A stretch of DNA of 64,000 nt, taken from positions 1-64,000 of the forward strand of contig JAUVYV010000002.1 of NCBI GenBank assembly GCA_030602885.1, written 5' to 3'. A program made the position numbers and the translations under genes. This stretch comes from Phycisphaerales bacterium (GTDB taxonomy: Bacteria > Planctomycetota > Phycisphaerae > Sedimentisphaerales > Anaerobacaceae). Each line of letters starts with the position of its first letter. Position 1 is the first letter of the stretch. Under the pieces are notes generated by a model that worked only from the letters and a program-made list of their open reading frames with translations, was not told where the DNA came from and made no database searches. Shown here piece by piece: positions 1-64,000 of the stretch.

Positions 1-142
1 AGGTGAGATGAATTGTGTTGAGCCATTTCTGTTTGTTTGATAGTCTTGCCATGGGTCATTCCTTTCAAATTAGGTTAGATTTGAGTCTTGTCATTTGCAC
101 AAATCATAACCGTTGAAGGGATGACCTTCATATTATCTAAAT
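1..142 (+). repeat. Direct repeat, copy A
   Basis: The first 142 bases recur at 4882-5023 in the same orientation. The first 29 bases and the last 40 or so are almost identical; the middle has scattered substitutions and small indels. The shared right edge ends in TCTAAAT and contains the small hairpin GAAGGGATGACCTTC. Copy A starts at the window edge, so its left part, which in copy B carries a transposase scar, may lie outside. The pair brackets the TetR/radical SAM/phasin/ABC1 kinase genes. Confidence 0.85.
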
Positions 143-444
143 ATTTCGCCTGCGGGCAGGCGATGATGGGTAAGTGTTCCTCAAGTGGGCAACCCCCGAA
201 CGCCTTTCGAATCTGTCAAAGCAGATTCTTCAGGGTTGGGGGGCGAAACAAACGTCGTCGTGGCGACGACGGCTAAACGGGGTGGTGGTGCGGGAGAACC
301 GCAACCGGATGAAGAATGAGCTTGAGAGGTTGGGGTTTGCTGCGGGAAAGCTATTTATTGCGGAGAACTATCCGGAAGCTGTTGGGATAATGACGGCACT
401 TAGGACGGGGGGGGGTTGTGAATTTACGATTTTGTTCTCGCTTG
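143..444. other. Gap with no convincing gene
   Basis: No complete gene is visible. A plus-strand open stretch encodes a peptide around RENRNRMKNELERLGFAAG that weakly resembles the C-terminal half of pyridoxal-dependent acyl-transferases of the AONS/KBL type, but it has no start context and no catalytic lysine region, so at most it is a decayed fragment. A run of nine G residues lies just before the 3' end of the ABC1 kinase gene. No terminator with a U-tract was seen for that gene. Confidence 0.4.
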
Positions 445-2139
445 CTACATTTTTCCGTGTCGCATAATAGAAATCAACAACCAGAATCCCATAGCGCCCG
501 CGGCCAGAAACCCGATAATGCCTATAACAGGAATCTCATGGAATTTGGGCGGGACCCCCGACAAGACAATAAGTGAAGAGCCGATGATTAAGGAAGAAAG
601 CACGATGCCGTAAACGACACGATTGCTTATGCGGTCGTGTGTTTTAAGCATCGGCTCCAGGCCTTTGTGCTCGAATTCCACGTGGATTCGGCCCTGTTTA
701 ATTTTGTCGATAATGTTCTTGCCGTCGGCGGGAAGGTCCCGGAGCAGGGTCTGCCAATCCATGCTCGCGGTATAAAAGTCCTTTCGCAGCTTGCGGATGC
801 TTAACCTTTCACTCAATAACCGCCGGACGAAGGGTTCCATGTGTTTAACGATGTCAAACTCCGGCGACAGTCTGCGTCCGTTACCTTCCACGATAATCAG
901 CGCTTTATCCAGCAAATAGAAAACAGGCGGGATTTTCAAATTGTGGCGTATCAGCATTTGAACAAGCTGCGTAAGTAAAGTGCCCATGTGTATATTTTTG
1001 AGCGGATGATACAGATGCTGCTCGACGAAATCCGCAACGTCTGCTTCAAGACTTTCGGCGGGTTCGACATTTTGACGTTGTGACAGTCTGAGAAGTGAGC
1101 GGGTCATCTGCCTGGGATTGCGACGCACGATGCCCGCTATCAGAGAACCAAGGTGTTCCCTGTTACGTCCGGTTAAGGTTCCCGTCATACCGTAATCTAA
1201 GAAACAAATGACATTATCGGGAAGGACCAGGATGTTTCCGGGATGGGGGTCGGCGTGGAAAAAGCCATGCTCGAATATTTGCTTAAGGATTAGCTCCGCT
1301 CCGCGGTCGGCAATTAGCTCCAAATCAAGCTCTGCTTTGGCCAGGGCATCGATATCGGAAACTTTAATGCCCTCTATAAACTCCATAGTCAGAACCTTGT
1401 CCGTTGACAGGTGGCGATAAACCTTTGGAACGTATATGGTGGTATCCGAGCGGAAGTTCCTTGCGAAGCGCTCGATGTTGCCGGCCTCGACATCAAAATT
1501 CAGCTCCCTTTTAATGGTATGAGAAAACTCCCTAACGATACCAACGGTATCGAGCGTCTCCATTCCATGAATGTGCCTTTCTATCAGCTCTGCCAGGTTG
1601 AACATGATTTCCAGATCCACCTCGATTGTTGTACGTATGCCGGGACGCTGAACCTTTACCGCTACTACTGCTCCGTCCGGCAGGACAGCTCTGTGCACCT
1701 GTGAGATAGATGCTGAGGCAATCGGTATTTCGCCGAACTCTTTGAAGATGACTTCGAGAGAATCGCCGAGTTCGGTTTCGATAATCTCTCGAACCTGGCC
1801 GGCAGGAAAGGCCGGAACGGTATCCTGAAGTTTTTCAAGCTCGGCACACGCTTCAGGAGTGACTAAATCGGGACGTGTGCTGGCTAACTGTCCCAACTTG
1901 ACAAAGGATGGCCCCAGCTCCTCCAGAACCATTCTGGCGCGCTGCCATTGGCCTATCGGAGCAGGCAGCGGTTCTGCTTTATGCCTGCCGAAAAAGCGCC
2001 GGCCCAGCCCAAGCTGCTTATAGAGTCCCACCCTCGCCACCAAATCGCCCAGGCCATGCTTTAGTAAGACCAACACAATCTGCCTGTACCGGTTAATGTG
2101 GCGGTATCTGCGCCTGATGGTGCCTATTTTGGCAAACAA
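445..2139 (-). CDS. ABC1/AarF/UbiB-family atypical kinase
   Basis: A 564-residue protein with the hallmarks of the ABC1 (UbiB/ADCK) kinase-like family: the KxGQ motif near residues 81-84 (FVKLGQLASTRPD), an alanine/serine-rich nucleotide loop near 140-147, the VAVK lysine near 162, the HADPHPGN catalytic loop near 295-302 and the metal-binding DYG near 315. Two hydrophobic segments at the C-terminus (about 505-560) anchor it in the inner membrane. Family members act as ATPases that support ubiquinone or other prenyl-lipid handling; which lipid is involved here cannot be read from the window. It is the last gene of a four-gene minus-strand unit, 15 bp after the phasin-like gene. No ubi or men genes are nearby, so a quinone role is only a family expectation. 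Confidence 0.9.
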   Translation of the reverse strand: MFAKIGTIRRRYRHINRYRQIVLVLLKHGLGDLVARVGLYKQLGLGRRFFGRHKAEPLPAPIGQWQRARMVLEELGPSFVKLGQLASTRPDLVTPEACAELEKLQDTVPAFPAGQVREIIETELGDSLEVIFKEFGEIPIASASISQVHRAVLPDGAVVAVKVQRPGIRTTIEVDLEIMFNLAELIERHIHGMETLDTVGIVREFSHTIKRELNFDVEAGNIERFARNFRSDTTIYVPKVYRHLSTDKVLTMEFIEGIKVSDIDALAKAELDLELIADRGAELILKQIFEHGFFHADPHPGNILVLPDNVICFLDYGMTGTLTGRNREHLGSLIAGIVRRNPRQMTRSLLRLSQRQNVEPAESLEADVADFVEQHLYHPLKNIHMGTLLTQLVQMLIRHNLKIPPVFYLLDKALIIVEGNGRRLSPEFDIVKHMEPFVRRLLSERLSIRKLRKDFYTASMDWQTLLRDLPADGKNIIDKIKQGRIHVEFEHKGLEPMLKTHDRISNRVVYGIVLSSLIIGSSLIVLSGVPPKFHEIPVIGIIGFLAAGAMGFWLLISIMRHGKM

Positions 2140-2154
2140 CGTACTCTTTCCCTG

Positions 2155-2454
2155 CTACTTTTTTGTTTTGCCTGTTTCGAGCTTTTCAACGCGTGCCTGC
2201 AGCTTCTCAATGTCTTCTCTTGATGCTATCTGAAGCGTCTGAAGCGTTTGCTGCACCGATTTTTCAACTTGCTTCTGGAGGTCTTCCTTGGCTTGCCTGG
2301 ATTTTTTCAACATATCCTCAGCCAGCTCACGGCCCTCTATCTCTGTCAGCTTACCCTTTTCCACAAGCTCTTTGATGTGCTCGTCGATTTTGTCCTTTGT
2401 CATCGCAGCCAGTCCCACACCAGCGAGAAACATCTTGTGTATTGCATCCAGCAT
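2155..2454 (-). CDS. Phasin-like coiled-coil protein
   Basis: A 99-residue, charged, cysteine-free protein predicted to be nearly all helical. A short hydrophobic N-terminal stretch (about residues 8-18, FLAGVGLAAM) is followed by a long amphipathic coiled coil rich in K, E and Q and a lysine-rich end. This is the layout of phasin/PhaF-type proteins and of the small coiled-coil proteins often annotated as polyhydroxyalkanoate granule-associated. No PHA synthase is in the window, so granule binding is not supported. It sits between the radical SAM gene (29 bp upstream) and the ABC1 kinase gene (15 bp downstream), so it is probably co-translated with them and may be a membrane-surface partner of the kinase. 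Confidence 0.7.
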   Translation of the reverse strand: MLDAIHKMFLAGVGLAAMTKDKIDEHIKELVEKGKLTEIEGRELAEDMLKKSRQAKEDLQKQVEKSVQQTLQTLQIASREDIEKLQARVEKLETGKTKK

Positions 2455-2483
2455 ATCAAACCCCTTTCTAATTCATTATTCGG

Positions 2484-3926
2484 TTAACTTTGTACGGTTT
2501 CCTTGGCCATATAACACTCTGCCCAAATTTTATTGCTCAAGTGGTAGTAATTGCTCCCGTATGCAACCATACCGCCATGGTATTTCGGGTCAGCGATTGT
2601 GTCAACAGCTTCCTCATCAATCGGTTTGGCCTTGGTATCTCGGACGGCATTCAGGAGCACATCGAAATGGTCGCGGATAACACAGGGGCACAGCCAATTG
2701 TCCGTATTTTCCGCGGATTGGGCATAACCATAGTCATCCTGCCACCGGCGAATTCTCTGGAAAAACTCGGACTGCAAAATCGTATTGAGGCTGCCGCCTG
2801 TTTGGAAGACGTCATAGATGTTGCCAATGGAATATGGAACAAATGCACAGGGTGTAATATCACCGTCCCAGGTGATATGAAGATATCCACCCGGCCTGCC
2901 CGCAGAGATACACCCGCTACTGGCAGTGCCGCTGTTCCAGAAGTCAGCTATGAAGATTTTCCGTTCTCGTACCATGCGCCACGTTCGATTATACATTTCC
3001 AGACGCTGCTGCGGCGTAACCATCAGTTCGAGTGAATGCTCACGGCCGATAGGCATATACTGGAATATCCAGCCGTATGTCGCACCTTGCTCATTGAAAT
3101 AAAAATCAGCGAATTCGTCACCGGTCACCATCTCGGCATTGTCACGCGTGGCGGTTACCGAAATGCCAAAGGGCACTCCTGCCCGGCGCAAATTTTCCAT
3201 TGTCTGAAGAATCCGTTTGTGTATGCCCTTACCCCGTCGGTTGTCGGTTTGCTCCTCGAATCCTTCAACTGAAATTGCAGGCGTTACGTTACCGAGTTTT
3301 GCCAGCTCTTCGGCGACGGATTTTGTTATTAACGTGCCGTTTGTATAAACCAGAAAAAACTGCGAAGGGTGCCTAAGAGCCATATCTAATAGGTCCAGCC
3401 CATTGTCTTCCCACATAAACGGCTCGCCGCCCGAGATAACCGTAAAATACGAACCCCATAACCGTTCCTTTTCAGTGATAATCCGGTCAAAAGTGTCCCA
3501 ATCCAGTTTTGCAGCCGAACGCGAATCACTGCATGCGTAACAGCCCGTGCAGCGCAGGTTGCACCTTTTGCCCGGACTGATAAGAATAAACAATGGCGGC
3601 CCAAAACCGAGGCGTTCTTCCGCATCCAGTCGCTGCTTAGCCAGAAACACATTATCCAGGAGCGTGTCGAAGAGACGTCTCAGGGCTTTTTTAGAAATGA
3701 AGCCCTTGCTGACACCACGGTTTAGACTGTGCAAGAGTGCAACGGTGATGTCATATTTGTCTCGCTGCACCTGGAGTGGAAATGAATCTGTGTTGTTCTC
3801 GACAATGGCCTGCCACATTTTCTTTTCGACGAAGGGCAACGCTGCACGGCGGACCATCCCGTTGCTGAATGCCGTGCGAAGAAGTGACTTGAAGGCCCCT
3901 TTCTGATAAACCCGCTCAAGATTCAT
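2484..3926 (-). CDS. Radical SAM protein with SPASM-like C-terminus
   Basis: A 480-residue radical SAM enzyme. The [4Fe-4S]-binding CxxxCxxC motif is at about residues 122-129 (RCNLRCTGCYA), followed by the GGEP motif (SGGEPFMWEDN) expected for SAM binding. The C-terminal third has further cysteines in SPASM-like arrangements (GCISAGRPGG, ITPCAFVPYS, NWLCPCVIRDH), suggesting auxiliary iron-sulfur clusters as in peptide- or protein-modifying enzymes. Residues 1-110 form a helical extension without a recognised domain. The start codon lies inside the end of the TetR gene (11-bp overlap), implying translational coupling. Substrate unknown; the small phasin-like protein just downstream is one possible target, but that is speculation. 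Confidence 0.88.
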   Translation of the reverse strand: MNLERVYQKGAFKSLLRTAFSNGMVRRAALPFVEKKMWQAIVENNTDSFPLQVQRDKYDITVALLHSLNRGVSKGFISKKALRRLFDTLLDNVFLAKQRLDAEERLGFGPPLFILISPGKRCNLRCTGCYACSDSRSAAKLDWDTFDRIITEKERLWGSYFTVISGGEPFMWEDNGLDLLDMALRHPSQFFLVYTNGTLITKSVAEELAKLGNVTPAISVEGFEEQTDNRRGKGIHKRILQTMENLRRAGVPFGISVTATRDNAEMVTGDEFADFYFNEQGATYGWIFQYMPIGREHSLELMVTPQQRLEMYNRTWRMVRERKIFIADFWNSGTASSGCISAGRPGGYLHITWDGDITPCAFVPYSIGNIYDVFQTGGSLNTILQSEFFQRIRRWQDDYGYAQSAENTDNWLCPCVIRDHFDVLLNAVRDTKAKPIDEEAVDTIADPKYHGGMVAYGSNYYHLSNKIWAECYMAKETVQS

Positions 3927-4584
3927 TGTCGAGCTCCTTTATATTATCATAATGCTGTGTTGGTTTCTGATGGATTGCCGCTCCATTAAAGAACACTTCC
4001 GTGACAATGCGCAAATCATTCTCAATAGGGCCCCGTTCTTGCGAGCGAAGCCATGACAGAGCTAACGCATTGGTGAGACTATCGAGTGTTCTCGCTAATA
4101 CCTTAGGGTTCATCGACTTGAAAATACCCTGCCGAATTCCCTGTTCTATGGTGTCTGTGAGTGTGCGGACCATTGAATTGTACTTCTCTCGGAGTTTTTT
4201 CGGCAGAATATGCTCGGCATCGAGTCGGGGCACGTCCACATCCGCAAGATATAAACGCAGAAAAGCCAGGTTCTCAAGGAAAAAGGTCATTTTGGTATAG
4301 ATAAATCTTTCTACTTGCGCCCGGACCGACGGAGCAGATGTCATTTCCCCTGTTACGACATCAACCAGCTCATTCACTTTGGTTTCAATGACTTTTTCAT
4401 ATAGCCCCTTTTTGTCGCGAAAGTACGAATAGACCGTTCCGAGAGCGAACTCCGCCTTGAGGGCAATTTGCCTCATGGTTGCGCCGAAGAACCCTTTTCT
4501 CGCAAATATTGCCTCCGCCACATTCAGTATATGCCGGATGTGCTCCTGGCGTTCCCGTTCCCGGCGTGGAGTGAATTTAGCCAT
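3916..4584 (-). CDS. TetR/AcrR-family transcriptional regulator
   Basis: A 222-residue regulator. The N-terminal 60 residues form the TetR helix-turn-helix (HILNVAEAIFARKGFFGATM, IALKAEFALGTVYSYFRDK), with the usual YxYF segment of the recognition region. The remainder is the variable ligand-binding and dimerisation domain, which does not reveal its ligand. It is the first gene of the unit and its 3' end overlaps the radical SAM start, so it probably represses its own operon. A good promoter lies 75-103 bp upstream, and a Shine-Dalgarno AAAGGAG is placed 9-10 nt before the ATG. Confidence 0.92.
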   Translation of the reverse strand: MAKFTPRRERERQEHIRHILNVAEAIFARKGFFGATMRQIALKAEFALGTVYSYFRDKKGLYEKVIETKVNELVDVVTGEMTSAPSVRAQVERFIYTKMTFFLENLAFLRLYLADVDVPRLDAEHILPKKLREKYNSMVRTLTDTIEQGIRQGIFKSMNPKVLARTLDSLTNALALSWLRSQERGPIENDLRIVTEVFFNGAAIHQKPTQHYDNIKELDNES

Positions 4585-4658
4585 AGGTTTCTAACTCCTT
4601 TCAATCACAAGGTTTAAAGCTGAAAAATGCTCGTATCATATTTAGAACCATCGTTTCA

Positions 4659-4687
4659 ATAATAGAAGGTACGCTCTATGTTGTCAA
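4659..4687 (-). promoter_or_regulatory. Near-consensus promoter of the TetR operon
   Basis: On the minus strand TTGACA and TATTAT are separated by exactly 17 nt, one of the best housekeeping-type promoters in the window. Just downstream of the -10 lies an imperfect inverted repeat, GAAAC-GAT-GGTTC (about 4646-4658), well placed to be an operator for the TetR product. Binding is inferred from position only. Confidence 0.7.
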
Positions 4688-4714
4688 GTGTTCACTATAA
4701 AAAAAACTGGTAAC

Positions 4715-4764
4715 CGTTCACGGGCACAAAACGCATAAAACTCGGCGTATTACCTCCGTGAACG
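4715..4764. repeat. Inverted repeat CGTTCACGG...CCGTGAACG
   Basis: Perfect 9-bp arms (4715-4723 and 4756-4764) flank a 32-bp spacer, between the TetR promoter and the transposase scar. It could be an edge of a former mobile element or a regulatory site. No U-tract follows either arm, so it is not an intrinsic terminator. Confidence 0.6.
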
Positions 4765-4786
4765 ATTATAGTCGCGGATTAGCGTC

Positions 4787-4950
4787 CTATGGGAAGTCGA
4801 TTGCGGGGGCGTCGTTGAGTCAGAGGGCAACGTGGAGGGATTCTTTGTGGGTGTCGATACCGATGTAGGGCGCATCGTCAGAGGTGAGATGAATTGTGTT
4901 GAGCCATTTGGTGTTTGCTTGATAGTCTTGCCATGGGTCATTCCTTTCAT
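4787..4950 (-). pseudogene. IS110-like transposase N-terminal scar
   Basis: Read on the minus strand in one frame, the segment encodes NDPWQDYQANTKW followed by PYIGIDTHKESLHVAL, a stop at 4820-4822, LNDAPAIDFP and another stop at 4787-4789. The xIGIDxHKxxLxVAL pattern matches the first beta-strand region (first catalytic Asp) of IS110-family DEDD transposases. Internal stops and the absence of the remaining 300 or so residues make it a non-functional relic. It continues directly into repeat copy B. Confidence 0.55.
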
Positions 4951-5023
4951 TTTGGTCAGATTTGCGGATTGTGGTTTTCACAAATCATAACCGTTGAAGG
5001 GATGACCTTCATATTTTCTAAAT
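4882..5023 (+). repeat. Direct repeat, copy B
   Basis: Second copy of the repeat at the window start, with the same right boundary (TCTAAAT). It overlaps the upstream part of the IS110-like scar, suggesting that both copies are ends or upstream regions of the same insertion sequence family. Confidence 0.85.
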
Positions 5024-5217
5024 CCTGAACAAATTCCAATTATCAAGCTCTAAATGGCCAAAACAGAAACATCTGCGTTACCTGTCCTGAGCATCGTCGA
5101 AGGAATCTGTGTTTGATAACTAAGTCCGTGTTCATCCTCGGTTGCATTTTCAGCGCCTCGATATGAATAGTGAGGCGGGCTACAGCCCACCGGAGCACGG
5201 GCTGGGAGGGCTTGTTG
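5024..5217. other. Gap after copy B, downstream of the LptG-like gene
   Basis: No gene seen. On the minus strand a 7-bp hairpin GGTGGGC-TGTA-GCCCGCC (about 5174-5191) follows the LptG-like stop codon but lacks a U-tract, so it may mark the 3' end without being a classical terminator. The GCGGGCTACAGCC core reappears near 58668, hinting at a low-copy dispersed motif. Confidence 0.35.
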
Positions 5218-6351
5218 TTAGCTCTTCATGGAGTCGAGCTCGATGAAGGCGATGGGTGCGAAGATGAAGACGGGCAGCCAGGCCCAGAACTGAGGTTTGG
5301 TGATACCGAAGACGGTTTCGGTGGCGAGGAGTCTGCAGGTGAAGTTTGTGACGAGGCAGGCGGCGGTGACGGCAAAGCTGACGAGGACAGCGGACTTCAT
5401 CTCTCTTGGGTCTCGGCAGACGAGAACGGGCAGGCATACCATGAGCATTACGAGGTTCATGAGAGGGTCGGTGACGCGGAAATGCTTTTGGCTTGCGAGC
5501 TGACGGATGTCCTTGATTTTGGTTCGCTGAGCTTCGAGTTCCGAGAGCTGTTTGAAGCTGAGGAGGGTTTTGTGCTTGGCTCTTCTCCTTACCGGGATGT
5601 CTTTGGGTGTGATGTCACTGGGGTAGGAGTGGACGGGTTTTCGCAGGAATTCGTGAGGCAGGTTGAAAGCATCAGGGCCGGATTTGAGCTCCGGGATTGG
5701 GTTGAACATACCATCTGTGAGGAGCCAGGATTTTTTCTCATGGCTGTATGTGGCGCTCTTAGCTTCGATCCAGCCGGTGGACCGCCAAACGGCGGAATCG
5801 GGTATGCGTTTTCGAGTAATGATGGTAAGGTTTTTGAAGGTTGCGGTGTGGACGTCGAAGTTTAATGAGCAGAAGAGCGAGCCGTTTGCATCGGCAATGA
5901 ACCAGACGTCGTACTTTTCATGTCCAGGGAGGGCGTCCTGCTTTCTGACGAGCTTGTCGCTGAGGGGCGGGATTATGAGCTCCTGGTCGATGACGAGCAG
6001 GCCTGTGAGTATAGTTGCCAGGACAATTATTGGTGCGATGACCCGTTTTAGACTTACGCCGGAGGCCATCATCGCGGTCAACTCGTTGTATCGCACCATT
6101 TTGCCGAGTGAGAAGGCGGCGGCGACGACGGTTATCATTCCTGCGAAGTCTCTAAAGTAGAGTGTTATGTTCAGGCCGTAATATGAGAAGATGTTTTTTA
6201 TGACGGCGGCGGTTCCGAGGTCGGCATGCTCGCCGAATTCATCGAGGTTCACAAACAGGTCGATGATTACTCGCAGGCCGATAAGGACGCAGAAAGCTAT
6301 GAGATAACCGATGAGAAAGTTTTTTGCGACGTATTTGTCTAAGATTTTCAT
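5218..6351 (-). CDS. LptF/LptG (YjgP/YjgQ) family permease, LptG-like
   Basis: A 377-residue inner-membrane protein. Three N-terminal hydrophobic segments (about 12-32, 55-80, 100-122) precede a periplasmic beta-rich domain (about 125-285), then three C-terminal segments (about 300-370), the layout of the YjgP/YjgQ family. In characterised bacteria LptF and LptG form a heterodimer with the LptB ATPase that extracts lipopolysaccharide for transport to the outer membrane. It lies 58 bp downstream of a second, larger family member on the same strand, so the two probably form the heterodimer. No lptB, lptA or lptC is visible. LptG assignment over LptF rests on gene order and length and is tentative. 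Confidence 0.85.
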   Translation of the reverse strand: MKILDKYVAKNFLIGYLIAFCVLIGLRVIIDLFVNLDEFGEHADLGTAAVIKNIFSYYGLNITLYFRDFAGMITVVAAAFSLGKMVRYNELTAMMASGVSLKRVIAPIIVLATILTGLLVIDQELIIPPLSDKLVRKQDALPGHEKYDVWFIADANGSLFCSLNFDVHTATFKNLTIITRKRIPDSAVWRSTGWIEAKSATYSHEKKSWLLTDGMFNPIPELKSGPDAFNLPHEFLRKPVHSYPSDITPKDIPVRRRAKHKTLLSFKQLSELEAQRTKIKDIRQLASQKHFRVTDPLMNLVMLMVCLPVLVCRDPREMKSAVLVSFAVTAACLVTNFTCRLLATETVFGITKPQFWAWLPVFIFAPIAFIELDSMKS

Positions 6352-6409
6352 GAGCCAATCTTTTTAATCGTTGTTGTTGACTTGCGAGGTCATCACGTTC
6401 ATTTTCCGT

Positions 6410-8005
6410 TTAGTTTTTGAGCAGTTTCCGATACAGTGCAAGGACGAGCAGCGACAGGAAGAGGAGTCCGGCCCACATGAGGCGTATGCCCCAGATGGTT
6501 TGTGTATCGACATTCCTGGTCAGGTTTTTTCCCATCATAATGCAGACGATGAGCATCATTGCGGGTATTACGCTTGCGGCGAAGGCGGTGAGGAGGTGTC
6601 CGCCTTTGAGGATAATACCAAGGGCGATTCCGAACATAACGAGTGTAACGCATCCGATGCCGAATACGAGGCGGGAGTGCAGCTCGGCGTCCATTTCAGC
6701 AAAGGTATTGCGTATCATTTTGCCAAGCTCTTTCTGCAGGTCCGTAAGCTGTTTGCTCGGGCCTGCGCGCAGGGCGGCTGATGTTACATTCGGTCTTATA
6801 TTGAGCAGTACATCTTCCTGTTTGAACTGAGCTTTAACGGATTCGGGCAGTACAAGGCCGCGGATGATGTGGCGAGAGACAAGGTTTTGTGTTTTCTCTT
6901 CTCTTGCGTTGCGGACATCGAGAGTCAAAGTGGGCGCGAACTCATCACCCTCAATGTCGAGAAAGCATCTGGAGCATCGCAGGGTCCTAACGGGCTTGTG
7001 CGTCTGCATATCGATTTCCGTGACAAGGACGTTTGTCAAGAGCTGGAGGCGGTTTTCGTCGCCGACGGTACAGCGGTCTGCGGTGAGGTGGACAAGTTTT
7101 CGGCCGCTGTAGAGCCGATAGAATTCGGCGTTCTCATCTTCGATTGTGGCGGTGATGTCCTGTGCGAGCAGCTCGGCTGTAAAGCGAGCGTAGATCTCGC
7201 GGGCGAGCCGGGCGATGGGGTAGAAGCGCATGGGGTCGGCTGCGATTTGCTTCATTTCTCGGATTTTCTTGAATTTGATGTCGTCGCCAAGTAGGGAGCC
7301 GAACTCGTGTGTCAGGGAGAGCCATTCGGCGGAGAATCCAGCCTGGTCGTCGGGGCCCATCTGGTGAGCCCTGTAGGCGGTGATTCGGACCTCGTTGAAC
7401 ATTTGATGTGGAGTAAAGCTTATCTTGGCGGTGTGTGCGGTGATAATTTTTTTTATTGTGCCCTGCTTTGTGTCAACGGCGACGAGTCCGGCGAGGAGGT
7501 CCTGCCGTATGTCGGCATGGTCGGCGTAAATTTTCCATCGGCCCTCGGGTGGCAGGTCGTAGTAGCCCCTTCTTTGAATGTTTCTGAAGAGAATTTGCTT
7601 TGCGTCGTCTTTGATGGATTTCTCGGCGAGGCGAATGAAGGCGGGCATTACGTGGAAGCTCAGGATGAGATTTGCGACAGCGACGATGATGGCGAGGGCG
7701 AGGCCCGGGTAGATGAGGGTAAGCAGTGAGATACCGCTTGCCCTGCAGGCGTCGAGCTCGTTGTCGTTTGCGAGCCGTCCGTACACGAGAGCGGCGGCGA
7801 AGAGTGCAGCCATTGGCAGGACAAAAGTAAGTGTTATCGGCAGGAAGTAAGCCATCAGATGCACGACCTGTGTCGGGCCGGCTCCATATTCCTGGACGGG
7901 GCGGAGGATGCTGCCCAGACTCATCATCAAAGTCAGGGCCAGGGCTGCGAGAATGAATACCTTGAATACCTCGCGAAAAATGTATCTATGCAGTGTAAAA
8001 ACCAT
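6410..8005 (-). CDS. LptF/LptG (YjgP/YjgQ) family permease, LptF-like
   Basis: A 531-residue protein with the same six-segment design as its downstream neighbour: hydrophobic segments near residues 12-33, 48-75 and 98-122, an enlarged periplasmic region of about 300 residues, then three segments near 440-525. The N-terminal part shows the family pattern of an amphipathic start (LHRYIFREVFKVFILAALAL) and the conserved ANDNELDACRASGISL segment. Typical LptF is about 360 residues, so this version carries roughly 150 extra periplasmic residues, which may reflect a lineage-specific form. It is the first gene of the pair and diverges from the serine protease gene. Confidence 0.85.
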   Translation of the reverse strand: MVFTLHRYIFREVFKVFILAALALTLMMSLGSILRPVQEYGAGPTQVVHLMAYFLPITLTFVLPMAALFAAALVYGRLANDNELDACRASGISLLTLIYPGLALAIIVAVANLILSFHVMPAFIRLAEKSIKDDAKQILFRNIQRRGYYDLPPEGRWKIYADHADIRQDLLAGLVAVDTKQGTIKKIITAHTAKISFTPHQMFNEVRITAYRAHQMGPDDQAGFSAEWLSLTHEFGSLLGDDIKFKKIREMKQIAADPMRFYPIARLAREIYARFTAELLAQDITATIEDENAEFYRLYSGRKLVHLTADRCTVGDENRLQLLTNVLVTEIDMQTHKPVRTLRCSRCFLDIEGDEFAPTLTLDVRNAREEKTQNLVSRHIIRGLVLPESVKAQFKQEDVLLNIRPNVTSAALRAGPSKQLTDLQKELGKMIRNTFAEMDAELHSRLVFGIGCVTLVMFGIALGIILKGGHLLTAFAASVIPAMMLIVCIMMGKNLTRNVDTQTIWGIRLMWAGLLFLSLLVLALYRKLLKN

Positions 8006-8315
8006 GTTTCGTTTTGCGTATCCTATTCCGATAATTGTATCGCCACCGAGCCGGCGAAGGACTCGAAGGAGCTAATGATTATCAGTGGGCATAGAAGGCA
8101 TATCAACAAAAATCTCAGCAGGCCGGTGCCGGTAGCTGACGCTGCGATGCCGCAAGGCGGAGGATTTGCGGCGGTTTGCGAGGTGTCCGTTTATTGTGGG
8201 GGTTTTTGTAGTTGCGTCGGAGTGGTTCGGAGTTTACAATTCGAGAGGTTCTTATCGGGTTCCCGAACGCATTTTTCTGCGTTTGGGGTTCCCTCGTTAA
8301 TTTGGGAAAAGACTT
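8006..8315. other. Divergent intergenic region before the protease gene
   Basis: The region separates the minus-strand permease pair from the plus-strand protease. No gene was found. It holds one copy of a hairpin repeat (8262-8287, listed separately). A promoter could not be assigned with confidence. Confidence 0.4.
8262..8287 (+). repeat. Dispersed hairpin repeat, copy 1
   Basis: CCCGAACGCA-TTTTTC-TGCGTTTGGG forms a 10-bp stem with one G-U pair. A closely related copy in the same orientation is at 12949-12975. This copy lies 28 bp before the serine protease start codon; there is no evidence that it regulates that gene. Confidence 0.75.
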
Positions 8316-9350
8316 ATGAAATCTGCGAGAGTTCTTCTTTCGGTTTTTTTGCCAGCGGTGGTCTTTTGCGCTGCTCCCTGGGGGACAGGGTGTTTCGGGG
8401 ATGTGGTGATTTTGAAGGGCGGCCAGCGGCTGACGGGTGATATTCTGGCGGAGAAGGAATCGCAACTGTATCTGGACATCGGGGTAACGGTTCTGAGTAT
8501 AGAAAAGGGAGACGTTCTGGAATACCGATATGAAGAGCAGGGCGAAGAGGGGCATCCGGAGGGGGGCAAAGAGGGGGCGGTGGAAGATGAGGGGCTTTCG
8601 CAGAGGCCTGCGGGGCAGTTGTATCATACGGGCGAGCGGGCGAAGAAGACGATTGAGCAGTGCGTGGAGGAGGTATCGGAGGCGGTGGTGAAGGTCTCGA
8701 GTCCTGCCGGGATGGGGTCGGGGTTTTTTATCAACGAGCAGGGGTATCTTATAACGAATTACCACGTTATAGAAAGGGAGACAAGGATAGAGGTTACGTT
8801 ATTCGAAAAGACCAAGGACGGGTTCGAGAAGAAGAGCTTCAAGAAGGTCAAGATAGAGGCGATTAATCCTTTTGTGGACCTTGCGCTGCTGAAGGTCGAA
8901 GGCCTTGGTGATACGCAGGTCAAGTTCGTCTATCTTGGGGACATTGACGATATACAGGTTGGTGAGGCGGTATTTGCGATAGGCAACCCGCTGGGTCTGG
9001 AGCGGACGGTTACGAACGGTGTGATAAGTACGACAAACCGGGCGTTCGAGGGTCTTGTTTATATCCAGACGAATGCGGACATCAATCCGGGCAATTCGGG
9101 AGGGCCTTTGTTCAACCTTGCCGGCGAGGTGGTTGGGGTAACGAACATGGGATATATCTTTTTCGGTGGTCTGGGTTTTGCGATACCGATAGATTATGTG
9201 AAGCACTTCATAGAGAACCGGGACGGATTTGTTTTCGACAAGGACAATCCGAACACGGGTTACCGGTATTATCAGCCGGAGAGGAGAAAGAACAGAGGCA
9301 AGAAGCAAGAAGTAAGAAGTAAGAAGCAAGAAGCAAGAAGTAAGAAGTAA
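8316..9350 (+). CDS. Exported DegP/HtrA-like serine protease without PDZ domain
   Basis: A 344-residue protein with a signal peptide (about 1-28), a small beta-rich N-terminal segment (VVILKGGQRLTGDILAEKE, about 30-75), a charged linker, then a trypsin-like domain (about 128-318). The catalytic triad is visible: His in ITNYHVIE, Asp in PFVDLALLKV and Ser in NPGNSGGPLF. No PDZ domain follows, unlike DegP/DegQ, so it is probably a simpler periplasmic protease. The C-terminal 16 or so residues (KKQEVRSKKQEARSKK) are the translation of a heptanucleotide repeat that also supplies the stop codon, so the natural C-terminus was probably shorter or different. The next gene begins 15 bp later inside the same repeat tract. 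Confidence 0.85.
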   Translation: MKSARVLLSVFLPAVVFCAAPWGTGCFGDVVILKGGQRLTGDILAEKESQLYLDIGVTVLSIEKGDVLEYRYEEQGEEGHPEGGKEGAVEDEGLSQRPAGQLYHTGERAKKTIEQCVEEVSEAVVKVSSPAGMGSGFFINEQGYLITNYHVIERETRIEVTLFEKTKDGFEKKSFKKVKIEAINPFVDLALLKVEGLGDTQVKFVYLGDIDDIQVGEAVFAIGNPLGLERTVTNGVISTTNRAFEGLVYIQTNADINPGNSGGPLFNLAGEVVGVTNMGYIFFGGLGFAIPIDYVKHFIENRDGFVFDKDNPNTGYRYYQPERRKNRGKKQEVRSKKQEARSKK

Positions 9351-9398
9351 GAAGCAGGAAGCAAAATGCGAAAATCGAAAATCGAAAATCGAAAATTG
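9300..9398 (+). repeat. Heptanucleotide repeat tracts
   Basis: Nine heptamers AAGAAGY (9300-9362, the last one AGGAAGC) are followed after a few bases by three AAAATCG units and one AAAATTG (9371-9398). The first tract forms the C-terminus and stop codon of the protease gene; the second forms the N-terminus (KSKIENRKL) of the next gene. Because seven is not a multiple of three, unit gain or loss shifts the frame, making both gene ends sensitive to slippage. Confidence 0.9.
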
Positions 9399-11282
9399 TT
9401 GAAAGTGATGGTTTTTATAGTGGCCGTCGCTGGTATCCAGGTGACAGGTGTGGTTGATGGTAAGGTTCTGCCGAAGACGGCCGAGCTCGTTCCCGCTGAG
9501 ACAATTCTGCTATTAGACATCGATGATTTCAGTCAGTTGCGTGGGCAGATCGAGAAGACATCGATTTACAAGCTGTGGAAGGACCCTGCGATGTCAGGCT
9601 TCGTGGAGAAATTCAAGGGCAAATGGCAGGCGGAGCTCGGCGCCGAGCAAGACGATTTGCTCAAGACGATATTTGGGTTGGAGGTCTGGCCTACGGGTCG
9701 TGTGGCGTTAGCGCTGGTTTTGAATGAGCAGACGAAGGAAATGGATGAGCCGCCTGTTTTGCTGATAAGCCAGTGGGGAGAGGATGTGGCGAAGATACGC
9801 GAGGCGATGGAGAAGGCGATGGAGAAGGAGGTCGGTGAGGGATTGGGCGTTTCGATGGAAGATTATCGAGGTATTACGATAGTAACAACGACCAAGGAGC
9901 AGGCGGCGAAGGAGGTTGCGGATTGGGAGAATTTCGACCCCGACAAGGGGCCTGTTGGGATGAAGACCGTTCAGCCGGGGCCTGTGAAGTCGAGCTACTG
10001 TTTTATCGAGGACTGTTTTATTTTTTCGATGGATATTGACGTTTTGAAGTTTGTGATTGCGCATATTCAGGGTGTGAGAGGTTCTTCGCTGAGCGATGAT
10101 GTGGACTATACGGCGGCGATGGGTGCGGTCGGGCCCTATCACGATATAGATTTTTATGTGAACATAAAGCAGTTGGTCAGTGTTGCGGTGGCAGAGGACA
10201 ACACAGGCGAAGCGCAGGGTACGCTATCGAACCTGGGTTTTGACAACGTAGCGGGTATCGGCTGTGCGGCTGGGGTCAGCAGAGAGGCGGACAGCTCGTG
10301 GGGGGGCAAGTTTTTTGTGAAGGTCAACGGGGCCAAGCGTGGGATTTGCAAAATGCTCGAATTCGAGTCGGGTCCTGTGAAGGCGCCTCGATTTATGCCG
10401 GCGTCGGCCTATGCAGTGATGTTCGTCAACCTTGATATTAAGAAGGCGTACGACGAGTTGTACAACATAATCTACAAGATGAGCCCGACGAGTGCGGCGG
10501 CGATGCACACGCCGCTTTTGCCGGCGAGCCCCGACGGGCAACCGGGTGTCGAGCTGAAGAGCGATATAATTGATTATCTTGGCCCCGAGATAGTGATGGC
10601 GCAGAGTATGAAAAAGCCCTTCGAGACGCGCAATATACCGACGGAGACATTGTTTGCGGTCGGCGTGAGGGACCGGTCGGGTCTGGAGAATTCGCTGTCG
10701 CTTCTTCACAACAGGTTCATAGGGTTCAATGATCCTGATGCGAAGCGTGAGCTGTTGGGTCACACGCTATACATTGTGAAGCTTCCGAATCTGCCGTTTT
10801 TTGGGAGGGAAGTTACGCCGATGCAAGCGGGTGAGGAGCTGCAGCAGCCGCAAGGGCCTTCGATGGCATTTACAGTGACGGACAGTCACTTGATCGTTGG
10901 GGAGGAGTCGTCGGTGGAGCAGGCGATTCGCACACTGAGCATCGCGGATGCACCGTCGATTAGCGCGGCAGAGTGGTTCAGGGCGGCCAGGGCGGCCATA
11001 TCGTCAATGGCGGGCGTTGCGGCTTTCGAGGACAGCGCTGCATCGGCGGAGCTGTTGTGGTGGATGCTCAAGGAAAGCTCGAAGGACAGTGGGGGTTTGA
11101 GGATGGGACCGGCCGGCTATATGCTTGGAGCTGCTGAGGTCAGAGAGTGGGCGGATTTCGGTTTGCTGCCCGAGTTTGATTCGGTGCGCAAGTATTTTGG
11201 TCCGTCGGTTTTCTATGGTGTCAGTCGTGCGGACGGGTTCTTTTTCGAATCGAAGTGGCTCAATCAGCGCGGCGAGCAATAG
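9366..11282 (+). CDS. Large exported protein of unknown function (DUF3352-like)
   Basis: A 638-residue protein with an N-terminal signal (basic start, hydrophobic VMVFIVAVAGIQV, about 14-27). The start of the mature part (AELVPAETILLLDIDDFSQL) and the long alternating alpha/beta body resemble the DUF3352-type proteins common in planctomycetes, whose function is unknown. There are no catalytic motifs or internal membrane segments. The basic n-region MRKSKIENRKLLK is encoded by an AAAATCG repeat; an internal ATG at 9408 would start just before the hydrophobic core, so the repeat may have extended or replaced the original start. It follows the protease by 15 bp and is probably co-transcribed, suggesting a shared envelope role. 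Confidence 0.75.
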   Translation: MRKSKIENRKLLKVMVFIVAVAGIQVTGVVDGKVLPKTAELVPAETILLLDIDDFSQLRGQIEKTSIYKLWKDPAMSGFVEKFKGKWQAELGAEQDDLLKTIFGLEVWPTGRVALALVLNEQTKEMDEPPVLLISQWGEDVAKIREAMEKAMEKEVGEGLGVSMEDYRGITIVTTTKEQAAKEVADWENFDPDKGPVGMKTVQPGPVKSSYCFIEDCFIFSMDIDVLKFVIAHIQGVRGSSLSDDVDYTAAMGAVGPYHDIDFYVNIKQLVSVAVAEDNTGEAQGTLSNLGFDNVAGIGCAAGVSREADSSWGGKFFVKVNGAKRGICKMLEFESGPVKAPRFMPASAYAVMFVNLDIKKAYDELYNIIYKMSPTSAAAMHTPLLPASPDGQPGVELKSDIIDYLGPEIVMAQSMKKPFETRNIPTETLFAVGVRDRSGLENSLSLLHNRFIGFNDPDAKRELLGHTLYIVKLPNLPFFGREVTPMQAGEELQQPQGPSMAFTVTDSHLIVGEESSVEQAIRTLSIADAPSISAAEWFRAARAAISSMAGVAAFEDSAASAELLWWMLKESSKDSGGLRMGPAGYMLGAAEVREWADFGLLPEFDSVRKYFGPSVFYGVSRADGFFFESKWLNQRGEQ

Positions 11283-11297
11283 CATCGAAGACAGGGG

Positions 11298-12173
11298 TCA
11301 GTGTAATACCTTGTTCAGGGGGTAAGTAATAATACCGGAGGCACCGGCGCGTTTGAGGGCGGGGACGAGGGAGCGTTCGATTTTGGCGTCGATAATCACC
11401 TCGATGGCTATGTAGTTTTCATCGGCGAGCGAGGAGATGGTGGGGCTTTTTTCGGCAGGGAGGACTTTGAGTATGTCGTTGAGGTTGTTTTTCTCGATGT
11501 TCATTTTGAGGCCGACCCTGCTTGCCGCATCGATGGCGGCGTTGAGCAATATGGCGATGTTCTCGATTTTTTCTTTTTTGAAACTGTCCTGCCAGGCGTC
11601 GTTGTTTGCGATTAGTCTTGTTGTGGAGGTTATTACGGTGTCGATTATTCTCAGGTTGTTCGCCCGGATGGAGGTTCCGGTCTCGGTGAGCTCGACAATT
11701 GCGTCAACGAGCCGTGCCTTTACCTCGGTTGCGCCCCAGCTAAATTCGACCTTGACGGGGATGTTTTTGTCCTGGAAGTATTTTCGGGTTACGTTTACGA
11801 GCTCGGTGGCGATAATTGCGTCTTTGAGGTCCTGTGGTTTTTTTACTTTCGACTCTTCGGGGACGGCGAGGACCCATCTTGCGGGTCCGGATGTAGCTTT
11901 GCTGTAGGCGAGCTCGCAGACCTCGACGACGCTGGAGCCGTTTTCCATAATCCAGTCCCGGCCAGTAATGCCTGCGTCGAGGACGCCGTCAGCGACGTAT
12001 CTGCTCATTTCCTGTGCCCTGAGCATGGTCAGCCGAATCTGGTCGTCGTCGATGCTCGGCAGGAAACTCCTTTCGGAGCCGGAGATTGTGAAACCGGCCT
12101 TGCCGAACAGATCGATGGTCGCCGTTTTGAGACTTCCTGCGGGGATTCCCAGCTTGAGTATTTTTTCAGCCAT
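11298..12173 (-). CDS. hisG: ATP phosphoribosyltransferase (long form)
   Basis: A 291-residue HisG, which catalyses the first step of histidine synthesis by joining ATP and PRPP. The opening LKLGIPAGSLKTATIDLFGKAGF and the catalytic-core segments GVLDAGITGRDWI and VELTETGTSIRANNLR are characteristic. The C-terminal 75 or so residues (KSPTISSLADENYIAIEVII onward) form the ACT-like regulatory domain of the long form, which gives histidine feedback control and removes the need for HisZ. No other his genes are in the window, so the pathway is scattered. It lies 41 bp downstream of the endonuclease III-fold gene, possibly at the end of the nusA transcription unit. Confidence 0.93.
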   Translation of the reverse strand: MAEKILKLGIPAGSLKTATIDLFGKAGFTISGSERSFLPSIDDDQIRLTMLRAQEMSRYVADGVLDAGITGRDWIMENGSSVVEVCELAYSKATSGPARWVLAVPEESKVKKPQDLKDAIIATELVNVTRKYFQDKNIPVKVEFSWGATEVKARLVDAIVELTETGTSIRANNLRIIDTVITSTTRLIANNDAWQDSFKKEKIENIAILLNAAIDAASRVGLKMNIEKNNLNDILKVLPAEKSPTISSLADENYIAIEVIIDAKIERSLVPALKRAGASGIITYPLNKVLH

Positions 12174-12214
12174 GCTTAACCTTCAAACGCGTTATTGGTG
12201 ATTGTTGTCCGGGT

Positions 12215-12892
12215 CTATTTCTTCAATTTCTTCCCGGTCGTCTTCTTCGTTTTTGTCTCCAGGGTGGTTTTTTTCTTTTTGCCTTTGTCGCTTGTTTCAC
12301 TTTGGTGTCGGAGGAGCGAATAGAATTCGAAAGCATTTTTGGCGGAGATCTGCCTTGCGAGGAACCCTTCGATTTCCCGGCGGTCGGCATCGGGGTGAAC
12401 GAGCTCGTCGGTTTTGAGCAGGTCAATCATATTGTGGGTAAGCGGGATGGCGTGGCCCTGTAGGGCGGTGAGCATACAGTAGTCAACAATGAAGGGCGTT
12501 GTGCCGTCGAATTTTTCGAGCAACTGTTTTGCGGGTCGTTTGCCGATTTTCCTGAGTGCCTGGAGGGTGACGGCATTGTATTTTTCGAATATAGCGCCCA
12601 GTATTCTTGTGAGAGTGGCGGCGATGTTCCTGGTAGCGGTGGTATCCTCAGCGAGTACCTCGACGACTTCTTCGGCGAGCGCAACTCTGAGGTCGTTCGA
12701 ATCGACGAAATAATCGGCGAATTTTTTGATGGCGGTCCGTGCGTGCGGCTCGGTGAGATTTTCGCTGAGGACGGCGTAGATGACGGCATCGACGGGTTCG
12801 ACGTACTCGGGTTTTTGTCGCTTTTGGCGGGTGCGTCTGAGGGAGCGGTAGAGCTTCTGGATACGTTTTGAATATTCTTTGCTGTCTTTCAT
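12215..12892 (-). CDS. Endonuclease III-fold protein, probably non-catalytic
   Basis: About 225 residues from the ATG at 12892, preceded by AGAGG at good spacing. The open frame extends 31 codons further upstream, but that stretch is a translated hairpin repeat, so the longer start is rejected. The core (EPVDAVIYAVLSENLTEPHARTA onward) follows the helical layout of endonuclease III/HhH-GPD proteins, where DPxxxLxxxxLSQNT is typical. The helix-hairpin-helix LPGVGxKTA becomes LEKFDGTTPFIVDYCML and the catalytic VDTHV segment becomes PLTHNMI, so both catalytic Lys and Asp appear lost, and the four-cysteine iron-sulfur loop is absent. The end is a lysine-rich tail. It sits after rbfA in the nusA unit, so an RNA- or translation-linked role is possible; function unknown. 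Confidence 0.55.
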   Translation of the reverse strand: MKDSKEYSKRIQKLYRSLRRTRQKRQKPEYVEPVDAVIYAVLSENLTEPHARTAIKKFADYFVDSNDLRVALAEEVVEVLAEDTTATRNIAATLTRILGAIFEKYNAVTLQALRKIGKRPAKQLLEKFDGTTPFIVDYCMLTALQGHAIPLTHNMIDLLKTDELVHPDADRREIEGFLARQISAKNAFEFYSLLRHQSETSDKGKKKKTTLETKTKKTTGKKLKK

Positions 12893-12948
12893 ACAAGCCT
12901 CTAATAGCGGCGATGGTTCGGCGTCGAAGCCGAATATCAACGAGAGTT

Positions 12949-12975
12949 CCCAAACGCATTGTTCTGCGTTTTGGG
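12949..12975 (+). repeat. Dispersed hairpin repeat, copy 2
   Basis: CCCAAACGCA-TTGTTC-TGCGTTTTGGG, a 10-bp stem with one bulged T, closely matching copy 1 at 8262 in sequence and orientation, including flanking GTTCCC and TCC. It lies between rbfA and the endonuclease III-fold gene and creates a false N-terminal extension (RTQNAEQCVWEL) of the latter. Confidence 0.75.
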
Positions 12976-12994
12976 TCCTCAACAAGGGGCCAAT

Positions 12995-13387
12995 TTACAA
13001 TGAGTTTTCGGTCTGGTCAATCGAATCTTTTTGTTTAAGCTCTTTTGCGATTTTGTCAATGAGCCGCATGGTTTCGAGGGTTTTTTTGAATTTGTCGTCT
13101 CGATGGAGACGCAGGACGGGGCAGAATTTGCTTTGTATTCTCTGAGCGAGTATGGATTGTATTCGGCTTCGCGCGTGTTCTATAGCGGCGAAAGTCTTGT
13201 TTTGTGCCTTTTCGTCCTGGCCGAAGGTGCTGAGAAAGACGTCAGCACGCCGCATGTCCGGGGCGATGTCGACCCTTGTGACGGTGACGAGCCCTGCGAT
13301 TCTGGGGTCGCTGAGATGATTGGCAATGGCGTCGCTGACGGCTTCTTTTATGATGCGAGCAACTTTTTCCTGCCTTCTTGTGGGCAT
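12995..13387 (-). CDS. rbfA: 30S ribosome-binding factor A
   Basis: A 130-residue RbfA, a KH-fold factor that binds the immature 30S subunit during 16S rRNA processing. It begins MPTRRQEKVARIIKEAVSDA, followed by the family segments DPRIAGLVTVTRVDIAPDMR, ADVFLSTFG and CPVLRLHRDD. The frame is open for another 180 codons upstream, but that part is antisense-frame sequence of infB; the ATG at 13387, 28 bp after infB, is the natural start. Gene order nusA-infB-rbfA is the classical arrangement. The C-terminus (KQKDSIDQTENSL) is ordinary. Confidence 0.93.
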   Translation of the reverse strand: MPTRRQEKVARIIKEAVSDAIANHLSDPRIAGLVTVTRVDIAPDMRRADVFLSTFGQDEKAQNKTFAAIEHARSRIQSILAQRIQSKFCPVLRLHRDDKFKKTLETMRLIDKIAKELKQKDSIDQTENSL

Positions 13388-13415
13388 AGTGGTGCGCTCA
13401 GCCGGGGGGTGAGGA

Positions 13416-15977
13416 TTACAGGGTTCTGGCCACTTTGACGATTTCGTAGAAGTCGAGGACGTCGTCGACTTTGATGTCGTCGAATCTTGCGATTTTAATG
13501 CCGCACTCGAATCCGGTTTTGACTTCGCCGATATCATCCTTGAAATGCTTGAGGGAATCGATGGTGAGGTTGTCTCTGATGACGATGTTGTCGCGTATAA
13601 GTCGAATCCTGGCGTTCCTTTTTGCCATTCCGTCACTGACATAGCATCCCGCGATGGTGCCGACTTTGGAAACCTTGAATGTTGCTCTGACGACGGCTCT
13701 TCCGATGGTTTGTTCGCGTTCTTCGGGTTCAAGGAGTCCGACCATGGATTTCTGGAGGTCCTCGGTGATTCGATAGATAATGTTGTAGAGGCGAATATCG
13801 ACCCCTCTTGTTTCGGCGATTTTCTGGACGCGTTCTTCGGGGACAACGTTGAACCCGATGATGATGGCGTTGGAGGCCTCAGCGAGGACGACGTCGCCTT
13901 CGGTGATTCCGCCTGTAGCGGCATGCAGGATTTTTATTTTGATCTCATCGGTGCTGAGGTCGGAGAGGTACTTTGTGAGCACATCGACGGAGCCCTGGAC
14001 GTCCGCTCTTATAACGATATTGAGCTCCTTGACGTTTCCGGCTTCAATTTGAGTGAAGAGGTTGTCGAGTGTAATCTTCGTAGGTTTGGCGAGCGTTCCT
14101 TCTCTGAGCAGGGTCTGATTTTCCTCAGCGGCGGCTTTTGCGGTGTTAATGTCGTCGAGTCGGTAGAACCTGTCGCCGGCGTTTGGGACCGCCTGCAGGC
14201 CCGTGATTTCGACGGGGGTAGAGGATGTGGCGAATTTCACGCTTTTTCCATAGCCGTCCTTGAGTGTTTTTACTCTGCCGCAGGCGGCGCCTGCGAGCAC
14301 GACGTCGCCCTTGTTCAGTCTTCCCTCTTTGATGAGTATGGTTGCGACGGGGCCTCGCCGGGGGGAGAGCTTTGCCTCGACGACCCAGCCGGTGGCAGGG
14401 ATTGTGTCGTCGGCCTTTAGCTCAAGCAGCTCGGCGACGTAGTCGATATGTTCGAGCAGGTCGTCGATGCCCTGGCCTGTGACTGCGCTGGTCTTTACGA
14501 CCTCAGTCTGGCCGCCCCATTCGACGGGGGTCAGCTCGTGTTCCGCCAGTTGAGCGTATATACGGTTTATGTCACAGCCGGGCAGGTCAATTTTGTTGAG
14601 TGCAACGATGACGGGGACATTTGCGGCTTTGGCGTGGTGAATAGCTTCGATTGTCTGAGGCATAACACCGTCGTCGGCGGCAACGACGAGGACGACGACG
14701 TCGGTAATATTTGCGCCCCTGGCTCTCATGGCAGTGAAGGCCTCGTGTCCGGGCGTATCGAGGAACGTTACCCTGCTGTCGCCGACGTTGACCTGATAGG
14801 CGCCTATGTGCTGTGTGATTCCACCGGCTTCACCGGCAGTGACATTGGCAGAGCGGATTTTATCGAGCAGTGATGTTTTTCCGTGGTCAACGTGGCCGAG
14901 CATGGTGGCGACGACGGGACGTTTTCTGAGATTCTTCCTTTCCCTGCTTTCGAATTCCTGTTGTATTTGTTGTTCGAAAGAGGCCTTACGTTCAACAACG
15001 AGCTCGGCGCCGAGCTCGATAGCAACGAGCTCAGCGACATCCGGTGAGATGGTCTGGTTAGCGGTGGCCATTATTCCCTGCTGCATGAGCTTTGCGATTA
15101 TGTCCGAGGCCTTGACGGCCAGGGCGGCGGAGAGGCTCTTTACGATGATTGGCTCGCTGACGACGACCTTTGCCGGTCTGGCGGGAGCAGTGAGGTCTGC
15201 GTAAGATTTTGTGGCGATTCTCCGAGTTGGTCTGAGTCGAAGACCTTCGCCCCGGGCGGCTTCGAGACGGGCCTGCCTTTCCTCGATGTCCCTTTGGCGT
15301 CTGAGGACGGGGAATTTTTGTTTTTTGACTGTTTCGATGCTGCTGTCGGTTTTTCTTCGCCCGTGTGTTCTCTCCTTGTGTCTTTTGGCAGGGTGTTTTT
15401 TGCCGCTTACAGCGATGTCCTTGTCGTCTTCATCGGAGTACATCAGAGGTTCGGTTATTGGCTCGTCGTATTTTGGTCTGCGTTTTGGTCCTGGGGGGGG
15501 CTTGGGCGGTTCAGGCGCCTCAACTCTGACGACCTGAGGTCCGCTGAGCTTAGCGGGTTCGGGTTTTTCGAGCATAGGGCCGGCAGGGACTATGGGTTCA
15601 GGCTCGGGCTCAGGAGCTATGGGCTGCCGCGGAGGGGTTTTTTCTTCGGGTTCGGCGCAAGGTTCTGCAACGGGAAAAGTCTGGTCGGCTACGGCGGTGA
15701 CGTCCTGGTGTGGTTCGGGCAGTTCTTCTTTTTTGGCCTTTGTTTTCTTTTTGGCCCTCTTTACGCGCACCTTTTTGAGGTCGACCTTGTCGGCGGTTTC
15801 GACGGTGGTGATATGCTCACCTTCGCTAAACCACTCATGGATGGTGGCGGCAAGTCCGGCAGAGATAGTGGACATGTGGTTTTTGACGTCGAGACCCTCG
15901 TCCCGGCACTTTTTCACGATGGCAGTGCTCTTGACGCCAAGCTCTTTTGCCAGAATGTAAACCCTTGTATTAGCCAA
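13416..15977 (-). CDS. infB: Translation initiation factor IF-2
   Basis: An 853-residue IF-2, the GTPase that places initiator tRNA on the 30S subunit. An N-terminal IF2-N helix domain (1-50) is followed by a long, charged, proline-rich linker (about 60-250) and a second IF2-N-like segment (about 280-330). The GTPase domain starts near 355 with GHVDHGKTS (361-369), then [15 protein letters not shown] and a TSA-type motif. Domains II-IV complete the family layout to VARTL at the end. It lies 18 bp after nusA and is clearly co-transcribed. The linker is low complexity but in frame throughout. Confidence 0.97.
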
Positions 15978-15995
15978 GTTCGGACTCCGAAAATA

Positions 15996-17237
15996 TTATT
16001 GCTGCCGGGGGCTATCCGCTGACTGGGTGCTATCAGTATCGGCTTGCTGCTGGAGGATATCCTCAGCTTGATTTTGCTTCGATTCGGCGGCGATGGCCTT
16101 TGCTTCTTCGACGGCGGCATCGACAAGCTTTTGGGCGAGGTCGGGTTCGATGCCAAGCTCAGTGGTCAACGGTTCCGGGCCTACGTCGTCCAGGTCCAAA
16201 ACTGAGATGACACCGAGGGCAATGAGTTTATCTACAAGGGTATCGTCGGCTTCCGGGACGGCTTTGACACAATTTGCGAGCCGTTCGATACCCTGGTTAT
16301 ATTCGTTTGGAGTGAGAATATCGATGTCCCATCCGGTAAGTCGTGCGGCGAGCCGGACGTTCTGGCCGTGCTTGCCGATGGCGAGACTGAGCTGGTCTTC
16401 ATCGACGACGACGGTAGCTCTTCCGAGCTCAAAACAGAGCGCAATTTCGCTGGCTCGCGCGGGCATAAGTGCGTTCGTGATGAGTATCTGGGAGGAGTCA
16501 TTCCAACGGACGATGTCGATTTTTTCGCCTCCGAGCTCTTCGACGATGTTTTTGATTCTGCTTCCGCGGACACCGACGCAAGCGCCGACGGGGTCAACTT
16601 TTTCGTCATAGGAGGCGACAGCGACTTTGGTACGGTATCCCGCTTCTCTGGCAAGCACTCTTATTTCGATGATTTCTTCTGCAATTTCGGGCACTTCCAG
16701 CTCGAAGAGCCGTTTGATGAAGTCCGGGTGGGTTCTTGAAAGGATGATTCTGACCTGATTGGAGACTTCTTTTACATCGAGGATGAGGCATCTGATTCTT
16801 TCGCCGGGCCTGTGATTCTGTCCTACGATCTGCTCACCTTTTGGCATGAATCCCTCGGTTCTGTGGCTGAGACTGACGATGAGCGTACCGCCTTCATATC
16901 TGACGACTGAGCCGCTCGTAACCTCGCCTCTTCTCTGGACGAACTCGGTGTAGATACTGTCTCTTTCGTCGGCCCTGATTTTCTGTATCATGACCTGCTT
17001 TGCGGTCTGAGCGGGGATTCTTCCGAGCTTTTTGATGTCGATTTGTTCGTTATCCTTGAATGCGACGACCTGGCCGGTTGAGCGGTCGATGTTAACAACG
17101 ATATCGCTCTCTAAGGCACCGAAATGCTTGCGGACGGCGGAGACCATTGCCTCTTCGAGGTCCAGGAAGATGGATTCCTTGTCGATATTTTTGTCTCGAG
17201 CAATGTTGTCAACGATTCTTACCAGTTCCTGATTCAT
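15996..17237 (-). CDS. nusA: Transcription termination/antitermination factor NusA
   Basis: A 413-residue NusA: N-terminal RNA polymerase-binding domain (1-125), S1 domain (about 130-200, VTSGSVVRYEGGTLIVSLS), two KH domains (about 205-345, with GACVGVRGSRIKNI and SLAIGKHGQNVRLAARL), and a short C-terminal helix-hairpin-helix-like region with an acidic, glutamine-rich end. The usual gene order starts with rimP; here rimP is absent and nusA instead follows a structured leader with an intrinsic terminator 28 nt before its ATG. The GGAAGGAAG Shine-Dalgarno lies between terminator and start, so the terminator could control nusA expression, which would let a termination factor influence its own synthesis. 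Confidence 0.96.
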   Translation of the reverse strand: MNQELVRIVDNIARDKNIDKESIFLDLEEAMVSAVRKHFGALESDIVVNIDRSTGQVVAFKDNEQIDIKKLGRIPAQTAKQVMIQKIRADERDSIYTEFVQRRGEVTSGSVVRYEGGTLIVSLSHRTEGFMPKGEQIVGQNHRPGERIRCLILDVKEVSNQVRIILSRTHPDFIKRLFELEVPEIAEEIIEIRVLAREAGYRTKVAVASYDEKVDPVGACVGVRGSRIKNIVEELGGEKIDIVRWNDSSQILITNALMPARASEIALCFELGRATVVVDEDQLSLAIGKHGQNVRLAARLTGWDIDILTPNEYNQGIERLANCVKAVPEADDTLVDKLIALGVISVLDLDDVGPEPLTTELGIEPDLAQKLVDAAVEEAKAIAAESKQNQAEDILQQQADTDSTQSADSPRQQ

Positions 17238-17264
17238 TTGTGTTTAACTTCCTTCCATAAGGGC

Positions 17265-17294
17265 AAAAAAAAGTGGAAACCCAAAAGTTTCCAC
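17265..17294 (-). terminator. Intrinsic terminator in the nusA 5' region
   Basis: On the minus strand GTGGAAAC-TTTTGG-GTTTCCAC is a perfect 8-bp stem followed by eight T residues. It lies between the promoter/leader and the nusA start codon, with no gene ending just upstream on that strand. It therefore either ends a short RNA or acts as an attenuator for the nusA-infB-rbfA unit. Confidence 0.9.
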
Positions 17295-17525
17295 CTCGTA
17301 CGCGCCAGCATCGCTCGGATGTTGCAGCTTTTGGCCTACAACATAATCTGCCTCCGGTAGCAAGACCCTTTATGCATCCGGCGCCACTGAAGCAGAAACA
17401 CCGGCTTCCCGGCCACCATAGTCGCAGAATCACGGCTGCAAGACCCGGCTGTTCGACTATTCTGCACTGTTTACCAACCCTGTGTACTGCATTTTACCAC
17501 CCTAACATCACTGTTGGTAGCCGTT
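17295..17525 (-). ncRNA. Structured leader RNA upstream of nusA (candidate attenuator or small RNA)
   Basis: Between a good promoter and the terminator lie about 230 nt with several helices and no convincing peptide. Visible elements on the minus strand: TACCAAC/GTTGGTA closing a 34-nt loop (17472-17519), two mutually exclusive helices, ATAGTCG/CGACTAT (17418-17424 with 17454-17460) and GCAGAAT/ATTCTGC (17424-17430 with 17459-17465), a CCGG-GAAG-CCGG hairpin near 17402-17413, and two copies of GGGTCTTGC (17360-17368 and 17438-17446). No known riboswitch class, T-box, tmRNA, RNase P, 6S or SRP signature fits the whole. A 12-mer GGGAAGCCGGTG recalls a cobalamin riboswitch block, but the rest of that motif is missing. 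Confidence 0.55.
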
Positions 17526-17531
17526 AGTCCT

Positions 17532-17561
17532 TATAAACAAAATCACTATAATAATCGTCAA
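17532..17561 (-). promoter_or_regulatory. Promoter of the nusA leader
   Basis: TTGACG and TTTATA on the minus strand are separated by 18 nt. Transcription would start near 17525, at the 5' edge of the first leader helix, which supports the pairing of promoter and structured RNA. Confidence 0.6.
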
Positions 17562-17810
17562 AGCATCCGGTAGCAATAATTTTTTTGGGATATTTGCCTA
17601 AGTTTTTGGGATTTGTCGCAGCGAGGTGCCGGATATGTTGTAAAAGGGCGCAAATAACGTCACTTAGTCGAAATGCAAGGGGGCACGAGACGGGCAAGCG
17701 GGGCGACGGCAGCGTCTGATAAACTCAGCGGCTCAGGTGAAAATAGCCTCTGGGCAGCTCTGCTGAGCGTGATGACGGAGCGGCGGTGCTTTTTGGCATT
17801 GGGTGTGTGA

Positions 17811-19997
17811 TTAGCCGGTGTTCGTGACTGCCACCGCTTCGAGTGTCTGTTCAGCGAGAGAAACACGCTGCTTCGGCAGGGTAAAGAAGAAGGTTGTTCC
17901 TTCGCCGACTTTGGATTCCACCCAGACCCTGCCGTCGTACATTTCAACGATTTTCTTTACGAGGGTCAGGCCTACGCCGGTACTTTCGAACTGGTCTCGT
18001 GCCTGGAGCGTCTGGAAGATTTTGAAGATTTTCTCGAAGTGCTGCTCTTCGATTCCCGGGCCGTTGTCGGAGACACTGAACTTCCAGGAGTCGTCTTCGG
18101 CGATACAGGCGATATTGATAAGGCCCCGGGGCTTGTCCATATATTTGACCGCGTTGCTAAGCAGGTTCTGAAAGACCTGAGATATGCGTGTTCTCTCAGA
18201 GACTATGGTGGGCAGCTCGTTGCGGATTGTAATTTGTATGTTGTCGGGGGCTGAGACCATGTCAATGACTTCAGGAACAAGCTCGTTAAGGTTGATTGAG
18301 GTGTGTTCTTCGCTGATGCGACCGACCCTGGAATACTGAAGGACACCGTCAATTAGATTGTGCATGCGACCGACGCGGCTGGCCAGAAGGTCCATCTGCT
18401 CTTTTCCTTCATCGTCGAGCTTGTCGGCGTAATCGGCACCGAGCCATTCTGTGAGTGATTTGATACCTCGCAGCGGCGCCTTTAGGTCGTGTGATATGAT
18501 GTATGCAAAGTCCTTCAATTCCTTATTCGCGCTTTCGACTTCATTGAGCAGCTGGGCTTGTTTTTCCTCTGCTTTCTTTCGTTCGGTTATGTCGCGAGCG
18601 ACGGCGAGCAGATAGGATTTGTTCTCCTGTTTGATGAACTTGACGTTGATTTCAACGGGGAATGTTGTACCGTTCCGGTGCTTGTGTACGCCTTCGAGGA
18701 TGGCATTAGTTTTCTTTCGGATGTCGGCGACAAGCTCGACCCACTGGTCGTGGTCATGGATTGTTTCATCGATGTCGGCAAGAGTCATATTGAGCAGCTC
18801 ATCTCTTGTGTATCCGAGGGTGTCGCAGGCCCTGTCGTTTACGTCGAGGAACCGTCCCCACTCGGGTTCGACGACGAAAGTAAAGTCATTTGAACGGTCT
18901 ATCAGGTTTCGGAAGAGCTGCAGTTTATCGGCGGTGCGTTTGCGTTCCGCGATAAGGCCAAGCCGTTTGGCGATGGTATTGAGCAGGTCGTGTTCTTCTT
19001 TGAGCAGTGGATTTTCACCGTCCCGGCCTCTGTCACCAAGATAATAGACCTCGATGGTGCCGACCTGCTCGGTACCGATATCTATACTTGCATGTTGGCT
19101 CAGCTCGGTCCTGGTGAAGTTGTCCGTTTTGTACTGCACTCCGTCAAAAATTATTCTCACGCACGTTTGCTCGGGATGCTGATATGTGTCGTGGGCGAGA
19201 GATGTGACCTGCTGAAATATTTCACTCAGAGGGACATCGGGCCGGTCTACGAGTTTGGAAAGGCCGTACAGGCAGTCGAGCTGCCTGACATGTTCCTTGA
19301 GATTGCTCTCGAGCAGCGTCTTTTCGGTGGCATCACGGACGATTGACTGAAGTATTGTCTGGTTGTTCATTTCAGTAACTGTGAGCATAACCTCTGCAGG
19401 GAACTCGGTTCCATCGGTGCGTTTGTACCTGAATTGGAACGAATGCGCGCTCTTTTCGGCGGCGATTTTGGCCATTTGCTCGGCCTTTTCGACGGAAGCT
19501 GTTCCGTCGGGCTGGTGCTGCGGGGTGAAATCGGCAAGTGTTTTTGATGTGAGCTGTTCTTCGGTTTCGCAGCGGAAGAGCTTTACTGCAGCGGGATTAG
19601 CGGCGATGAAGCCCTTTTCACGACTTGCAAGAATAATTGCGTCGCTGGAGGATTTGTAGAGCGTTCTGTAAATCTGCTCACCTGCCTGAAGCAGTTGCTC
19701 GACCTGCTCGCGTTTGCTAAAGGCCCTTTTCAGCGGACAAACGATAAGGCGATAAAGAACGGCCACTGTAATCAGCCCCAGCAGCACCGAGTGCAGAACA
19801 ATATCGATGATGCTCTTTGTGGAGAGCGCATAGAGTAAAGCCAATATGACCGCTTGAGAGAGGAAGACGACGAGCAGAACTTCAAGAAACAGTCTGATGG
19901 GCTTTTCCCTTTCAGGGTGTGAGAAATGTGCGGTTATTGATCCGAGCTTGTTTGCCCTTGAAAGGAGACTGTGGTTTTCGTTCCGGGGCTTGTTCAT
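17811..19997 (-). CDS. Membrane-anchored PAS/GAF sensor histidine kinase
   Basis: A 728-residue kinase. Two hydrophobic segments (about 38-60 and 66-90) anchor it with almost no periplasmic loop. Then follow a PAS domain (about 105-230), a GAF-like domain (about 235-345), a second PAS domain (about 355-470) and the kinase core: HisKA with the phospho-acceptor His in FAYIISHDLKAPLRG, N-box QVFQNLLSNAVKYM, G1 VSDNGPGI and G2 STGVGLTLVKKIVE. With no extracytoplasmic domain it probably senses an internal signal. No response regulator is adjacent, so it is an orphan kinase whose partner lies elsewhere. It is preceded by GGGGGA at good spacing. Confidence 0.9.
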   Translation of the reverse strand: MNKPRNENHSLLSRANKLGSITAHFSHPEREKPIRLFLEVLLVVFLSQAVILALLYALSTKSIIDIVLHSVLLGLITVAVLYRLIVCPLKRAFSKREQVEQLLQAGEQIYRTLYKSSSDAIILASREKGFIAANPAAVKLFRCETEEQLTSKTLADFTPQHQPDGTASVEKAEQMAKIAAEKSAHSFQFRYKRTDGTEFPAEVMLTVTEMNNQTILQSIVRDATEKTLLESNLKEHVRQLDCLYGLSKLVDRPDVPLSEIFQQVTSLAHDTYQHPEQTCVRIIFDGVQYKTDNFTRTELSQHASIDIGTEQVGTIEVYYLGDRGRDGENPLLKEEHDLLNTIAKRLGLIAERKRTADKLQLFRNLIDRSNDFTFVVEPEWGRFLDVNDRACDTLGYTRDELLNMTLADIDETIHDHDQWVELVADIRKKTNAILEGVHKHRNGTTFPVEINVKFIKQENKSYLLAVARDITERKKAEEKQAQLLNEVESANKELKDFAYIISHDLKAPLRGIKSLTEWLGADYADKLDDEGKEQMDLLASRVGRMHNLIDGVLQYSRVGRISEEHTSINLNELVPEVIDMVSAPDNIQITIRNELPTIVSERTRISQVFQNLLSNAVKYMDKPRGLINIACIAEDDSWKFSVSDNGPGIEEQHFEKIFKIFQTLQARDQFESTGVGLTLVKKIVEMYDGRVWVESKVGEGTTFFFTLPKQRVSLAEQTLEAVAVTNTG

Positions 19998-20331
19998 TCA
20001 GCAATCCCCCATATCTGTGTCAGCAGTCTGCACCAGCTGCCCTCCGGACCATTATTTGGCATAAACACGGGTTCTCTGCATAGTCGGGATATCGTTAAAT
20101 AATCGTGGGCGGTTAAGCATATAGCGGCCTTATTGTGCAAATCGGCCAAATTGAGCGGCCAAGTGCCCGCGAGCTTTGCTCTTTTATGGCTGTGGATGGT
20201 ATGCAGCCCGATAATCAAGGGCAATATTGAGGTTTGGGCAAACACGGCACGCGTGCCTCTTGCGAGTCAACCTGCAGTGAAGTGTCGAGTCGGGATATCC
20301 GATGGCGGAGTTTTTTGAGGGCGGAAGAGCT
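19998..20331. other. Gap between histidine kinase and YpmS-like gene
   Basis: Both neighbours are on the minus strand. An 83-codon GTG-started frame ends with an ATGA overlap at the kinase start, but it has no family resemblance and no clear ribosome binding site, so it is not called. No terminator or confident promoter was seen. Confidence 0.35.
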
Positions 20332-21003
20332 TCAATCGGGCAGGGGCACAAGCAGAGCTGCAATTCTTTGCTGTGAGATGTCCACTTTTTCAATTCGAAG
20401 CTTCTTGTCCTCGAATCGGAAGACGGGCTCGAAGGGCTCGTCGTTAATCACCGAGCGGGTTATTCTTACCGTCATGTTTTGTGAGTCTGCGTTGTCGGGA
20501 CCGAGCCGGTGCGCATATATTTTTCCGGCTATTATCCTTGCAAGCGGCGTGATACTTACGGCACCGATTTTGACAGTGGCAATGCGTAAGGTCAGCAGCC
20601 CGTCCTTATCGAGTATGGGATTTAGCTGTGCGGTAAGCACGAAGTCGATACCCTTGATGTTTACCGTTGCCATCATAAGGACCTGGCCGGGAGACAGGAA
20701 GACCTGAAGACCTGAAAAGGTGATGTCGTTGAGCCGCACGGGCCATTTTGAGCGTGCAATTATGTCGTTTATGCCCTGCTGGGTTGCGGCAAGCTCAAAG
20801 GGTTCGCCGAGTTGTGCGCCGTTATAGAGGCCGGGCAGCAGGACGTGAGCAAGGTAGGGGCTTGGCTTATCGTCGCCGCCAGCCGGGGCGGGCCGGTAGC
20901 GGCGAGGTCTGTGTGTGGTCAGAATCAGTATCAGCACGGCAGCCGCAAGGCAAATCGGAATCCAGTAAAGTTTTTTGAATTTTCTTTTTTTTCTTTTTTT
21001 CAA
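20332..21003 (-). CDS. Membrane-anchored protein of unknown function (possibly YpmS/DUF2140-like)
   Basis: A 223-residue protein with a very basic start (KKRKKRKFKK), one transmembrane anchor (about 12-30, YWIPICLAAAVLILILTT) and an extracytoplasmic domain of mostly beta character (ITFSGLQVFLSPGQVLMMATVNIKG), which resembles the lipid-binding folds of the YpmS/DUF2140 and LmeA type. That assignment is a guess from pattern alone. The start is encoded by an A-rich run, making it prone to slippage. It diverges from pyrF across a 112-bp region. Confidence 0.6.
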   Translation of the reverse strand: MKKRKKRKFKKLYWIPICLAAAVLILILTTHRPRRYRPAPAGGDDKPSPYLAHVLLPGLYNGAQLGEPFELAATQQGINDIIARSKWPVRLNDITFSGLQVFLSPGQVLMMATVNIKGIDFVLTAQLNPILDKDGLLTLRIATVKIGAVSITPLARIIAGKIYAHRLGPDNADSQNMTVRITRSVINDEPFEPVFRFEDKKLRIEKVDISQQRIAALLVPLPD

Positions 21004-21115
21004 ATCGTTTGCCCTGATATTGGAATTCTGCCTTGCTCACGGTCCACCGTGGGATTATAGTAAGCAGCAAAGCTGTGCAAGTAAAAGACAAAACAGAAAG
21101 GCAGGTTTTAAGGAT

Positions 21116-22066
21116 ATGGCAAATCATTTTGGCGACCGGTTGTGCGAAGCGGTAAAGAGCAAGAAGACGTCGCTGATAGTGGGACTTGACCCCGTTTACG
21201 GCCGACTTCCATCGCCGATACGCAGCCACCGTGACATGAACGATGAGTTCGACGCGGCTGCGGCGGTGGATGCGATATTCGATTTCTGTACGCAGGTGAT
21301 GCGTATTGTCGGGCCGATGGTCCCGGCGGTGAAGATGAATATTGCGTTTTTCGAGAAGTATCTGTGGGAGGGGATAGAGAGTTACTATGCTTTGATTTCA
21401 GAAGCGGAAGACTTAGGTCTGGAAATCATCGGTGATGTAAAACGTGGTGACATAGGCCATACAGCCCAGATGTATGCGGCGGCACATCTCGAGAATCCGG
21501 AGCTGGTGGGGCTGGAGGATACGCTTGCTCCTGACGCGATAACGGTCAACGGCTACACGGGGACAGACGGTATCGAGCCGTTTGCGGCTGTGGCGGACAA
21601 GCAGGGCAAAGGAATTTTTGTATTGGTTCGGACGAGCAATGCTTCGGCGGCGGCGATTCAGGATTTTACCGATGCCGACGGCCAGAGGATGTATGAGAAG
21701 ATGGCAGAGGTGGTTGCCGAGATTGCGAACAAGCCGGAGCGAATCGGCAGCAGCGGTTACAGTAACGTGGGTATGGTGGTGGGAGGTACGAGCCCTGATG
21801 TGACGACGGCCCTTCGCGACAAGTTTGAAAGTATATGGTTCCTTGTTCCGGGCTATGGCTCTCAGGGGGCGTCGGCGAAGGACTGCATTCGCTTCTGCAA
21901 GCCGGACAGCACCGGAGCGCTGATAAACGCGTCGCGGTCGATAATCTATGCCTACGAGAAGCCCCAATACAAGGAGCAGTTCGGCGACGACTGGAAGCGG
22001 TGCATCGAGCAGGCCGTCATCGACGCCAAGGTGGACCTGGCCAACGCCATGCAAAGCAAGTTGTGA
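21116..22066 (+). CDS. pyrF: Orotidine 5'-phosphate decarboxylase, subfamily 2
   Basis: A 316-residue OMP decarboxylase (last step of UMP synthesis). SLIVGLDPVYGRLPS starts the barrel; the catalytic DxKxxD signature is in IGDVKRGDIGHTAQMYA, and the phosphate-binding end is FLVPGYGSQGASAKD. The sequence fits the longer subfamily 2 found in actinobacteria, Myxococcus and planctomycetes. The frame is open 47 codons upstream, but ATG 21116 after AAGGAT starts the conserved domain. No other pyr genes are nearby. Confidence 0.94.
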   Translation: MANHFGDRLCEAVKSKKTSLIVGLDPVYGRLPSPIRSHRDMNDEFDAAAAVDAIFDFCTQVMRIVGPMVPAVKMNIAFFEKYLWEGIESYYALISEAEDLGLEIIGDVKRGDIGHTAQMYAAAHLENPELVGLEDTLAPDAITVNGYTGTDGIEPFAAVADKQGKGIFVLVRTSNASAAAIQDFTDADGQRMYEKMAEVVAEIANKPERIGSSGYSNVGMVVGGTSPDVTTALRDKFESIWFLVPGYGSQGASAKDCIRFCKPDSTGALINASRSIIYAYEKPQYKEQFGDDWKRCIEQAVIDAKVDLANAMQSKL

Positions 22067-22161
22067 AATCGAATAGTCAAGTAGCGGTACAGCCCCTGAG
22101 CCTCGGCGTTGCGTATATCTATTCCACTGCGAAACCATAATTCTATTTCAGGAGCAGGAAA

Positions 22162-23283
22162 ATGAAATATAAAAGCCTTCTTACCGCAATTGTAATTACC
22201 ATAGTGTTTTGTTCTGTCGGCTTTTCGCAGTTTCTGGCGCCGCAGAATATCGACGAGCAGGGCAGAGTGACTTTCGAGGTCAAGGCCCCGGACGCCAAAT
22301 ATGTCAAGCTCATTGCCAAGACGGACCCGAACGCGATGGGGGCCGCTGAGTATGATTTTGTCAAGGCAGATGAGGGCAAGTGGACGTTGACGACAAAGCC
22401 ATGCAGGCCGGGCCTTCATTATTACGCTTTCAATATCGACGGCTTCGAATGTTCCGACCCGTGGTCACAGGTGTATTTCGGCTGGGCCAGATGGTCCAGT
22501 ATGGTCGAAGTGCCCGACCCGAAGGTCGATTTCTATCTGCCCAAAGAAGTCCCGCACGGTGACATCAGGTTCCACTGGTATCATTCGAAGGTGACAGGTA
22601 AGGTTCGCAAGTGCCTTGTCTATACTCCGCCCGGATATGATACGGCTGCGAGCAAGCGATACCCGGTTCTTTATCTCCAGCACGGTTCCGGTGAGAGCCA
22701 GCTCGGCTGGATGATGCAGGGGAAAGTCAATTTCATAATGGATAATCTGCTGGCCGCCGGCAAGGCCAAACCGATGCTGATTGTAATGGACAACGGCTAC
22801 GCTACAAAGGCCGGCCAAGACGATAACAGAGGGGCAAGCTGGGGCAGACGCAACAGCGCTTTTACCGAGCTTGTTATCGAAGACCTTATTCCCAATATCG
22901 ATAAGAATTTCAGAACGCTTTCCGACAGAAATAATCGAGCCATTGCGGGTCTTTCGATGGGCGCAGGCCAGGCCATGCGAACCGGCTTCGGCAATCTCGA
23001 TAAGTTCGCGTCGATAGGCGCTTTCAGCGGCGGCTCGCGCAATTTCGACATTGAGACGTCGTTCAACGGCGTATTCAAAGACCCCGCAGAAGCCAATAAG
23101 AAGATAGACCTGTTCTGGTTTGGAATGGGCGACCTCGAGGGCGGCTACCAGGGCAGTAAAGACCTCGATAAAACGCTCACCGAGCACGGCATCGAGCACG
23201 TCCGCTACGAATGCCACGGCTCGCACGAATGGCAGGTCTGGCGGCGCCACATTCACGAGTTCGCGCAAAGGCTTTTCAAATAG
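22162..23283 (+). CDS. Exported CE1-type esterase with N-terminal Ig-like domain
   Basis: A 373-residue protein: signal peptide (1-23), a beta-sandwich domain of the CBM48/early-set type (about 24-120, with GLHYYAFNIDG), then an esterase D/CE1 alpha/beta-hydrolase domain. Visible motifs are PVLYLQHGSGES (oxyanion region), nucleophile Ser in AGLSMGAGQA and His in CHGSHEWQVWRR. This is the architecture of feruloyl and acetyl xylan esterases of polysaccharide degraders, acting outside the cytoplasm. The substrate cannot be named. It is 96 bp after pyrF and preceded by AGGAG. Confidence 0.87.
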   Translation: MKYKSLLTAIVITIVFCSVGFSQFLAPQNIDEQGRVTFEVKAPDAKYVKLIAKTDPNAMGAAEYDFVKADEGKWTLTTKPCRPGLHYYAFNIDGFECSDPWSQVYFGWARWSSMVEVPDPKVDFYLPKEVPHGDIRFHWYHSKVTGKVRKCLVYTPPGYDTAASKRYPVLYLQHGSGESQLGWMMQGKVNFIMDNLLAAGKAKPMLIVMDNGYATKAGQDDNRGASWGRRNSAFTELVIEDLIPNIDKNFRTLSDRNNRAIAGLSMGAGQAMRTGFGNLDKFASIGAFSGGSRNFDIETSFNGVFKDPAEANKKIDLFWFGMGDLEGGYQGSKDLDKTLTEHGIEHVRYECHGSHEWQVWRRHIHEFAQRLFK

Positions 23284-23417
23284 GAACGGCAAGATGGTCA
23301 AAGGCAGGGGACGATAGGACCATATCAAGCCAATAATACATTGGCTCTTGTAAGCGGGCGTGCCAGCCGGTATCATTTTGAGCTACTCGGTGTACGTATA
23401 TATTCAGGAGAGTCAAG

Positions 23418-24212
23418 ATGGGACACAAACTTATAGTCTGCGGCGCCGTCGGGCGGATGGGAAGACGTGTTATTGCAGCGGCGATTGAGGATGGCCGGTT
23501 CGATATCATCGGGGCCGTGGAAAGCCGAATCCATCCCGACATGGGCAAAGACGCAGGCGCTGTGGCGGGGTTGCACCGGTTGAATATCGCAATCACCGAC
23601 GCATTCGCCGAAAGCGCAGATGTGCTAATTGATTTCTCACTGCCCGAGGCCGCAGACAGGACCATCGACTACTGTGTGGAGAACAATGCTGCGCTGGTTT
23701 TGGGTACTACGGGCTTAAGCAACGCTCAGCACGACAAGGTCCGGGCAGCCGCCGAAAAAATCCCTGTCATTTACGGAACGAATATGAGTGTCGGGATGAA
23801 TGTCTTGTTTGCCCTGGTCGGCAAAGCCGCATCAATGCTCGGAGATGATTACGACATCGAAATCATCGAGCAGCACCACAGGTTCAAGAAAGATGCCCCG
23901 AGCGGCTCGGCCCTGACGCTTGCTCAGAACATCTGCAAAGCTACCGGCAGGCCCTACCCGGATTCACTCATACACGGCAGAAGCGGCAAAGATGCTCTCA
24001 GAGAAAAAGGGGCTATCGGCATGCACGCCGTCCGTGCAGGTGATATCACCGGTATCCACTCAGTCATATTCTCTACGCTGGGCGAGACGGTAACACTAAA
24101 CCACACGGCACACAGCAGGGACACCTTTGCAAGAGGCGCCCTCCGCGCGGCAAAATGGCTCGTCGGCAAAAAGTGCGGCCAATACTCTATGGCCGACGTC
24201 CTCGGACTTTAG
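23418..24212 (+). CDS. dapB: 4-hydroxy-tetrahydrodipicolinate reductase
   Basis: A 264-residue DapB, the NAD(P)H-dependent second committed step of lysine/diaminopimelate synthesis. The N-terminal GxxGxxG-type nucleotide motif (VCGAVGRMGRRVI), VLGTTGLS, and the substrate/catalytic segment EIIEQHHRFKKDAPSGSAL are all present. The enzyme feeds peptidoglycan as well as lysine. dapA is 9 kb away on the other strand. A Shine-Dalgarno AGGAGA precedes the ATG. Confidence 0.96.
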   Translation: MGHKLIVCGAVGRMGRRVIAAAIEDGRFDIIGAVESRIHPDMGKDAGAVAGLHRLNIAITDAFAESADVLIDFSLPEAADRTIDYCVENNAALVLGTTGLSNAQHDKVRAAAEKIPVIYGTNMSVGMNVLFALVGKAASMLGDDYDIEIIEQHHRFKKDAPSGSALTLAQNICKATGRPYPDSLIHGRSGKDALREKGAIGMHAVRAGDITGIHSVIFSTLGETVTLNHTAHSRDTFARGALRAAKWLVGKKCGQYSMADVLGL

Positions 24213-24305
24213 TAAGATATTAACCTGATTGAGCAAACAGGGCAAAGTCGGCGAAAGATATACTCGGCGTGTATTCAGGTAAATGTGGCAAGGGAGTGAC
24301 AGACT

Positions 24306-24497
24306 ATGAACAATTTTTTTGCAGTGATAGCGATCATCGGCGGCGTGCTCGGCGCGCTTATCGCCTGGCGGGTCATCCCGCTTGAAAAGTGGCTCAATCC
24401 CGCTGAAGTCGAGGACTGGCACGGCAGGTACGGCAAGATATTCAAAATTGCCGGACCAATTGTCGCCGTCATCGGCCTGCTGCTTTTGATATTCTGA
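24306..24497 (+). CDS. Small membrane protein, two transmembrane segments
   Basis: A 63-residue protein with hydrophobic helices at about 4-22 and 46-63 and a polar loop between (LEKWLNPAEVEDWHGRYG). No family is recognised. It follows dapB on the same strand by 93 bp and is preceded by GGGAG. Small size makes it less certain than its neighbours. Confidence 0.55.
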   Translation: MNNFFAVIAIIGGVLGALIAWRVIPLEKWLNPAEVEDWHGRYGKIFKIAGPIVAVIGLLLLIF

Positions 24498-24530
24498 GTA
24501 TTCTCCGGGCAAAGAACAACACAAAGCCGC

Positions 24531-25376
24531 TTACTGACTCAGTGTCCCCATCACCATGACCGCATTGAAAAGCGAGTGAATGAAGATAGGCCGCAGCAGC
24601 GAGCCGCTCTTTTCATAGGAGTAGCCTAAGCACAGTGCAAGTGCGAAAAGGGCCGGCCAATGAGGCATGTCCTGATGAAATGCGGCGAATATGGCCGAGG
24701 TCGTTACTATCGAAGCCCACGGCCGCCGCAGAAAAGACCTTATCATCGTCTGGATTATCCCTCTGAAAAACATCTCCTCAAAAACCGGTATAACCAGGAC
24801 CGCGCTAACAAGGATCATTACTCTGACGGGGAGCTGTGGGCAGGATGCTATCTGTTTGAGCTCGGCGTGCTGCGGCATCTCGAATCCAGGCCCGACGATC
24901 CATGTGTTGACATAAGTGGTCAGTAAAATCATGGCCATAACAATCGGCATAATCGTAAGCAAATTGACTAATGCTGCCGGAAAGTCGGCCCGGATGGTCC
25001 TGGTGTTCAGGCCGAACCCCGTTAACCGCCTTGCAAAGCTTATCCTCGCTATGACAATAATTACCGCCATCGCCGGCAGCACGCCGACGGTGAGTATGAG
25101 ATTATCTGTAAAGATGCTCTGCCAGCCGACAAGCTCTCCGAGCAGCTTCTCTTTGATCAACAGCCCCAACCAGACCGTGGCAGAGCATACGGCATACGGT
25201 ATGAGCGGGATATAAACGCCCATCCTGTTGCGGCGCGGCACAGAACCGACCAGCGCCCTTCTGCCGAACGATGTCCTCAGCAGCCAGCAGGCAAACAAAA
25301 GCAGCCCCGCCAGGCAAACAATCAAATCCGGGATGCTGATTTCGGTGAGAATCTCTTTCAGGTCTTCTATATTCAT
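24531..25376 (-). CDS. CPBP-family intramembrane metalloprotease
   Basis: A 281-residue polytopic membrane protein with the CAAX protease/bacteriocin-processing (CPBP, Abi) motifs in its C-terminal half: EEMFFRGIIQ (EExxxR), FAAFHQD (FxxxH) and HSLFNAVM (HxxxN/B), which coordinate the catalytic metal within the membrane. About seven or eight hydrophobic segments are visible. Substrates of most family members are unknown. Convergent with the small membrane protein gene, divergent from murA. Confidence 0.88.
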   Translation of the reverse strand: MNIEDLKEILTEISIPDLIVCLAGLLLFACWLLRTSFGRRALVGSVPRRNRMGVYIPLIPYAVCSATVWLGLLIKEKLLGELVGWQSIFTDNLILTVGVLPAMAVIIVIARISFARRLTGFGLNTRTIRADFPAALVNLLTIMPIVMAMILLTTYVNTWIVGPGFEMPQHAELKQIASCPQLPVRVMILVSAVLVIPVFEEMFFRGIIQTMIRSFLRRPWASIVTTSAIFAAFHQDMPHWPALFALALCLGYSYEKSGSLLRPIFIHSLFNAVMVMGTLSQ

Positions 25377-25492
25377 GCACTTTCGACTTTCGCGCCTTGA
25401 AAAGCAAGCGCCGCCGTATTACATTAGCTCCATTGCCTCTCCGGCCTGCGGAGTATTACAGAACGGACTCGGCTTTTCAAGGGAAATAGCTT

Positions 25493-26770
25493 ATGGACGT
25501 ATTTCGCATCGAAGGCCCGGTTAAGCTGTCGGGCAGTGTTACCGTAAACGGCTCGAAGAACGCCTCGCTGCCCATAATGGCCGCCGCCATCCTTGCCCCC
25601 GGCAAGTCAGTCCTCAAATCAGCCCCGGACCTCTCGGATATCACTGTCTGCGGCCAACTGCTCGAACAGCTCGGCGGCAAGGTCACAAGACAGAACAACG
25701 GCGTTTTGCTCATCGATTCCACTACAATTGATAACCCTGTCGGCGATTACGAAATCGTCCGCAAGATGCGAGCGAGCATCTGCATACTCGGCCCGTTGCT
25801 CGCCCGCTGCGGAAGGGCGACGGTTTCTATGCCCGGCGGCTGCGCCATCGGCTACAGACCCGTTGATATCCACCTGCGAGGCCTGCGCGAGCTCGGCGCA
25901 AAAATTCGCCTGGATAACGGCTACATCGTCGCAGAAGCGCCCAACGGCCTGCGAGGCAGCGATATATTCCTCGGTGGGTCGTTCGGCTCCACCGTGCTCG
26001 GAACCGCCAATGTCCTTATGGCTGCGACGCTGGCAAAGGGCAGAACCGTTATCGAATCGGCCGCCTGCGAGCCGGAAGTTGCCGACCTGGCAACCTGCCT
26101 CAATCAGATGGGCGCGAAAATCACGGGTATCGGCTCGCCACGCCTGACCATCAAAGGAGTCAGTCAGCTAAAACCATTCGACTATGAAGTAATCCCCGAC
26201 CGCATCGAGGCGGGGACATTTATGATCGCCGCCGCAATTGCCAAAAGCCGGCTTGAGCTGAAGAACTGCCGCCTCGAGGATTTGATGGCGGTCGTGGACA
26301 AATTGCGCGAAATCGGCGTAACCGTCGAATCCACACACAGCGGCTGTGTCGTCGCACGCAGCGGCCCTGTCAAACCCGCAGATATTACCACTCAGCCGTT
26401 CCCCGGTTTCCCAACAGACCTCCAGGCGCAGTTTATGGCGCTGTTGTCACTGGCTGAGGGAAACAGCATCGTTATCGAAAAAATATTCCCTGATAGATTC
26501 ATGCACGTTGCGGAACTGGCCCGAATGGCTGCCAATCTGCGAAAGGAAGGCCCCGCCGTCATCGTATCAGGCGTCAAAAAGCTTATCGCCGCTCCCGTGA
26601 TGGCCTCGGACCTCCGCGCATCGGCTGCTTTGGTGCTCGCAGGTCTTGCCGCTGAGGGGACAACGATAATAAACCGCGTCTATCACATCGACCGCGGCTA
26701 TGAAAAAATCGAACAGCGCCTCAACCCGCTCGGTGCAAAAATCATTCGCCAAGACGCCACCGGTGTCTAA
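25493..26770 (+). CDS. murA: UDP-N-acetylglucosamine 1-carboxyvinyltransferase
   Basis: A 425-residue MurA, which transfers enolpyruvate from PEP to UDP-GlcNAc, the first committed step of peptidoglycan synthesis. The SKNASLP segment (about 21-27), the PGGCAIG active-site loop with Cys near 117 (the fosfomycin-sensitive residue) and the RIEAGTFMIAAA region are intact. Its presence, with dapA and dapB, argues that this organism makes a peptidoglycan wall. The fucosidase gene starts 12 bp later. Confidence 0.96.
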   Translation: MDVFRIEGPVKLSGSVTVNGSKNASLPIMAAAILAPGKSVLKSAPDLSDITVCGQLLEQLGGKVTRQNNGVLLIDSTTIDNPVGDYEIVRKMRASICILGPLLARCGRATVSMPGGCAIGYRPVDIHLRGLRELGAKIRLDNGYIVAEAPNGLRGSDIFLGGSFGSTVLGTANVLMAATLAKGRTVIESAACEPEVADLATCLNQMGAKITGIGSPRLTIKGVSQLKPFDYEVIPDRIEAGTFMIAAAIAKSRLELKNCRLEDLMAVVDKLREIGVTVESTHSGCVVARSGPVKPADITTQPFPGFPTDLQAQFMALLSLAEGNSIVIEKIFPDRFMHVAELARMAANLRKEGPAVIVSGVKKLIAAPVMASDLRASAALVLAGLAAEGTTIINRVYHIDRGYEKIEQRLNPLGAKIIRQDATGV

Positions 26771-26782
26771 GGAGTCCCTGTC

Positions 26783-27871
26783 GTGAAGTCCCAAGCTATT
26801 TCAAGAAGGCAGTTTCTCAAAACTACGACCACCGCCGCCGTCACCTCCCTGGCCGCGACTGCACCGCTAATAGCCGGAACCCCCGATCCAAAACCGACAA
26901 AAGCCCAAGCGAACTGGATGAAGCTCGGCTATGGCATGTTCATCCACTTCGGCCCGAACACAATCGAAGGCGTCGGTTGGGGGGACGGCAGGTTTCCGCC
27001 TGAAAAGATTGTCTTCGAAAAGCTCGACATCGCACAGTGGGCCGACATAGCAGCAGAGGCGGGTATGAAATATGCCGTTCTTACAACCAAGCACGTGGAC
27101 GGCTTTTGCCTCTGGCCCGGCAAACACACCGAATACTCGGTCAAACACTCACCAATGAAAAAGGACCTCGTAAGATTGTTCGTGAATGAATTTCGAAAGG
27201 CAGGACTCAAAACCGGCTTCTACTACTGCCTGCTCGACCGAAACTTCTCCGCCTTTGAAAACGACGAAGTTTATAACGAGTACGTCCGCAACCAGATCAC
27301 TGAGCTGCTCACCGACTATGGTGACATCGTCGAGCTGTGGTTCGACGGTGCCTGGGTAAAGGACCACCCGACAGGCGATTGGCCCTGGGACCCTGCCTGG
27401 GAAAAGAACGCCAACTCAGGTCTTAAACACGGCGAAAGGTGGCAATGGCGGCAGCTTTACAACCTCATTCACAAACTCCAGCCGAACTGTCTGGTCCTGA
27501 ACAATTCAAGCAGCGACCGGCCCGGCTGGGTAAAGTACTTCCCCATCGACGCCAGAACCGCCGAGCACTTCGACTTCATTTACAGGGGGAAACTCTGTGA
27601 GCCCATAACCAATCCGGTCTTCACCAAGCCGGACGGCACGAAAGTCTTCCTGCCTCTGCAGTACGAAGAAACCATAACCCCCGGCTGGTTCTATAAAGAC
27701 GCAGATTACCTGATGCACCCCTCCGTCGAAACAATCTGCGACTGGTACAAAAGGGCAAGGAGTACAGAGGCAAATCTGCTCTTAAACGTGGGCCCGGACG
27801 CCGAAGGACTTATCCCCGATTACAACCGCTATTATTTAACTCTGGCGGCAAAACGACTGAAGCTACCTTGA
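26783..27871 (+). CDS. Tat-exported alpha-L-fucosidase (GH29)
   Basis: A 362-residue protein starting at GTG, with AAGGAG 8-9 nt upstream. A twin-arginine signal (ISRRQFLKTT) leads into a GH29 catalytic barrel: YGMFIHFGPNTIEG, YAVLTTKHVDGFCLW and the nucleophile Asp in VELWFDGAW (about 188). The C-terminal beta-sandwich of larger fucosidases is absent, leaving a catalytic domain only. Probably cleaves fucose from algal or host glycans outside the cytoplasm. Its closeness to murA (12 bp) may be read-through rather than a functional link. Confidence 0.88.
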   Translation: MKSQAISRRQFLKTTTTAAVTSLAATAPLIAGTPDPKPTKAQANWMKLGYGMFIHFGPNTIEGVGWGDGRFPPEKIVFEKLDIAQWADIAAEAGMKYAVLTTKHVDGFCLWPGKHTEYSVKHSPMKKDLVRLFVNEFRKAGLKTGFYYCLLDRNFSAFENDEVYNEYVRNQITELLTDYGDIVELWFDGAWVKDHPTGDWPWDPAWEKNANSGLKHGERWQWRQLYNLIHKLQPNCLVLNNSSSDRPGWVKYFPIDARTAEHFDFIYRGKLCEPITNPVFTKPDGTKVFLPLQYEETITPGWFYKDADYLMHPSVETICDWYKRARSTEANLLLNVGPDAEGLIPDYNRYYLTLAAKRLKLP

Positions 27872-27976
27872 ACCTCTCACAACAGACAGCCGGTGTTCTC
27901 ACCTCTCGGCTGATGAAGACTCCCAACCGAACGAGCAGGCAATGTCAAGACCCGCTGGCACCATTTGACTTGGCTT

Positions 27977-28660
27977 TTATTCCACCCGTGTGCAGTGCCC
28001 GTATATGTGGACTATAGACAACACCGGTGAACGTGAAATGCCGCCCGGGTTAATACCGAGCTGACCTTCCGGAATGGGGACACCTAATTCAGAGAAATAC
28101 TCCTGCCATACAGGAAAGACAACTCCTGTACAGGGGTCATTAAACGTCATCGGCTGTAACGCGAACAGCGGCTTGTTATCACTGGCTCGTAAGAATATTT
28201 CATAAACAAGTTCGGAGCAATAGTAGGCATCATTGCCGATAACGAAGCATTTATCGTACGACTTTCCCTTCAACGCAATCGCTTCCTTAACCGCGGAAAC
28301 TATCAGATGACGAAAGGAAGGTTTTAGACGTCCTATGAGAACTTTCGCCCGACCCCCTGCGTCAAAACTTCGGTCAAGAAAATATTCTAATGGGGTTATA
28401 ACCACACCACTCTGCACTGCTTCAATAACAGCCAAATTGTTGTTGGCATCTGTTACCGCAATGCCAATATGTGAAAGGTTCGCCCCATTGTACCCTGTAG
28501 TGACCTTCTCAATGGCGTCGCAAAGGCCCCCACAGTCCATGTCCTGAAAGAGCAAATCTCCTTCCCGAAGCGCAAAACCCTCTCCTTCGCTGCGGATATT
28601 CCGCGTGCATGCAGGGACTGTCAGGCACGCAGCCAGTAAAACAATAGTCAGTTTTCCCAT
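27977..28660 (-). CDS. YiiX-like NlpC/P60-superfamily lipoprotein
   Basis: A 227-residue protein with a lipoprotein signal (VPAC lipobox near residue 18). The mature part fits the circularly permuted papain-like (YiiX/YebB) fold: EGDLLFQDMDCGGLCDAIE, His in ANLSHIGIAV, a following VIEAV acidic residue, and the nucleophile Cys in DAYYCSELVYEI. Family members cleave amide or ester bonds in cell-wall peptides or lipids; the substrate is unknown. Monocistronic by appearance. Confidence 0.82.
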   Translation of the reverse strand: MGKLTIVLLAACLTVPACTRNIRSEGEGFALREGDLLFQDMDCGGLCDAIEKVTTGYNGANLSHIGIAVTDANNNLAVIEAVQSGVVITPLEYFLDRSFDAGGRAKVLIGRLKPSFRHLIVSAVKEAIALKGKSYDKCFVIGNDAYYCSELVYEIFLRASDNKPLFALQPMTFNDPCTGVVFPVWQEYFSELGVPIPEGQLGINPGGISRSPVLSIVHIYGHCTRVE

Positions 28661-28979
28661 ACGGGACGAAAAATCAAAAAACCTGTTTTTTTGTCTTTCA
28701 ATTATCGTTGCGTCACCAACAATTGTCCCTCATTTTACTATTCTCTGCCTGGGGCTTACAACACCAAAGTATAAAAAGCCATTTGCACTGTAGGCTCATT
28801 TTCAGTTATCATGCTGGGACATGAGCTATGTCAGATACAAACGGCCGAGGCCAATGGTGAAAATGTCATTTTTCATTGCTCCCGGAATTACCAAAACGGT
28901 TTTCTTCTTAACCCACACTTAACCGTATTCTCGAGGCCGAACTTAAACGAAAAGTATGAAATATCAGGAGTGATCACAG
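28661..28979. other. Divergent intergenic region, no gene
   Basis: Separates the YiiX-like lipoprotein (minus) and the aldo/keto reductase (plus). A 63-codon open frame at 28811 has no ribosome binding site or family likeness. The region is AT-richer than its surroundings and presumably holds promoters for both genes, but none is clear enough to call. Confidence 0.35.
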
Positions 28980-29882
28980 ATGGGAAAGATAAAGCGGCGT
29001 GAATTCCTCACGAGGTCCGTTGCGAGCGTCGGTGGCGTGATACTTGGCTCAAGACTCGCTGTCGGCCGGCAAGAGAGAATTGAAACATACGACCCGTTTG
29101 AAATCGTCCCGCTCGGCAAAACCGGTCTCAAAGTTACCCGCCTCGGCGCAGGCACCGGCGCACACGGCGGCAATCACAGCTCCAACCAGAAACGAATGGG
29201 CCAGGAGAAATTCGAAGCCCTCCTCAAAGCGGAATACGACCGTGGCATCCGGATGTTCGACCTTGCCGATGCGTACGGAACGCACCCGTTCCTTCGCCCT
29301 GCCCTAAGTGCCATACCCCGTGACAAGTATGTCCTTGTCTCCAAAGTAAGCACCTGGCGCACTCCCGAGGATGAACGTGGAAAACCAGATGTCACCATCC
29401 GGCGGTTCCTCAAGGAAATAGACACCGATTACATCGACCTTGTCCTGCTGCACTGCGTCATGAGCGGCGACTGGCCCCGGCAGCTCCGCAAAGAAATGGA
29501 CATCATGGCCAAACTCAAGGAAAAAGGAATCATCCGCGCTCACGGTGTATCATGTCACTCTGTTGCCGCCCTCGAAGCCGCCGCCAAAGAGCCCTGGGTC
29601 GATTCCGTCCACGCTCGCATAAACGCCTACGGTACCGAGATGGATGACAATCCGGAAAAAGTTGTCCCGGTCCTGAAGAAAATCCACGGTGCAGGAAAGG
29701 GCATCGTCGCAATGAAGCTCGTCGCAAACGGCGAGTTCAAGTATGACAAAGACAAAATAAGCCGCTCGATTGAATATGTTCTCGGACTTAACTGTGTGGA
29801 TATGATGATTGTCGGCTTCGAGACACCAAATGAAATCGACGACTTTGCAGGACGTGTCCAAAAAGTCCAAAAGCATACCTAA
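28980..29882 (+). CDS. Tat-exported aldo/keto reductase
   Basis: A 300-residue protein. It starts with a twin-arginine signal (IKRREFLTRS) and then an aldo/keto reductase barrel: GKTGLKVTRLGAG, catalytic Asp and Tyr in MFDLADAYGT, Lys in YVLVSKVST and His in DLVLLHCVM. Export of an NAD(P)-dependent enzyme through Tat, with cofactor already bound, is typical for planctomycete secreted oxidoreductases. AGGAG lies 9 nt before the ATG. Substrate unknown; probably sugar or aldehyde. Confidence 0.87.
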   Translation: MGKIKRREFLTRSVASVGGVILGSRLAVGRQERIETYDPFEIVPLGKTGLKVTRLGAGTGAHGGNHSSNQKRMGQEKFEALLKAEYDRGIRMFDLADAYGTHPFLRPALSAIPRDKYVLVSKVSTWRTPEDERGKPDVTIRRFLKEIDTDYIDLVLLHCVMSGDWPRQLRKEMDIMAKLKEKGIIRAHGVSCHSVAALEAAAKEPWVDSVHARINAYGTEMDDNPEKVVPVLKKIHGAGKGIVAMKLVANGEFKYDKDKISRSIEYVLGLNCVDMMIVGFETPNEIDDFAGRVQKVQKHT

Positions 29883-30343
29883 ACTACCCCGGACCGCGCC
29901 TTGCCAAAACCAACAACCATTGAACTTCTCTCAAATCCCGGACTTGCCCAGGTTCGCAAACGAGATATTATTACGATTAACTATCTTACAAAAATTGAAC
30001 GAAAAAAAGCCAGATTCCAAAAAGACAGAATCTGGCTTCGGAGGAGGGTGATGAAAAGCCAACTAAAATGACAACTATAAAACCCTTCGACAACCCCGGT
30101 CAGTTCCCTGTATGTAGTAATCGAAAAACGACCTCAATTTTCTTTAGGGAATTTTGTCAAACAACAACACTTTTCACCACCTGAAATCAAGCATGGAACT
30201 CAAAAAACAGCATCTTTTTTCGATTTCCAAAGAAATCCCCGATATTCGTTCAAAAAGCCGGGGTATTTTACGCTTGATTACCTGAGCTTGTTCTCATATT
30301 TTAACCATTATATTGTTATTTCTTTATTTCTTGGAGTTCGCCG
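29883..30343. other. Gap with a minus-strand terminator and the panB promoter region
   Basis: No protein gene was found. An intrinsic terminator for minus-strand transcription is at 30001-30037 although no minus-strand gene lies upstream of it. On the plus strand TTGATT and TATTTT, 17 nt apart (about 30275-30303), are a plausible promoter for panB. A CCCCG...CGGGG stem near 30236-30266 is weak. Confidence 0.5.
30001..30037 (-). terminator. Orphan intrinsic terminator
   Basis: On the minus strand a 10-bp stem (AGCCAGATTC / GAATCTGGCT) with a 10-nt loop is followed by seven T residues. The plus strand lacks a T-tract, so it serves minus-strand RNA. The only minus-strand sequence upstream of it before panB is about 300 nt of non-coding DNA, so it may end an unrecognised small RNA. 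Confidence 0.75.
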
Positions 30344-31198
30344 ATGGCCGCCGGAATCACGATTGCAGATCTGCTCGAGGCCAAAGCCGCTGGCCGCAAG
30401 GTCGTTGCGGTTAGTTGCTACGACTACACCACCGCCCGGCTGGTGGCGCAGGCGGATGTGGATATGATACTCGTCGGTGACTCAGCCGCCCAGCTTATGC
30501 TCGGCCACGACTCGACCCTGCCCGCCACAATGGATTTCATGGTTGCCATCACCGCGGCCGTCCGAAGAGGCGCCCCAAATGTCTGCCTCGTCGCCGATAT
30601 GCCTTTCCTCTCTTATCAGCTCGGCACAAGCGAAGCTGTAAGAAACGCCGGCCGTTTCGCCGCCGAAGCAGGCGCACAAATGATAAAAATCGAGGCAACA
30701 AACGCATATCTCGACGTCATAAAAGCACTCAGTGACGCCGGCCTTGCCGTTATGGCACACATCGGCATCCGACCCCAGCACATCACCAAAATCGGACGCT
30801 TCAAAGCCGAAGCTACCACCGCCGAAATGGCGCTCGAGATGATCGCCCTGGCCCAGCAGATGACCGGAGCAGGCGCTCTGTCACTGCTGCTCGAAGGAAC
30901 CGCCGCCGAGGTCGCCGAAATCGTCACCGCCCAAACCGATGTCCCCGTCATAAGCTGTGGCTCAGGCCCCGGCTGCGACGGCCAAATACTCATCGCACCC
31001 GATATACTCGGCCTGACCACCGGGGCAAAACCAAAGTTCGCTAAAAACTACGCAAACCTCGCCGAGCTCACCGTCAAAGCGATTACCGAATACGCAAACG
31101 AAGTCCGTGCCGGAAAATACCCCGACCGTGACCATAGCTACCACATGAAACCCGGACAGCTTGAACGCTTAAATCAGCTCCTGAGCAGCTCGGCTTAG
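30344..31198 (+). CDS. panB: 3-methyl-2-oxobutanoate hydroxymethyltransferase
   Basis: A 284-residue PanB, which makes ketopantoate for pantothenate and coenzyme A. The metal-binding Asp in MILVGDSAAQLMLGHD, Asp in CLVADMPFLSY, IKIEA and the catalytic Glu in LLLEGTAAE are present. The GHDSTLPATMD segment is diagnostic. GGAG precedes the ATG. The DUF6941-like gene follows 48 bp later. Confidence 0.96.
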   Translation: MAAGITIADLLEAKAAGRKVVAVSCYDYTTARLVAQADVDMILVGDSAAQLMLGHDSTLPATMDFMVAITAAVRRGAPNVCLVADMPFLSYQLGTSEAVRNAGRFAAEAGAQMIKIEATNAYLDVIKALSDAGLAVMAHIGIRPQHITKIGRFKAEATTAEMALEMIALAQQMTGAGALSLLLEGTAAEVAEIVTAQTDVPVISCGSGPGCDGQILIAPDILGLTTGAKPKFAKNYANLAELTVKAITEYANEVRAGKYPDRDHSYHMKPGQLERLNQLLSSSA

Positions 31199-31246
31199 GT
31201 GATATCGAACTATAACTTGGCTTGTTACACTCTTTAGGATTTGTAA

Positions 31247-31687
31247 ATGGCGAACGTAGCGCCAATTCTGCTCTCGGCAATTATCTGTGACCGGGTCATA
31301 TTCGACAAGCTTACCGGTATGCCCAGCGTCATCAACATCATCCAGACCATCAACGCCCCACGATTCCCCGTCCGCCACGAACAGCTTATCTTTTTCGTCG
31401 AGCTGACAAACGGCCACGGAAAAACAACCACAAAAGTCCGACTCGTCGATTCCAGCCAACAGGACAAGATTCTCTTCGAGCAGACCGGCGCCATCGAATT
31501 CAAGGACGTAAAGCAGATCGTCACACTCGCAATAAACCTGCGAGGCATCGTCTTCCACAAACCAGCCGAATACCGATTCCAGCTCTTCGCCGAAGACACT
31601 CTGCTCGGCGAACGACGCATCCTCTGCAGACAAATCGACCTGCCCCCGCAAAAACGCCCATTTAGTAAACCCGAGCCGCTCACCTGA
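31247..31687 (+). CDS. Conserved hypothetical protein (DUF6941-like)
   Basis: A 146-residue protein with a predicted beta-sandwich. It opens APILLSAIICDRVIFDKLTG, continues with PSVINIIQTINAPRFPVRHE and ends with a hydrophilic, proline-rich tail. The pattern resembles the DUF6941 proteins of unknown function; this is recalled, not searched. It lacks a signal peptide. It is 48 bp after panB and may share its transcript. Confidence 0.65.
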   Translation: MANVAPILLSAIICDRVIFDKLTGMPSVINIIQTINAPRFPVRHEQLIFFVELTNGHGKTTTKVRLVDSSQQDKILFEQTGAIEFKDVKQIVTLAINLRGIVFHKPAEYRFQLFAEDTLLGERRILCRQIDLPPQKRPFSKPEPLT

Positions 31688-31797
31688 GCTGCCAGCCTTC
31701 AACGACGCCGCAATTTTTGAAATGGCCTGGCAATCGTTTTTGCGGTAATATACTCTGAATCACGAAACCCGTTGCACCAAAGGATTCAATCGCTGTT

Positions 31798-32919
31798 ATG
31801 ACTCATCAGGATAACAATACAGAACCGTCGACCGAGGCGACATTCAGCAAAACGCTTCGACCGGCCTTGATTACCTCGCGACGCATCCTAACCGAATACT
31901 CCACACCGCTGAGGCATCTGTTGGCCGGCCTGGCTGACGAGTCAATACCAACCGTTCTGATCTGTCCTGCCAGATGCGACGCCGGTTCGATTGTCCCGCC
32001 CACCGTCGAGGTCATTCAGCACCCGGCTTTCGAAGTGCCCCTCACCGGGTACTACAACAGAAAGATTCTCCTTGAGCGACTCGCAAAGCTGCAAACCAAC
32101 ATCCTGCACTGCCTGTGCGAAAGCAAGGCTTATTTTACAAGATGGCTGTCCCGACAAATGGCGGTGCCCTATGTCATAACGGTAAATTCACTCCAGAAAC
32201 GGTGGCCTCGCCTGTCCGTCTCACTGAGGCGATGCGCGAGAATTATTGTCCCGGCCAGGACCATCGCCGACAGTCTCAGCGCCACTCGCCACAAGCTCAC
32301 CGAGCGCATCGAGCAGATCAATGTCGGCACATTCACGAGCCGAGGTGTTATCTGCTTCGCCGACACCGACCGTGTCGCCGGCGTGGTTATAGCCGCTCGG
32401 CTGGGCAATGTCCGTGATTTTGAGAATCTGTTTGGCGCTCTGCGCCATCTGGCTATTGACGGCCACGAATTCATGATCGTCCTGACAGGCACAGGCCGAG
32501 CACAAAAGCCGCTCTGGAAACTGCTCAGCGGGCTCGGCATGCTGCAGATGGTAACCTTTATCCCCGAATGGCAAAACGCCGATGCGCTTCTGGCTGCCGG
32601 TGACATCTTCATTCGACCCAAACCAGGCAACGCCTTCAACCCGCTGCTGCTCGAGGCAATGAGCGCCGGTGCAGCCGTGGCCGCCTGCACCGGAGGCGTT
32701 GACGACCTGATTATTGCCGACCAGACCGCCCTGACCTTCGACTCCGAAGATGAGCTGAGCATATACAACTGCCTGAAACGGCTTTTCGACAGAAAAGAGA
32801 TGGCACGCAAACTCGGCAGAAACGCACAGCGATATCTCAAAGAAAACCACACCGTCAGCCGGATGGTCGCCGATACGCTCGGCATCTATTCCGACGCCAG
32901 AGAATGGTTCAAAGACTGA
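31798..32919 (+). CDS. Glycosyltransferase, family 4-like
   Basis: A 373-residue GT-B fold enzyme. The C-terminal Rossmann half shows the GT4 pattern: VVIAARLGNVRDFENLF, FIPEWQNADALLAAGDIFIRP, and the donor-binding EAMSAGAAVAACTGGVDDLI with conserved Glu. The N-terminal half is more divergent and has no signal peptide. It probably uses a nucleotide sugar to build an envelope glycan; donor and acceptor are unknown. Convergent with dapA. Confidence 0.82.
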   Translation: MTHQDNNTEPSTEATFSKTLRPALITSRRILTEYSTPLRHLLAGLADESIPTVLICPARCDAGSIVPPTVEVIQHPAFEVPLTGYYNRKILLERLAKLQTNILHCLCESKAYFTRWLSRQMAVPYVITVNSLQKRWPRLSVSLRRCARIIVPARTIADSLSATRHKLTERIEQINVGTFTSRGVICFADTDRVAGVVIAARLGNVRDFENLFGALRHLAIDGHEFMIVLTGTGRAQKPLWKLLSGLGMLQMVTFIPEWQNADALLAAGDIFIRPKPGNAFNPLLLEAMSAGAAVAACTGGVDDLIIADQTALTFDSEDELSIYNCLKRLFDRKEMARKLGRNAQRYLKENHTVSRMVADTLGIYSDAREWFKD

Positions 32920-32962
32920 CCACCGTTAATTCGGGCTCTTCCGTCCCTCCACAGCCCTCAAG

Positions 32963-33835
32963 CTAATCCAAAAGCCCGTACTCTTGAAGCGTCTGCTCAA
33001 GCGCTGCCTTTTGGCTGTCCTCCATAGGCGTCATCGGAAGACGCATCTCATCGGAAGCCATGTTGAGCATCGACATCGCCGCCTTGATTGGTATCGGGTT
33101 CGTCGCCAGAGAAAGTAGTCCTCTGCTCAACGCAAACAGCTTCTTGTGCCACTTCAGTGCCATGCCAAAATCACCCTCCAAAATGGCGTCCGTCATTGCC
33201 TTGACATCCGCCGGCACAATATTGGCCACCACGCTTATCACACCTTTGCCGCCGACAGAGGCGATCGGCAGCGTCATCGAATCATCTCCCGACAAAATCG
33301 TCAAATCGCACTGCGTTGCGATTCCGCTGACGTGGTCCATCTGTCCAGTCGCATCTTTTACCGCCACGATATTCTCGACCTCTGCCAGACGCACTATCGT
33401 CGCGGCCGTCATACCCGCGCCGCATCTGCCCGGTATGTCGTACAGCACGACCGGCAAATCGACCTCTTCCGCTATCGCCGCAAAATGCTGATAGAAACCC
33501 TCCTGCGTCGGCTTGTTGTAGTACGGGTCCACCTGCAACGTGGCATCCGCCCCAACCTTCTTCGAAAACGCTGCAAGCTCTATCGCCTCAGCCGTCGAGT
33601 TCGAACCCGCTCCGGCGATTACCGGAACCTGACCCGCAACCGTTTTCACAACCCGCTCAATAACCTTCTTGTGCTCGTTATGACTCAGCGTCGGTGATTC
33701 GCCGGTCGTCCCCACCGGCACTATCCCGTCTATACCGTGTTCAAGCTGAAACTCAATCAGCTCATCCAGCGTTTGAAAGTCGATTTCACCTTCACTGAAA
33801 GGCGTTACCAATGCTACCATAGCTCCTGCAAACAT
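32963..33835 (-). CDS. dapA: 4-hydroxy-tetrahydrodipicolinate synthase
   Basis: A 290-residue DapA, which condenses pyruvate and aspartate semialdehyde. GTTGESPTLSHNEH near residues 43-56, the catalytic Tyr in VVLYDIPGRCG and the Schiff-base Lys in IVAVKDATGQ are visible, and the length is normal. It follows pdxJ by 12 bp on the minus strand, so the two are co-transcribed although in different pathways. Confidence 0.96.
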   Translation of the reverse strand: MFAGAMVALVTPFSEGEIDFQTLDELIEFQLEHGIDGIVPVGTTGESPTLSHNEHKKVIERVVKTVAGQVPVIAGAGSNSTAEAIELAAFSKKVGADATLQVDPYYNKPTQEGFYQHFAAIAEEVDLPVVLYDIPGRCGAGMTAATIVRLAEVENIVAVKDATGQMDHVSGIATQCDLTILSGDDSMTLPIASVGGKGVISVVANIVPADVKAMTDAILEGDFGMALKWHKKLFALSRGLLSLATNPIPIKAAMSMLNMASDEMRLPMTPMEDSQKAALEQTLQEYGLLD

Positions 33836-33847
33836 CTCTATTCTCCT

Positions 33848-34579
33848 TTAACCTCCACGGCTGAACTTCTCTATCAACCTTATCATTTCAGCAGTCGCTT
33901 CTCTGATTCCCACAAACACACTCCTTGCGACTATGCTGTGGCCGATATTGAATTCACAAAGCCCCGCAATCCTCGCCACAGGCCCGATGTTCCGATACGT
34001 CAGACCGTGACCCGCATGAACAACCAGCTTTTTCTTAATTCCCAAATCCTTCCCCGCCTCTAATTCAGCTAACCGTTTCATTACCTCCTTCTCACCTTTC
34101 GCGTTTGCATACATCCCCGTATGAAGCTCAATTGCATCGCACCGTGCCTCAGCAGATGCCTCTATCTGCTCGGCCTGCGGAGCGATAAAAGTGCTCACCA
34201 AGATCCCTTTGGCGTGCATCCGCTTGACCACCTCGACAAGCCGCTTGTTGTTTTTCGCACAGTCAAGCCCGCCCTCGGTCGTCAGCTCGGCACGCTTCTC
34301 AGGCACTAACGTCACCTGCTCAGGCCTCAGCCGCTCGGCTATCTTCACTATCTCCTCCGCCATGCACATCTCTAAGTTCAGCTTACACGCCACCGTCTCT
34401 TTCAGTATCTCCACATCCCTGTCGCAGATGTGACGTCTGTCCTGCCGCAGATGCACCGTTATCCCGTTCGCACCGGCTAATTCGCACTCCGCCGCCGCCC
34501 ACACTGGGTCCGGCTCATCGGTCAGCCGGGCCTGCCTCACCGTAGCAACATGGTCTATATTTACATTCAAAACCGCCAT
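33848..34579 (-). CDS. pdxJ: Pyridoxine 5'-phosphate synthase
   Basis: About 243 residues from the ATG at 34579 (MAVLNVNIDHVATVRQAR), chosen over one five codons upstream because GAGGGA is well spaced from it. PdxJ condenses deoxyxylulose 5-phosphate with amino-acetone phosphate in the DXP-dependent route to vitamin B6. INVDHV-type active-site start, ITVHLRQDRRHI and the C-terminal EFNIGHSIVARSVFVG are diagnostic. First gene of the pdxJ-dapA pair. Confidence 0.94.
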   Translation of the reverse strand: MAVLNVNIDHVATVRQARLTDEPDPVWAAAECELAGANGITVHLRQDRRHICDRDVEILKETVACKLNLEMCMAEEIVKIAERLRPEQVTLVPEKRAELTTEGGLDCAKNNKRLVEVVKRMHAKGILVSTFIAPQAEQIEASAEARCDAIELHTGMYANAKGEKEVMKRLAELEAGKDLGIKKKLVVHAGHGLTYRNIGPVARIAGLCEFNIGHSIVARSVFVGIREATAEMIRLIEKFSRGG

Positions 34580-34757
34580 TAACGAATCCCTCACAAAACA
34601 GCCAAATTATAACGCCGCATCACTTTCCATCAAGTAATATTCTGTTGCCATATTCGGTCGCTTCTCTTATCATATCTGCCCAATCGCACCGACGAGAATG
34701 TTGCTCTTACCGCCAAGGCCGCATTGATTCCGTGACGGTCTTGTAGCACGCAGGAAT

Positions 34758-35393
34758 ATGGCAATGAAACTGAGCTGGGCCAATCGAATCACGATTACCC
34801 GCATACTCCTTATCGTGCCCTTCGTCATCTTTATGCTCAAGATAAACAGTCCCGGCCTTACCGACTCGATGCGAAACCTCATCCGATACGCAGCTATTCT
34901 CATCTTTTTCGTAATGGCCGCCAGTGACGGACTCGACGGCTTCCTCGCACGCCGCAACGGTCAGGTCACAAAGCTCGGCTCCTTCCTCGACCCGACCGCA
35001 GATAAGCTGCTTATGACCTGTGCTTGTCTGCTCCTGTCTTCGGACAGGGGCGGCGTTGACGGCTTTCTGCTGCCGCCGACGGTGGCGGTCTTGATAGTCG
35101 GCAAGGATGTGCTGCTTCTTGTCGGTTTTGTCATCGTATATTTCATCACGGGAAAAGTCCGCATCGTCCCCGTATTTGTTGGCAAGGTCGCCACAACGCT
35201 CCAGCTTTCAATGGTGGCGGGTATCCTGATTGCCCCGGAGGTTTCTTCGGTTTTCCCCGGCTGGATTTGGTCCCTGCGATTTCTCTGGTGGTCGGCCGCT
35301 GCCACCGCTGTCCTCGCCATGCTCATCTACATCCGCAATGGAAGCCGGTTCATCGAGGAGTACGACCAGACCGTCAACGGTAAAGTTGCGTAG
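34758..35393 (+). CDS. pgsA: CDP-alcohol phosphatidyltransferase (PgsA-type)
   Basis: A 211-residue membrane enzyme with the CDP-alcohol phosphatidyltransferase signature DG-x2-AR-x8-G-x3-D-x3-D, seen as SDGLDGFLARRNGQ followed by LGSFLDPTADK. The opening LSWANRITITRILLIVPFV is typical of PgsA, which makes phosphatidylglycerol phosphate. About six hydrophobic segments are present. PgsA over another alcohol acceptor is inferred from the N-terminal pattern. Confidence 0.88.
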   Translation: MAMKLSWANRITITRILLIVPFVIFMLKINSPGLTDSMRNLIRYAAILIFFVMAASDGLDGFLARRNGQVTKLGSFLDPTADKLLMTCACLLLSSDRGGVDGFLLPPTVAVLIVGKDVLLLVGFVIVYFITGKVRIVPVFVGKVATTLQLSMVAGILIAPEVSSVFPGWIWSLRFLWWSAAATAVLAMLIYIRNGSRFIEEYDQTVNGKVA

Positions 35394-35567
35394 CCGATAC
35401 TCACCTATCACCGTTTACAGTTGAAAAACCGGCCGGCGAATATTTGACTTCGCTCCGAATTACAGGTATCCTCATACCCGCAGCAATCAAAGTCGCAGCC
35501 AGGGTGGCTTCGGACATAAGCACTTTCACAATAGCCTGCAGGTACGAATAATTGGAAGGAATTACCG

Positions 35568-36869
35568 ATGGAAAAGAAAATGAGCAGAAATGCATCCGGT
35601 CTGTCCCGGCGGAATTTTATAAAGACATCGGCGGCCGTTTCACTGGCGGCCCTCGGCTCAGGCGCCAGCAGGGTATTTGCTGCCGGCTCAGACACAATTC
35701 GTGTCGGCCTTATCGGCTGCGGCGGCAGAGGCAGGTATGACTCAACAAACTGCGCCAATTCAGCGGACAACGTTGAGATTGTAGCAATGGGCGATATGTT
35801 CAAGGACCGTTTGAGCGAGTCATTCCAGAAGCTGGAGCAAAGATTAGGTGAGAAATTTAAGGTCACCAGGGACAAGTGTTACGTTGGCGTCGATGCCTAT
35901 AAGAAGGTGCTTGCCTGTGATGATGTGAACATGGTGATATTGACTACGCCGCCGCATTTTCGGCCCGAGCAGTTAAGGGCCGCCGTTGAAGCAGGTAAAC
36001 ACGTCTTTACGGAAAAGCCGGTAGCGGTCGATCCGGTTGGCGTTCGCTCGGTGATCGAATCATCCGATCTGGCAGGCGAAAAAAAGCTTACCATAGTTGC
36101 AGGCACCCAGATGCGGCGGATAGCGCACCTTGTAGCGGCTATGGAGCGGATTCACAACGGGGACATTGGCGAGATACTGGCAGGGCAGTGTGTCAGGATA
36201 GGTTCCGGTATGCTTGACTGGGGCCAGAGACAGCGGAGAGGGCAGTGGTCGGATATGGAGTGGCAGCTTCGCAGGTGGCTGTTTGTTACGTGGCTTTCCG
36301 GCGACTTTATTACTGAGCAGCACGTGCACAATATAGACGTTATGAACTGGGCTTTTGATGCACATCCTGTGAGCTGTATGGGTATGGGGGGAAGGCAGGT
36401 CAGGACCGGTCCAGAGTATGGCAACGCATACGACCATTTTGCCGTTGAATACGAGTATCCCAACGGTGCGCGTGTTCAATATATGGGCGCCCAGATAGAC
36501 GGCTGCACCGACCGCAACGACGAGCGACTGATGGGAACACAGGGAGCGGCATACCTGGATTTTGCGATTGCCAAAATCGAGGGCGACAATGCCTGGACTT
36601 ATGACGGGCCTTCCTGGAGCCCTGTTATAAAGCAGCACGCCGACCATATTGCTGCCATTCGCCAGGGCAGGGTTCTTAACGAAGGCCGACGTATCGCAGA
36701 GAGCACCCTGACGACGATAATGGGCCGAATGAGTGCATACACCGGCCGCGCCCTGAAATGGGACTGGGTGATGAATGCCTCGAAGCTCGATCTGACCCCG
36801 CCGAGTTATGAGTTCGGCGACTTACCCATGCGGCCGGTGGCGGTTCCTGGAAAGACGGCACTGATTTAG
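35568..36869 (+). CDS. Tat-exported Gfo/Idh/MocA-family oxidoreductase
   Basis: A 433-residue protein: twin-arginine signal (LSRRNFIKTSAA, about residues 13-24), Rossmann domain with GLIGCGGRGRYDS, the family EKP motif (HVFTEKPVAVDP), then the beta-sheet substrate/dimer domain. The late EQHVHNIDVMNWA segment carries the usual catalytic His. Such exported oxidoreductases are abundant in planctomycetes and act on sugars or carry out glycosidase-like chemistry; the substrate is unknown. GGAAGGAA precedes the ATG. Confidence 0.88.
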   Translation: MEKKMSRNASGLSRRNFIKTSAAVSLAALGSGASRVFAAGSDTIRVGLIGCGGRGRYDSTNCANSADNVEIVAMGDMFKDRLSESFQKLEQRLGEKFKVTRDKCYVGVDAYKKVLACDDVNMVILTTPPHFRPEQLRAAVEAGKHVFTEKPVAVDPVGVRSVIESSDLAGEKKLTIVAGTQMRRIAHLVAAMERIHNGDIGEILAGQCVRIGSGMLDWGQRQRRGQWSDMEWQLRRWLFVTWLSGDFITEQHVHNIDVMNWAFDAHPVSCMGMGGRQVRTGPEYGNAYDHFAVEYEYPNGARVQYMGAQIDGCTDRNDERLMGTQGAAYLDFAIAKIEGDNAWTYDGPSWSPVIKQHADHIAAIRQGRVLNEGRRIAESTLTTIMGRMSAYTGRALKWDWVMNASKLDLTPPSYEFGDLPMRPVAVPGKTALI

Positions 36870-36898
36870 AAATGACTTCTGCAAAATAGGTTGATTTT

Positions 36899-37018
36899 CG
36901 ACTCATTGAGTCGTGATAAGTAATAAGGTGTATCAGAAAAGGTAGATCCAAAGGCTAAACGGCAGTTTTAGCGGTGATTTTCAGGTTTTAAGCCTGTTAT
37001 TGAGCAGTGCAGCACTGC
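36899..37018. repeat. Two 7+1+7 palindromes
   Basis: CGACTCA-T-TGAGTCG (36899-36913) and GCAGTGC-A-GCACTGC (37004-37018) are both perfect 7-bp palindromes around a single central base, 90 bp apart, in the non-coding stretch before the terminase fragment. They may be operator sites or left-over phage regulatory DNA. Confidence 0.65.
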
Positions 37019-37103
37019 CGGCTTTTGATAGCTGTTTGGCAAGTTAATCTTTCGGCACTAACGGTTGACTATTTAGCAACATTAAAGTAGGTACGGGGCG
37101 GGA

Positions 37104-37385
37104 ATGATGTACGAGTATTTCGGCAACTTTTTGCGGATGGGATATGAGCATTTAGTTGAGGACGTGAGTAAGTGGCCGAGTCAAAAGACGACATTTATCA
37201 ATGGTTCGTGCGTTGAAGTATTGAAGCAGTCCGAGACGAGCGTACGCGGGCCTCACGTGCATAAAATTCGATGTGACGAGGTCGAGCTTTTTAAGGAGCG
37301 GGTTTACGAGGCGGCACAATATACGACGATGGGCAAGGACGGCGTGCTGGCAGAGCAGGCAAGAGAACGGAAATCGGCGCTTTGA
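37104..37385 (+). pseudogene. Phage terminase large-subunit fragment
   Basis: A 93-codon frame whose translation includes INGSCVEVLKQSETSVRGPH followed by KIRCDEVELFKERVYEAAQ, matching the middle of phage or phage-like terminase large subunits, where SxxSVRGPHxxxLRxDExE contains the Walker B acidic residues. The upstream Walker A region and the downstream nuclease domain are missing and the frame is closed by stops on both sides. It is therefore a decayed piece of a prophage or phage-like element; no other phage gene is near. Confidence 0.6.
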
Positions 37386-37527
37386 CCGGTGCGGTGCTCG
37401 GGCTTGCTGAAGAGCAAAATATCGGCGTGTCGTATAATCGGGGGAGTCTATGATATAGTGAAGTTTCTTGAGCGTTGACGCGGCCTCGAGAGACGAGTAT
37501 ATTGCGGGTGATTCTAATAGGAGTATT

Positions 37528-38061
37528 ATGAAGATAGGGAAACGCAAAGCTACGGGGCGCGAAGTAGATGAAGCGGCCATAAAGCGGCTCGAGGAGCTGC
37601 AAGCAAAAGTTCACATGGATAATGTGTCTGCGGCTCGCAACGCGGCATCGAATCTGTCGTGGCTTCAGGAGGATGGGTACGAGATACTGAAAGAGGCGCT
37701 GCTGGAAGGTTCCTCGCGGGCTTCACGAATTGCTGCTGCGTATGGTCTGCGGAAGATGCGGGGCAGGATGAAGAAGAAGGCGTTGGAGCTTCTTGAGCAG
37801 GGGCGAAAGAGCCGCAAGAAGGAGATTCGCAACGTATGCACTCGCGCTCTGGAACTGATGGCGCAGCGGAAGCAGGCAGAGCCGTCTGTTCCGCCGGGGC
37901 AAGAGCTGGATGGGCAGCCGCGGAAGAAGCAGCAGAAGAAAAAGAAGAGGCGGCCGGTCTTGTCTCGAGATCGCGGTCCCGATCGCGGTCTTGGTCGCGG
38001 TCCCGGTCGTGGTCTTGGTCGCGGTCCCGGTCGTAATCCCGGTCGGGGGCGAGGCAGATAG
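37528..38061 (+). CDS. HEAT-like basic protein with RG-rich repeat tail
   Basis: 177 residues from the ATG at 37528, which has AGGAG 6 nt upstream (a longer GTG-type start at 37468 lacks this). Residues about 30-115 form paired helices of HEAT/Armadillo type (NVSAARNAASNLSWLQEDGY, ASRIAAAYGLRKMRGR). From about 115 the protein is highly basic, and the last 30 residues are six tetrapeptides DRGP/GRGL/GRGP. RG-rich tails commonly bind RNA or other nucleic acids, so a helical-repeat nucleic-acid-binding protein is the best guess. Confidence 0.65.
   Translation: MKIGKRKATGREVDEAAIKRLEELQAKVHMDNVSAARNAASNLSWLQEDGYEILKEALLEGSSRASRIAAAYGLRKMRGRMKKKALELLEQGRKSRKKEIRNVCTRALELMAQRKQAEPSVPPGQELDGQPRKKQQKKKKRRPVLSRDRGPDRGLGRGPGRGLGRGPGRNPGRGRGR
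37969..38040 (+). repeat. 12-nt in-frame tandem repeat
   Basis: Six units of the 12-mer GRTCGYGGTCYY, in register with codons, encode the RG-rich tail of the host gene (four residues per unit). Copy changes would lengthen or shorten the tail without shifting the frame. Confidence 0.9.
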
Positions 38062-38210
38062 CGTTGGGTGCTGTCCTGTATTCGGGGGTAAAGACAAAGG
38101 GGGCTGTACAAGTAACGTCGCCGACAGGGTGCGTGTTGAAATATGGTGTCGCGCCGCGGAAAAGTGTTTGGTGAAGCGAGATTTGGGTGAGCGAGAAGCT
38201 GCGATGTACG

Positions 38211-39194
38211 TCACTGTAGTGAGGAGGAGACCGGCTTGCTACGTGATTTGGGGTTTTCTTCTTTCGGTCGGTGTTTCCATCTTCGGTGCAGCCACCAGTA
38301 CTGGCTTGGGTCTTCGCGCACGAACTGTTCGATTGCCTTTGTGTACTCGGCGGTGACCCATGTGAGCGGGTCGTCTTTGTCGTGCCACTCGTGTGGGAAG
38401 ATTATGCGGTTGACTCCAATTTCAAAGAAGAAGCGGTTGTCAGTGCGTCTGCTGTAGCCAACACCTATCGGTATGTTCTCGGTGATTGCGAGCAGGCCTA
38501 TGCTTTTGTAGGTGCTTGCCTTTCTGCCGAAAAAATCGACGAAGATTCCCCTGGAGCCAGCGTCCTGGTCTGCGATGAAACACAGTGTGGCGCCGGAGGC
38601 AATGAGGTTGGGCATGAGTTGTGCGGCACCTTTTTTGTCGATAATTTTCTGGCCGACGCGTTCGCGGACACCGTAGAGGTATCTGCTGATGAACCTGTTG
38701 TCCAAAGGGCGGGCGATGCTGTAAGTATTGAAGCCGAACAGGCCGAGCATGTAGCCCATTATCTCGAAGTTGCTGTAGTGGGCTGCGGCCATAAGCAGTC
38801 CGTTGCCCCCCTGCATCAGCCACTTGGCTTGTTCTACAGTCTTGAACCGCGAGTAGTCTCGCCAGTTGTGCTTTTTTACCAGCCGCGGTGTAAAAATCAC
38901 ATCGACTGCGAGCATCGCGATCTGCTCGAAGCTGCGTCGGCCTATCTTTTCGTACCACTGCTCATTTTTTTCCGGATAGCTTGCACGAAGATTATCGAGG
39001 GCACGTTTTCGGCCTCGGTGATAGTGCTTCCAGAGGAGCCGGCCGAGAAAGCAGGCGAAGGTCAGGTTTGCCTCAACACTGAAAAGACAAATGAATGTTA
39101 TCAGGATGCGCAGGGCGATATATGTGAGAAGCTCGAGGACCACGTTGCTTTTTTTCTTCTTTTTCTTTTTCTTAACGAACACAAAGTCAGCCAT
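38211..39194 (-). CDS. LpxL/HtrB-family lipid A acyltransferase-like protein
   Basis: About 327 residues from the ATG at 39194 (MADFVFVKKKKK); the longer frame upstream has no support. A hydrophobic N-terminal anchor (about 18-45) follows a run of eight lysines. The LpxL-type catalytic HxxxxE is in AAAHYSNFEIMG, with the later FFGRKAST, PIGVGYSRRT and QYWWLHRRWKHRP segments. Such enzymes add secondary acyl chains to lipid A at the inner membrane and fit with the two Lpt permeases of this window. The lysine run comes from an A-rich tract. Confidence 0.87.
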   Translation of the reverse strand: MADFVFVKKKKKKKKSNVVLELLTYIALRILITFICLFSVEANLTFACFLGRLLWKHYHRGRKRALDNLRASYPEKNEQWYEKIGRRSFEQIAMLAVDVIFTPRLVKKHNWRDYSRFKTVEQAKWLMQGGNGLLMAAAHYSNFEIMGYMLGLFGFNTYSIARPLDNRFISRYLYGVRERVGQKIIDKKGAAQLMPNLIASGATLCFIADQDAGSRGIFVDFFGRKASTYKSIGLLAITENIPIGVGYSRRTDNRFFFEIGVNRIIFPHEWHDKDDPLTWVTAEYTKAIEQFVREDPSQYWWLHRRWKHRPKEENPKSRSKPVSSSLQ

Positions 39195-39405
39195 AGGCAG
39201 CGATTTTAGGGTCAGAATCGCTGCTGTCAAGGATTGCTGCCTGCTGTTGTCCCGGATGGTGTGCTGTGCTGAAGTGCTTCGCGATGCGGCAGATTTGGTT
39301 TGAACTTGTGTCCGGGTTGCGGTATTCTGCATGCTGATGGATGATGGGGCCTGGTCCATCTATTCGCAAGAAACGTGACCAAAGAGCTGCGCAGGAAGTT
39401 ACAAA

Positions 39406-39855
39406 ATGGCGGATTTTATTGCGGATGATGAGATTCTGGAGCTTGCTATAGCGAGGGAGCTGGATGCGAATCGGCTTTATCTGGCGATTGCAGCGAAAGT
39501 TAAGGACCTGGAATTGCGGGAGGTACTGAAAGAGCTTGCGGCCGAGGAGCTGGAGCACAAGGCGAAGCTGGAGCTGGAAGTGATGAAGTCGGGCAGGGTC
39601 GTTTCACCGGGGGATAATGCGGACGAATTTGAAGGCGTGTCGGAATTGTCGGCCGGCGAGCTTGATATGAGCTACAAGGAGATGCTTCTGATGGCAATAA
39701 AGAAAGAGGACACTTCTTTTCGACTGTATGTGGATTTGGCGGGGCGGGTGACCGATTCGGATTCGAAGGAGACACTTCTGGCGATTGCTGAGGAAGAGAT
39801 GAGACACAAGCTGCGATTCGAGTACGAGTACGACAGGGCATTGAAGGGCAATTAG
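39406..39855 (+). CDS. Ferritin-like/rubrerythrin-type diiron protein
   Basis: A 149-residue helical protein with the two-helix-pair layout of the ferritin-like superfamily. Iron ligands are suggested by LAAEELEHKAKLE (first ExxH) and AIAEEEMRHKLRFEYEY (second ExxH), plus earlier Glu residues in each half. There is no C-terminal rubredoxin domain, so it is an erythrin-like form. Possible roles are peroxide reduction or iron handling. Short, well-formed and with no membrane segment. Confidence 0.82.
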   Translation: MADFIADDEILELAIARELDANRLYLAIAAKVKDLELREVLKELAAEELEHKAKLELEVMKSGRVVSPGDNADEFEGVSELSAGELDMSYKEMLLMAIKKEDTSFRLYVDLAGRVTDSDSKETLLAIAEEEMRHKLRFEYEYDRALKGN

Positions 39856-39997
39856 CCGCCCGTGCTGTTGTTCAAAGTCAGCAATTCCGCTTTCAGTGGA
39901 TATTGGCGAACTGCGTTCTCCGACACCTCGTAGTGATTCGATTGATAATGCGAGCGTAACTGAGTATTATTTGTGTGAATGGGGAAAGGGCCTGAAG

Positions 39998-40873
39998 ATG
40001 GGCAGATGTAAACGTGCTGTTGGGGTATTAGCGGTTGTTGCATTGCTGTCGCTGGTTTTTGCGGGGGTGGGTTGTCAGCAGGGACGGCAGGGCGGCGGCG
40101 CCGGGCATTTTGATTATGAGCGTATCGAGCTTGCCAACGGTCTTGAAGTGATAACCTTAGAGGATTTTTCCTGTCCTATCGTTGCGGTTCAGGTGTGGTA
40201 CCACGTCGGCTCGAAGGATGAACAGCCGGACAGGCAGGGCTTTGCCCATATGTTCGAGCATATGATGTTTCGCGGTACCGACAAGTTAGGGCCGACCGAC
40301 CACTTCGGGTTCATCCGACGTGTGGGCGGGACGACAAACGGTTATACGAGCTTTGACAGGACGGTATATCTCGAGACGCTGCCTGCCGACCAGCTCGAGC
40401 TTGCGTTGTGGCTTGAGGCGGAGCGAATGGCTTTTCTCAAGATTGACCAGGAGGCCTTCGATACCGAACGCAGGGTGGTGGAAGAGGAGCGCCGGATGGG
40501 GCTGAGTGAACCCTATGGTACAGTTTTTGAAAGACTACTCGAGCAGATATACCAGGTACATCCGTATCGATGGCCTCCCATCGGGAAGATTTCACATTTG
40601 CGTGCTGCGTCCGTGCAGGAGCTTCGCGATTTCTGGACAAAGAATTATGTCCCCAGCAACGCCACGCTAATCATTGTCGGCGCCGTAGAGCATGAAGACG
40701 CCCAGGATATGGCGAGGAAGTATTTCGGCTGGATACCACGGTATGCCAGGCCGCCGCAGGTGGATATTGCCGAGCCCGGGGCCAATATCTTCTTCGGCGA
40801 CTACCAAAGCACCTTCTTCGGCCAGTTCCAGAATAATACCAATATCTACACCGCCGTCCGCTACAGCTTCTAA
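39998..40873 (+). CDS. Truncated M16-family metallopeptidase lipoprotein with foreign tail
   Basis: 291 residues from the ATG at 39998. A lipoprotein signal (VGC lipobox near residue 26) leads to the catalytic half of an M16 (pitrilysin/insulinase) peptidase: HxxEH in AHMFEHMMF (84-88), the third zinc ligand Glu about 76 residues later (VVEEERRMG) and the NYVPSNATLIIVGAV segment. Typical M16 proteins are at least 400 residues; here, after RYARPPQVDIAEP (about residue 260), the sequence switches to about 30 residues ending NNTNIYTAVRYSF, the alternating pattern and terminal Phe of an outer-membrane beta-barrel. It looks like a fusion by deletion. The zinc site is intact, but the inactive second half is missing. 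Confidence 0.75.
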   Translation: MGRCKRAVGVLAVVALLSLVFAGVGCQQGRQGGGAGHFDYERIELANGLEVITLEDFSCPIVAVQVWYHVGSKDEQPDRQGFAHMFEHMMFRGTDKLGPTDHFGFIRRVGGTTNGYTSFDRTVYLETLPADQLELALWLEAERMAFLKIDQEAFDTERRVVEEERRMGLSEPYGTVFERLLEQIYQVHPYRWPPIGKISHLRAASVQELRDFWTKNYVPSNATLIIVGAVEHEDAQDMARKYFGWIPRYARPPQVDIAEPGANIFFGDYQSTFFGQFQNNTNIYTAVRYSF

Positions 40874-41053
40874 GGCCGGGTTTATGTCCTTGCCGGCTAA
40901 TGCCGCTAAAGGGGCATTGAAAAAAAAGTTTCAGTGCCTCGTTTTTTTTGTTGTATGAGTAGCACGAATGTGATATTGTTATGCGCAAGGCCGGTTGCTA
41001 TTGTGGCGAGCCGGCAGAGTCTTTTGAAATTCTTATCTTAGGGAGACGTGGCG

Positions 41054-42043
41054 ATGAAAGGTGGATGTTTGATTTTTGTTTTGTTGCTGACAGTCCAGGT
41101 GAGTGTTTTTGGTGTGGATCCTTGTACGCCGGCGACGCACGAGCAGTTCCAGGCCGTAGACGAAGATGGGATCGGGACTTACAACGTAGCGGGTAAGGTG
41201 ATACTCGAGGGCATTGTTTTGAACAAGCCGGGTGATATGCTTGATTCGACAGCCGATTACCAGAGCGAGCCGGTCGATATGGGCGGCGAGTGGCAATTCT
41301 TCTTTCAGGGCGAGGGAGACGACCACGCCGGGACCGCCCTGTGGGTGGGACAGAACTATGAACTCCTGCCGTGGGTATTCCCGCCCGGCAGCTACGACGA
41401 TCTTAGCTGGATTGCCGAGATGTCCAGGCTCAATGCCCCTCAGTTCTGTCCGGGAGACCGCATACGCGTCACAGGGTATTATCTTTTCTATAAGGGAAAG
41501 ACGAACGTCAACGAACAGCACCACTTTGAGCCGGAGTACGACTTTACTGTCGAACTGCTCGAGCGCGGAGTCGGATTGCCGAGGCCTGAGGTTATCAGTT
41601 TTGATGACGTAAAGGACGGCAATGATAATTTCATCTTTGATTCGAGTCGGGAGTCAGGCTGCGAGTACTATCAGGGCCGCTTAGTGAGAGTAAACGACGT
41701 GAACTTCGCGGACGCGAACGGCTGGGGGCCGAACGGCGAAGTGACCGTAACGGATGGGGTGAAAACATTTCCGGTAAAGCTGGGCTTCGGCAGGGGAATT
41801 TACGCAGGCTCGAACAATTTAAGTGAACCGTTTGATGTAATTGGAATAATGGACCAGGAGCCGGAGGGCTATCCCCCGGACTGCACGGTGGGGTATCGAA
41901 TCTGGGTGATGGACTATGACGGAAACGGCGCTGTCCTTGCCTCGCGCGAGCACCGCCGTGCCGCCGTGCCGGGAGATGTTCAATTGGACGAAATTGTTGA
42001 TTTCGGCGATTTTGCTGAGATGGCTTGCGATTGGCTGAAGTGA
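41054..42043 (+). CDS. Exported protein with dockerin-like C-terminus
   Basis: About 329 residues from ATG 41054 (a GTG two codons earlier is possible). A signal peptide (about 1-21) precedes two beta-rich segments with no recognised catalytic site (TYNVAGKVILEGIVLNKPGD; CPGDRIRVTGYY). The last 25 residues, GDVQLDEIVDFGDFAEMACDWLK, match the short dockerin-like calcium-loop ending seen in many planctomycete surface proteins (DxxxDFxDFAxxAxxWL). That suggests extracellular display or complex formation. Function otherwise unknown. Confidence 0.7.
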   Translation: MKGGCLIFVLLLTVQVSVFGVDPCTPATHEQFQAVDEDGIGTYNVAGKVILEGIVLNKPGDMLDSTADYQSEPVDMGGEWQFFFQGEGDDHAGTALWVGQNYELLPWVFPPGSYDDLSWIAEMSRLNAPQFCPGDRIRVTGYYLFYKGKTNVNEQHHFEPEYDFTVELLERGVGLPRPEVISFDDVKDGNDNFIFDSSRESGCEYYQGRLVRVNDVNFADANGWGPNGEVTVTDGVKTFPVKLGFGRGIYAGSNNLSEPFDVIGIMDQEPEGYPPDCTVGYRIWVMDYDGNGAVLASREHRRAAVPGDVQLDEIVDFGDFAEMACDWLK

Positions 42044-42099
42044 GATTATCGCACTGTCGTGTCGTTGTAACACAAACCTGTGGTTGGGCGGATTGTAGC

Positions 42100-42777
42100 A
42101 TGAGAAGGGCGTTTACACTCATCGAATTGCTGGTCGTAATTGCGATTATCGCGATGCTGCTTGCAATCTTGCTGCCGGTATTGGGCAGGGCGCGTATCCA
42201 GGCAAAAGTGGTAGTAGTCAGTGCAGAGCTGAATCAGATCGGTCTTGCTCTGGAGATGTATATGACGGACAACGATGGAAATGTTCCCCCGACACGGGTC
42301 AACTGCATGATGCAAGAGAACTACTATCAGCTTCCCGAAGAGCTTGCCAAGGGCAAGTACTTGCCTGAACCTGCCGAGGATGAAGAGTGGCGTGGGGCCG
42401 GTATGGAAGACAGGTTCAACAAGGATTTTTCGTACAAGTACACTGCGGCCGGATCGCTGATTATCAACCTGTATTCGACCACCGAGAATCGAATATGGGT
42501 TCCGGATGGATTTCCGCAGAGAGACAGCACAAAAGAAGGCAGGTACCATCAGGGGATTCATAAGTCACCAGTGACGTGGGTTGTTTACAGTATTGGTCCT
42601 GAGTTCGACGAATACGAGATGAAGAAGATGCACTATCCTGTGCCCATGAAGACATGGTATGCCCCTGAAGAACGTAAAGGAGTAATCGTTCGGATGCGTC
42701 TGAAGAAAGGAGAGCATATTGGTTCGTTTCGAGCTGCTGAGCCGGCAATTGATGCCGACGCACAGGCGAGCATGTAG
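42100..42777 (+). CDS. Type II secretion/type IV pilin-like (pseudopilin) protein
   Basis: 225 residues from ATG 42100; an in-frame start further upstream is unlikely because it would bury the signal. The N-terminus RRAFTLIELLVVIAIIAMLL is a class III prepilin signal, with Ala rather than Gly before the cleavage point and Glu at +5. The rest is a soluble domain resembling planctomycete DUF1559-type pseudopilins. It overlaps the next gene by 59 bp, so ends of the two are translationally linked, but its link to metal uptake is unclear. Confidence 0.85.
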   Translation: MRRAFTLIELLVVIAIIAMLLAILLPVLGRARIQAKVVVVSAELNQIGLALEMYMTDNDGNVPPTRVNCMMQENYYQLPEELAKGKYLPEPAEDEEWRGAGMEDRFNKDFSYKYTAAGSLIINLYSTTENRIWVPDGFPQRDSTKEGRYHQGIHKSPVTWVVYSIGPEFDEYEMKKMHYPVPMKTWYAPEERKGVIVRMRLKKGEHIGSFRAAEPAIDADAQASM

Positions 42778-43603
42778 CCGGCGATGTATATTGCTGGTGC
42801 TGGGCGCAGCACTTGCCTTGTCCGGCTGCGGTAGAAATCCGCCTCGTCGGTCCGGAACAACAATCGCCGTTACAAACACTTACCTTCAGTGTGCTGTCGC
42901 GGATGTCACGGGCGATGCAAGTGATGTGCTTTGTCTTGTGCCGCCGGGGATGTGTCCGGGGCATTTCGACCTGTCACCGGGACAGGTCCAGCAGTTATCC
43001 GAATGCCGACTGCTGATGCGAGCTGACTTTCAGCATCGTATCGAGGATTCTCTGGTGCGGATGAAGGAAAAAGGTCTGAAAGTTGTCAGTATTCGTGTGC
43101 CGGACGGCATGTGCATTCCTGCAAACTATTTAGAAACCTGCCGTGAAGTTCAGAGGGCGCTGCAGGGGCATTACGAGGGTGGTGGTGATGACTTATATGA
43201 AAAGTGCTTGTTGGTGGTGGAAAAACGGCTCAGCAAGCTCTCCGAGCAGATACGGGCTTCTGTAGATAAAGCGGGGTTGCGTGGTATCGGGGTAGTCTGT
43301 TCAGACCACCAGGCTGAGTTCGCAGGCTGGCTCGGGCTGGATGTAGTTGCTATGTTCGTCGGCAGTGACGTCGAGACTGTTGCGAATCTGCAGGAAGCGC
43401 TGGAGAAGGCGAGTGAGGAACATGTGAGGTTTGTTATTGCCAATCGGCAGGAAGGAACTGCACTGGCCCAGGCCCTGGCCGAGCGGCTGGGCGCCGGCGT
43501 TGTTGTGTTCAGTAATTTTCCCGACGTTCAACCAGGTCGCAACAATTTCGATGCGATGGTCATGGATAACTTAAATGCCCTTCTGGAGGCGGGTCGGTGG
43601 TGA
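42719..43603 (+). CDS. Metal-binding lipoprotein of an ABC transporter (ZnuA/TroA-like)
   Basis: A TTG start at 42719 is supported by AAAGGAG 6 nt upstream, giving 294 residues; ATG 42752 is an alternative. The lipobox LSGC (about 33-36) anchors a TroA/ZnuA-type cluster A-I binding protein: PGHFDLSPGQVQQL (first His), CSDHQAEFAGWLGL (second His) and the C-terminal PGRNNFDAMVMDNLNALLEA. Such proteins capture Zn(II) or Mn(II) in the periplasm. The usual His-rich loop is absent and the metal cannot be set from this sequence. The next gene overlaps its stop by 7 bp. Confidence 0.82.
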   Translation: MVRFELLSRQLMPTHRRACSRRCILLVLGAALALSGCGRNPPRRSGTTIAVTNTYLQCAVADVTGDASDVLCLVPPGMCPGHFDLSPGQVQQLSECRLLMRADFQHRIEDSLVRMKEKGLKVVSIRVPDGMCIPANYLETCREVQRALQGHYEGGGDDLYEKCLLVVEKRLSKLSEQIRASVDKAGLRGIGVVCSDHQAEFAGWLGLDVVAMFVGSDVETVANLQEALEKASEEHVRFVIANRQEGTALAQALAERLGAGVVVFSNFPDVQPGRNNFDAMVMDNLNALLEAGRW

Positions 43604-44397
43604 CGGAAGGAAGTCTGCATTTGAATGGCGCCAGGGTCAAGCGAGGCGGGCGGTTTATTCTTGATATTGACCAGCTTGAGATTCCGGCGGGGACATTTGT
43701 CGGTATCGTTGGTACCAACGGAGCCGGCAAGACAACACTGCTGAAAGTCTGTTGTGGTCTGGTCCGCCCAACGGCAGGATCTGTTATGCTCGGAGATGCC
43801 CATCTGCATACAATCAGCTCATGGCGGCGGACGCACCTTCGTCGGTATATCGGGTACATACCTCAACAGGCGGAATACAATGCAGAGCTGCCGTTTACTG
43901 TTCGCGAAGTTGTTGCGATGGGACGTGCAAGTATCCGGGGAATGCTTCGACGGCTGAACCGCCACGACTATAAGCTTGTCGATGAGTGGATAGAGAGGCT
44001 TGGTCTGGGCGAGCAGGTTGTGCAAACCTTTGCATCCCTTTCCGGAGGTGAGCAGCAAAAGGTGATAATTGCACGGGCGATGGTCCAGCAGCCCACAATA
44101 CTGATGCTCGATGAACCCGGCTCGAGTCTGGACTTCAACTGGAAATTCGAACTGTCACGAATCGTCGAAACCCTTTTTCAAGAGACCCACACCACTGTTG
44201 TTATGGTTTCTCACGAGACGAATCTGCTGCCGCCTGTGTGTCAACGTGTCGTTCTGCTGCACAGAGGCAGAGTTCTGGCGGACGGAGATGCTGATGAGGT
44301 CTTGAACTCTGAGATGCTGGCTCAGGCCTACGAATGCAAAGTGCGAATGGTTGAGATAGCAGGTCGGCGATACACGGTTGTCGAAGAGGGGCAGTGA
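43597..44397 (+). CDS. Metal ABC transporter ATP-binding protein (ZnuC-like)
   Basis: A 266-residue ABC ATPase starting at GTG inside the end of the binding-protein gene. Walker A GTNGAGKTT, signature LSGGEQQKV, Walker B TILMLDEPGS and the switch His (VMVSHET) are present. Size and gene order (binding protein, ATPase, permease) match zinc/manganese importers. Confidence 0.9.
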   Translation: MVTEGSLHLNGARVKRGGRFILDIDQLEIPAGTFVGIVGTNGAGKTTLLKVCCGLVRPTAGSVMLGDAHLHTISSWRRTHLRRYIGYIPQQAEYNAELPFTVREVVAMGRASIRGMLRRLNRHDYKLVDEWIERLGLGEQVVQTFASLSGGEQQKVIIARAMVQQPTILMLDEPGSSLDFNWKFELSRIVETLFQETHTTVVMVSHETNLLPPVCQRVVLLHRGRVLADGDADEVLNSEMLAQAYECKVRMVEIAGRRYTVVEEGQ

Positions 44398-44400
44398 TTT

Positions 44401-45201
44401 ATGGACCCGTTTTTTTATCTGGTTATAATTGCAGGCGCCATTGCGGGGGCGAGCACCGGTCTGCTCGGCGTATATATGGTGGGAATGCGGATGCCGCTGA
44501 TTGGACCGTGTATCTCACACGCCGCTATGGCCGGTGCCGTCTTCGGGACTCTCATCGGACTCAATCCGACAACCGGCGCCGTTATTGCCTCTGTCGTGAC
44601 GGCGGCGTGCCTGACGCCCATCAAGCCTGGAAGGCTCCGACTGGACACAAATGTGGGCCTGGCGATCCTCTTCTTTCTTCTACTCGGCCTGACGTTTCTC
44701 GGGATGGGACTGATGCCCGGTAGTCGTTCCGAAGTACTTGGCCTGTTGTGGGGCAGTATTCTCTTTGTTCGGACCGAGACCGTCTTCACTATTGCCGGGC
44801 TGTCACTTCTTCTGCTTGGGTTTGTTGCGGCCTTCAACAAGGAATTGAAGGCGATTCTGTTCAGTCGGTCGCTGGCGGCCATGACGGGTCTGCATGAAAG
44901 TTTCTTGTATTGTGTTTTCCTGGGTTTGTCCGGTGCGATACTCGCTGTGAATCTGAAATTAGTAGGGGGGCTGATGATTTTCAGTTTGATCACCAACCCC
45001 GCAGCGGCTGCTTATCAGGTTTGTACGGGCTATCGTGCCGTAGTGGCGTTTTCGGTGCTTTTTGGTGTTCTCAGTGCCGTTGGCGGGTTTGTTGTTTCGT
45101 TCTACCTGAACTTGCCAACCGGGGCGTGCATTGTTATTGTCAGCACGCTGATTTTCGCATTTGCCGCTGCGTATCGTGCTTTTTCAAATTATCGGGGATG
45201 A
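44401..45201 (+). CDS. Metal ABC transporter permease (ZnuB-like)
   Basis: A 266-residue polytopic membrane protein of the ABC-3 type, starting 4 bp after the ATPase gene. About eight hydrophobic segments and the family pattern GAIAGASTGLLGVYMVGMRM near the N-terminus and AVNLKLVGGLMIFSLITNPAAAAY towards the C-terminal half, which interacts with the ATPase, are visible. It completes a ZnuABC/TroABC-type importer. Its stop overlaps the cupin start (ATGA). Confidence 0.9.
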   Translation: MDPFFYLVIIAGAIAGASTGLLGVYMVGMRMPLIGPCISHAAMAGAVFGTLIGLNPTTGAVIASVVTAACLTPIKPGRLRLDTNVGLAILFFLLLGLTFLGMGLMPGSRSEVLGLLWGSILFVRTETVFTIAGLSLLLLGFVAAFNKELKAILFSRSLAAMTGLHESFLYCVFLGLSGAILAVNLKLVGGLMIFSLITNPAAAAYQVCTGYRAVVAFSVLFGVLSAVGGFVVSFYLNLPTGACIVIVSTLIFAFAAAYRAFSNYRG

Positions 45202-45563
45202 CGGGTATGGGACAGAACGTCGAGGTTATTGAACTAAGGGACAACGGGGAATACCAGGAGCTACTCAGCGGCAGGCCACAGACGTGCGGTATGCGTTCCG
45301 GGCGGGTCTATCTTCAACCCGGTCAGGACTGCGGGCGGCACAGCACCGAAGCACACGAGGAGATGCTGACATTTCTTGCCGGTTCGGGAGTAGGCTTGGT
45401 CGGCGATGAGCAGGGTAAATATGAGGTTAGCGCCGGGAAGATTGTCTATATTCCTCCGCACACTACTCACAACATCAAAAACACAGGAACCAAGCCGCTT
45501 GTGTATATCTACTGCGTTGTGCCGATAGGCGGCGATATCGACCAGGGGGGACATACGCACTGA
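45198..45563 (+). CDS. Cupin-domain protein
   Basis: A 121-residue single cupin. The metal-binding motif 1 is GRHSTEAHEEMLTFLAG (H-x5-H-E-E type) and motif 2 is AGKIVYIPPHTTHNIKN. The start chosen overlaps the permease stop by ATGA; ATG 45207 would also work. It ends in a His-rich tail (GGHTH). Being translationally coupled to a metal importer, it is a plausible metal-buffering or metal-using accessory protein; this is inference. Confidence 0.8.
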   Translation: MTGMGQNVEVIELRDNGEYQELLSGRPQTCGMRSGRVYLQPGQDCGRHSTEAHEEMLTFLAGSGVGLVGDEQGKYEVSAGKIVYIPPHTTHNIKNTGTKPLVYIYCVVPIGGDIDQGGHTH

Positions 45564-45644
45564 GTGGGCGGGCCTTTGTCTCCGCGGTGGCTTGTGTATG
45601 CACGAGCTTTTAGCATTTATTAACCTATATTTAAGGGGTATGAA

Positions 45645-46865
45645 ATGAAGATGAGAGTAACGGCCGCTGTTGTGTTTTGTTGTGTGATTGTCCCTGTTGC
45701 TCTGGCTGATACGCCGGAAGAGCTTTCGGAGCAGGGGATTGAGGTAGGCCTGAGCGCGACGCAGATTTATCAGCAGAACGTCCGCGGCGGCATGAGCACG
45801 CACCGCAGAGCGGGCAGGTATTCAGGCAGCTATGATGTGGAATTGCAGGTCGATTTCGAGAAACTGCTGGGCATTGAAGGCGGCCGACTGTACATGCTCA
45901 CCGAGGGCAAGTGGTCCGAGTCGCAGGGTATCGACGGGCCATCGGTCGGCAGTGTATTCGGCGTCAACGGCGACGGGGCAGCCAGACGCTCAATCGATGT
46001 CACTGAATTGTGGTACGAGCAGATATTTCCCGGCAGGACGTTGACGGTAAGATTCGGCAAGATGGACCTTACCGGCGGATTCGAACATCACAACTGCCCG
46101 GTCTCATTCGACTGCAGCACATACGCCGGCGACGAGAATACTCAATTCCTCAATGGCGCTTTAATCAACAACCCGACGATACCATTCCCTGATTACGGCT
46201 TAGGCATAGCCGTCCACTACTCGCCCGACGATTTCTGGTATGTCTCAGCGGCGGTTGCCGACGCCCAGGCCGACGTTCGCGAGACCGGCTTTAGAACGAC
46301 CTTCACCGGTGAGGATTACTTCTTCTATGTGGTCGAAACCGGTGTTACTCCCGTGCTCGGTTCGGAAAATGGAGCCCTGCCCGGCGCCTATCGCGTCGGT
46401 CTTTGGTATGACCCTCAGCCAAAGGCGAATACCGATTATGACAGCGCCGGCAAAAGTTATCGTGACGATACCGGCTTCTATCTTACCTGCGACCAGATGC
46501 TCGCAAAGGAAAACGCCGACGCCGAAGATACTCAGGGCCTCGGTGTGTTCTTCCGCTATGGTTATGCCAACAGCGAAAAGAACGATGTCACCGGTTTTTT
46601 CAGTACCGGCTTTCAATACAAGGGCCTTGTCGATGGCCGTGACGACGACGTACTCGGTTTCGGCTTTGCGCACGGGGCGTTCAGCGACAAGGCCTCAACC
46701 ACTTATACCGATGACTATGAAGCCGCCTTCGAGCTTTATTACAGCGCCGAGATAGCACCGTGGTTTGTTGTCAGCCCGAGTATCCAGTACGTCCAGAACC
46801 CAAGCGGCGACGATTCCATTGACGACGCGGTTGTGCTCGGAGCCCGAGTGCTGATGACCTTCTGA
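45645..46865 (+). CDS. OprB-type outer-membrane porin
   Basis: A 406-residue protein with signal peptide (about 1-22) and a body of alternating beta strands ending ARVLMTF, a typical C-terminal outer-membrane barrel signature. The segment LTVRFGKMDLTGGFEHHNC, with SFDCSTYAGDENTQFLNGAL, resembles carbohydrate-selective OprB porins. Here it sits between the Znu-type and Cbi-type transporters, so it may be the outer-membrane gate for metal complexes; sugar uptake cannot be excluded. Preceded by AAGGGG. Confidence 0.8.
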   Translation: MKMRVTAAVVFCCVIVPVALADTPEELSEQGIEVGLSATQIYQQNVRGGMSTHRRAGRYSGSYDVELQVDFEKLLGIEGGRLYMLTEGKWSESQGIDGPSVGSVFGVNGDGAARRSIDVTELWYEQIFPGRTLTVRFGKMDLTGGFEHHNCPVSFDCSTYAGDENTQFLNGALINNPTIPFPDYGLGIAVHYSPDDFWYVSAAVADAQADVRETGFRTTFTGEDYFFYVVETGVTPVLGSENGALPGAYRVGLWYDPQPKANTDYDSAGKSYRDDTGFYLTCDQMLAKENADAEDTQGLGVFFRYGYANSEKNDVTGFFSTGFQYKGLVDGRDDDVLGFGFAHGAFSDKASTTYTDDYEAAFELYYSAEIAPWFVVSPSIQYVQNPSGDDSIDDAVVLGARVLMTF

Positions 46866-46944
46866 TTGTCGCTATTGGGCGATATCAAGGGAACAAGAAC
46901 GTAACGAGTAATTAGTATCAAGAAGCTGTTAGGAGAAACGTGTT

Positions 46945-47976
46945 ATGCATATGGCTAATGAGTTGCTGTCGATTCCGGTAGCAGCCGGCACACTTGCGAT
47001 AGCGGCAGGGGGGCTGGGGTTTATCTGCCGCAAGGTCAGAGAGGTTCTGACCGGCGACAAGCTGCCTTTGATGGGTATTCTGGGCGCGTTTGTATTTGCT
47101 GGCCAGATGGTGAATTTCCAGTTACCCGCGATGCCCGGTACGAGCGGGCACATGGTCGGAGCGGTGCTGCTGGCGATTATATTAGGCCCGCACTTAGGCG
47201 CGATTGTAATATCATCGGTGGTGATTATTCAGTGTCTCATTTTTCAGGATGGCGGCCTTCTTGCACTCGGCTGTAACGTCATCAATATGGCCCTTGTCCC
47301 CAGCTACGTCGGATACTTTCTCTACAGGACGGTGACGGCTGGGCGTTTCAGCCCTGTTCGCGCTTATGTCGGAGCAATGCTGGCCAGTATAATCGCAATT
47401 GAGGCTGGCGCCGTTCTCGTACCAGTCCAGGCGGCGCTGTCGGGTGTTTTAGCTGTTCCGTTTTCGACCTTTCTCATTACGATGCTCGGCGTGCACGCTC
47501 TTGTCGGCCTTATGGAGGGTCTGATTACCGTTGCCGTCCTTGCATACCTGCAGCAGGTCAGGCCGGATGTTGTTACCGATACCCTGCCCGGAAGGGTGCG
47601 CTTGAGCAGAAAGAGTGTCTTGGTAACGCTGCTGATATTCACGGTTGTCATCGGTGCCGGACTGTCGCTGCTCGCCTCGGGCATGCCGGATGGTCTCGAG
47701 TGGAGCTATGCCGAAAGGCCGGATGAGCCCGATTTCCCACCGGCCGTCTCTAACGAAGATTCCGCCATCGCCGCCGTGGATGAGTTTCAGGAAAAGTATT
47801 CGCCTATGCCCGATTACTCGCGTCGCAGCTCGAAGCTTGGTGAGCCGGCAGGTGAAGGGATGGAGGCGCACGTTGGCTGGACGAGCTTCGCAGGTGTTGT
47901 CGGCTCGGCCGTAACAATGGTTGTCATCTGGCTCGTGGCCTGGTTGCTTAGAAAAAAACAGGCACGGACGGCGTGA
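46945..47976 (+). CDS. cbiM: ECF transporter S component CbiM with PDGLE domain
   Basis: A 343-residue membrane protein. The N-terminal MHMANELLS gives the metal-binding His2, and a second conserved His is in PGTSGHMVGAVLLAI. Six or so membrane segments follow, then the PDGLE motif (SGMPDGLEWSYAE) of the CbiN-like domain fused at the C-terminus with a final membrane helix. This CbiM-CbiN fusion layout is typical of cobalt or nickel ECF importers. No vitamin B12 riboswitch was seen upstream, so cobalt rather than nickel is not established. AGGAG precedes the ATG. Confidence 0.9.
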   Translation: MHMANELLSIPVAAGTLAIAAGGLGFICRKVREVLTGDKLPLMGILGAFVFAGQMVNFQLPAMPGTSGHMVGAVLLAIILGPHLGAIVISSVVIIQCLIFQDGGLLALGCNVINMALVPSYVGYFLYRTVTAGRFSPVRAYVGAMLASIIAIEAGAVLVPVQAALSGVLAVPFSTFLITMLGVHALVGLMEGLITVAVLAYLQQVRPDVVTDTLPGRVRLSRKSVLVTLLIFTVVIGAGLSLLASGMPDGLEWSYAERPDEPDFPPAVSNEDSAIAAVDEFQEKYSPMPDYSRRSSKLGEPAGEGMEAHVGWTSFAGVVGSAVTMVVIWLVAWLLRKKQARTA

Positions 47977-48069
47977 TTTGCTATAATCATATCCCGGCGT
48001 CGTTCGATACCCGCAGGAGCATATTCGCCTTTGCGGGTATCGGTTTGTTCAGTTGACCGGAACCGGCTG

Positions 48070-48846
48070 ATGCACCACGCATACATAGACAAATTTGCTT
48101 ACCAGGATTCACCTGTCCATCGGCTTGACAGCAGGGTCAAATTTCTGGTTGTGCTGGTCTTCACAGCCGTCGTAATCTCTCTGCCACGAACATCGGTCAG
48201 TATTCTCTTTTGTTTCGCGGTGGGGCCGTTTGCGATTCTTGTCCTGGGCAAGGTGCCGCTGCGATTTGCCTTCAAGCACATCCTGCTCGTCAGCCCGTTC
48301 ATTCTCGTCCTGGCGCTGACGTTCCCTTTCTATGACAGGACGCCTGTCACCGTCGCCTTTGGGCCGCTGGTTTGGGATACGACGCTCGGGTGGATGCGAT
48401 GCTTTACAATTCTTGGAAAGTTCGTTGTTACGGTGCTGGCTTTGATAGCGCTGGTTTCGACAACACGTTTCAGCGACCTGCTGGCCGGCCTGCAGCGGCT
48501 TGGCGTGCCGAGTTTGCTCGTTATCCAGCTTGGTTTTTTATACCGGTACATATTTGTGCTCATCGACAGTGCCCATCACATACTACGGGCAAGGGCAGCC
48601 CGCGCAATCGGAAAACCCGGCTTTAATACCGAATTGAAAGTCGCAGGTGGTATGCTCGGCTCGCTGTTCGTTCGCAGTCTCGACACCGCCGAGCATATAA
48701 ACGTGGCGATGCACGCACGCGGCTTCGACGGCAACTGGCGAACAATCAACAAGCTCCAAATTCGCAGCGCAGACTACCTCTTTGCTCTTGTCGCCGCAGC
48801 TTTCATTTTTGGATTGTACTTTTTCGTAAGGCCTGTCTTGCAATAG
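48070..48846 (+). CDS. cbiQ: ECF transporter T component CbiQ
   Basis: 258 residues from ATG 48070 (a TTG 13 codons upstream is less likely). A CbiQ-type membrane coupling protein with about five hydrophobic segments and the two Ala-Arg-Gly-type coupling motifs: LRARAARAIGK and NVAMHARGFDG. It links the CbiM and CbiO subunits. It follows cbiM by 93 bp and precedes cbiO by 8 bp. Confidence 0.9.
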   Translation: MHHAYIDKFAYQDSPVHRLDSRVKFLVVLVFTAVVISLPRTSVSILFCFAVGPFAILVLGKVPLRFAFKHILLVSPFILVLALTFPFYDRTPVTVAFGPLVWDTTLGWMRCFTILGKFVVTVLALIALVSTTRFSDLLAGLQRLGVPSLLVIQLGFLYRYIFVLIDSAHHILRARAARAIGKPGFNTELKVAGGMLGSLFVRSLDTAEHINVAMHARGFDGNWRTINKLQIRSADYLFALVAAAFIFGLYFFVRPVLQ

Positions 48847-48854
48847 GGACCGTA

Positions 48855-49586
48855 ATGTCAAACGCCATTGAGATACAAAACTTCTCCTACAGGTATCCTG
48901 ACGGCACCAGTGCGCTTAGTGACATAAATCTTGCTGTCGAGCACGGCCTGCGAGTCGCGCTGATCGGCCCCAACGGTGCGGGCAAGTCAACGCTGCTGCT
49001 GGCGATGGCCGGCTTCATAAAAGGAGCCGGCAAGGTCTCGATTGACGGCCTTGAGGTCAACAGGAAGAATCTGAAGGAGGTTCGCAGGCGTATCGGCTGC
49101 TGTCTTGAGAATCCCGACGACCAGTTGTTTATGCCCACCCTGTTCGACGATATCGCATTTGGGCCGCTCAATCTGGGCCTTTCGCCCGAGCAGGTGAGAG
49201 GCTGCGTTGCCGAGGCGCTCGCCACCGTGGGACTTGCTGAAATGGCCGAAAAGGCCCCTCATCATCTTTCTGCAGGCCAAAAGCGGGGCGCCGCTGTAGC
49301 CACCATTCTCGCTATGTCACCGAAGATAATCACTCTCGATGAGCCCGACGGCTCGCTCGACCCCAGACACCGCAAAAATCTCGTCCGGTTGCTCGCCGGG
49401 CTGTCGCAGACGCTTGTAATCGCCACCTGCAATATGAATTTGGCAGCCGTTGTGGCCGACAGAGTCGTCCTGATGGATAGTGGTATGATTATAGCGGATG
49501 GGGACGTCCAAAAGATAATGTCCGACTCGAAGCTGATGGCCGAGCACGGCCTGGAAGTGCCGCAAAAGTTCAGTGACTCGAATTGA
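48855..49586 (+). CDS. cbiO: ECF transporter ATPase CbiO
   Basis: A 243-residue ABC ATPase. Walker A GPNGAGKST, Q-loop region ENPDDQLFMPTLFDDIAFGP (a CbiO hallmark), signature LSAGQKRG and Walker B KIITLDEPDGSLD are all seen. It completes a CbiMQO importer for Co(II) or Ni(II), the last gene of the metal block. Confidence 0.93.
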   Translation: MSNAIEIQNFSYRYPDGTSALSDINLAVEHGLRVALIGPNGAGKSTLLLAMAGFIKGAGKVSIDGLEVNRKNLKEVRRRIGCCLENPDDQLFMPTLFDDIAFGPLNLGLSPEQVRGCVAEALATVGLAEMAEKAPHHLSAGQKRGAAVATILAMSPKIITLDEPDGSLDPRHRKNLVRLLAGLSQTLVIATCNMNLAAVVADRVVLMDSGMIIADGDVQKIMSDSKLMAEHGLEVPQKFSDSN

Positions 49587-49596
49587 GGACCAAATT

Positions 49597-49701
49597 TCAT
49601 CGTCTTCGTCGGCGCACGATCACAAAGACAACAATCGCCGTAACGACGATGACGATCACCAACACTTCACCCTGACCGAACAGCATAGCAAGTGTTGTCA
49701 T
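49597..49701 (-). CDS. 34-residue membrane microprotein
   Basis: A small minus-strand gene: MTTLAMLFGQGEVL, then a hydrophobic helix of about 19 residues, then a RRRR end. ATG 49701 has AGG 5 nt upstream and lies 22 bp after the acylphosphatase stop, implying co-transcription. The start faintly resembles TatA-type N-terminal helices (GxGEVLVI), but no amphipathic part follows. Too short for standard gene finders. Confidence 0.5.
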   Translation of the reverse strand: MTTLAMLFGQGEVLVIVIVVTAIVVFVIVRRRRR

Positions 49702-49723
49702 TAACCTGGCCTTTTATGCATGG

Positions 49724-49999
49724 CTAAAACGTAATTTTGAAATCCGTATATTTCGGGTCTGCCGGGACATCGTTGATTGTCGTTTCCTTCACGTAATCCG
49801 CAAATGATTCCTCAATATCGCTTATGCAGTCATCGATATCCGCCGCTTGGCCCTGGGCGAGCATCTCGACCGCCCCATCCGGCATGTTACGCACGTACCC
49901 GGTCAACCGGTATCGACCGGCCACGCGCAGCGCCGTGAACCTAAAGCCGATTCCCTGGACGCGTCCCTTGAAAATTATGTGTTTCGCCGTCTCGGCCAT
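49724..49999 (-). CDS. acyP: Acylphosphatase
   Basis: A 91-residue acylphosphatase that hydrolyses acyl-phosphates. The oxyanion-type loop FKGRVQGIGFRFTAL with its catalytic Arg and GYVRNMPDGAVEMLAQGQ with the catalytic Asn are both present. Standalone cytoplasmic enzyme. The microprotein gene follows. Confidence 0.93.
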   Translation of the reverse strand: MAETAKHIIFKGRVQGIGFRFTALRVAGRYRLTGYVRNMPDGAVEMLAQGQAADIDDCISDIEESFADYVKETTINDVPADPKYTDFKITF

Positions 50000-50193
50000 A
50001 TCTCGTACTCTCAGGAAACAAACCGCCCGACAAAAACTTCATGTTAACCTGAACCGCTTTGCCCTGCAAGCCGGTAGTGGTAAAATAAATTACTGTTCAC
50101 CGGCGGCTTTAGGCCGAGTATAATCCGCTCGCTCCATAAGGACGCCGAAACGCTTGATTTTCGCGCTGAATTTGGACCCTCTAACAGGTCACT

Positions 50194-51480
50194 ATGGCGA
50201 AGAAAAGCAGAAAACAGATTGAACGAGACGAGCAGATATACCAGATAACGACCCTGGTGGCAGGGCAGTTCTCGCTCCAGGAGGTGCTCGACAAACTTGC
50301 GGAAGCCGCAGTAAGGATAACCGGTGTCAAGGCCTGCTCCATTCGCCTGCTTGACGAAGAGCATGGCGACCTGAAGATGCGAAGCACCTACGGCCTAAGC
50401 GAGGAATACCGAAACAAAGGGGCAGTCACCAGGGACGACCCTGTTGTCAGGCAGGCCTTTGCGGGCGAAGCGGTTGTCCTTGACGATATGCGCGTTGACG
50501 GCCGAGTCACTTACAAGGAGGCCACCGTGAAAGAAGGACTCGTCAGCCAGCTCACCGTCGCGATGAAGTTCAGGAACAGACCCATCGGCGTGCTTCGTCT
50601 CTACAGCCCCAGACCTAAGCGGTTTTACGAAGACGACATAAATCTCACGCGGGCGGTAGCGTCCCAGTGTGCTATTGCAATAACGAACGCCAAATTATAC
50701 GCCGAGGCAATTGAAGGTGCGCGTATTGCAGAGCAGATGCGCCTGGCAGGGGTCGTTCAACGGCGGATGATTCCCGAAAAAGCGCCGGTGGTGGAAGGCC
50801 TCGATATAGCGGCGACCTATATCCCCTGTTTCGATGTCGGTGGTGACTTTTATGACTTTATCAATCTAAGCGAGGGTCGCATCGGTATTGTCATCGCAGA
50901 CGTCATAGGCAAGGGTATTCCTGCCGCGATTATGACAAGCTCGTTCAAGGGCGCCCTGCGTGCTTACGTCGAGTGCGAATGTCGGCCTGGGGGTATTGTT
51001 GATATGGTTAAGAAGCTTAACGGGATGGCGTGCGAAGAATGTCGGCCCGGTGAGTTTATTACACTATTTTATGCCGTCATTGACGGTGCGAGCAGGCAGA
51101 TAACATATTGCAATTGTGGTCATGAGCCGACGATACTCATTCGCGGGGGCCGGACGTGCGACCTTGACAGCGGGGGGCTGGTGCTTGGAGTTGACAGAGC
51201 GGCGAAGTACGAAACGGACTCTTTTGAGCTGCACGATGGTGACAAGCTGTTGTTTTATACGGACGGCTTGATCGATGCGGCGAATTTTGACGGAGATGTG
51301 TGGGGCAGGGAGCGTCTTTTAGAGACGGTGGGGATGTGTGCGTGCGGTACGGCCGAGCAGATGATACGTGACATTCTGCGGTATCGACGGCGGTTCGTGG
51401 GGCTGGCGAGGCAGGTTGATGATACGAGTGTAGTTGCGTTGAAGGTGGGCGATTGCGGTTGTGGTGAGGGGCATGGCTGA
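50194..51480 (+). CDS. GAF-domain SpoIIE/RsbU-type serine phosphatase
   Basis: A 428-residue protein: a GAF sensor domain (about 15-165, RITGVKACSIRLLDEEHGDL and VAMKFRNRPIGVLRLYSP), a short helical linker (RLAGVVQRRMIP), then a PP2C-type SIGMA phosphatase (about 190-420) with metal ligands in FDVGGDFYDFINLSEGRIG, IADVIGKGIPAAIM and TDGLIDA. Such proteins dephosphorylate anti-sigma antagonists. No partner is adjacent. The cmk start overlaps its stop codon. Confidence 0.88.
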   Translation: MAKKSRKQIERDEQIYQITTLVAGQFSLQEVLDKLAEAAVRITGVKACSIRLLDEEHGDLKMRSTYGLSEEYRNKGAVTRDDPVVRQAFAGEAVVLDDMRVDGRVTYKEATVKEGLVSQLTVAMKFRNRPIGVLRLYSPRPKRFYEDDINLTRAVASQCAIAITNAKLYAEAIEGARIAEQMRLAGVVQRRMIPEKAPVVEGLDIAATYIPCFDVGGDFYDFINLSEGRIGIVIADVIGKGIPAAIMTSSFKGALRAYVECECRPGGIVDMVKKLNGMACEECRPGEFITLFYAVIDGASRQITYCNCGHEPTILIRGGRTCDLDSGGLVLGVDRAAKYETDSFELHDGDKLLFYTDGLIDAANFDGDVWGRERLLETVGMCACGTAEQMIRDILRYRRRFVGLARQVDDTSVVALKVGDCGCGEGHG

Positions 51481-52141
51481 TCTTGTAGTGACAATTGATG
51501 GTCCCGCCGCCGGTGGCAAAAGCACTGTCGCCCGACTGCTTACAGAGAAGCTCGACGCTGTATTTCTCGATACCGGCGCGATGTACAGGGCGGTCACCTT
51601 AGCGGCGACGCAGGCAAAAGTGAGCCTGAGTGACCAGGGCCGGTTGCTGGAGATACTGAAAGCCACGGAATTTGGCTTTAAGCCTGCCAGGGGTGCGATG
51701 GAGGTCTCCATCAACGGCCGAGATGTGACCGAACAGATTCGTGACGAAAAAGTCACAGCCAACGCCCGACACATCGCCTCGGCACCGAAAATACGCGAAG
51801 AGCTTGTCCGGATGCAGAGGGATTTCGCCGCCCGGCAGCAGGCAATTGTCACCGAGGGCAGGGACCAGGGCACCGTTGCCTTTCCCGATGCAGACGTTAA
51901 ATTCTATCTGACCGCCGACCTGGCCGAACGTGCAAAACGCAGACGGGCTGAGCTTGCTGCAAAAGGGGCCGAGCAGTCCCTCGAAAGTATCAAAGAAGCG
52001 ATTCGGCAAAGAGACCGCAGCGACGAAAACAGAACTGTCGGACCGCTCAAGCCCGCTGATGATGCTATTGTTGTCGATACGACCGACTTGAGCATAGAAG
52101 AGGTTGTAGCCAAACTCCTGAATTGTATAAGAGAAAGATGA
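51473..52141 (+). CDS. cmk: Cytidylate kinase
   Basis: 222 residues from ATG 51473, overlapping the upstream stop by 8 bp. P-loop DGPAAGGKSTVARLL, LDTGAMYRAVT, and TEGRDQGTVAFPDADVKFYLTA with the CMP-binding residues identify a CMP/dCMP kinase of normal length. Its stop overlaps the plsC start (ATGA), so the three genes 50194-52797 are translationally linked. Confidence 0.95.
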   Translation: MADLVVTIDGPAAGGKSTVARLLTEKLDAVFLDTGAMYRAVTLAATQAKVSLSDQGRLLEILKATEFGFKPARGAMEVSINGRDVTEQIRDEKVTANARHIASAPKIREELVRMQRDFAARQQAIVTEGRDQGTVAFPDADVKFYLTADLAERAKRRRAELAAKGAEQSLESIKEAIRQRDRSDENRTVGPLKPADDAIVVDTTDLSIEEVVAKLLNCIRER

Positions 52142-52797
52142 GTAAAGAAGTGCTTAGAGCTGTATGGTACCGGCTTGCTCGCTCGGCCTGCAGATTGTTC
52201 TGCAATCTGTTCTTTCGCTTTCGTGTTTACGGCCTGGAGAATGTTCCCGCCACCGGTGCCATCGTCCTTGCCGCCAACCACCAAAGCTATCTTGACCCGC
52301 TGTTCTGCGGCGTGACCATAACAAGGCAGCTCTGCTTCATGGCTCGTGACACTCTCTTTGCAAACAAATACACCGGCCGGCTGCTTCGCTCTGTGAACGC
52401 GATACCGATAAAGCGTGAACGTGCCGATATCTCCGCCATCAAGCTGATAATTGAAAAACTGAAACATGGCTGGGGTGTCTGCCTGTACCCGGAAGGTACG
52501 CGGACCGGCGACGGGCGGATTGCGCCTTTCAAGGCCGGCCTGGGTATTCTGTGCAGGCGGGGAAATGCAGCCGTTGTGCCCGTACTGATTGAAGGTGCAT
52601 TCGAATGCTGGCCGAGACATCAAAAGCTCTTTACCGTCGGCTCATCAATCACCGTCTGCTATGGCAAGGCGATTACAGCCGAGCAGGTAAGAGAAATGGA
52701 TGACGCTGAACTGGTCGCCGCCCTGACTCAAACACTGCGTGGCATGCAGACCGCCGTCCGCATGGAGCAGGGCAAGCAGCCTTACTCATACCTTTAG
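52138..52797 (+). CDS. plsC: 1-acyl-sn-glycerol-3-phosphate acyltransferase
   Basis: 219 residues from ATG 52138. The PlsC motifs NHQSYLDP (HxxxxD) and YPEGTRTGDGRIAPFKAG are present, as is an N-terminal hydrophobic stretch for membrane association. Makes phosphatidic acid for phospholipid synthesis. The cmk-plsC pairing is common in bacteria (often followed by rpsA); here no rpsA follows. Confidence 0.92.
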   Translation: MSKEVLRAVWYRLARSACRLFCNLFFRFRVYGLENVPATGAIVLAANHQSYLDPLFCGVTITRQLCFMARDTLFANKYTGRLLRSVNAIPIKRERADISAIKLIIEKLKHGWGVCLYPEGTRTGDGRIAPFKAGLGILCRRGNAAVVPVLIEGAFECWPRHQKLFTVGSSITVCYGKAITAEQVREMDDAELVAALTQTLRGMQTAVRMEQGKQPYSYL

Positions 52798-53136
52798 CGG
52801 GGTGCTGAAAAATGGCAGTTCAAATACGTTGTTTGTTGGCTGGTGACGGGTAAACCCGCCTAACGACTGGCGGGTAAAGGTTGGGGGGGTAGTATAAGTA
52901 TAGCTTATAGTAGGGTTAAAAAGGGGTTGGAAGGGGTTAGGAAAGGGGGGTGGAGGGATGGGCGGAAAGGGCGAATTCGGGGTCGAGAGGGGCAAACGGG
53001 GCGGGTTTTGGCGTTTGGCGAAACGTGCGAAAGTGTGAAAAAAATTGAAAAAATCTGCGAAAAACGGCTGTGAAAAGGCAAAAAAACGCGAAAAAATGGG
53101 GGTTTTGAGAGAATTTTTTGGAAGATTTGGGGGCCT

Positions 53137-53159
53137 TACTATTAGAAAAACTAATAGTA
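53137..53159. repeat. Perfect 9-bp hairpin with A5 loop
   Basis: TACTATTAG-AAAAA-CTAATAGTA within the repeat-rich gap. No U-tract follows, so it is not a standard intrinsic terminator; more likely a repeat element of the heptamer-rich DNA. Confidence 0.8.
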
Positions 53160-53166
53160 TAAAGCC

Positions 53167-53290
53167 GTCTCTCGTCGCTCGTCGCTGGTCTCTGGCTGGT
53201 TGAAGTATGCCTGGCATGCTGAGTTTTTTTAACCGCAGATTGGGTTCGTATTGCGTATCGCGTATTGCGGGGTGCAGGGTGCAAGGTGCA
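53167..53290 (+). repeat. Clustered heptanucleotide repeats
   Basis: Three short tracts: four units GTCKCTS (53167-53194), three units GTAT(T/C)GC (53248-53268) and three units (G/A)GGTGCA (53270-53290). Unit length is exactly seven, as in the tracts at 9300-9398, though the sequences differ. Confidence 0.85.
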
Positions 53291-53593
53291 GGTTCTGGAT
53301 TCCCGTCCCGCCAAACGGAGTGGTGGGTAAATTTCGCGGGAATGACATTTTTGTGGGTCCCCTGTTGCACGAGCAAGGAAGGTGGTTCCCCGACAGAAAA
53401 CCTCTGTGGGCACCCATCGGGGACAAGCGAGGGTAAACTCCAGGGGGCAACCCCCTTACCCTAAAGGGTGAGGGGGCTAAGCAATTCGGAGGCAGGGCTG
53501 GTAGCACGGCGTTTTTTTTGGGGGGGTGTGCACTGCATGTGTGGTATAATGTCGAGTGCGAGCGGTGGCGGTATGTGAAAGGCGGATAGGCGG

Positions 53594-54490
53594 ATGGATG
53601 CAAATCGTGGAAATCTCGTTAGGCGGAGGTTGGTTTGGGGATTTTCTGTATTCGTGTTTGTATGTTTGCTGCTTGCGGGCGGGGTTTTGCGGATGCGGGG
53701 AGCGCGGGTAACAGTGCCGGAGGTCGCGGAGTCAAAAGCCGAGGGGCAGGAGGTAGATGCGAATGGTGAGGGTGGGCAAGAGGCAGCTGAGACAAAGGAG
53801 AAAGTGGAGCGGCCTGACCATAATCACCCGGCATTTGGCGAGCGGAAGGAAGAGCGGGCGAGGATGGTTGAGCGGCAGATAAGGGCGAGGGGTGTTCGTG
53901 ATGCGAATGTGCTGGCGGCGATGCGGACGGTGCCTCGTCATGGGTTTGTGCGGGCGAGCGATTCGCGGCGAGCGTATGCCGACCATCCATTGCCGATAGG
54001 TGAGGGGCAGACTATAAGCCAGCCGTATATCGTTGCATATATGACCGAAGCGCTGCAGCTTGAGCCGAACGACAGGGTCCTTGAAGTCGGGACGGGGTCG
54101 GGGTATCAGGCGGCGGTTTGCGCAGAGATTGCGAAGGAAGTCTATACGATTGAGATTGTTGAAGAGCTTGCCAAGCAAGCGAAAGAGCGTTTGAAAAAAC
54201 TCGGGTACGGCAACGTTGTTGTCAAGGCGGGTGACGGGTATGTGGGCTGGGAGAAAAAAGCGCCTTTCGATGCGGTTATAATCACGGCTGCGGCCGGAGT
54301 GATACCTCAACCTCTGATAGAGCAGTTGAAACCGAAAGGCAGGCTGATTATGCCGCTTGGGAGGCCGTTTGGTTACCAGGAGCTTGTGCTGATTACGAAG
54401 CAGGACGACGGGAAGGTGGTGAGGAAGCGTTTGTTGCCGGTGCGTTTTGTGCCGATGACGGGTGAGGTTATGGAAGAGGCGGAGAAGTGA
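53594..54490 (+). CDS. pcm: Membrane-anchored protein-L-isoaspartate O-methyltransferase
   Basis: A 298-residue Pcm. Residues about 10-32 form a hydrophobic anchor, followed by an acidic spacer, then the methyltransferase: [13 protein letters not shown], the substrate-binding [20 protein letters not shown], and motif [15 protein letters not shown]. Standard cytoplasmic Pcm is about 210 residues without an anchor, so this version is either exported or tethered at the membrane. It repairs isoaspartyl residues in aged proteins. Confidence 0.9.
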
Positions 54491-54505
54491 GTCGCATGGA
54501 ACCGG

Positions 54506-54850
54506 TCAGCAGGTGAGGTGGATGGCGGCGGCGAGGTCGGCGTGTGCCTGTGCGAGCTCGTTGAATTTCTCGACGGCCTTGTGGGTGTCACAGGCGTGTA
54601 ATTCTATGTTTTGTTCATTGAGGAATTGGCGGGTCGGATCGGGGACATCCATCAGTCCGTAGGCACCGCAGCCGACTACAAGAACTGAGGGTTTGGCATC
54701 GATGACGGAAGCGAGGTCTTCGATGGCCAGGGAATGTCCCTGCTTTCTCCACCAGTTTGACTCGACGGAATCGCCGAGAATAAGCACGTCGCTTTTATAC
54801 TCGACGCCGTCAATCACAATCTTTCCAAATTGATAAGAGTCTATGTGCAT
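54506..54850 (-). CDS. MTH938/NDUFAF3-family protein
   Basis: 114 residues from ATG 54850 (CGGAG 7-8 nt upstream); a much longer upstream frame is not supported. MHIDSYQFGKIVIDGVEY and KPSVLVVGCGAYGLMDVPD identify the DUF498/MTH938 family, an alpha/beta fold of unknown bacterial function; the human relative NDUFAF3 assists complex I assembly. Convergent with pcm. Confidence 0.82.
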   Translation of the reverse strand: MHIDSYQFGKIVIDGVEYKSDVLILGDSVESNWWRKQGHSLAIEDLASVIDAKPSVLVVGCGAYGLMDVPDPTRQFLNEQNIELHACDTHKAVEKFNELAQAHADLAAAIHLTC

Positions 54851-55257
54851 TTTCAACTCCGGTCTTTGACAGAGACAATCTTGTTCATGCGGCAGATGAG
54901 GATACGGAGAAGGCGGTGTTTTGGCAATGGTCTGTTTGGCACGATATGGCAGACGAAGGGCGGCTGCGGTAAAGTCCTGCGATGGCACAAAATTAAACTT
55001 ACACATAATACTTGACGCTATCACGAGTTCGGATATCTTGTGCATCGCCAGCGGATGGATTATAATCACTACCGTCCGCATAGTTCCTCGGCGTATATGA
55101 GCTCGGCGGCATTTGTGGCGATTTGTATTGGGCCTGACTTCGCTGCGCCTCGTCAGTTCCCATACGGGTCAAAGAAACGTAATACTCTCATAGCCACTGC
55201 CACGTGAAATGGCAGCAGCATACATCTTATAAAAAAATGCGGGCAGGAGTTATTACT
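54851..55257. other. Divergent region with a candidate promoter for the SGNH gene
   Basis: No gene seen. On the plus strand TTGACG (55012-55017) and TATCTT (55034-55039) are 16 nt apart, giving a transcript with a leader of about 210 nt before the SGNH hydrolase. A minus-strand promoter for the MTH938-family gene must lie here too but was not clear. Confidence 0.4.
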
Positions 55258-56556
55258 ATGGTAGTTAAATTCGGCCGATTCAACTTAAAACTACTTGTTG
55301 TCTTGTTGCCTTTGTATTTGCTGTTGGCAGCATCGGTTTGGGGGCAGACAAATAAGCCGTCTTATGAACAGTATCTGAGAAACAGCATTGTGCCTGAGAG
55401 TACTTTGGATACGTTTCTAAGCCCGAACGAATATTCAATGGTTCAATTCGACCCCGAGCTTGGTTACATTCTGGGCAATTACATGCCTCGTGACGGCATC
55501 GATCAGAGTTCTACGATAAGCACTGTTCAAACAAGTGGCGACAGGACGGCATTTATGTACACGGATAAAACCTGTCGCATAAACACTTACGGCAACAGTT
55601 TTACTCAATCTTCACAGGTTAGCGACGGCGAGACCTGGCAGGAGTACCTGGCTGGTCATCTGGGCGAGCCTGTGCGAAACTTCGGGGTTGGTGGATATGG
55701 CCTCTACCAGGCTTACCGCCGAATGGTGCGAGAAGAAAAAACCGAACATGACGCAGAATATGTTGTTCTCTACATCTGGGGAGATGATCACATTCGCAGT
55801 CTGCTGCGCTGCCGGCACGCTCTGATCTATAAAGTCTGGGACCATGCAGGGGGCAGGTTGTTTCATAATAATTTCTGGGCAAATCTTGAAATGGACCTGA
55901 AAACAGAAACCTTTATCGAAAAAGAGAATCTTTTGCCTACGCCACAATCCTTATACAAGATGACCGATCCCGATTGGATGTACGAAAACCTGAAAGATGA
56001 TCTGGCGTTGCAGATGGCCGCCTATACACGTGGTTTTATTTCCGGCATCGATGTTGAACGTGTTCGAAAACTGGGACAAATACTCCGATTCCATCCCTCT
56101 CGTATTGCTGATGAGACACCTCCGAAAGCATATGTCGAAGAGCTGCTCGACAGGTATTCCTTTGAAGCGACAAAATACATCCTGACCAAAGCGAAAGAAT
56201 TCACCTCCCGAAATGACAAGAAACTGATGGTCGTGCTGTTCGACCCCTACAAAGCGATGAAACAGCTCATCGCAACCGGCAAACGCTACGATCAGGAGAT
56301 CGTGGATTTCCTTAAAGAAAATGACTTTCTGTACTTCGATATGAACCTTGTCCATGTTCGTGACTACAAATGTTTCAAACTCCCTCTCGATGCCTATATG
56401 AAACGCTATTTCATCGGGCACTACAACCCGGCCGGAAATCATTTCTTTGCTTATTCGATAAAAGATGAAATTGTGGAGTGGCTGAATCCCAGGCCCGTAA
56501 CATACCGAAATAACAAACAAAAGATGATTCATTTTAAGGGCTATCTTCCGGAGTAA
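55258..56556 (+). CDS. Exported SGNH-like hydrolase
   Basis: 432 residues from ATG 55258, which has AGGAG 9 nt upstream; an in-frame GTG at 55204 is less likely. Signal peptide (about 8-30) then an SGNH/GDSL-type fold: Ser block in NTYGNSFTQSSQV, Gly block in NFGVGGYGLYQAY and the last His block in HYNPAGNHFFAYS. The third block reads LYIWGDDH, with Asp where the conserved Asn is usual, so catalysis may be altered. Substrate unknown. The MBL gene follows 24 bp later. Confidence 0.7.
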   Translation: MVVKFGRFNLKLLVVLLPLYLLLAASVWGQTNKPSYEQYLRNSIVPESTLDTFLSPNEYSMVQFDPELGYILGNYMPRDGIDQSSTISTVQTSGDRTAFMYTDKTCRINTYGNSFTQSSQVSDGETWQEYLAGHLGEPVRNFGVGGYGLYQAYRRMVREEKTEHDAEYVVLYIWGDDHIRSLLRCRHALIYKVWDHAGGRLFHNNFWANLEMDLKTETFIEKENLLPTPQSLYKMTDPDWMYENLKDDLALQMAAYTRGFISGIDVERVRKLGQILRFHPSRIADETPPKAYVEELLDRYSFEATKYILTKAKEFTSRNDKKLMVVLFDPYKAMKQLIATGKRYDQEIVDFLKENDFLYFDMNLVHVRDYKCFKLPLDAYMKRYFIGHYNPAGNHFFAYSIKDEIVEWLNPRPVTYRNNKQKMIHFKGYLPE

Positions 56557-56580
56557 CTGGTTCAACAAAAGGAGCTTATC

Positions 56581-57483
56581 GTGAAGCGACAGATAATGGG
56601 TTATTTGGTTTATCTCGGCCTGGGAATGCTTTTCCTGGCGTCAATAACGATTCTGAGCTGTACGGATGAGGCGAAGAGCAAAATAAGCGGGCCATACAGC
56701 TTCTTTGCGGAAATTGTCCCCGGCGTTCATTTGCTCGCAATGCTGCCCGAAGGTACCGAGCTGGCGCCGAGCTATCTGGGAATTTGTGCTTATCTCATCG
56801 AGGGAAAAAACGGACGGCACGTACTGATTGATTCGGGCTTGCAAAGCCAAAGAGAAACTCTGGTGCGATTATTGGCTTCTCAGAATATCAAACCGACCGA
56901 TATCGAGATGGTTGTCTGCACTCACGCACACAGCGACCATGCCGGGGGATGCGCCTTTTTTCAGCAACAGGGGGCTCGGATTGCCATACATAAATTAGCG
57001 GGAGAATCTATCGATGGAACGCCTCCCTTCAGGGACCCAAATGCAGAGCGTTCGCCGAGTGACAGCCGAAAGTTTGAAGCGTTCCGACCCGATATTCGAT
57101 TCTCTGACGGGGACGTTTTACGGGCCGGCGGCATTGAGCTTCGCGTTCTCCATACACCCGGCCATACCCCCGATTCCTGCTCTTTTGTCTTAAAACAATC
57201 GGGCAAGACCGTCCTTTTTGCAGGTGACCTCAACGGGTGGTACATCATCGAGTGGGGTTCCAACCAGAAACACATGCTCGCCTCTGTCAGAAAGGTACGC
57301 GGCATCCACACCGACTATGTCTGTTTCGGTCACAGAGTCGTTAGTGATGACCTTCCCCGTTTCTGGGACAAACTCGAGCATGCGGTTGAAGATGGCATCT
57401 TTCAACTGGTTGACCGGCACGGCTATTCGGCTCATATCGAACGTACCGGCAAAAAGGTGCTCGAATCCGGACCGAATCAATAA
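56581..57483 (+). CDS. Exported MBL-fold metallohydrolase
   Basis: A 300-residue protein starting at GTG with AGGAG 7 nt upstream. A lipoprotein-like signal (ITILSC, about 23-28) leads to a metallo-beta-lactamase fold: zinc motif CTHAHSDHAGGCAFF, LHTPGHTPDS, VLFAGDLNG and final His in CFGHRVV. A broad family; which reaction it catalyses cannot be told from this. Co-transcribed with the SGNH-like hydrolase, suggesting a joint envelope function. Confidence 0.82.
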   Translation: MKRQIMGYLVYLGLGMLFLASITILSCTDEAKSKISGPYSFFAEIVPGVHLLAMLPEGTELAPSYLGICAYLIEGKNGRHVLIDSGLQSQRETLVRLLASQNIKPTDIEMVVCTHAHSDHAGGCAFFQQQGARIAIHKLAGESIDGTPPFRDPNAERSPSDSRKFEAFRPDIRFSDGDVLRAGGIELRVLHTPGHTPDSCSFVLKQSGKTVLFAGDLNGWYIIEWGSNQKHMLASVRKVRGIHTDYVCFGHRVVSDDLPRFWDKLEHAVEDGIFQLVDRHGYSAHIERTGKKVLESGPNQ

Positions 57484-57672
57484 ACCCCAGCCGACCCTGA
57501 ATCTGCCCTGTGGTTTGCACTCGGAAATTTCGTTTCGTAAGGAATATGGTGGGGCTATTTCCTCGTCTTCTGCGTGCGCAGCCAGTTCACGGGCACCCGG
57601 TCGTCAGTGAGCACTTTTGCGCGCGAGTCCGGATGTGCGTTAGGGTGCAGCCGCTTCGCGACCGTCTGCATA

Positions 57673-58350
57673 TTAAAGGCCAGTCTGTGTTTGCGCTGCA
57701 GCTTCTTCGCCCGATCCACGGCCTCTCTGACGGTAAGCGTCGGCGCGGCAGGCCGAAATTGCGCGAGACAGCCCGGGAGCTATTCCACCGATGCGCTGCA
57801 GCTCTTCATCGGTCAATGCCTTCTGAGACGAGCGGTAGATGAGTATGAATCCGGGTGATGAGCCGTGGTCATTGAGCGGGAACGCAAACGCCGAGACCTT
57901 GTCGAGGCAGGATGGGCTCCCCTGCAGACCCATTGCAAACATATCATCGAGAGAGCATGTCATGTTTGAGCTGGAAATGTTGTTTACCACTTCGGTCGTG
58001 AAACAGTTCTCCAGCCGCCTGTCTTCCATTTCAATCGGCTGGTCCGTCTCGAATACGTGCAGCTCGAAATTGTTGCACCGGCGCAGGAAAAAGGCGACAT
58101 TTGCATCGGGAATCTGCTCCTCGATCAGTCCGCCCGAGATGCACAGAAGCTCGTGAAGGTCGGTGACACCCGCAATGGACTCGTAGAAATCCGCCGCAAA
58201 ACCGATGACACTGAGCCCCTTGATGAACTCTCTGTGGGCCTCAACAAGGTCATTGCAGAGTATGTCTATTTTCCTGGCCTGCTGCTTGCGCTCCTTGTTG
58301 AGCCGGGCAATCAGCAGACGCAGCTTCCTGTCACGACTATTGGTATTCAC
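57673..58350 (-). CDS. Coiled-coil GAF-like signalling protein
   Basis: A 225-residue protein starting at GTG with GAGGG upstream. A positively charged helical start (KLRLLIARLNKERKQQARKID, about 10-50) precedes a GAF-like domain (about 55-205, with DLHELLCISGGLIEEQIPDA and VSAFAFPLNDHGSSPGFILIYRS). The end is Gln/Arg/Ala-rich without a domain. No output domain is present, so it probably works through a partner. Alternative: a degraded longer signalling protein. Confidence 0.65.
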   Translation of the reverse strand: MNTNSRDRKLRLLIARLNKERKQQARKIDILCNDLVEAHREFIKGLSVIGFAADFYESIAGVTDLHELLCISGGLIEEQIPDANVAFFLRRCNNFELHVFETDQPIEMEDRRLENCFTTEVVNNISSSNMTCSLDDMFAMGLQGSPSCLDKVSAFAFPLNDHGSSPGFILIYRSSQKALTDEELQRIGGIAPGLSRAISACRADAYRQRGRGSGEEAAAQTQTGL

Positions 58351-58791
58351 CAGACCCTCGTTATCTTCGTGTCATACATGTGAGTTTTGCTTCCAAATCT
58401 AATTTCGGCCGACGACAAGACCCGGTTTAAGCAGAAAAACGCCGAAAAAACTTACCGGACACCAGACCTATAAATAGTCACGTATCAGTCTCGCCGCATC
58501 CAAAACCGCAAGTCGCTTCAACCGGCACCAAACTACGCCCCTCGAGTCTTGCGCGTTTTTCGGACTCATCGAACCCTCTCAGTGAGGACGTCGTTTACTT
58601 TTTGGTGGAGGATTTTCTCACTGCTGGTCAGAAATGTCTCGTCGGTTCAGGTGCTCCTTGGCAAAAGCACAGCGGGCTACAGCCGTTACCCGCAGATTCA
58701 TAGCTGAGTAGCAACTGCAGCCCGATATATTACACCGACGTTCTGCAATGAGCTGCCGGAGCAGCAAGTTCGCAGAAAGGTTTCGCAAGAG
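58351..58791. other. Gap between GAF-like and zinc-ribbon genes
   Basis: Both neighbours are on the minus strand. No gene seen. A GCGGGCTACAGCC motif near 58668 repeats one found at about 5175. Promoter of the GAF-like gene must lie at the left side but was not identified. Confidence 0.35.
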
Positions 58792-59010
58792 TTAACCTGT
58801 TTTTGTGATGGCCTTTGCCTTTTCGGTGTCAACCATCATCTCCACATGTCCGCAGTCCAGGCAGGTAAGAGCGCTGACCGGAGCTCCGGTCGTCAGTAGT
58901 GTCACCAGCTTCGCATCTTTCGGGCGAGAATAGATTTTCCCGGTGGACTGCAGGTCACTCGGCGTGACATTAGCCCCGCCACATCGCAAACATCTCATTT
59001 CGGTATCCAT
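58792..59010 (-). CDS. Small zinc-ribbon protein
   Basis: A 72-residue protein with two CxxC knuckles, MRCLRCGGANV near residues 6-14 and LTCLDCGHVEM near 49-57, a classical zinc ribbon. AAAGG lies 7 nt before the ATG. No further domain, so its role is unknown; such proteins often serve as DNA-, RNA- or protein-binding modules. Confidence 0.7.
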   Translation of the reverse strand: MDTEMRCLRCGGANVTPSDLQSTGKIYSRPKDAKLVTLLTTGAPVSALTCLDCGHVEMMVDTEKAKAITKTG

Positions 59011-59428
59011 AATTCAACCTTTCATCCAATTCGCTTATCCGAACTCTTATACCGACATATCATTCTGTCGTCATAACATTCAGGGAAAATGACAACTTAA
59101 GCCGGTTTTCAGACGCCGGGAGGCCGGTTTTTCACGCAGAAGATGAACTCGGGATGTTCACATCCTCCGAATTCGACCCCAATCGGCATCCTGCGCGCAC
59201 AGAACACCCGGAACATACCCCGACCAAATATCTGTGTCCGTTATGTTCTCGGACGTATTTCACCTCTTGGCCGACACAAGTCGCAACGCACCGTACCAGG
59301 GTGTCAAGCCACGTGCACCACCATACTCTGACTTAATCATCGCACCGGACAAAAAAAACTGTCAAAACCGCAATCGGCTTGTTAAAATAGCGCATCCGAT
59401 AATGGAAAATGACGGAAAGGAGACGCTC
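59011..59428. other. Gap upstream of the transaldolase gene
   Basis: A frame in phase with the transaldolase is open from 59234 but has no ribosome binding site and no family match. No other gene or repeat was seen. The divergent layout (zinc ribbon minus, transaldolase plus) implies promoters in this stretch. Confidence 0.35.
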
Positions 59429-60718
59429 ATGGATGCAGAAAAGAACAAGTCCGAGTTAAGTCTTGAGATTGAAAAGTTTGTCAAAACCGGTTTTTACACG
59501 CATTTTGGCATGCTTGGAGAGGTCTTCAGGAGCGACCCCGCATGGCAGAAAATGCACGCGCTTGGCACTGAGCTGTGGCTCGACACCGGCAGCACCGAAG
59601 ATGCCGAAAAGATGTGGACGCACCAGTTCTCCGCCCTCACAACCAACAACACCCTGCTCAACAAAGAGGTACAGAAGGGTACGTATGACTCACTGATGCC
59701 CGAAGTGGAAAAGCTGCTGGCTGAGCACCCCGGGCTTTCGGACAAAAAGCGAATGCTCGAGATCGCCTTTATTCTCAACGCCAGGCACGCACTGTGGCTT
59801 GTGGAGAAGTTCGATGCGCACGTTTCGGTTGAAGAGCATACGGACCTGGCCAATGACGTGGAGCTGGCGGTCGATTATGCCCGGCGCTACCATGCGGTCT
59901 GTCCGGAGCGTTTCATAATTAAGATACCCTTCACGCCGGCCGGACTGCTCGCAACACGCCGGCTCGCTGCTGAAGCTGTCCCGGTTAATCATACGCTCGG
60001 CTTCTCCGCCAGGCAAAACTACGTGATTGCCCGAATAGCCCGGCCCGCATACGTTAATGTCTTCCTGGGCCGGCTCAATAGCTTTGTCGCCAAAAACAAT
60101 CTCGGCGACGGCAGCTACGTCGGCGAAAAGGCAATGTTGGCCTCTCAGGCCGCCGTCAAAAAACTGCGTAACGAAGGACTGTCGCCCTCGCGACAGATAG
60201 GCGCAAGCTTCAGAGAAGGGGCTCAGGTACGCGACCTGGCGGGAATAGACGTGATGACGATGCCCCCCAAAGTCGCCGCCGAGTTCCTGGCCCTGCAGCT
60301 TGAACCCGGACAGATTGACGACAAGACCGGACAGGATTACACGATTGGCGTTAACCCGGATGTCGATCAGGAGCGGATTCGGCTTGATACGCTCTGGGAT
60401 GTTGACGACAAGGTTGTCGCGTGTGTCGATGCCCTGGAAAACGAAAACATAGAAAGCTTCACACCTGACGACCTGCTCGCCTTCTTCAAAGAGCACCGCT
60501 GCGGCGATGTCCTTGTGAGCTGGACCGATTCGCAGATTCAAACCAGCGCAGCCGAGGGCAAGATTCCAAACCTCGACAACTGGAAAGACGCCCTCGAAGA
60601 CAAATCCGTCGGTCTCGATGCCCTGATGAACCTCGCGGGCCTCAACAGCTTCAGAGCCGACCAGAAAGCTATGGACGACAGGGTTCGTAACGTCCTCGCC
60701 AAAACCCCGGCAAGATAG
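59429..60718 (+). CDS. Transaldolase-family protein
   Basis: 429 residues from ATG 59429, with AAAGGAG 7 nt upstream. The transaldolase barrel covers about residues 30-310: LGTELWLDTGSTED (catalytic Asp region), SALTTNNTLLNKE and the Schiff-base Lys in FIIKIPFTPAGLL, then VNHTLGFSARQ. Around 110 C-terminal residues (VDDKVVACVDALENEN onward) are helical and exceed the common forms. Exchanges three-carbon units in the pentose phosphate pathway. Followed 14 bp later by a radical SAM gene. Confidence 0.88.
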   Translation: MDAEKNKSELSLEIEKFVKTGFYTHFGMLGEVFRSDPAWQKMHALGTELWLDTGSTEDAEKMWTHQFSALTTNNTLLNKEVQKGTYDSLMPEVEKLLAEHPGLSDKKRMLEIAFILNARHALWLVEKFDAHVSVEEHTDLANDVELAVDYARRYHAVCPERFIIKIPFTPAGLLATRRLAAEAVPVNHTLGFSARQNYVIARIARPAYVNVFLGRLNSFVAKNNLGDGSYVGEKAMLASQAAVKKLRNEGLSPSRQIGASFREGAQVRDLAGIDVMTMPPKVAAEFLALQLEPGQIDDKTGQDYTIGVNPDVDQERIRLDTLWDVDDKVVACVDALENENIESFTPDDLLAFFKEHRCGDVLVSWTDSQIQTSAAEGKIPNLDNWKDALEDKSVGLDALMNLAGLNSFRADQKAMDDRVRNVLAKTPAR

Positions 60719-60732
60719 TCCGTGGCGGTGTT

Positions 60733-62160
60733 ATGCTGACGCTTATCAATACAAACACAATGCTGCCCGCCATCGCGCCCATCGGCCTCGATTACATGGC
60801 AACAGCAACCCGGCAAGCCGGCATCGAGACCGACATACTCGATTTATGCTTGTCCGATGACCCAGCCGTAACCTTGCAGGACTATTTCGCGACGCACAAT
60901 CCCGAATTAGTCGGCCTGTCATTTCGAAACGCCGATGATTCTTTCTGGCCAAGCTGTGAATGGTTCGTGCCCGAGCTGGCGAAAATGCTGAAAACCATAC
61001 GCACTTTCACCGATGCCCCGATTGTCATAGGCGGTGTGGGCTTCTCAATCTTCCCCGAGCAAATCGTCGAATACACCAGCGCAGACTTTGGTATTCGCGG
61101 TGACGGCGAGCTGGCTATAATTTCTCTGTACAGGCAGTTGCAGGGCAAGAAACATTTCCAGGAGGTTGACGGGCTCGTGTGGCGAAGCAACGGCCGCATT
61201 ATTAGCAACCACCCCGCCTGGCCCCAGCCGTTATCACTACCGACAGGCAGAGACGCAATCGACAACGCCACTTACTTCGCAAGAGGAGGTCAATGCGGCA
61301 TCGAGACCAAGCGGGGCTGTAACCGTCCCTGTATCTACTGCGCCGACCGCCTGTCAAAGGGCACGACCGTCCGCCTGCGCCAGCCATCGGAAATCGCCGA
61401 CGAGGCCGAGGCGCTGCTTACTCAAGGCGCCGATGTCCTGCATATATGCGACTCCGAATTCAACATCGTGCCCAATCACGCATACGCCGTATGTGAAGAA
61501 TTCATCCGTCGCCGTCTGGGCGACCGGCTTCGCTGGTACACCTATATGGCCGTGACACCCTTTGACACACAACTTGCCAACGCAATGAAGCAAGCCGGAT
61601 GCGTCGGCATCGATTTTACAGGCGATTCCGCATGTCCCCTCATTCTGAAAAACCTACGCCAGCAGCACATAAAAGAAGACCTCGCCAACGCCGTGCGTTT
61701 GTGCAGGGAAAACGGCATAACAGTTATGATAGATTTGCTCCTCGGCGGCCCAGGTGAAACACCCCGGACGGTCAAAGAGACAATCGACTTTGTTAAGCAA
61801 ATCGCCCCCGATTGTGCCGGCGCTCCGCTTGGCGTAAGAGTGTACCCCGATACCGAAATGGCGCAAATAGTCGCCGCCGAAGGGCCGATGGAGACAAACC
61901 CCAACATCCGGCGAAAATATGAAGGCGCCGTGGACCTGTTCAAACCCACCTTCTATATAACCAAGGAGCTGGGCGACAAACCCGTTGAGCTGATAAAAGA
62001 AACAATCGCCGGTGACAAGCGATTCTTCGAGCCGATATCCGAAATCGACGACGCCGCAACAGACCACAACTACAACGATAACACCGAATTGGTCGAAGCT
62101 ATAAAAGCCGGCGCACGCGGCGCATACTGGGACATCCTCCGCAAACTCAGAACCGCCTAA
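60733..62160 (+). CDS. B12-binding radical SAM protein
   Basis: A 475-residue protein with an N-terminal cobalamin-binding-like domain (about 1-150, TQLGLDYMATATRQAG-type start and IVIGGVGFSIFPEQI) and a radical SAM barrel carrying CxxxCxxC in TKRGCNRPCIYCADRL, then an elongated C-terminus. Such enzymes often methylate or rearrange unactivated carbons. The substrate is unknown. It ends tail to tail with the beta-CASP nuclease, sharing 4 bp. Confidence 0.85.
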   Translation: MLTLINTNTMLPAIAPIGLDYMATATRQAGIETDILDLCLSDDPAVTLQDYFATHNPELVGLSFRNADDSFWPSCEWFVPELAKMLKTIRTFTDAPIVIGGVGFSIFPEQIVEYTSADFGIRGDGELAIISLYRQLQGKKHFQEVDGLVWRSNGRIISNHPAWPQPLSLPTGRDAIDNATYFARGGQCGIETKRGCNRPCIYCADRLSKGTTVRLRQPSEIADEAEALLTQGADVLHICDSEFNIVPNHAYAVCEEFIRRRLGDRLRWYTYMAVTPFDTQLANAMKQAGCVGIDFTGDSACPLILKNLRQQHIKEDLANAVRLCRENGITVMIDLLLGGPGETPRTVKETIDFVKQIAPDCAGAPLGVRVYPDTEMAQIVAAEGPMETNPNIRRKYEGAVDLFKPTFYITKELGDKPVELIKETIAGDKRFFEPISEIDDAATDHNYNDNTELVEAIKAGARGAYWDILRKLRTA

Positions 62161-63605
62161 TCAAGCATAACTTCCTGCTGATATTCCGGCACCGTGACCT
62201 GCCAGTTGCCGTTCTCTTCCAGAAAGCCGCCGAACGCCTTGGCGCTATCCGTCTCGCCGTGAACAACAAAGATACCCTTAGGGGGCTGCTCGAATTCCTT
62301 TAGCCATTCCAACAGCTCATTTTTGTCGGCGTGGGCGCTGAAGCCGCGAACCTGTACAATCCTCGCCCTGACAGGCCGCTTTTCTCCTAATATCCTCACC
62401 TCTTTTATTCCATCTACAATGGACCTGCCCAACGTCCCCACCGCCTGGTATCCCACGAACATTATCGTATTCTCAGAATCGCTGATATTGTTGACCAAAT
62501 GGTGTTTGACTCTGCCGCCCGTGCACATACCGGACCCGGCGATTACCATTATGGGAGTGCTGATGTTGTTAATGGCCTTGGACTCGTCCGTTGTGGAAGA
62601 TATCCGCAATCCGGGAAAAGTGAAGGGATTGTTGTTATTGCTGAGCCGCTCGTTCATTTCTTCGTCGAACATCTCAGGGTGCTTCTTAAAGACTTCGGTG
62701 ATACGAATCGCCATAGGACTGTCGAGGAACACCGGCAGCTGCGGTATGGCGTTCTCTTCGAGAAGCTCGCTGAGATAAAACAGAATCTCCTGTGAACGTT
62801 CGAGCGCAAAGCTCGGAATGATGATATTGCCGCCCGCCTCGACCGTCGAGTTCACTACTTTGGCGATTGTCTTTTTCACGTCGGCCGTCTCATGGTGGAC
62901 CCTGTCACCATACGTCGATTCGACAATAACATAATCAATATCATCCCTGGGTATATTGGGATCGCGCACAATAGGCCTGTCGGGCCTGCCCAAATCACCC
63001 GAAAACAATACTGCCCTGTCCTCACCGTCCTTGCTGACGTTAACACGTATCATCGATGAGCCGAGCACGTGACCCGCATCGCAGAACGTCGCCTCGATAC
63101 CGTCGGCAATCTTAACGGTCTGCTTATACTTCACCGGTGAAAAATGCGGAAAAGTCGCCTCGGCATCCTCGACCGTATAAAGCGGCTCATACGGATGAGG
63201 ACCTTTCCTGCCCTGCCTCTCATGCCGTTTGCGTTTGCGCTCGGCATCATATTGCTGTATCCTCGCCGAATCCAGCAGAATAATCTTCACAATTTCCGCC
63301 GTCGCACCCGTGCAGTATATCTTCCCTTTGAACCCCTCCCGAACAAGCTTGGGAAGCAGCCCGCAGTGGTCCAGATGGGCGTGCGTCAACAAAACCGCGT
63401 CTATCTGGTTTGGCGGCACCGGAAACGGGTCCCAGTTCCTGGAGACAAACTGCCGTTCCTGATAGAGACCGCAATCGACAAGCAGCTTCGTCCCGTTCGC
63501 CTCAAGCATATGACGCGAACCGGTGACGTTCTGTGCCGCCCCGAGAAACCGCAGCTTTATTTGCATACCCTGCCCCAGCGATTTGATTTTCTTCCAAAAT
63601 GACAT
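62157..63605 (-). CDS. MBL-fold beta-CASP RNA-processing nuclease
   Basis: 482 residues from ATG 63605; a longer frame upstream is cysteine-rich nonsense. The MBL zinc motif LTHAHLDHCGLLPKL, LFSGDLGRPDRPI, the beta-CASP motifs VIESTYGDRVH-like VIVESTYGDR, SFALERSQEILFYL, and VRGFSAHADKNELLEWL with the final VHGETDSAKAF place it with YSH1/CPSF-73-like bacterial RNA exo/endonucleases. Likely cytoplasmic mRNA or rRNA processing. Confidence 0.92.
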   Translation of the reverse strand: MSFWKKIKSLGQGMQIKLRFLGAAQNVTGSRHMLEANGTKLLVDCGLYQERQFVSRNWDPFPVPPNQIDAVLLTHAHLDHCGLLPKLVREGFKGKIYCTGATAEIVKIILLDSARIQQYDAERKRKRHERQGRKGPHPYEPLYTVEDAEATFPHFSPVKYKQTVKIADGIEATFCDAGHVLGSSMIRVNVSKDGEDRAVLFSGDLGRPDRPIVRDPNIPRDDIDYVIVESTYGDRVHHETADVKKTIAKVVNSTVEAGGNIIIPSFALERSQEILFYLSELLEENAIPQLPVFLDSPMAIRITEVFKKHPEMFDEEMNERLSNNNNPFTFPGLRISSTTDESKAINNISTPIMVIAGSGMCTGGRVKHHLVNNISDSENTIMFVGYQAVGTLGRSIVDGIKEVRILGEKRPVRARIVQVRGFSAHADKNELLEWLKEFEQPPKGIFVVHGETDSAKAFGGFLEENGNWQVTVPEYQQEVMLD

Positions 63606-63749
63606 TGCACCATCTATTGTAACCGAAACCGCTCCACAAAACAAGCCGCAATACCGGCAAAAAAGGTTGCCGCAAAAACAGAAATGCACTAAACTTTCGT
63701 TTTGTAATAGCGCCTTAGGACCTTAAATGCTCGCAGTTTAGGAGGCATT

Positions 63750-64000
63750 ATGAAAAGAACAGCGGTTCTTCTGTCATTATGCGTCGCCTGCCTTGTTGTA
63801 GGCACATTCTCAGGTTGTGGCAGGAAAGCAGGCCGGGCAAAGGTCCTAAAGCTCGCCCACGGCCTCGATACAACACATCCCGTTCACAAGGCGATGGTGT
63901 TCATGGCCGAAAAGGTAAAGCAAAAATCCGCCGGCCGACTCCGAATCGACATCTACCCGAGCGAGCAATTGGGCAGCGAACGAGAATGCATCGAGCAGTT
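63750..64000 (+). CDS. TRAP transporter solute-binding lipoprotein, partial
   Basis: Only the first 83 codons fit before the window ends. AGGAGG is 5 nt before the ATG. A lipoprotein signal with FSGC lipobox (about 19-22) precedes LKLAHGLDTTHPVHKAMVFM and IDIYPSEQLGSERECIEQ, the start of a DctP-type binding protein, which delivers carboxylates or similar solutes to TRAP permeases. The DctQ and DctM genes should follow outside the window. Confidence 0.82.
   Translation, partial: MKRTAVLLSLCVACLVVGTFSGCGRKAGRAKVLKLAHGLDTTHPVHKAMVFMAEKVKQKSAGRLRIDIYPSEQLGSERECIEQ

Follow-up and report, generated by a model that had tools for sequence, protein, structure and literature searches.

Attenuators of the trp leader-peptide type carry a short translated leader ORF, together with a terminator and an antiterminator built on a common strand. 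The known system nearest in kind to the leader described here, the rimP-leader attenuator, belongs to the same operon and has been described as the most ubiquitous bacterial transcription attenuator (Naville and Gautheret 2010, PMC2965389). In its general form, the rimP-leader is a GGGc...gCCC hairpin without a visible antiterminator and with no larger conserved element reported, a tandem antiterminator being possible in some Gammaproteobacteria; the nature of its signal was left hypothetical, with NusA as the proposed regulator (PMC2965389). Outside bacteria, the AUG-stop upstream ORF of Arabidopsis NIP5;1 acts by way of boron-dependent ribosome stalling and mRNA decay (PMC11915504).

The leader was analysed in a stretch of 64,000 nucleotides (hereafter the window) from a planctomycete metagenome assembly (3.2 Mb, 97.6% complete), the named relatives of which are Phycisphaerae and Sedimentisphaerales bins. 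The operon runs on the minus strand in the order nusA, infB, rbfA, as confirmed with Pfam, and its first gene is nusA. The absence of rimP, remarked upon in an earlier note on this DNA, was borne out, with no PF02576 match in this 97.6% complete genome and a positive result of the same search in 10/14 control genomes. A histidine kinase bearing two or more PAS domains (window 17811-19997, minus strand) is encoded directly upstream, on the same strand as the leader. The coordinates of the features are collected in Table 1.

Table 1. Features of the nusA leader and its operon in the window, listed in the direction of transcription.
Feature	Position	Strand	Remarks
-35 element, TTGCTA, of the conserved promoter	17571..17576	-	Consensus match; TTG (first three bases) 95-97% conserved in family alignment
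-10 element, TATTAT, of the conserved promoter	17548..17553	-	A2 kept in 67/74 and T6 in 74/74 leaders
Promoter of the earlier note, TTGACG-N18-TTTATA	17532..17561 (hexamers 17561-17556, 17537-17532)	-	Present; overlaps the conserved promoter
Helix P1, 5' strand, GGCTACC	17516..17522	-	Pairs with 17417-17411
ORF1 Shine-Dalgarno-like stretch, TTAGGGTGG	17497..17505	-	GAGGTG and variants in relatives
ORF1, ATG...TAG, MQYTGLVNSAE-stop	17457..17492	-	Codon-level conservation; stop codons interchange in relatives
Helix P1, 3' strand, GGTGGCC	17411..17417	-	Pairs with 17516-17522
Antiterminator strand, GTTTCTGCTTC	17389..17399	-	11 pairs with terminator 5' arm, 17297-17287
P4-like helix, arm GTGGCGCCGG inside antiterminator hairpin	17378..17387	-	Window fold; family P4a/P4b data
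Mini-ORF2 Shine-Dalgarno, GGAGG	17351..17355	-	Conserved in nearly all leaders
Mini-ORF2, ATG TTG TAG	17336..17344	-	AUG-stop in most relatives
Hairpin P5, 3' arm	17319..17327	-	Pairs with mini-ORF 17336-17344; inverted repeat, 89% complementary
P4-like helix, partner arm, adjoining terminator	17298..17308	-	Window fold
Terminator hairpin, GAGGTGGAAACTTTTGGGTTTCCACTTT	17270..17297	-	-14.2 kcal/mol; 97% standard pairs in family
T8 tract of terminator	17265..17272	-	Read from sequence
nusA	15996..17237	-	Pfam NusA_N, KH_5
infB (translation initiation factor IF2)	13416..15977	-	Pfam IF-2, IF2_N, GTP_EFTU
rbfA (5' boundary provisional)	12995..13444	-	Pfam RBFA

A scan with the promoter consensus returned a single match, TTGCTA-N17-TATTAT (17576-17548), from which transcription would start near 17541. 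The TTGACG-N18-TTTATA sequence previously taken for the promoter is indeed present, but positions 2 and 6 of its -10 element are kept in only 8/74 and 2/74 leaders, far below the counts for TATTAT (Table 1), and it is the less likely promoter. At the other end of the leader, the intrinsic terminator had been described as an 8-bp hairpin with a T8 tract; its perfect 8-bp core (GTGGAAAC/GTTTCCAC), the T8 tract and the distance of 27 nt to the nusA ATG all stand, whereas the full stem measures 11-12 bp. A separate promoter for nusA would not fit into the 27 nt between the T tract and the ATG, and the terminator lies upstream of and in line with nusA, the arrangement that characterizes an attenuator. 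In the form GAAGTGGAAAC...GTTTCCACTTT plus a T tract, the terminator is kept in nearly all family leaders. Many other Planctomycetota (L203-L210, L215-L218 and L219-L258) present an AGTGGG...CCCACT terminator before nusA; this is the signature of the rimP-leader, yet the gene that follows it is nusA and not rimP.

Similar sequence was found by DNA search in 55/99 related genomes, with all strong matches within the family and a single copy in the window's own genome. At all 29 related loci that could be checked (L003-L030 with nusA found; the window too), the leader lies directly upstream of nusA. NusA searches provided the upstream regions of nearly all 89 family members and 80 named relatives. 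The set of 74 leaders used below comprises the family and a few near relatives, picked for a terminator and an ORF1 candidate and without regard to mini-ORF2, several family leaders lacking a matching ORF1 being left outside it. No Rfam family reached its gathering score in the leader, and a permissive scan gave one chance match on the other strand, in agreement with the earlier statement that no known RNA family fits. The rimP-leader model (RF01770) did not match the leader, and its best score in the genome, found elsewhere, was 23.3 bits against a cut-off of 47; this model is narrow and passed the cut-off in only 1/14 control genomes. The identification of the leader as 6S RNA, tmRNA or RNase P RNA was rejected, each of these being encoded elsewhere in the genome with no match here.

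The strand GTTTCTGCTTC is the best complement of the terminator 5' arm in most family leaders, with 11 pairs, two of them G-U. Across the 74 leaders, the pairing of GUUUCUGCUUC with the terminator 5' arm comprised 95% standard pairs, against at most 54% when the partners were slid by 1-3 columns. Of the C/T changes in the antiterminator, 33 fell on the 4 positions opposite G and only 14 on the 5 opposite A, the bias that the antiterminator pairing predicts. The antiterminator lies at a nearly constant distance of 48-62 nt past the ORF1 stop, although its distance to the terminator ranges from 83 to 220 nt. When the RNA was folded to the end of the terminator 5' arm, the median predicted probability of the antiterminator was 0.96 (above 0.5 in 68/74 leaders), with 0.98 in the window. 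Folding of the window RNA at full length put the terminated state (-96.8 kcal/mol) 4.6 kcal/mol below the antiterminated one (-92.2 kcal/mol); the two are close in energy, and the outcome should depend on timing and bound factors. The leader consequently possesses an alternative helix on a terminator arm, conserved in relatives, as attenuators with an antiterminator do, and the mutually exclusive stems noticed earlier are real and are best understood as the terminator and its competitor, the antiterminator. Only in the family of the window's genome and in near relatives is the antiterminator clear; across the wider class, a mini-ORF and a terminator are present with no evident antiterminator.

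Standard pairs made up 91% of helix P1 (57% at the most after sliding), which has 37 double-change cells, and 88% and 81% of P4a and P4b, respectively, across the family; all three exceeded every one of 300 block shuffles. These values were obtained with helix-wise tests, a column covariation analysis (APC-corrected G-test, whole alignment) having been dominated by relatedness and without a usable ranking. Folded as a single sequence, the window leader was only moderately better than shuffles (z -2.2); the case for leader structure rests on conservation. A candidate hairpin, Pu, which would join the last part of ORF1 to the stretch past its stop, had 71% standard pairs and was rarely predicted. 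The leader folds gave no consistent structure that would sequester the antiterminator until a ribosome acts. Taken together, the fixed synteny with nusA, the conserved terminator, the covarying helices and the conserved antiterminator make it well supported, at the level of comparative sequence, that this element is a cis-acting transcription attenuator of nusA-infB-rbfA, as the earlier note had envisaged in its proposal of terminator-controlled read-through into nusA.

Two short ORFs in the leader, overlooked in the earlier note, are under selection as reading frames, a conclusion supported by the following comparisons. In the second, the AUG is directly followed by a stop in 67/74 leaders (UAG 54, UAA 8 and UGA 5), an arrangement found in 0/74 reverse strands and 0/72 upstream control stretches. 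The window's version, AUG-UUG-UAG, has 3 nt inserted with the stop retained, and the insertion has its match in the opposite arm of P5. A broader definition of the mini-ORF (AUG, at most two codons, stop and Shine-Dalgarno), set after viewing the family and applied identically to the controls, recovered 71/74 family leaders, compared with 0/74 on the reverse strand and 0/72 upstream. The same definition recovered 24/45 leaders of a class-level set, versus 0/45 and 1/45 in controls, and a mini-ORF was found in 29/59 leaders of a larger class set, with 0.7 expected from shuffles. At class level, the mini-ORF is mostly AUG-one codon-stop, often AUG-CGN-stop, with the second codon and the stop varying freely, and it lies 37 to 89 nt from the terminator, most often 40-50 nt. 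The bare AUG-stop in the family and the freedom of the second codon and stop elsewhere indicate that selection acts on a minimal translatable frame, whatever the peptide. That the mini-ORF might be a trait of the whole phylum was rejected, with 1/27 in a wider phylum-level sample. In one planctomycete family outside the window's class (f31), an AUG-UAG or AUG-UAA accompanied by GGAG or GAGG stands some 95-112 nt ahead of the nusA terminator at six loci (L203, L208-L210, L216 and L217), and a seventh AUG-stop was recognized by eye in L205.

ORF1 is located inside the P1 loop and has the family consensus MVLTGLANSA[EK]-stop, with 11 codons and TAG, TAA or TGA as stops. Among 35 non-redundant 11-codon copies, peptide similarity was higher than in all 500 column shuffles, and internal stops numbered 0 against a shuffle average of 23; a short leader ORF under coding constraint (0/500 shuffles), as expected of leader-peptide attenuators, is therefore present. 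Differences were commonest at the third codon position (5001, versus 3667 and 3141 at the others), and indels in relatives keep the frame (one 12-nt deletion and several 3-nt insertions), while the GTG in codons 9-10 looks RNA-constrained as well. In L182 and L184, ORF1 reads MVLIGMSSAAQ, and a local deletion and an insertion jointly preserve frame and stop. A few family leaders lack a matching ORF1. A precise arrest peptide is unlikely, since distant relatives have different peptides at this place (e.g., MVQTGKVSRAYA) and two family members have a truncated ORF1, MVLTG-stop. Order-level relatives (L061, L063, L066, L082, L190 and L192) have a different ORF1, with 12 codons and of the MVQTGKVSRAYA type, and mini-ORFs of 2-4 codons, with no evident antiterminator and an internal mismatch kept in the terminator stem. 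A resemblance of ATGGTTTTGACAGG, from the ORF1 of relatives, to a tmRNA motif was dropped, as it is absent from the window's ORF1; a search for this motif at the genome's own tmRNA locus gave nothing useful.

The presence of two conserved short ORFs indicates that translation is at least one input, and since ORF2 usually consists of a start and a stop codon only, the switch probably reads the quality of translation initiation. The reading that we favor, and whose truth we regard as evenly balanced, is that of an attenuator of nusA-infB-rbfA that would read translation through the two leader ORFs and exert negative feedback on initiation capacity. The leader RNA can form either the antiterminator hairpin, which encloses P4, P5 and the mini-ORF, or the terminator, the two competing for a shared strand. 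The mini-ORF AUG is situated in P5, which forms the tip of the antiterminator hairpin, and a ribosome initiating there would open P5 and P4, hinder the antiterminator and let the terminator win. Under weak initiation (little IF2, few ribosomes or cold), the mini-ORF would remain folded, the antiterminator would be the default and IF2 and NusA would be made; good initiation would thus lower both proteins and poor initiation raise them. ORF1, from the P1 loop, probably tunes the same decision. The further proposal that the start-stop mini-ORF is a dedicated initiation sensor setting read-through into the operon of IF2 is more tentative, and we lean slightly away from it. A ribosome on this frame would take at most one or two steps, and its occupancy would report initiation and early termination, the factors read being IF2 and possibly release and recycling factors. 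If true, a bacterial start-stop attenuator would extend across the class Phycisphaerae and at least one other planctomycete family. When the ribosome was modelled as an unpaired stretch on either ORF, the predicted probability of the antiterminator was unchanged, ribosome bulk and transcription timing being outside the reach of such folding; the switching step accordingly rests on an assumed steric effect.

An alternative scheme, possible but rather unlikely in our estimation, is that NusA stimulates termination at the leader hairpin, with the antiterminator setting the basal level and the ORFs only modulating folding or protecting the RNA. NusA control is plausible in view of Bacillus subtilis, for which a review (PMC12288461) states that nusA is controlled by termination in its leader under stimulation by NusA, and of a reported NusA effect on the Escherichia coli operon (references in PMC2965389). 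Besides, NusA was named the best candidate regulator of the rimP-leader (PMC2965389), its gene opens the operon here and a terminator before nusA is widespread in the phylum. This scheme nevertheless leaves the conserved AUG-stop with its Shine-Dalgarno and the conserved ORF1 unexplained, but NusA autoregulation is compatible with translation sensing and may operate at the same terminator.

As the constrained folding does not show the proposed effect of the ribosome, the opposite sign was also retained as a rival, in which translation of the leader ORFs favors the antiterminator and active translation turns the operon on. A ribosome bound at GGAGG, for instance, would free the antiterminator strand, which can also pair with GAGGCAGA. 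The minimum-energy fold of the full-length window RNA, in its terminated state, does pair the antiterminator strand with the GGAGG region, and this pairing comprises 82% standard pairs in the family. However, its outer pairs are poorly kept, its probability is about zero in ensemble folds up to the terminator 5' arm, and a pyrimidine strand is easily complementary to GGAGG by chance, for which reasons this sign is considered improbable. The conserved blocks that stay unpaired near the antiterminator and P1 could belong to a riboswitch or protein-binding leader, in which they would be the binding site for a small molecule, a ribosomal protein or an initiation protein and translation of the ORFs would be secondary; the lack of an Rfam match, and the concentration of much of the conservation on Shine-Dalgarno, start, stop and pairing positions, make this very improbable. 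An independent small RNA that neighbors nusA by chance, the other option of the earlier note, would agree with the element's own promoter and terminator and the lack of a known family, but is scarcely credible as the main function given that every checked locus directly adjoins nusA and that a terminator arm is common to the antiterminator.

The favored translation-sensing attenuator can be compared with the known systems as follows. As in B. subtilis nusA attenuation, a leader terminator would govern read-through into the nusA operon, but the portion of PMC12288461 considered describes NusA-stimulated termination only and leaves conserved leader ORFs unmentioned. With the trp type, the leader shares a short ORF and a terminator and antiterminator on the same strand; it differs in having no run of regulatory codons, in an ORF1 peptide that drifts between clades and in a further ORF just one to three codons long. 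The AUG directly followed by a stop codon recalls NIP5;1, where ribosomes stall at this element (PMC11915504); NIP5;1 is eukaryotic and unrelated in descent, and is thus an analogue only. The literature searched yielded no bacterial AUG-stop attenuator, which is weak evidence given its thin coverage of subscription journals. The rimP-leader (RF01770) shares with this leader an intrinsic terminator placed shortly ahead of the gene that opens the nusA-infB operon and NusA as a candidate feedback regulator; here, however, rimP is missing, the hairpin is GTGGAAAC...GTTTCCAC instead of GGGc...gCCC, and the leader has in addition an antiterminator, a number of conserved helices and a pair of short ORFs. 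The AGTGGG...CCCACT terminators before nusA in other Planctomycetota make common descent possible, and the window leader may be a derived form of the rimP-leader. The parts added in this lineage suggest what the nusA-infB attenuator senses, as the minimal ORF allows little but initiation and termination. If confirmed, the element would tie the supply of IF2 and NusA to initiation capacity and provide a simple bacterial initiation reporter, and it would show that selection can keep an ORF of one to three codons, invisible to annotation pipelines, as a sensor.
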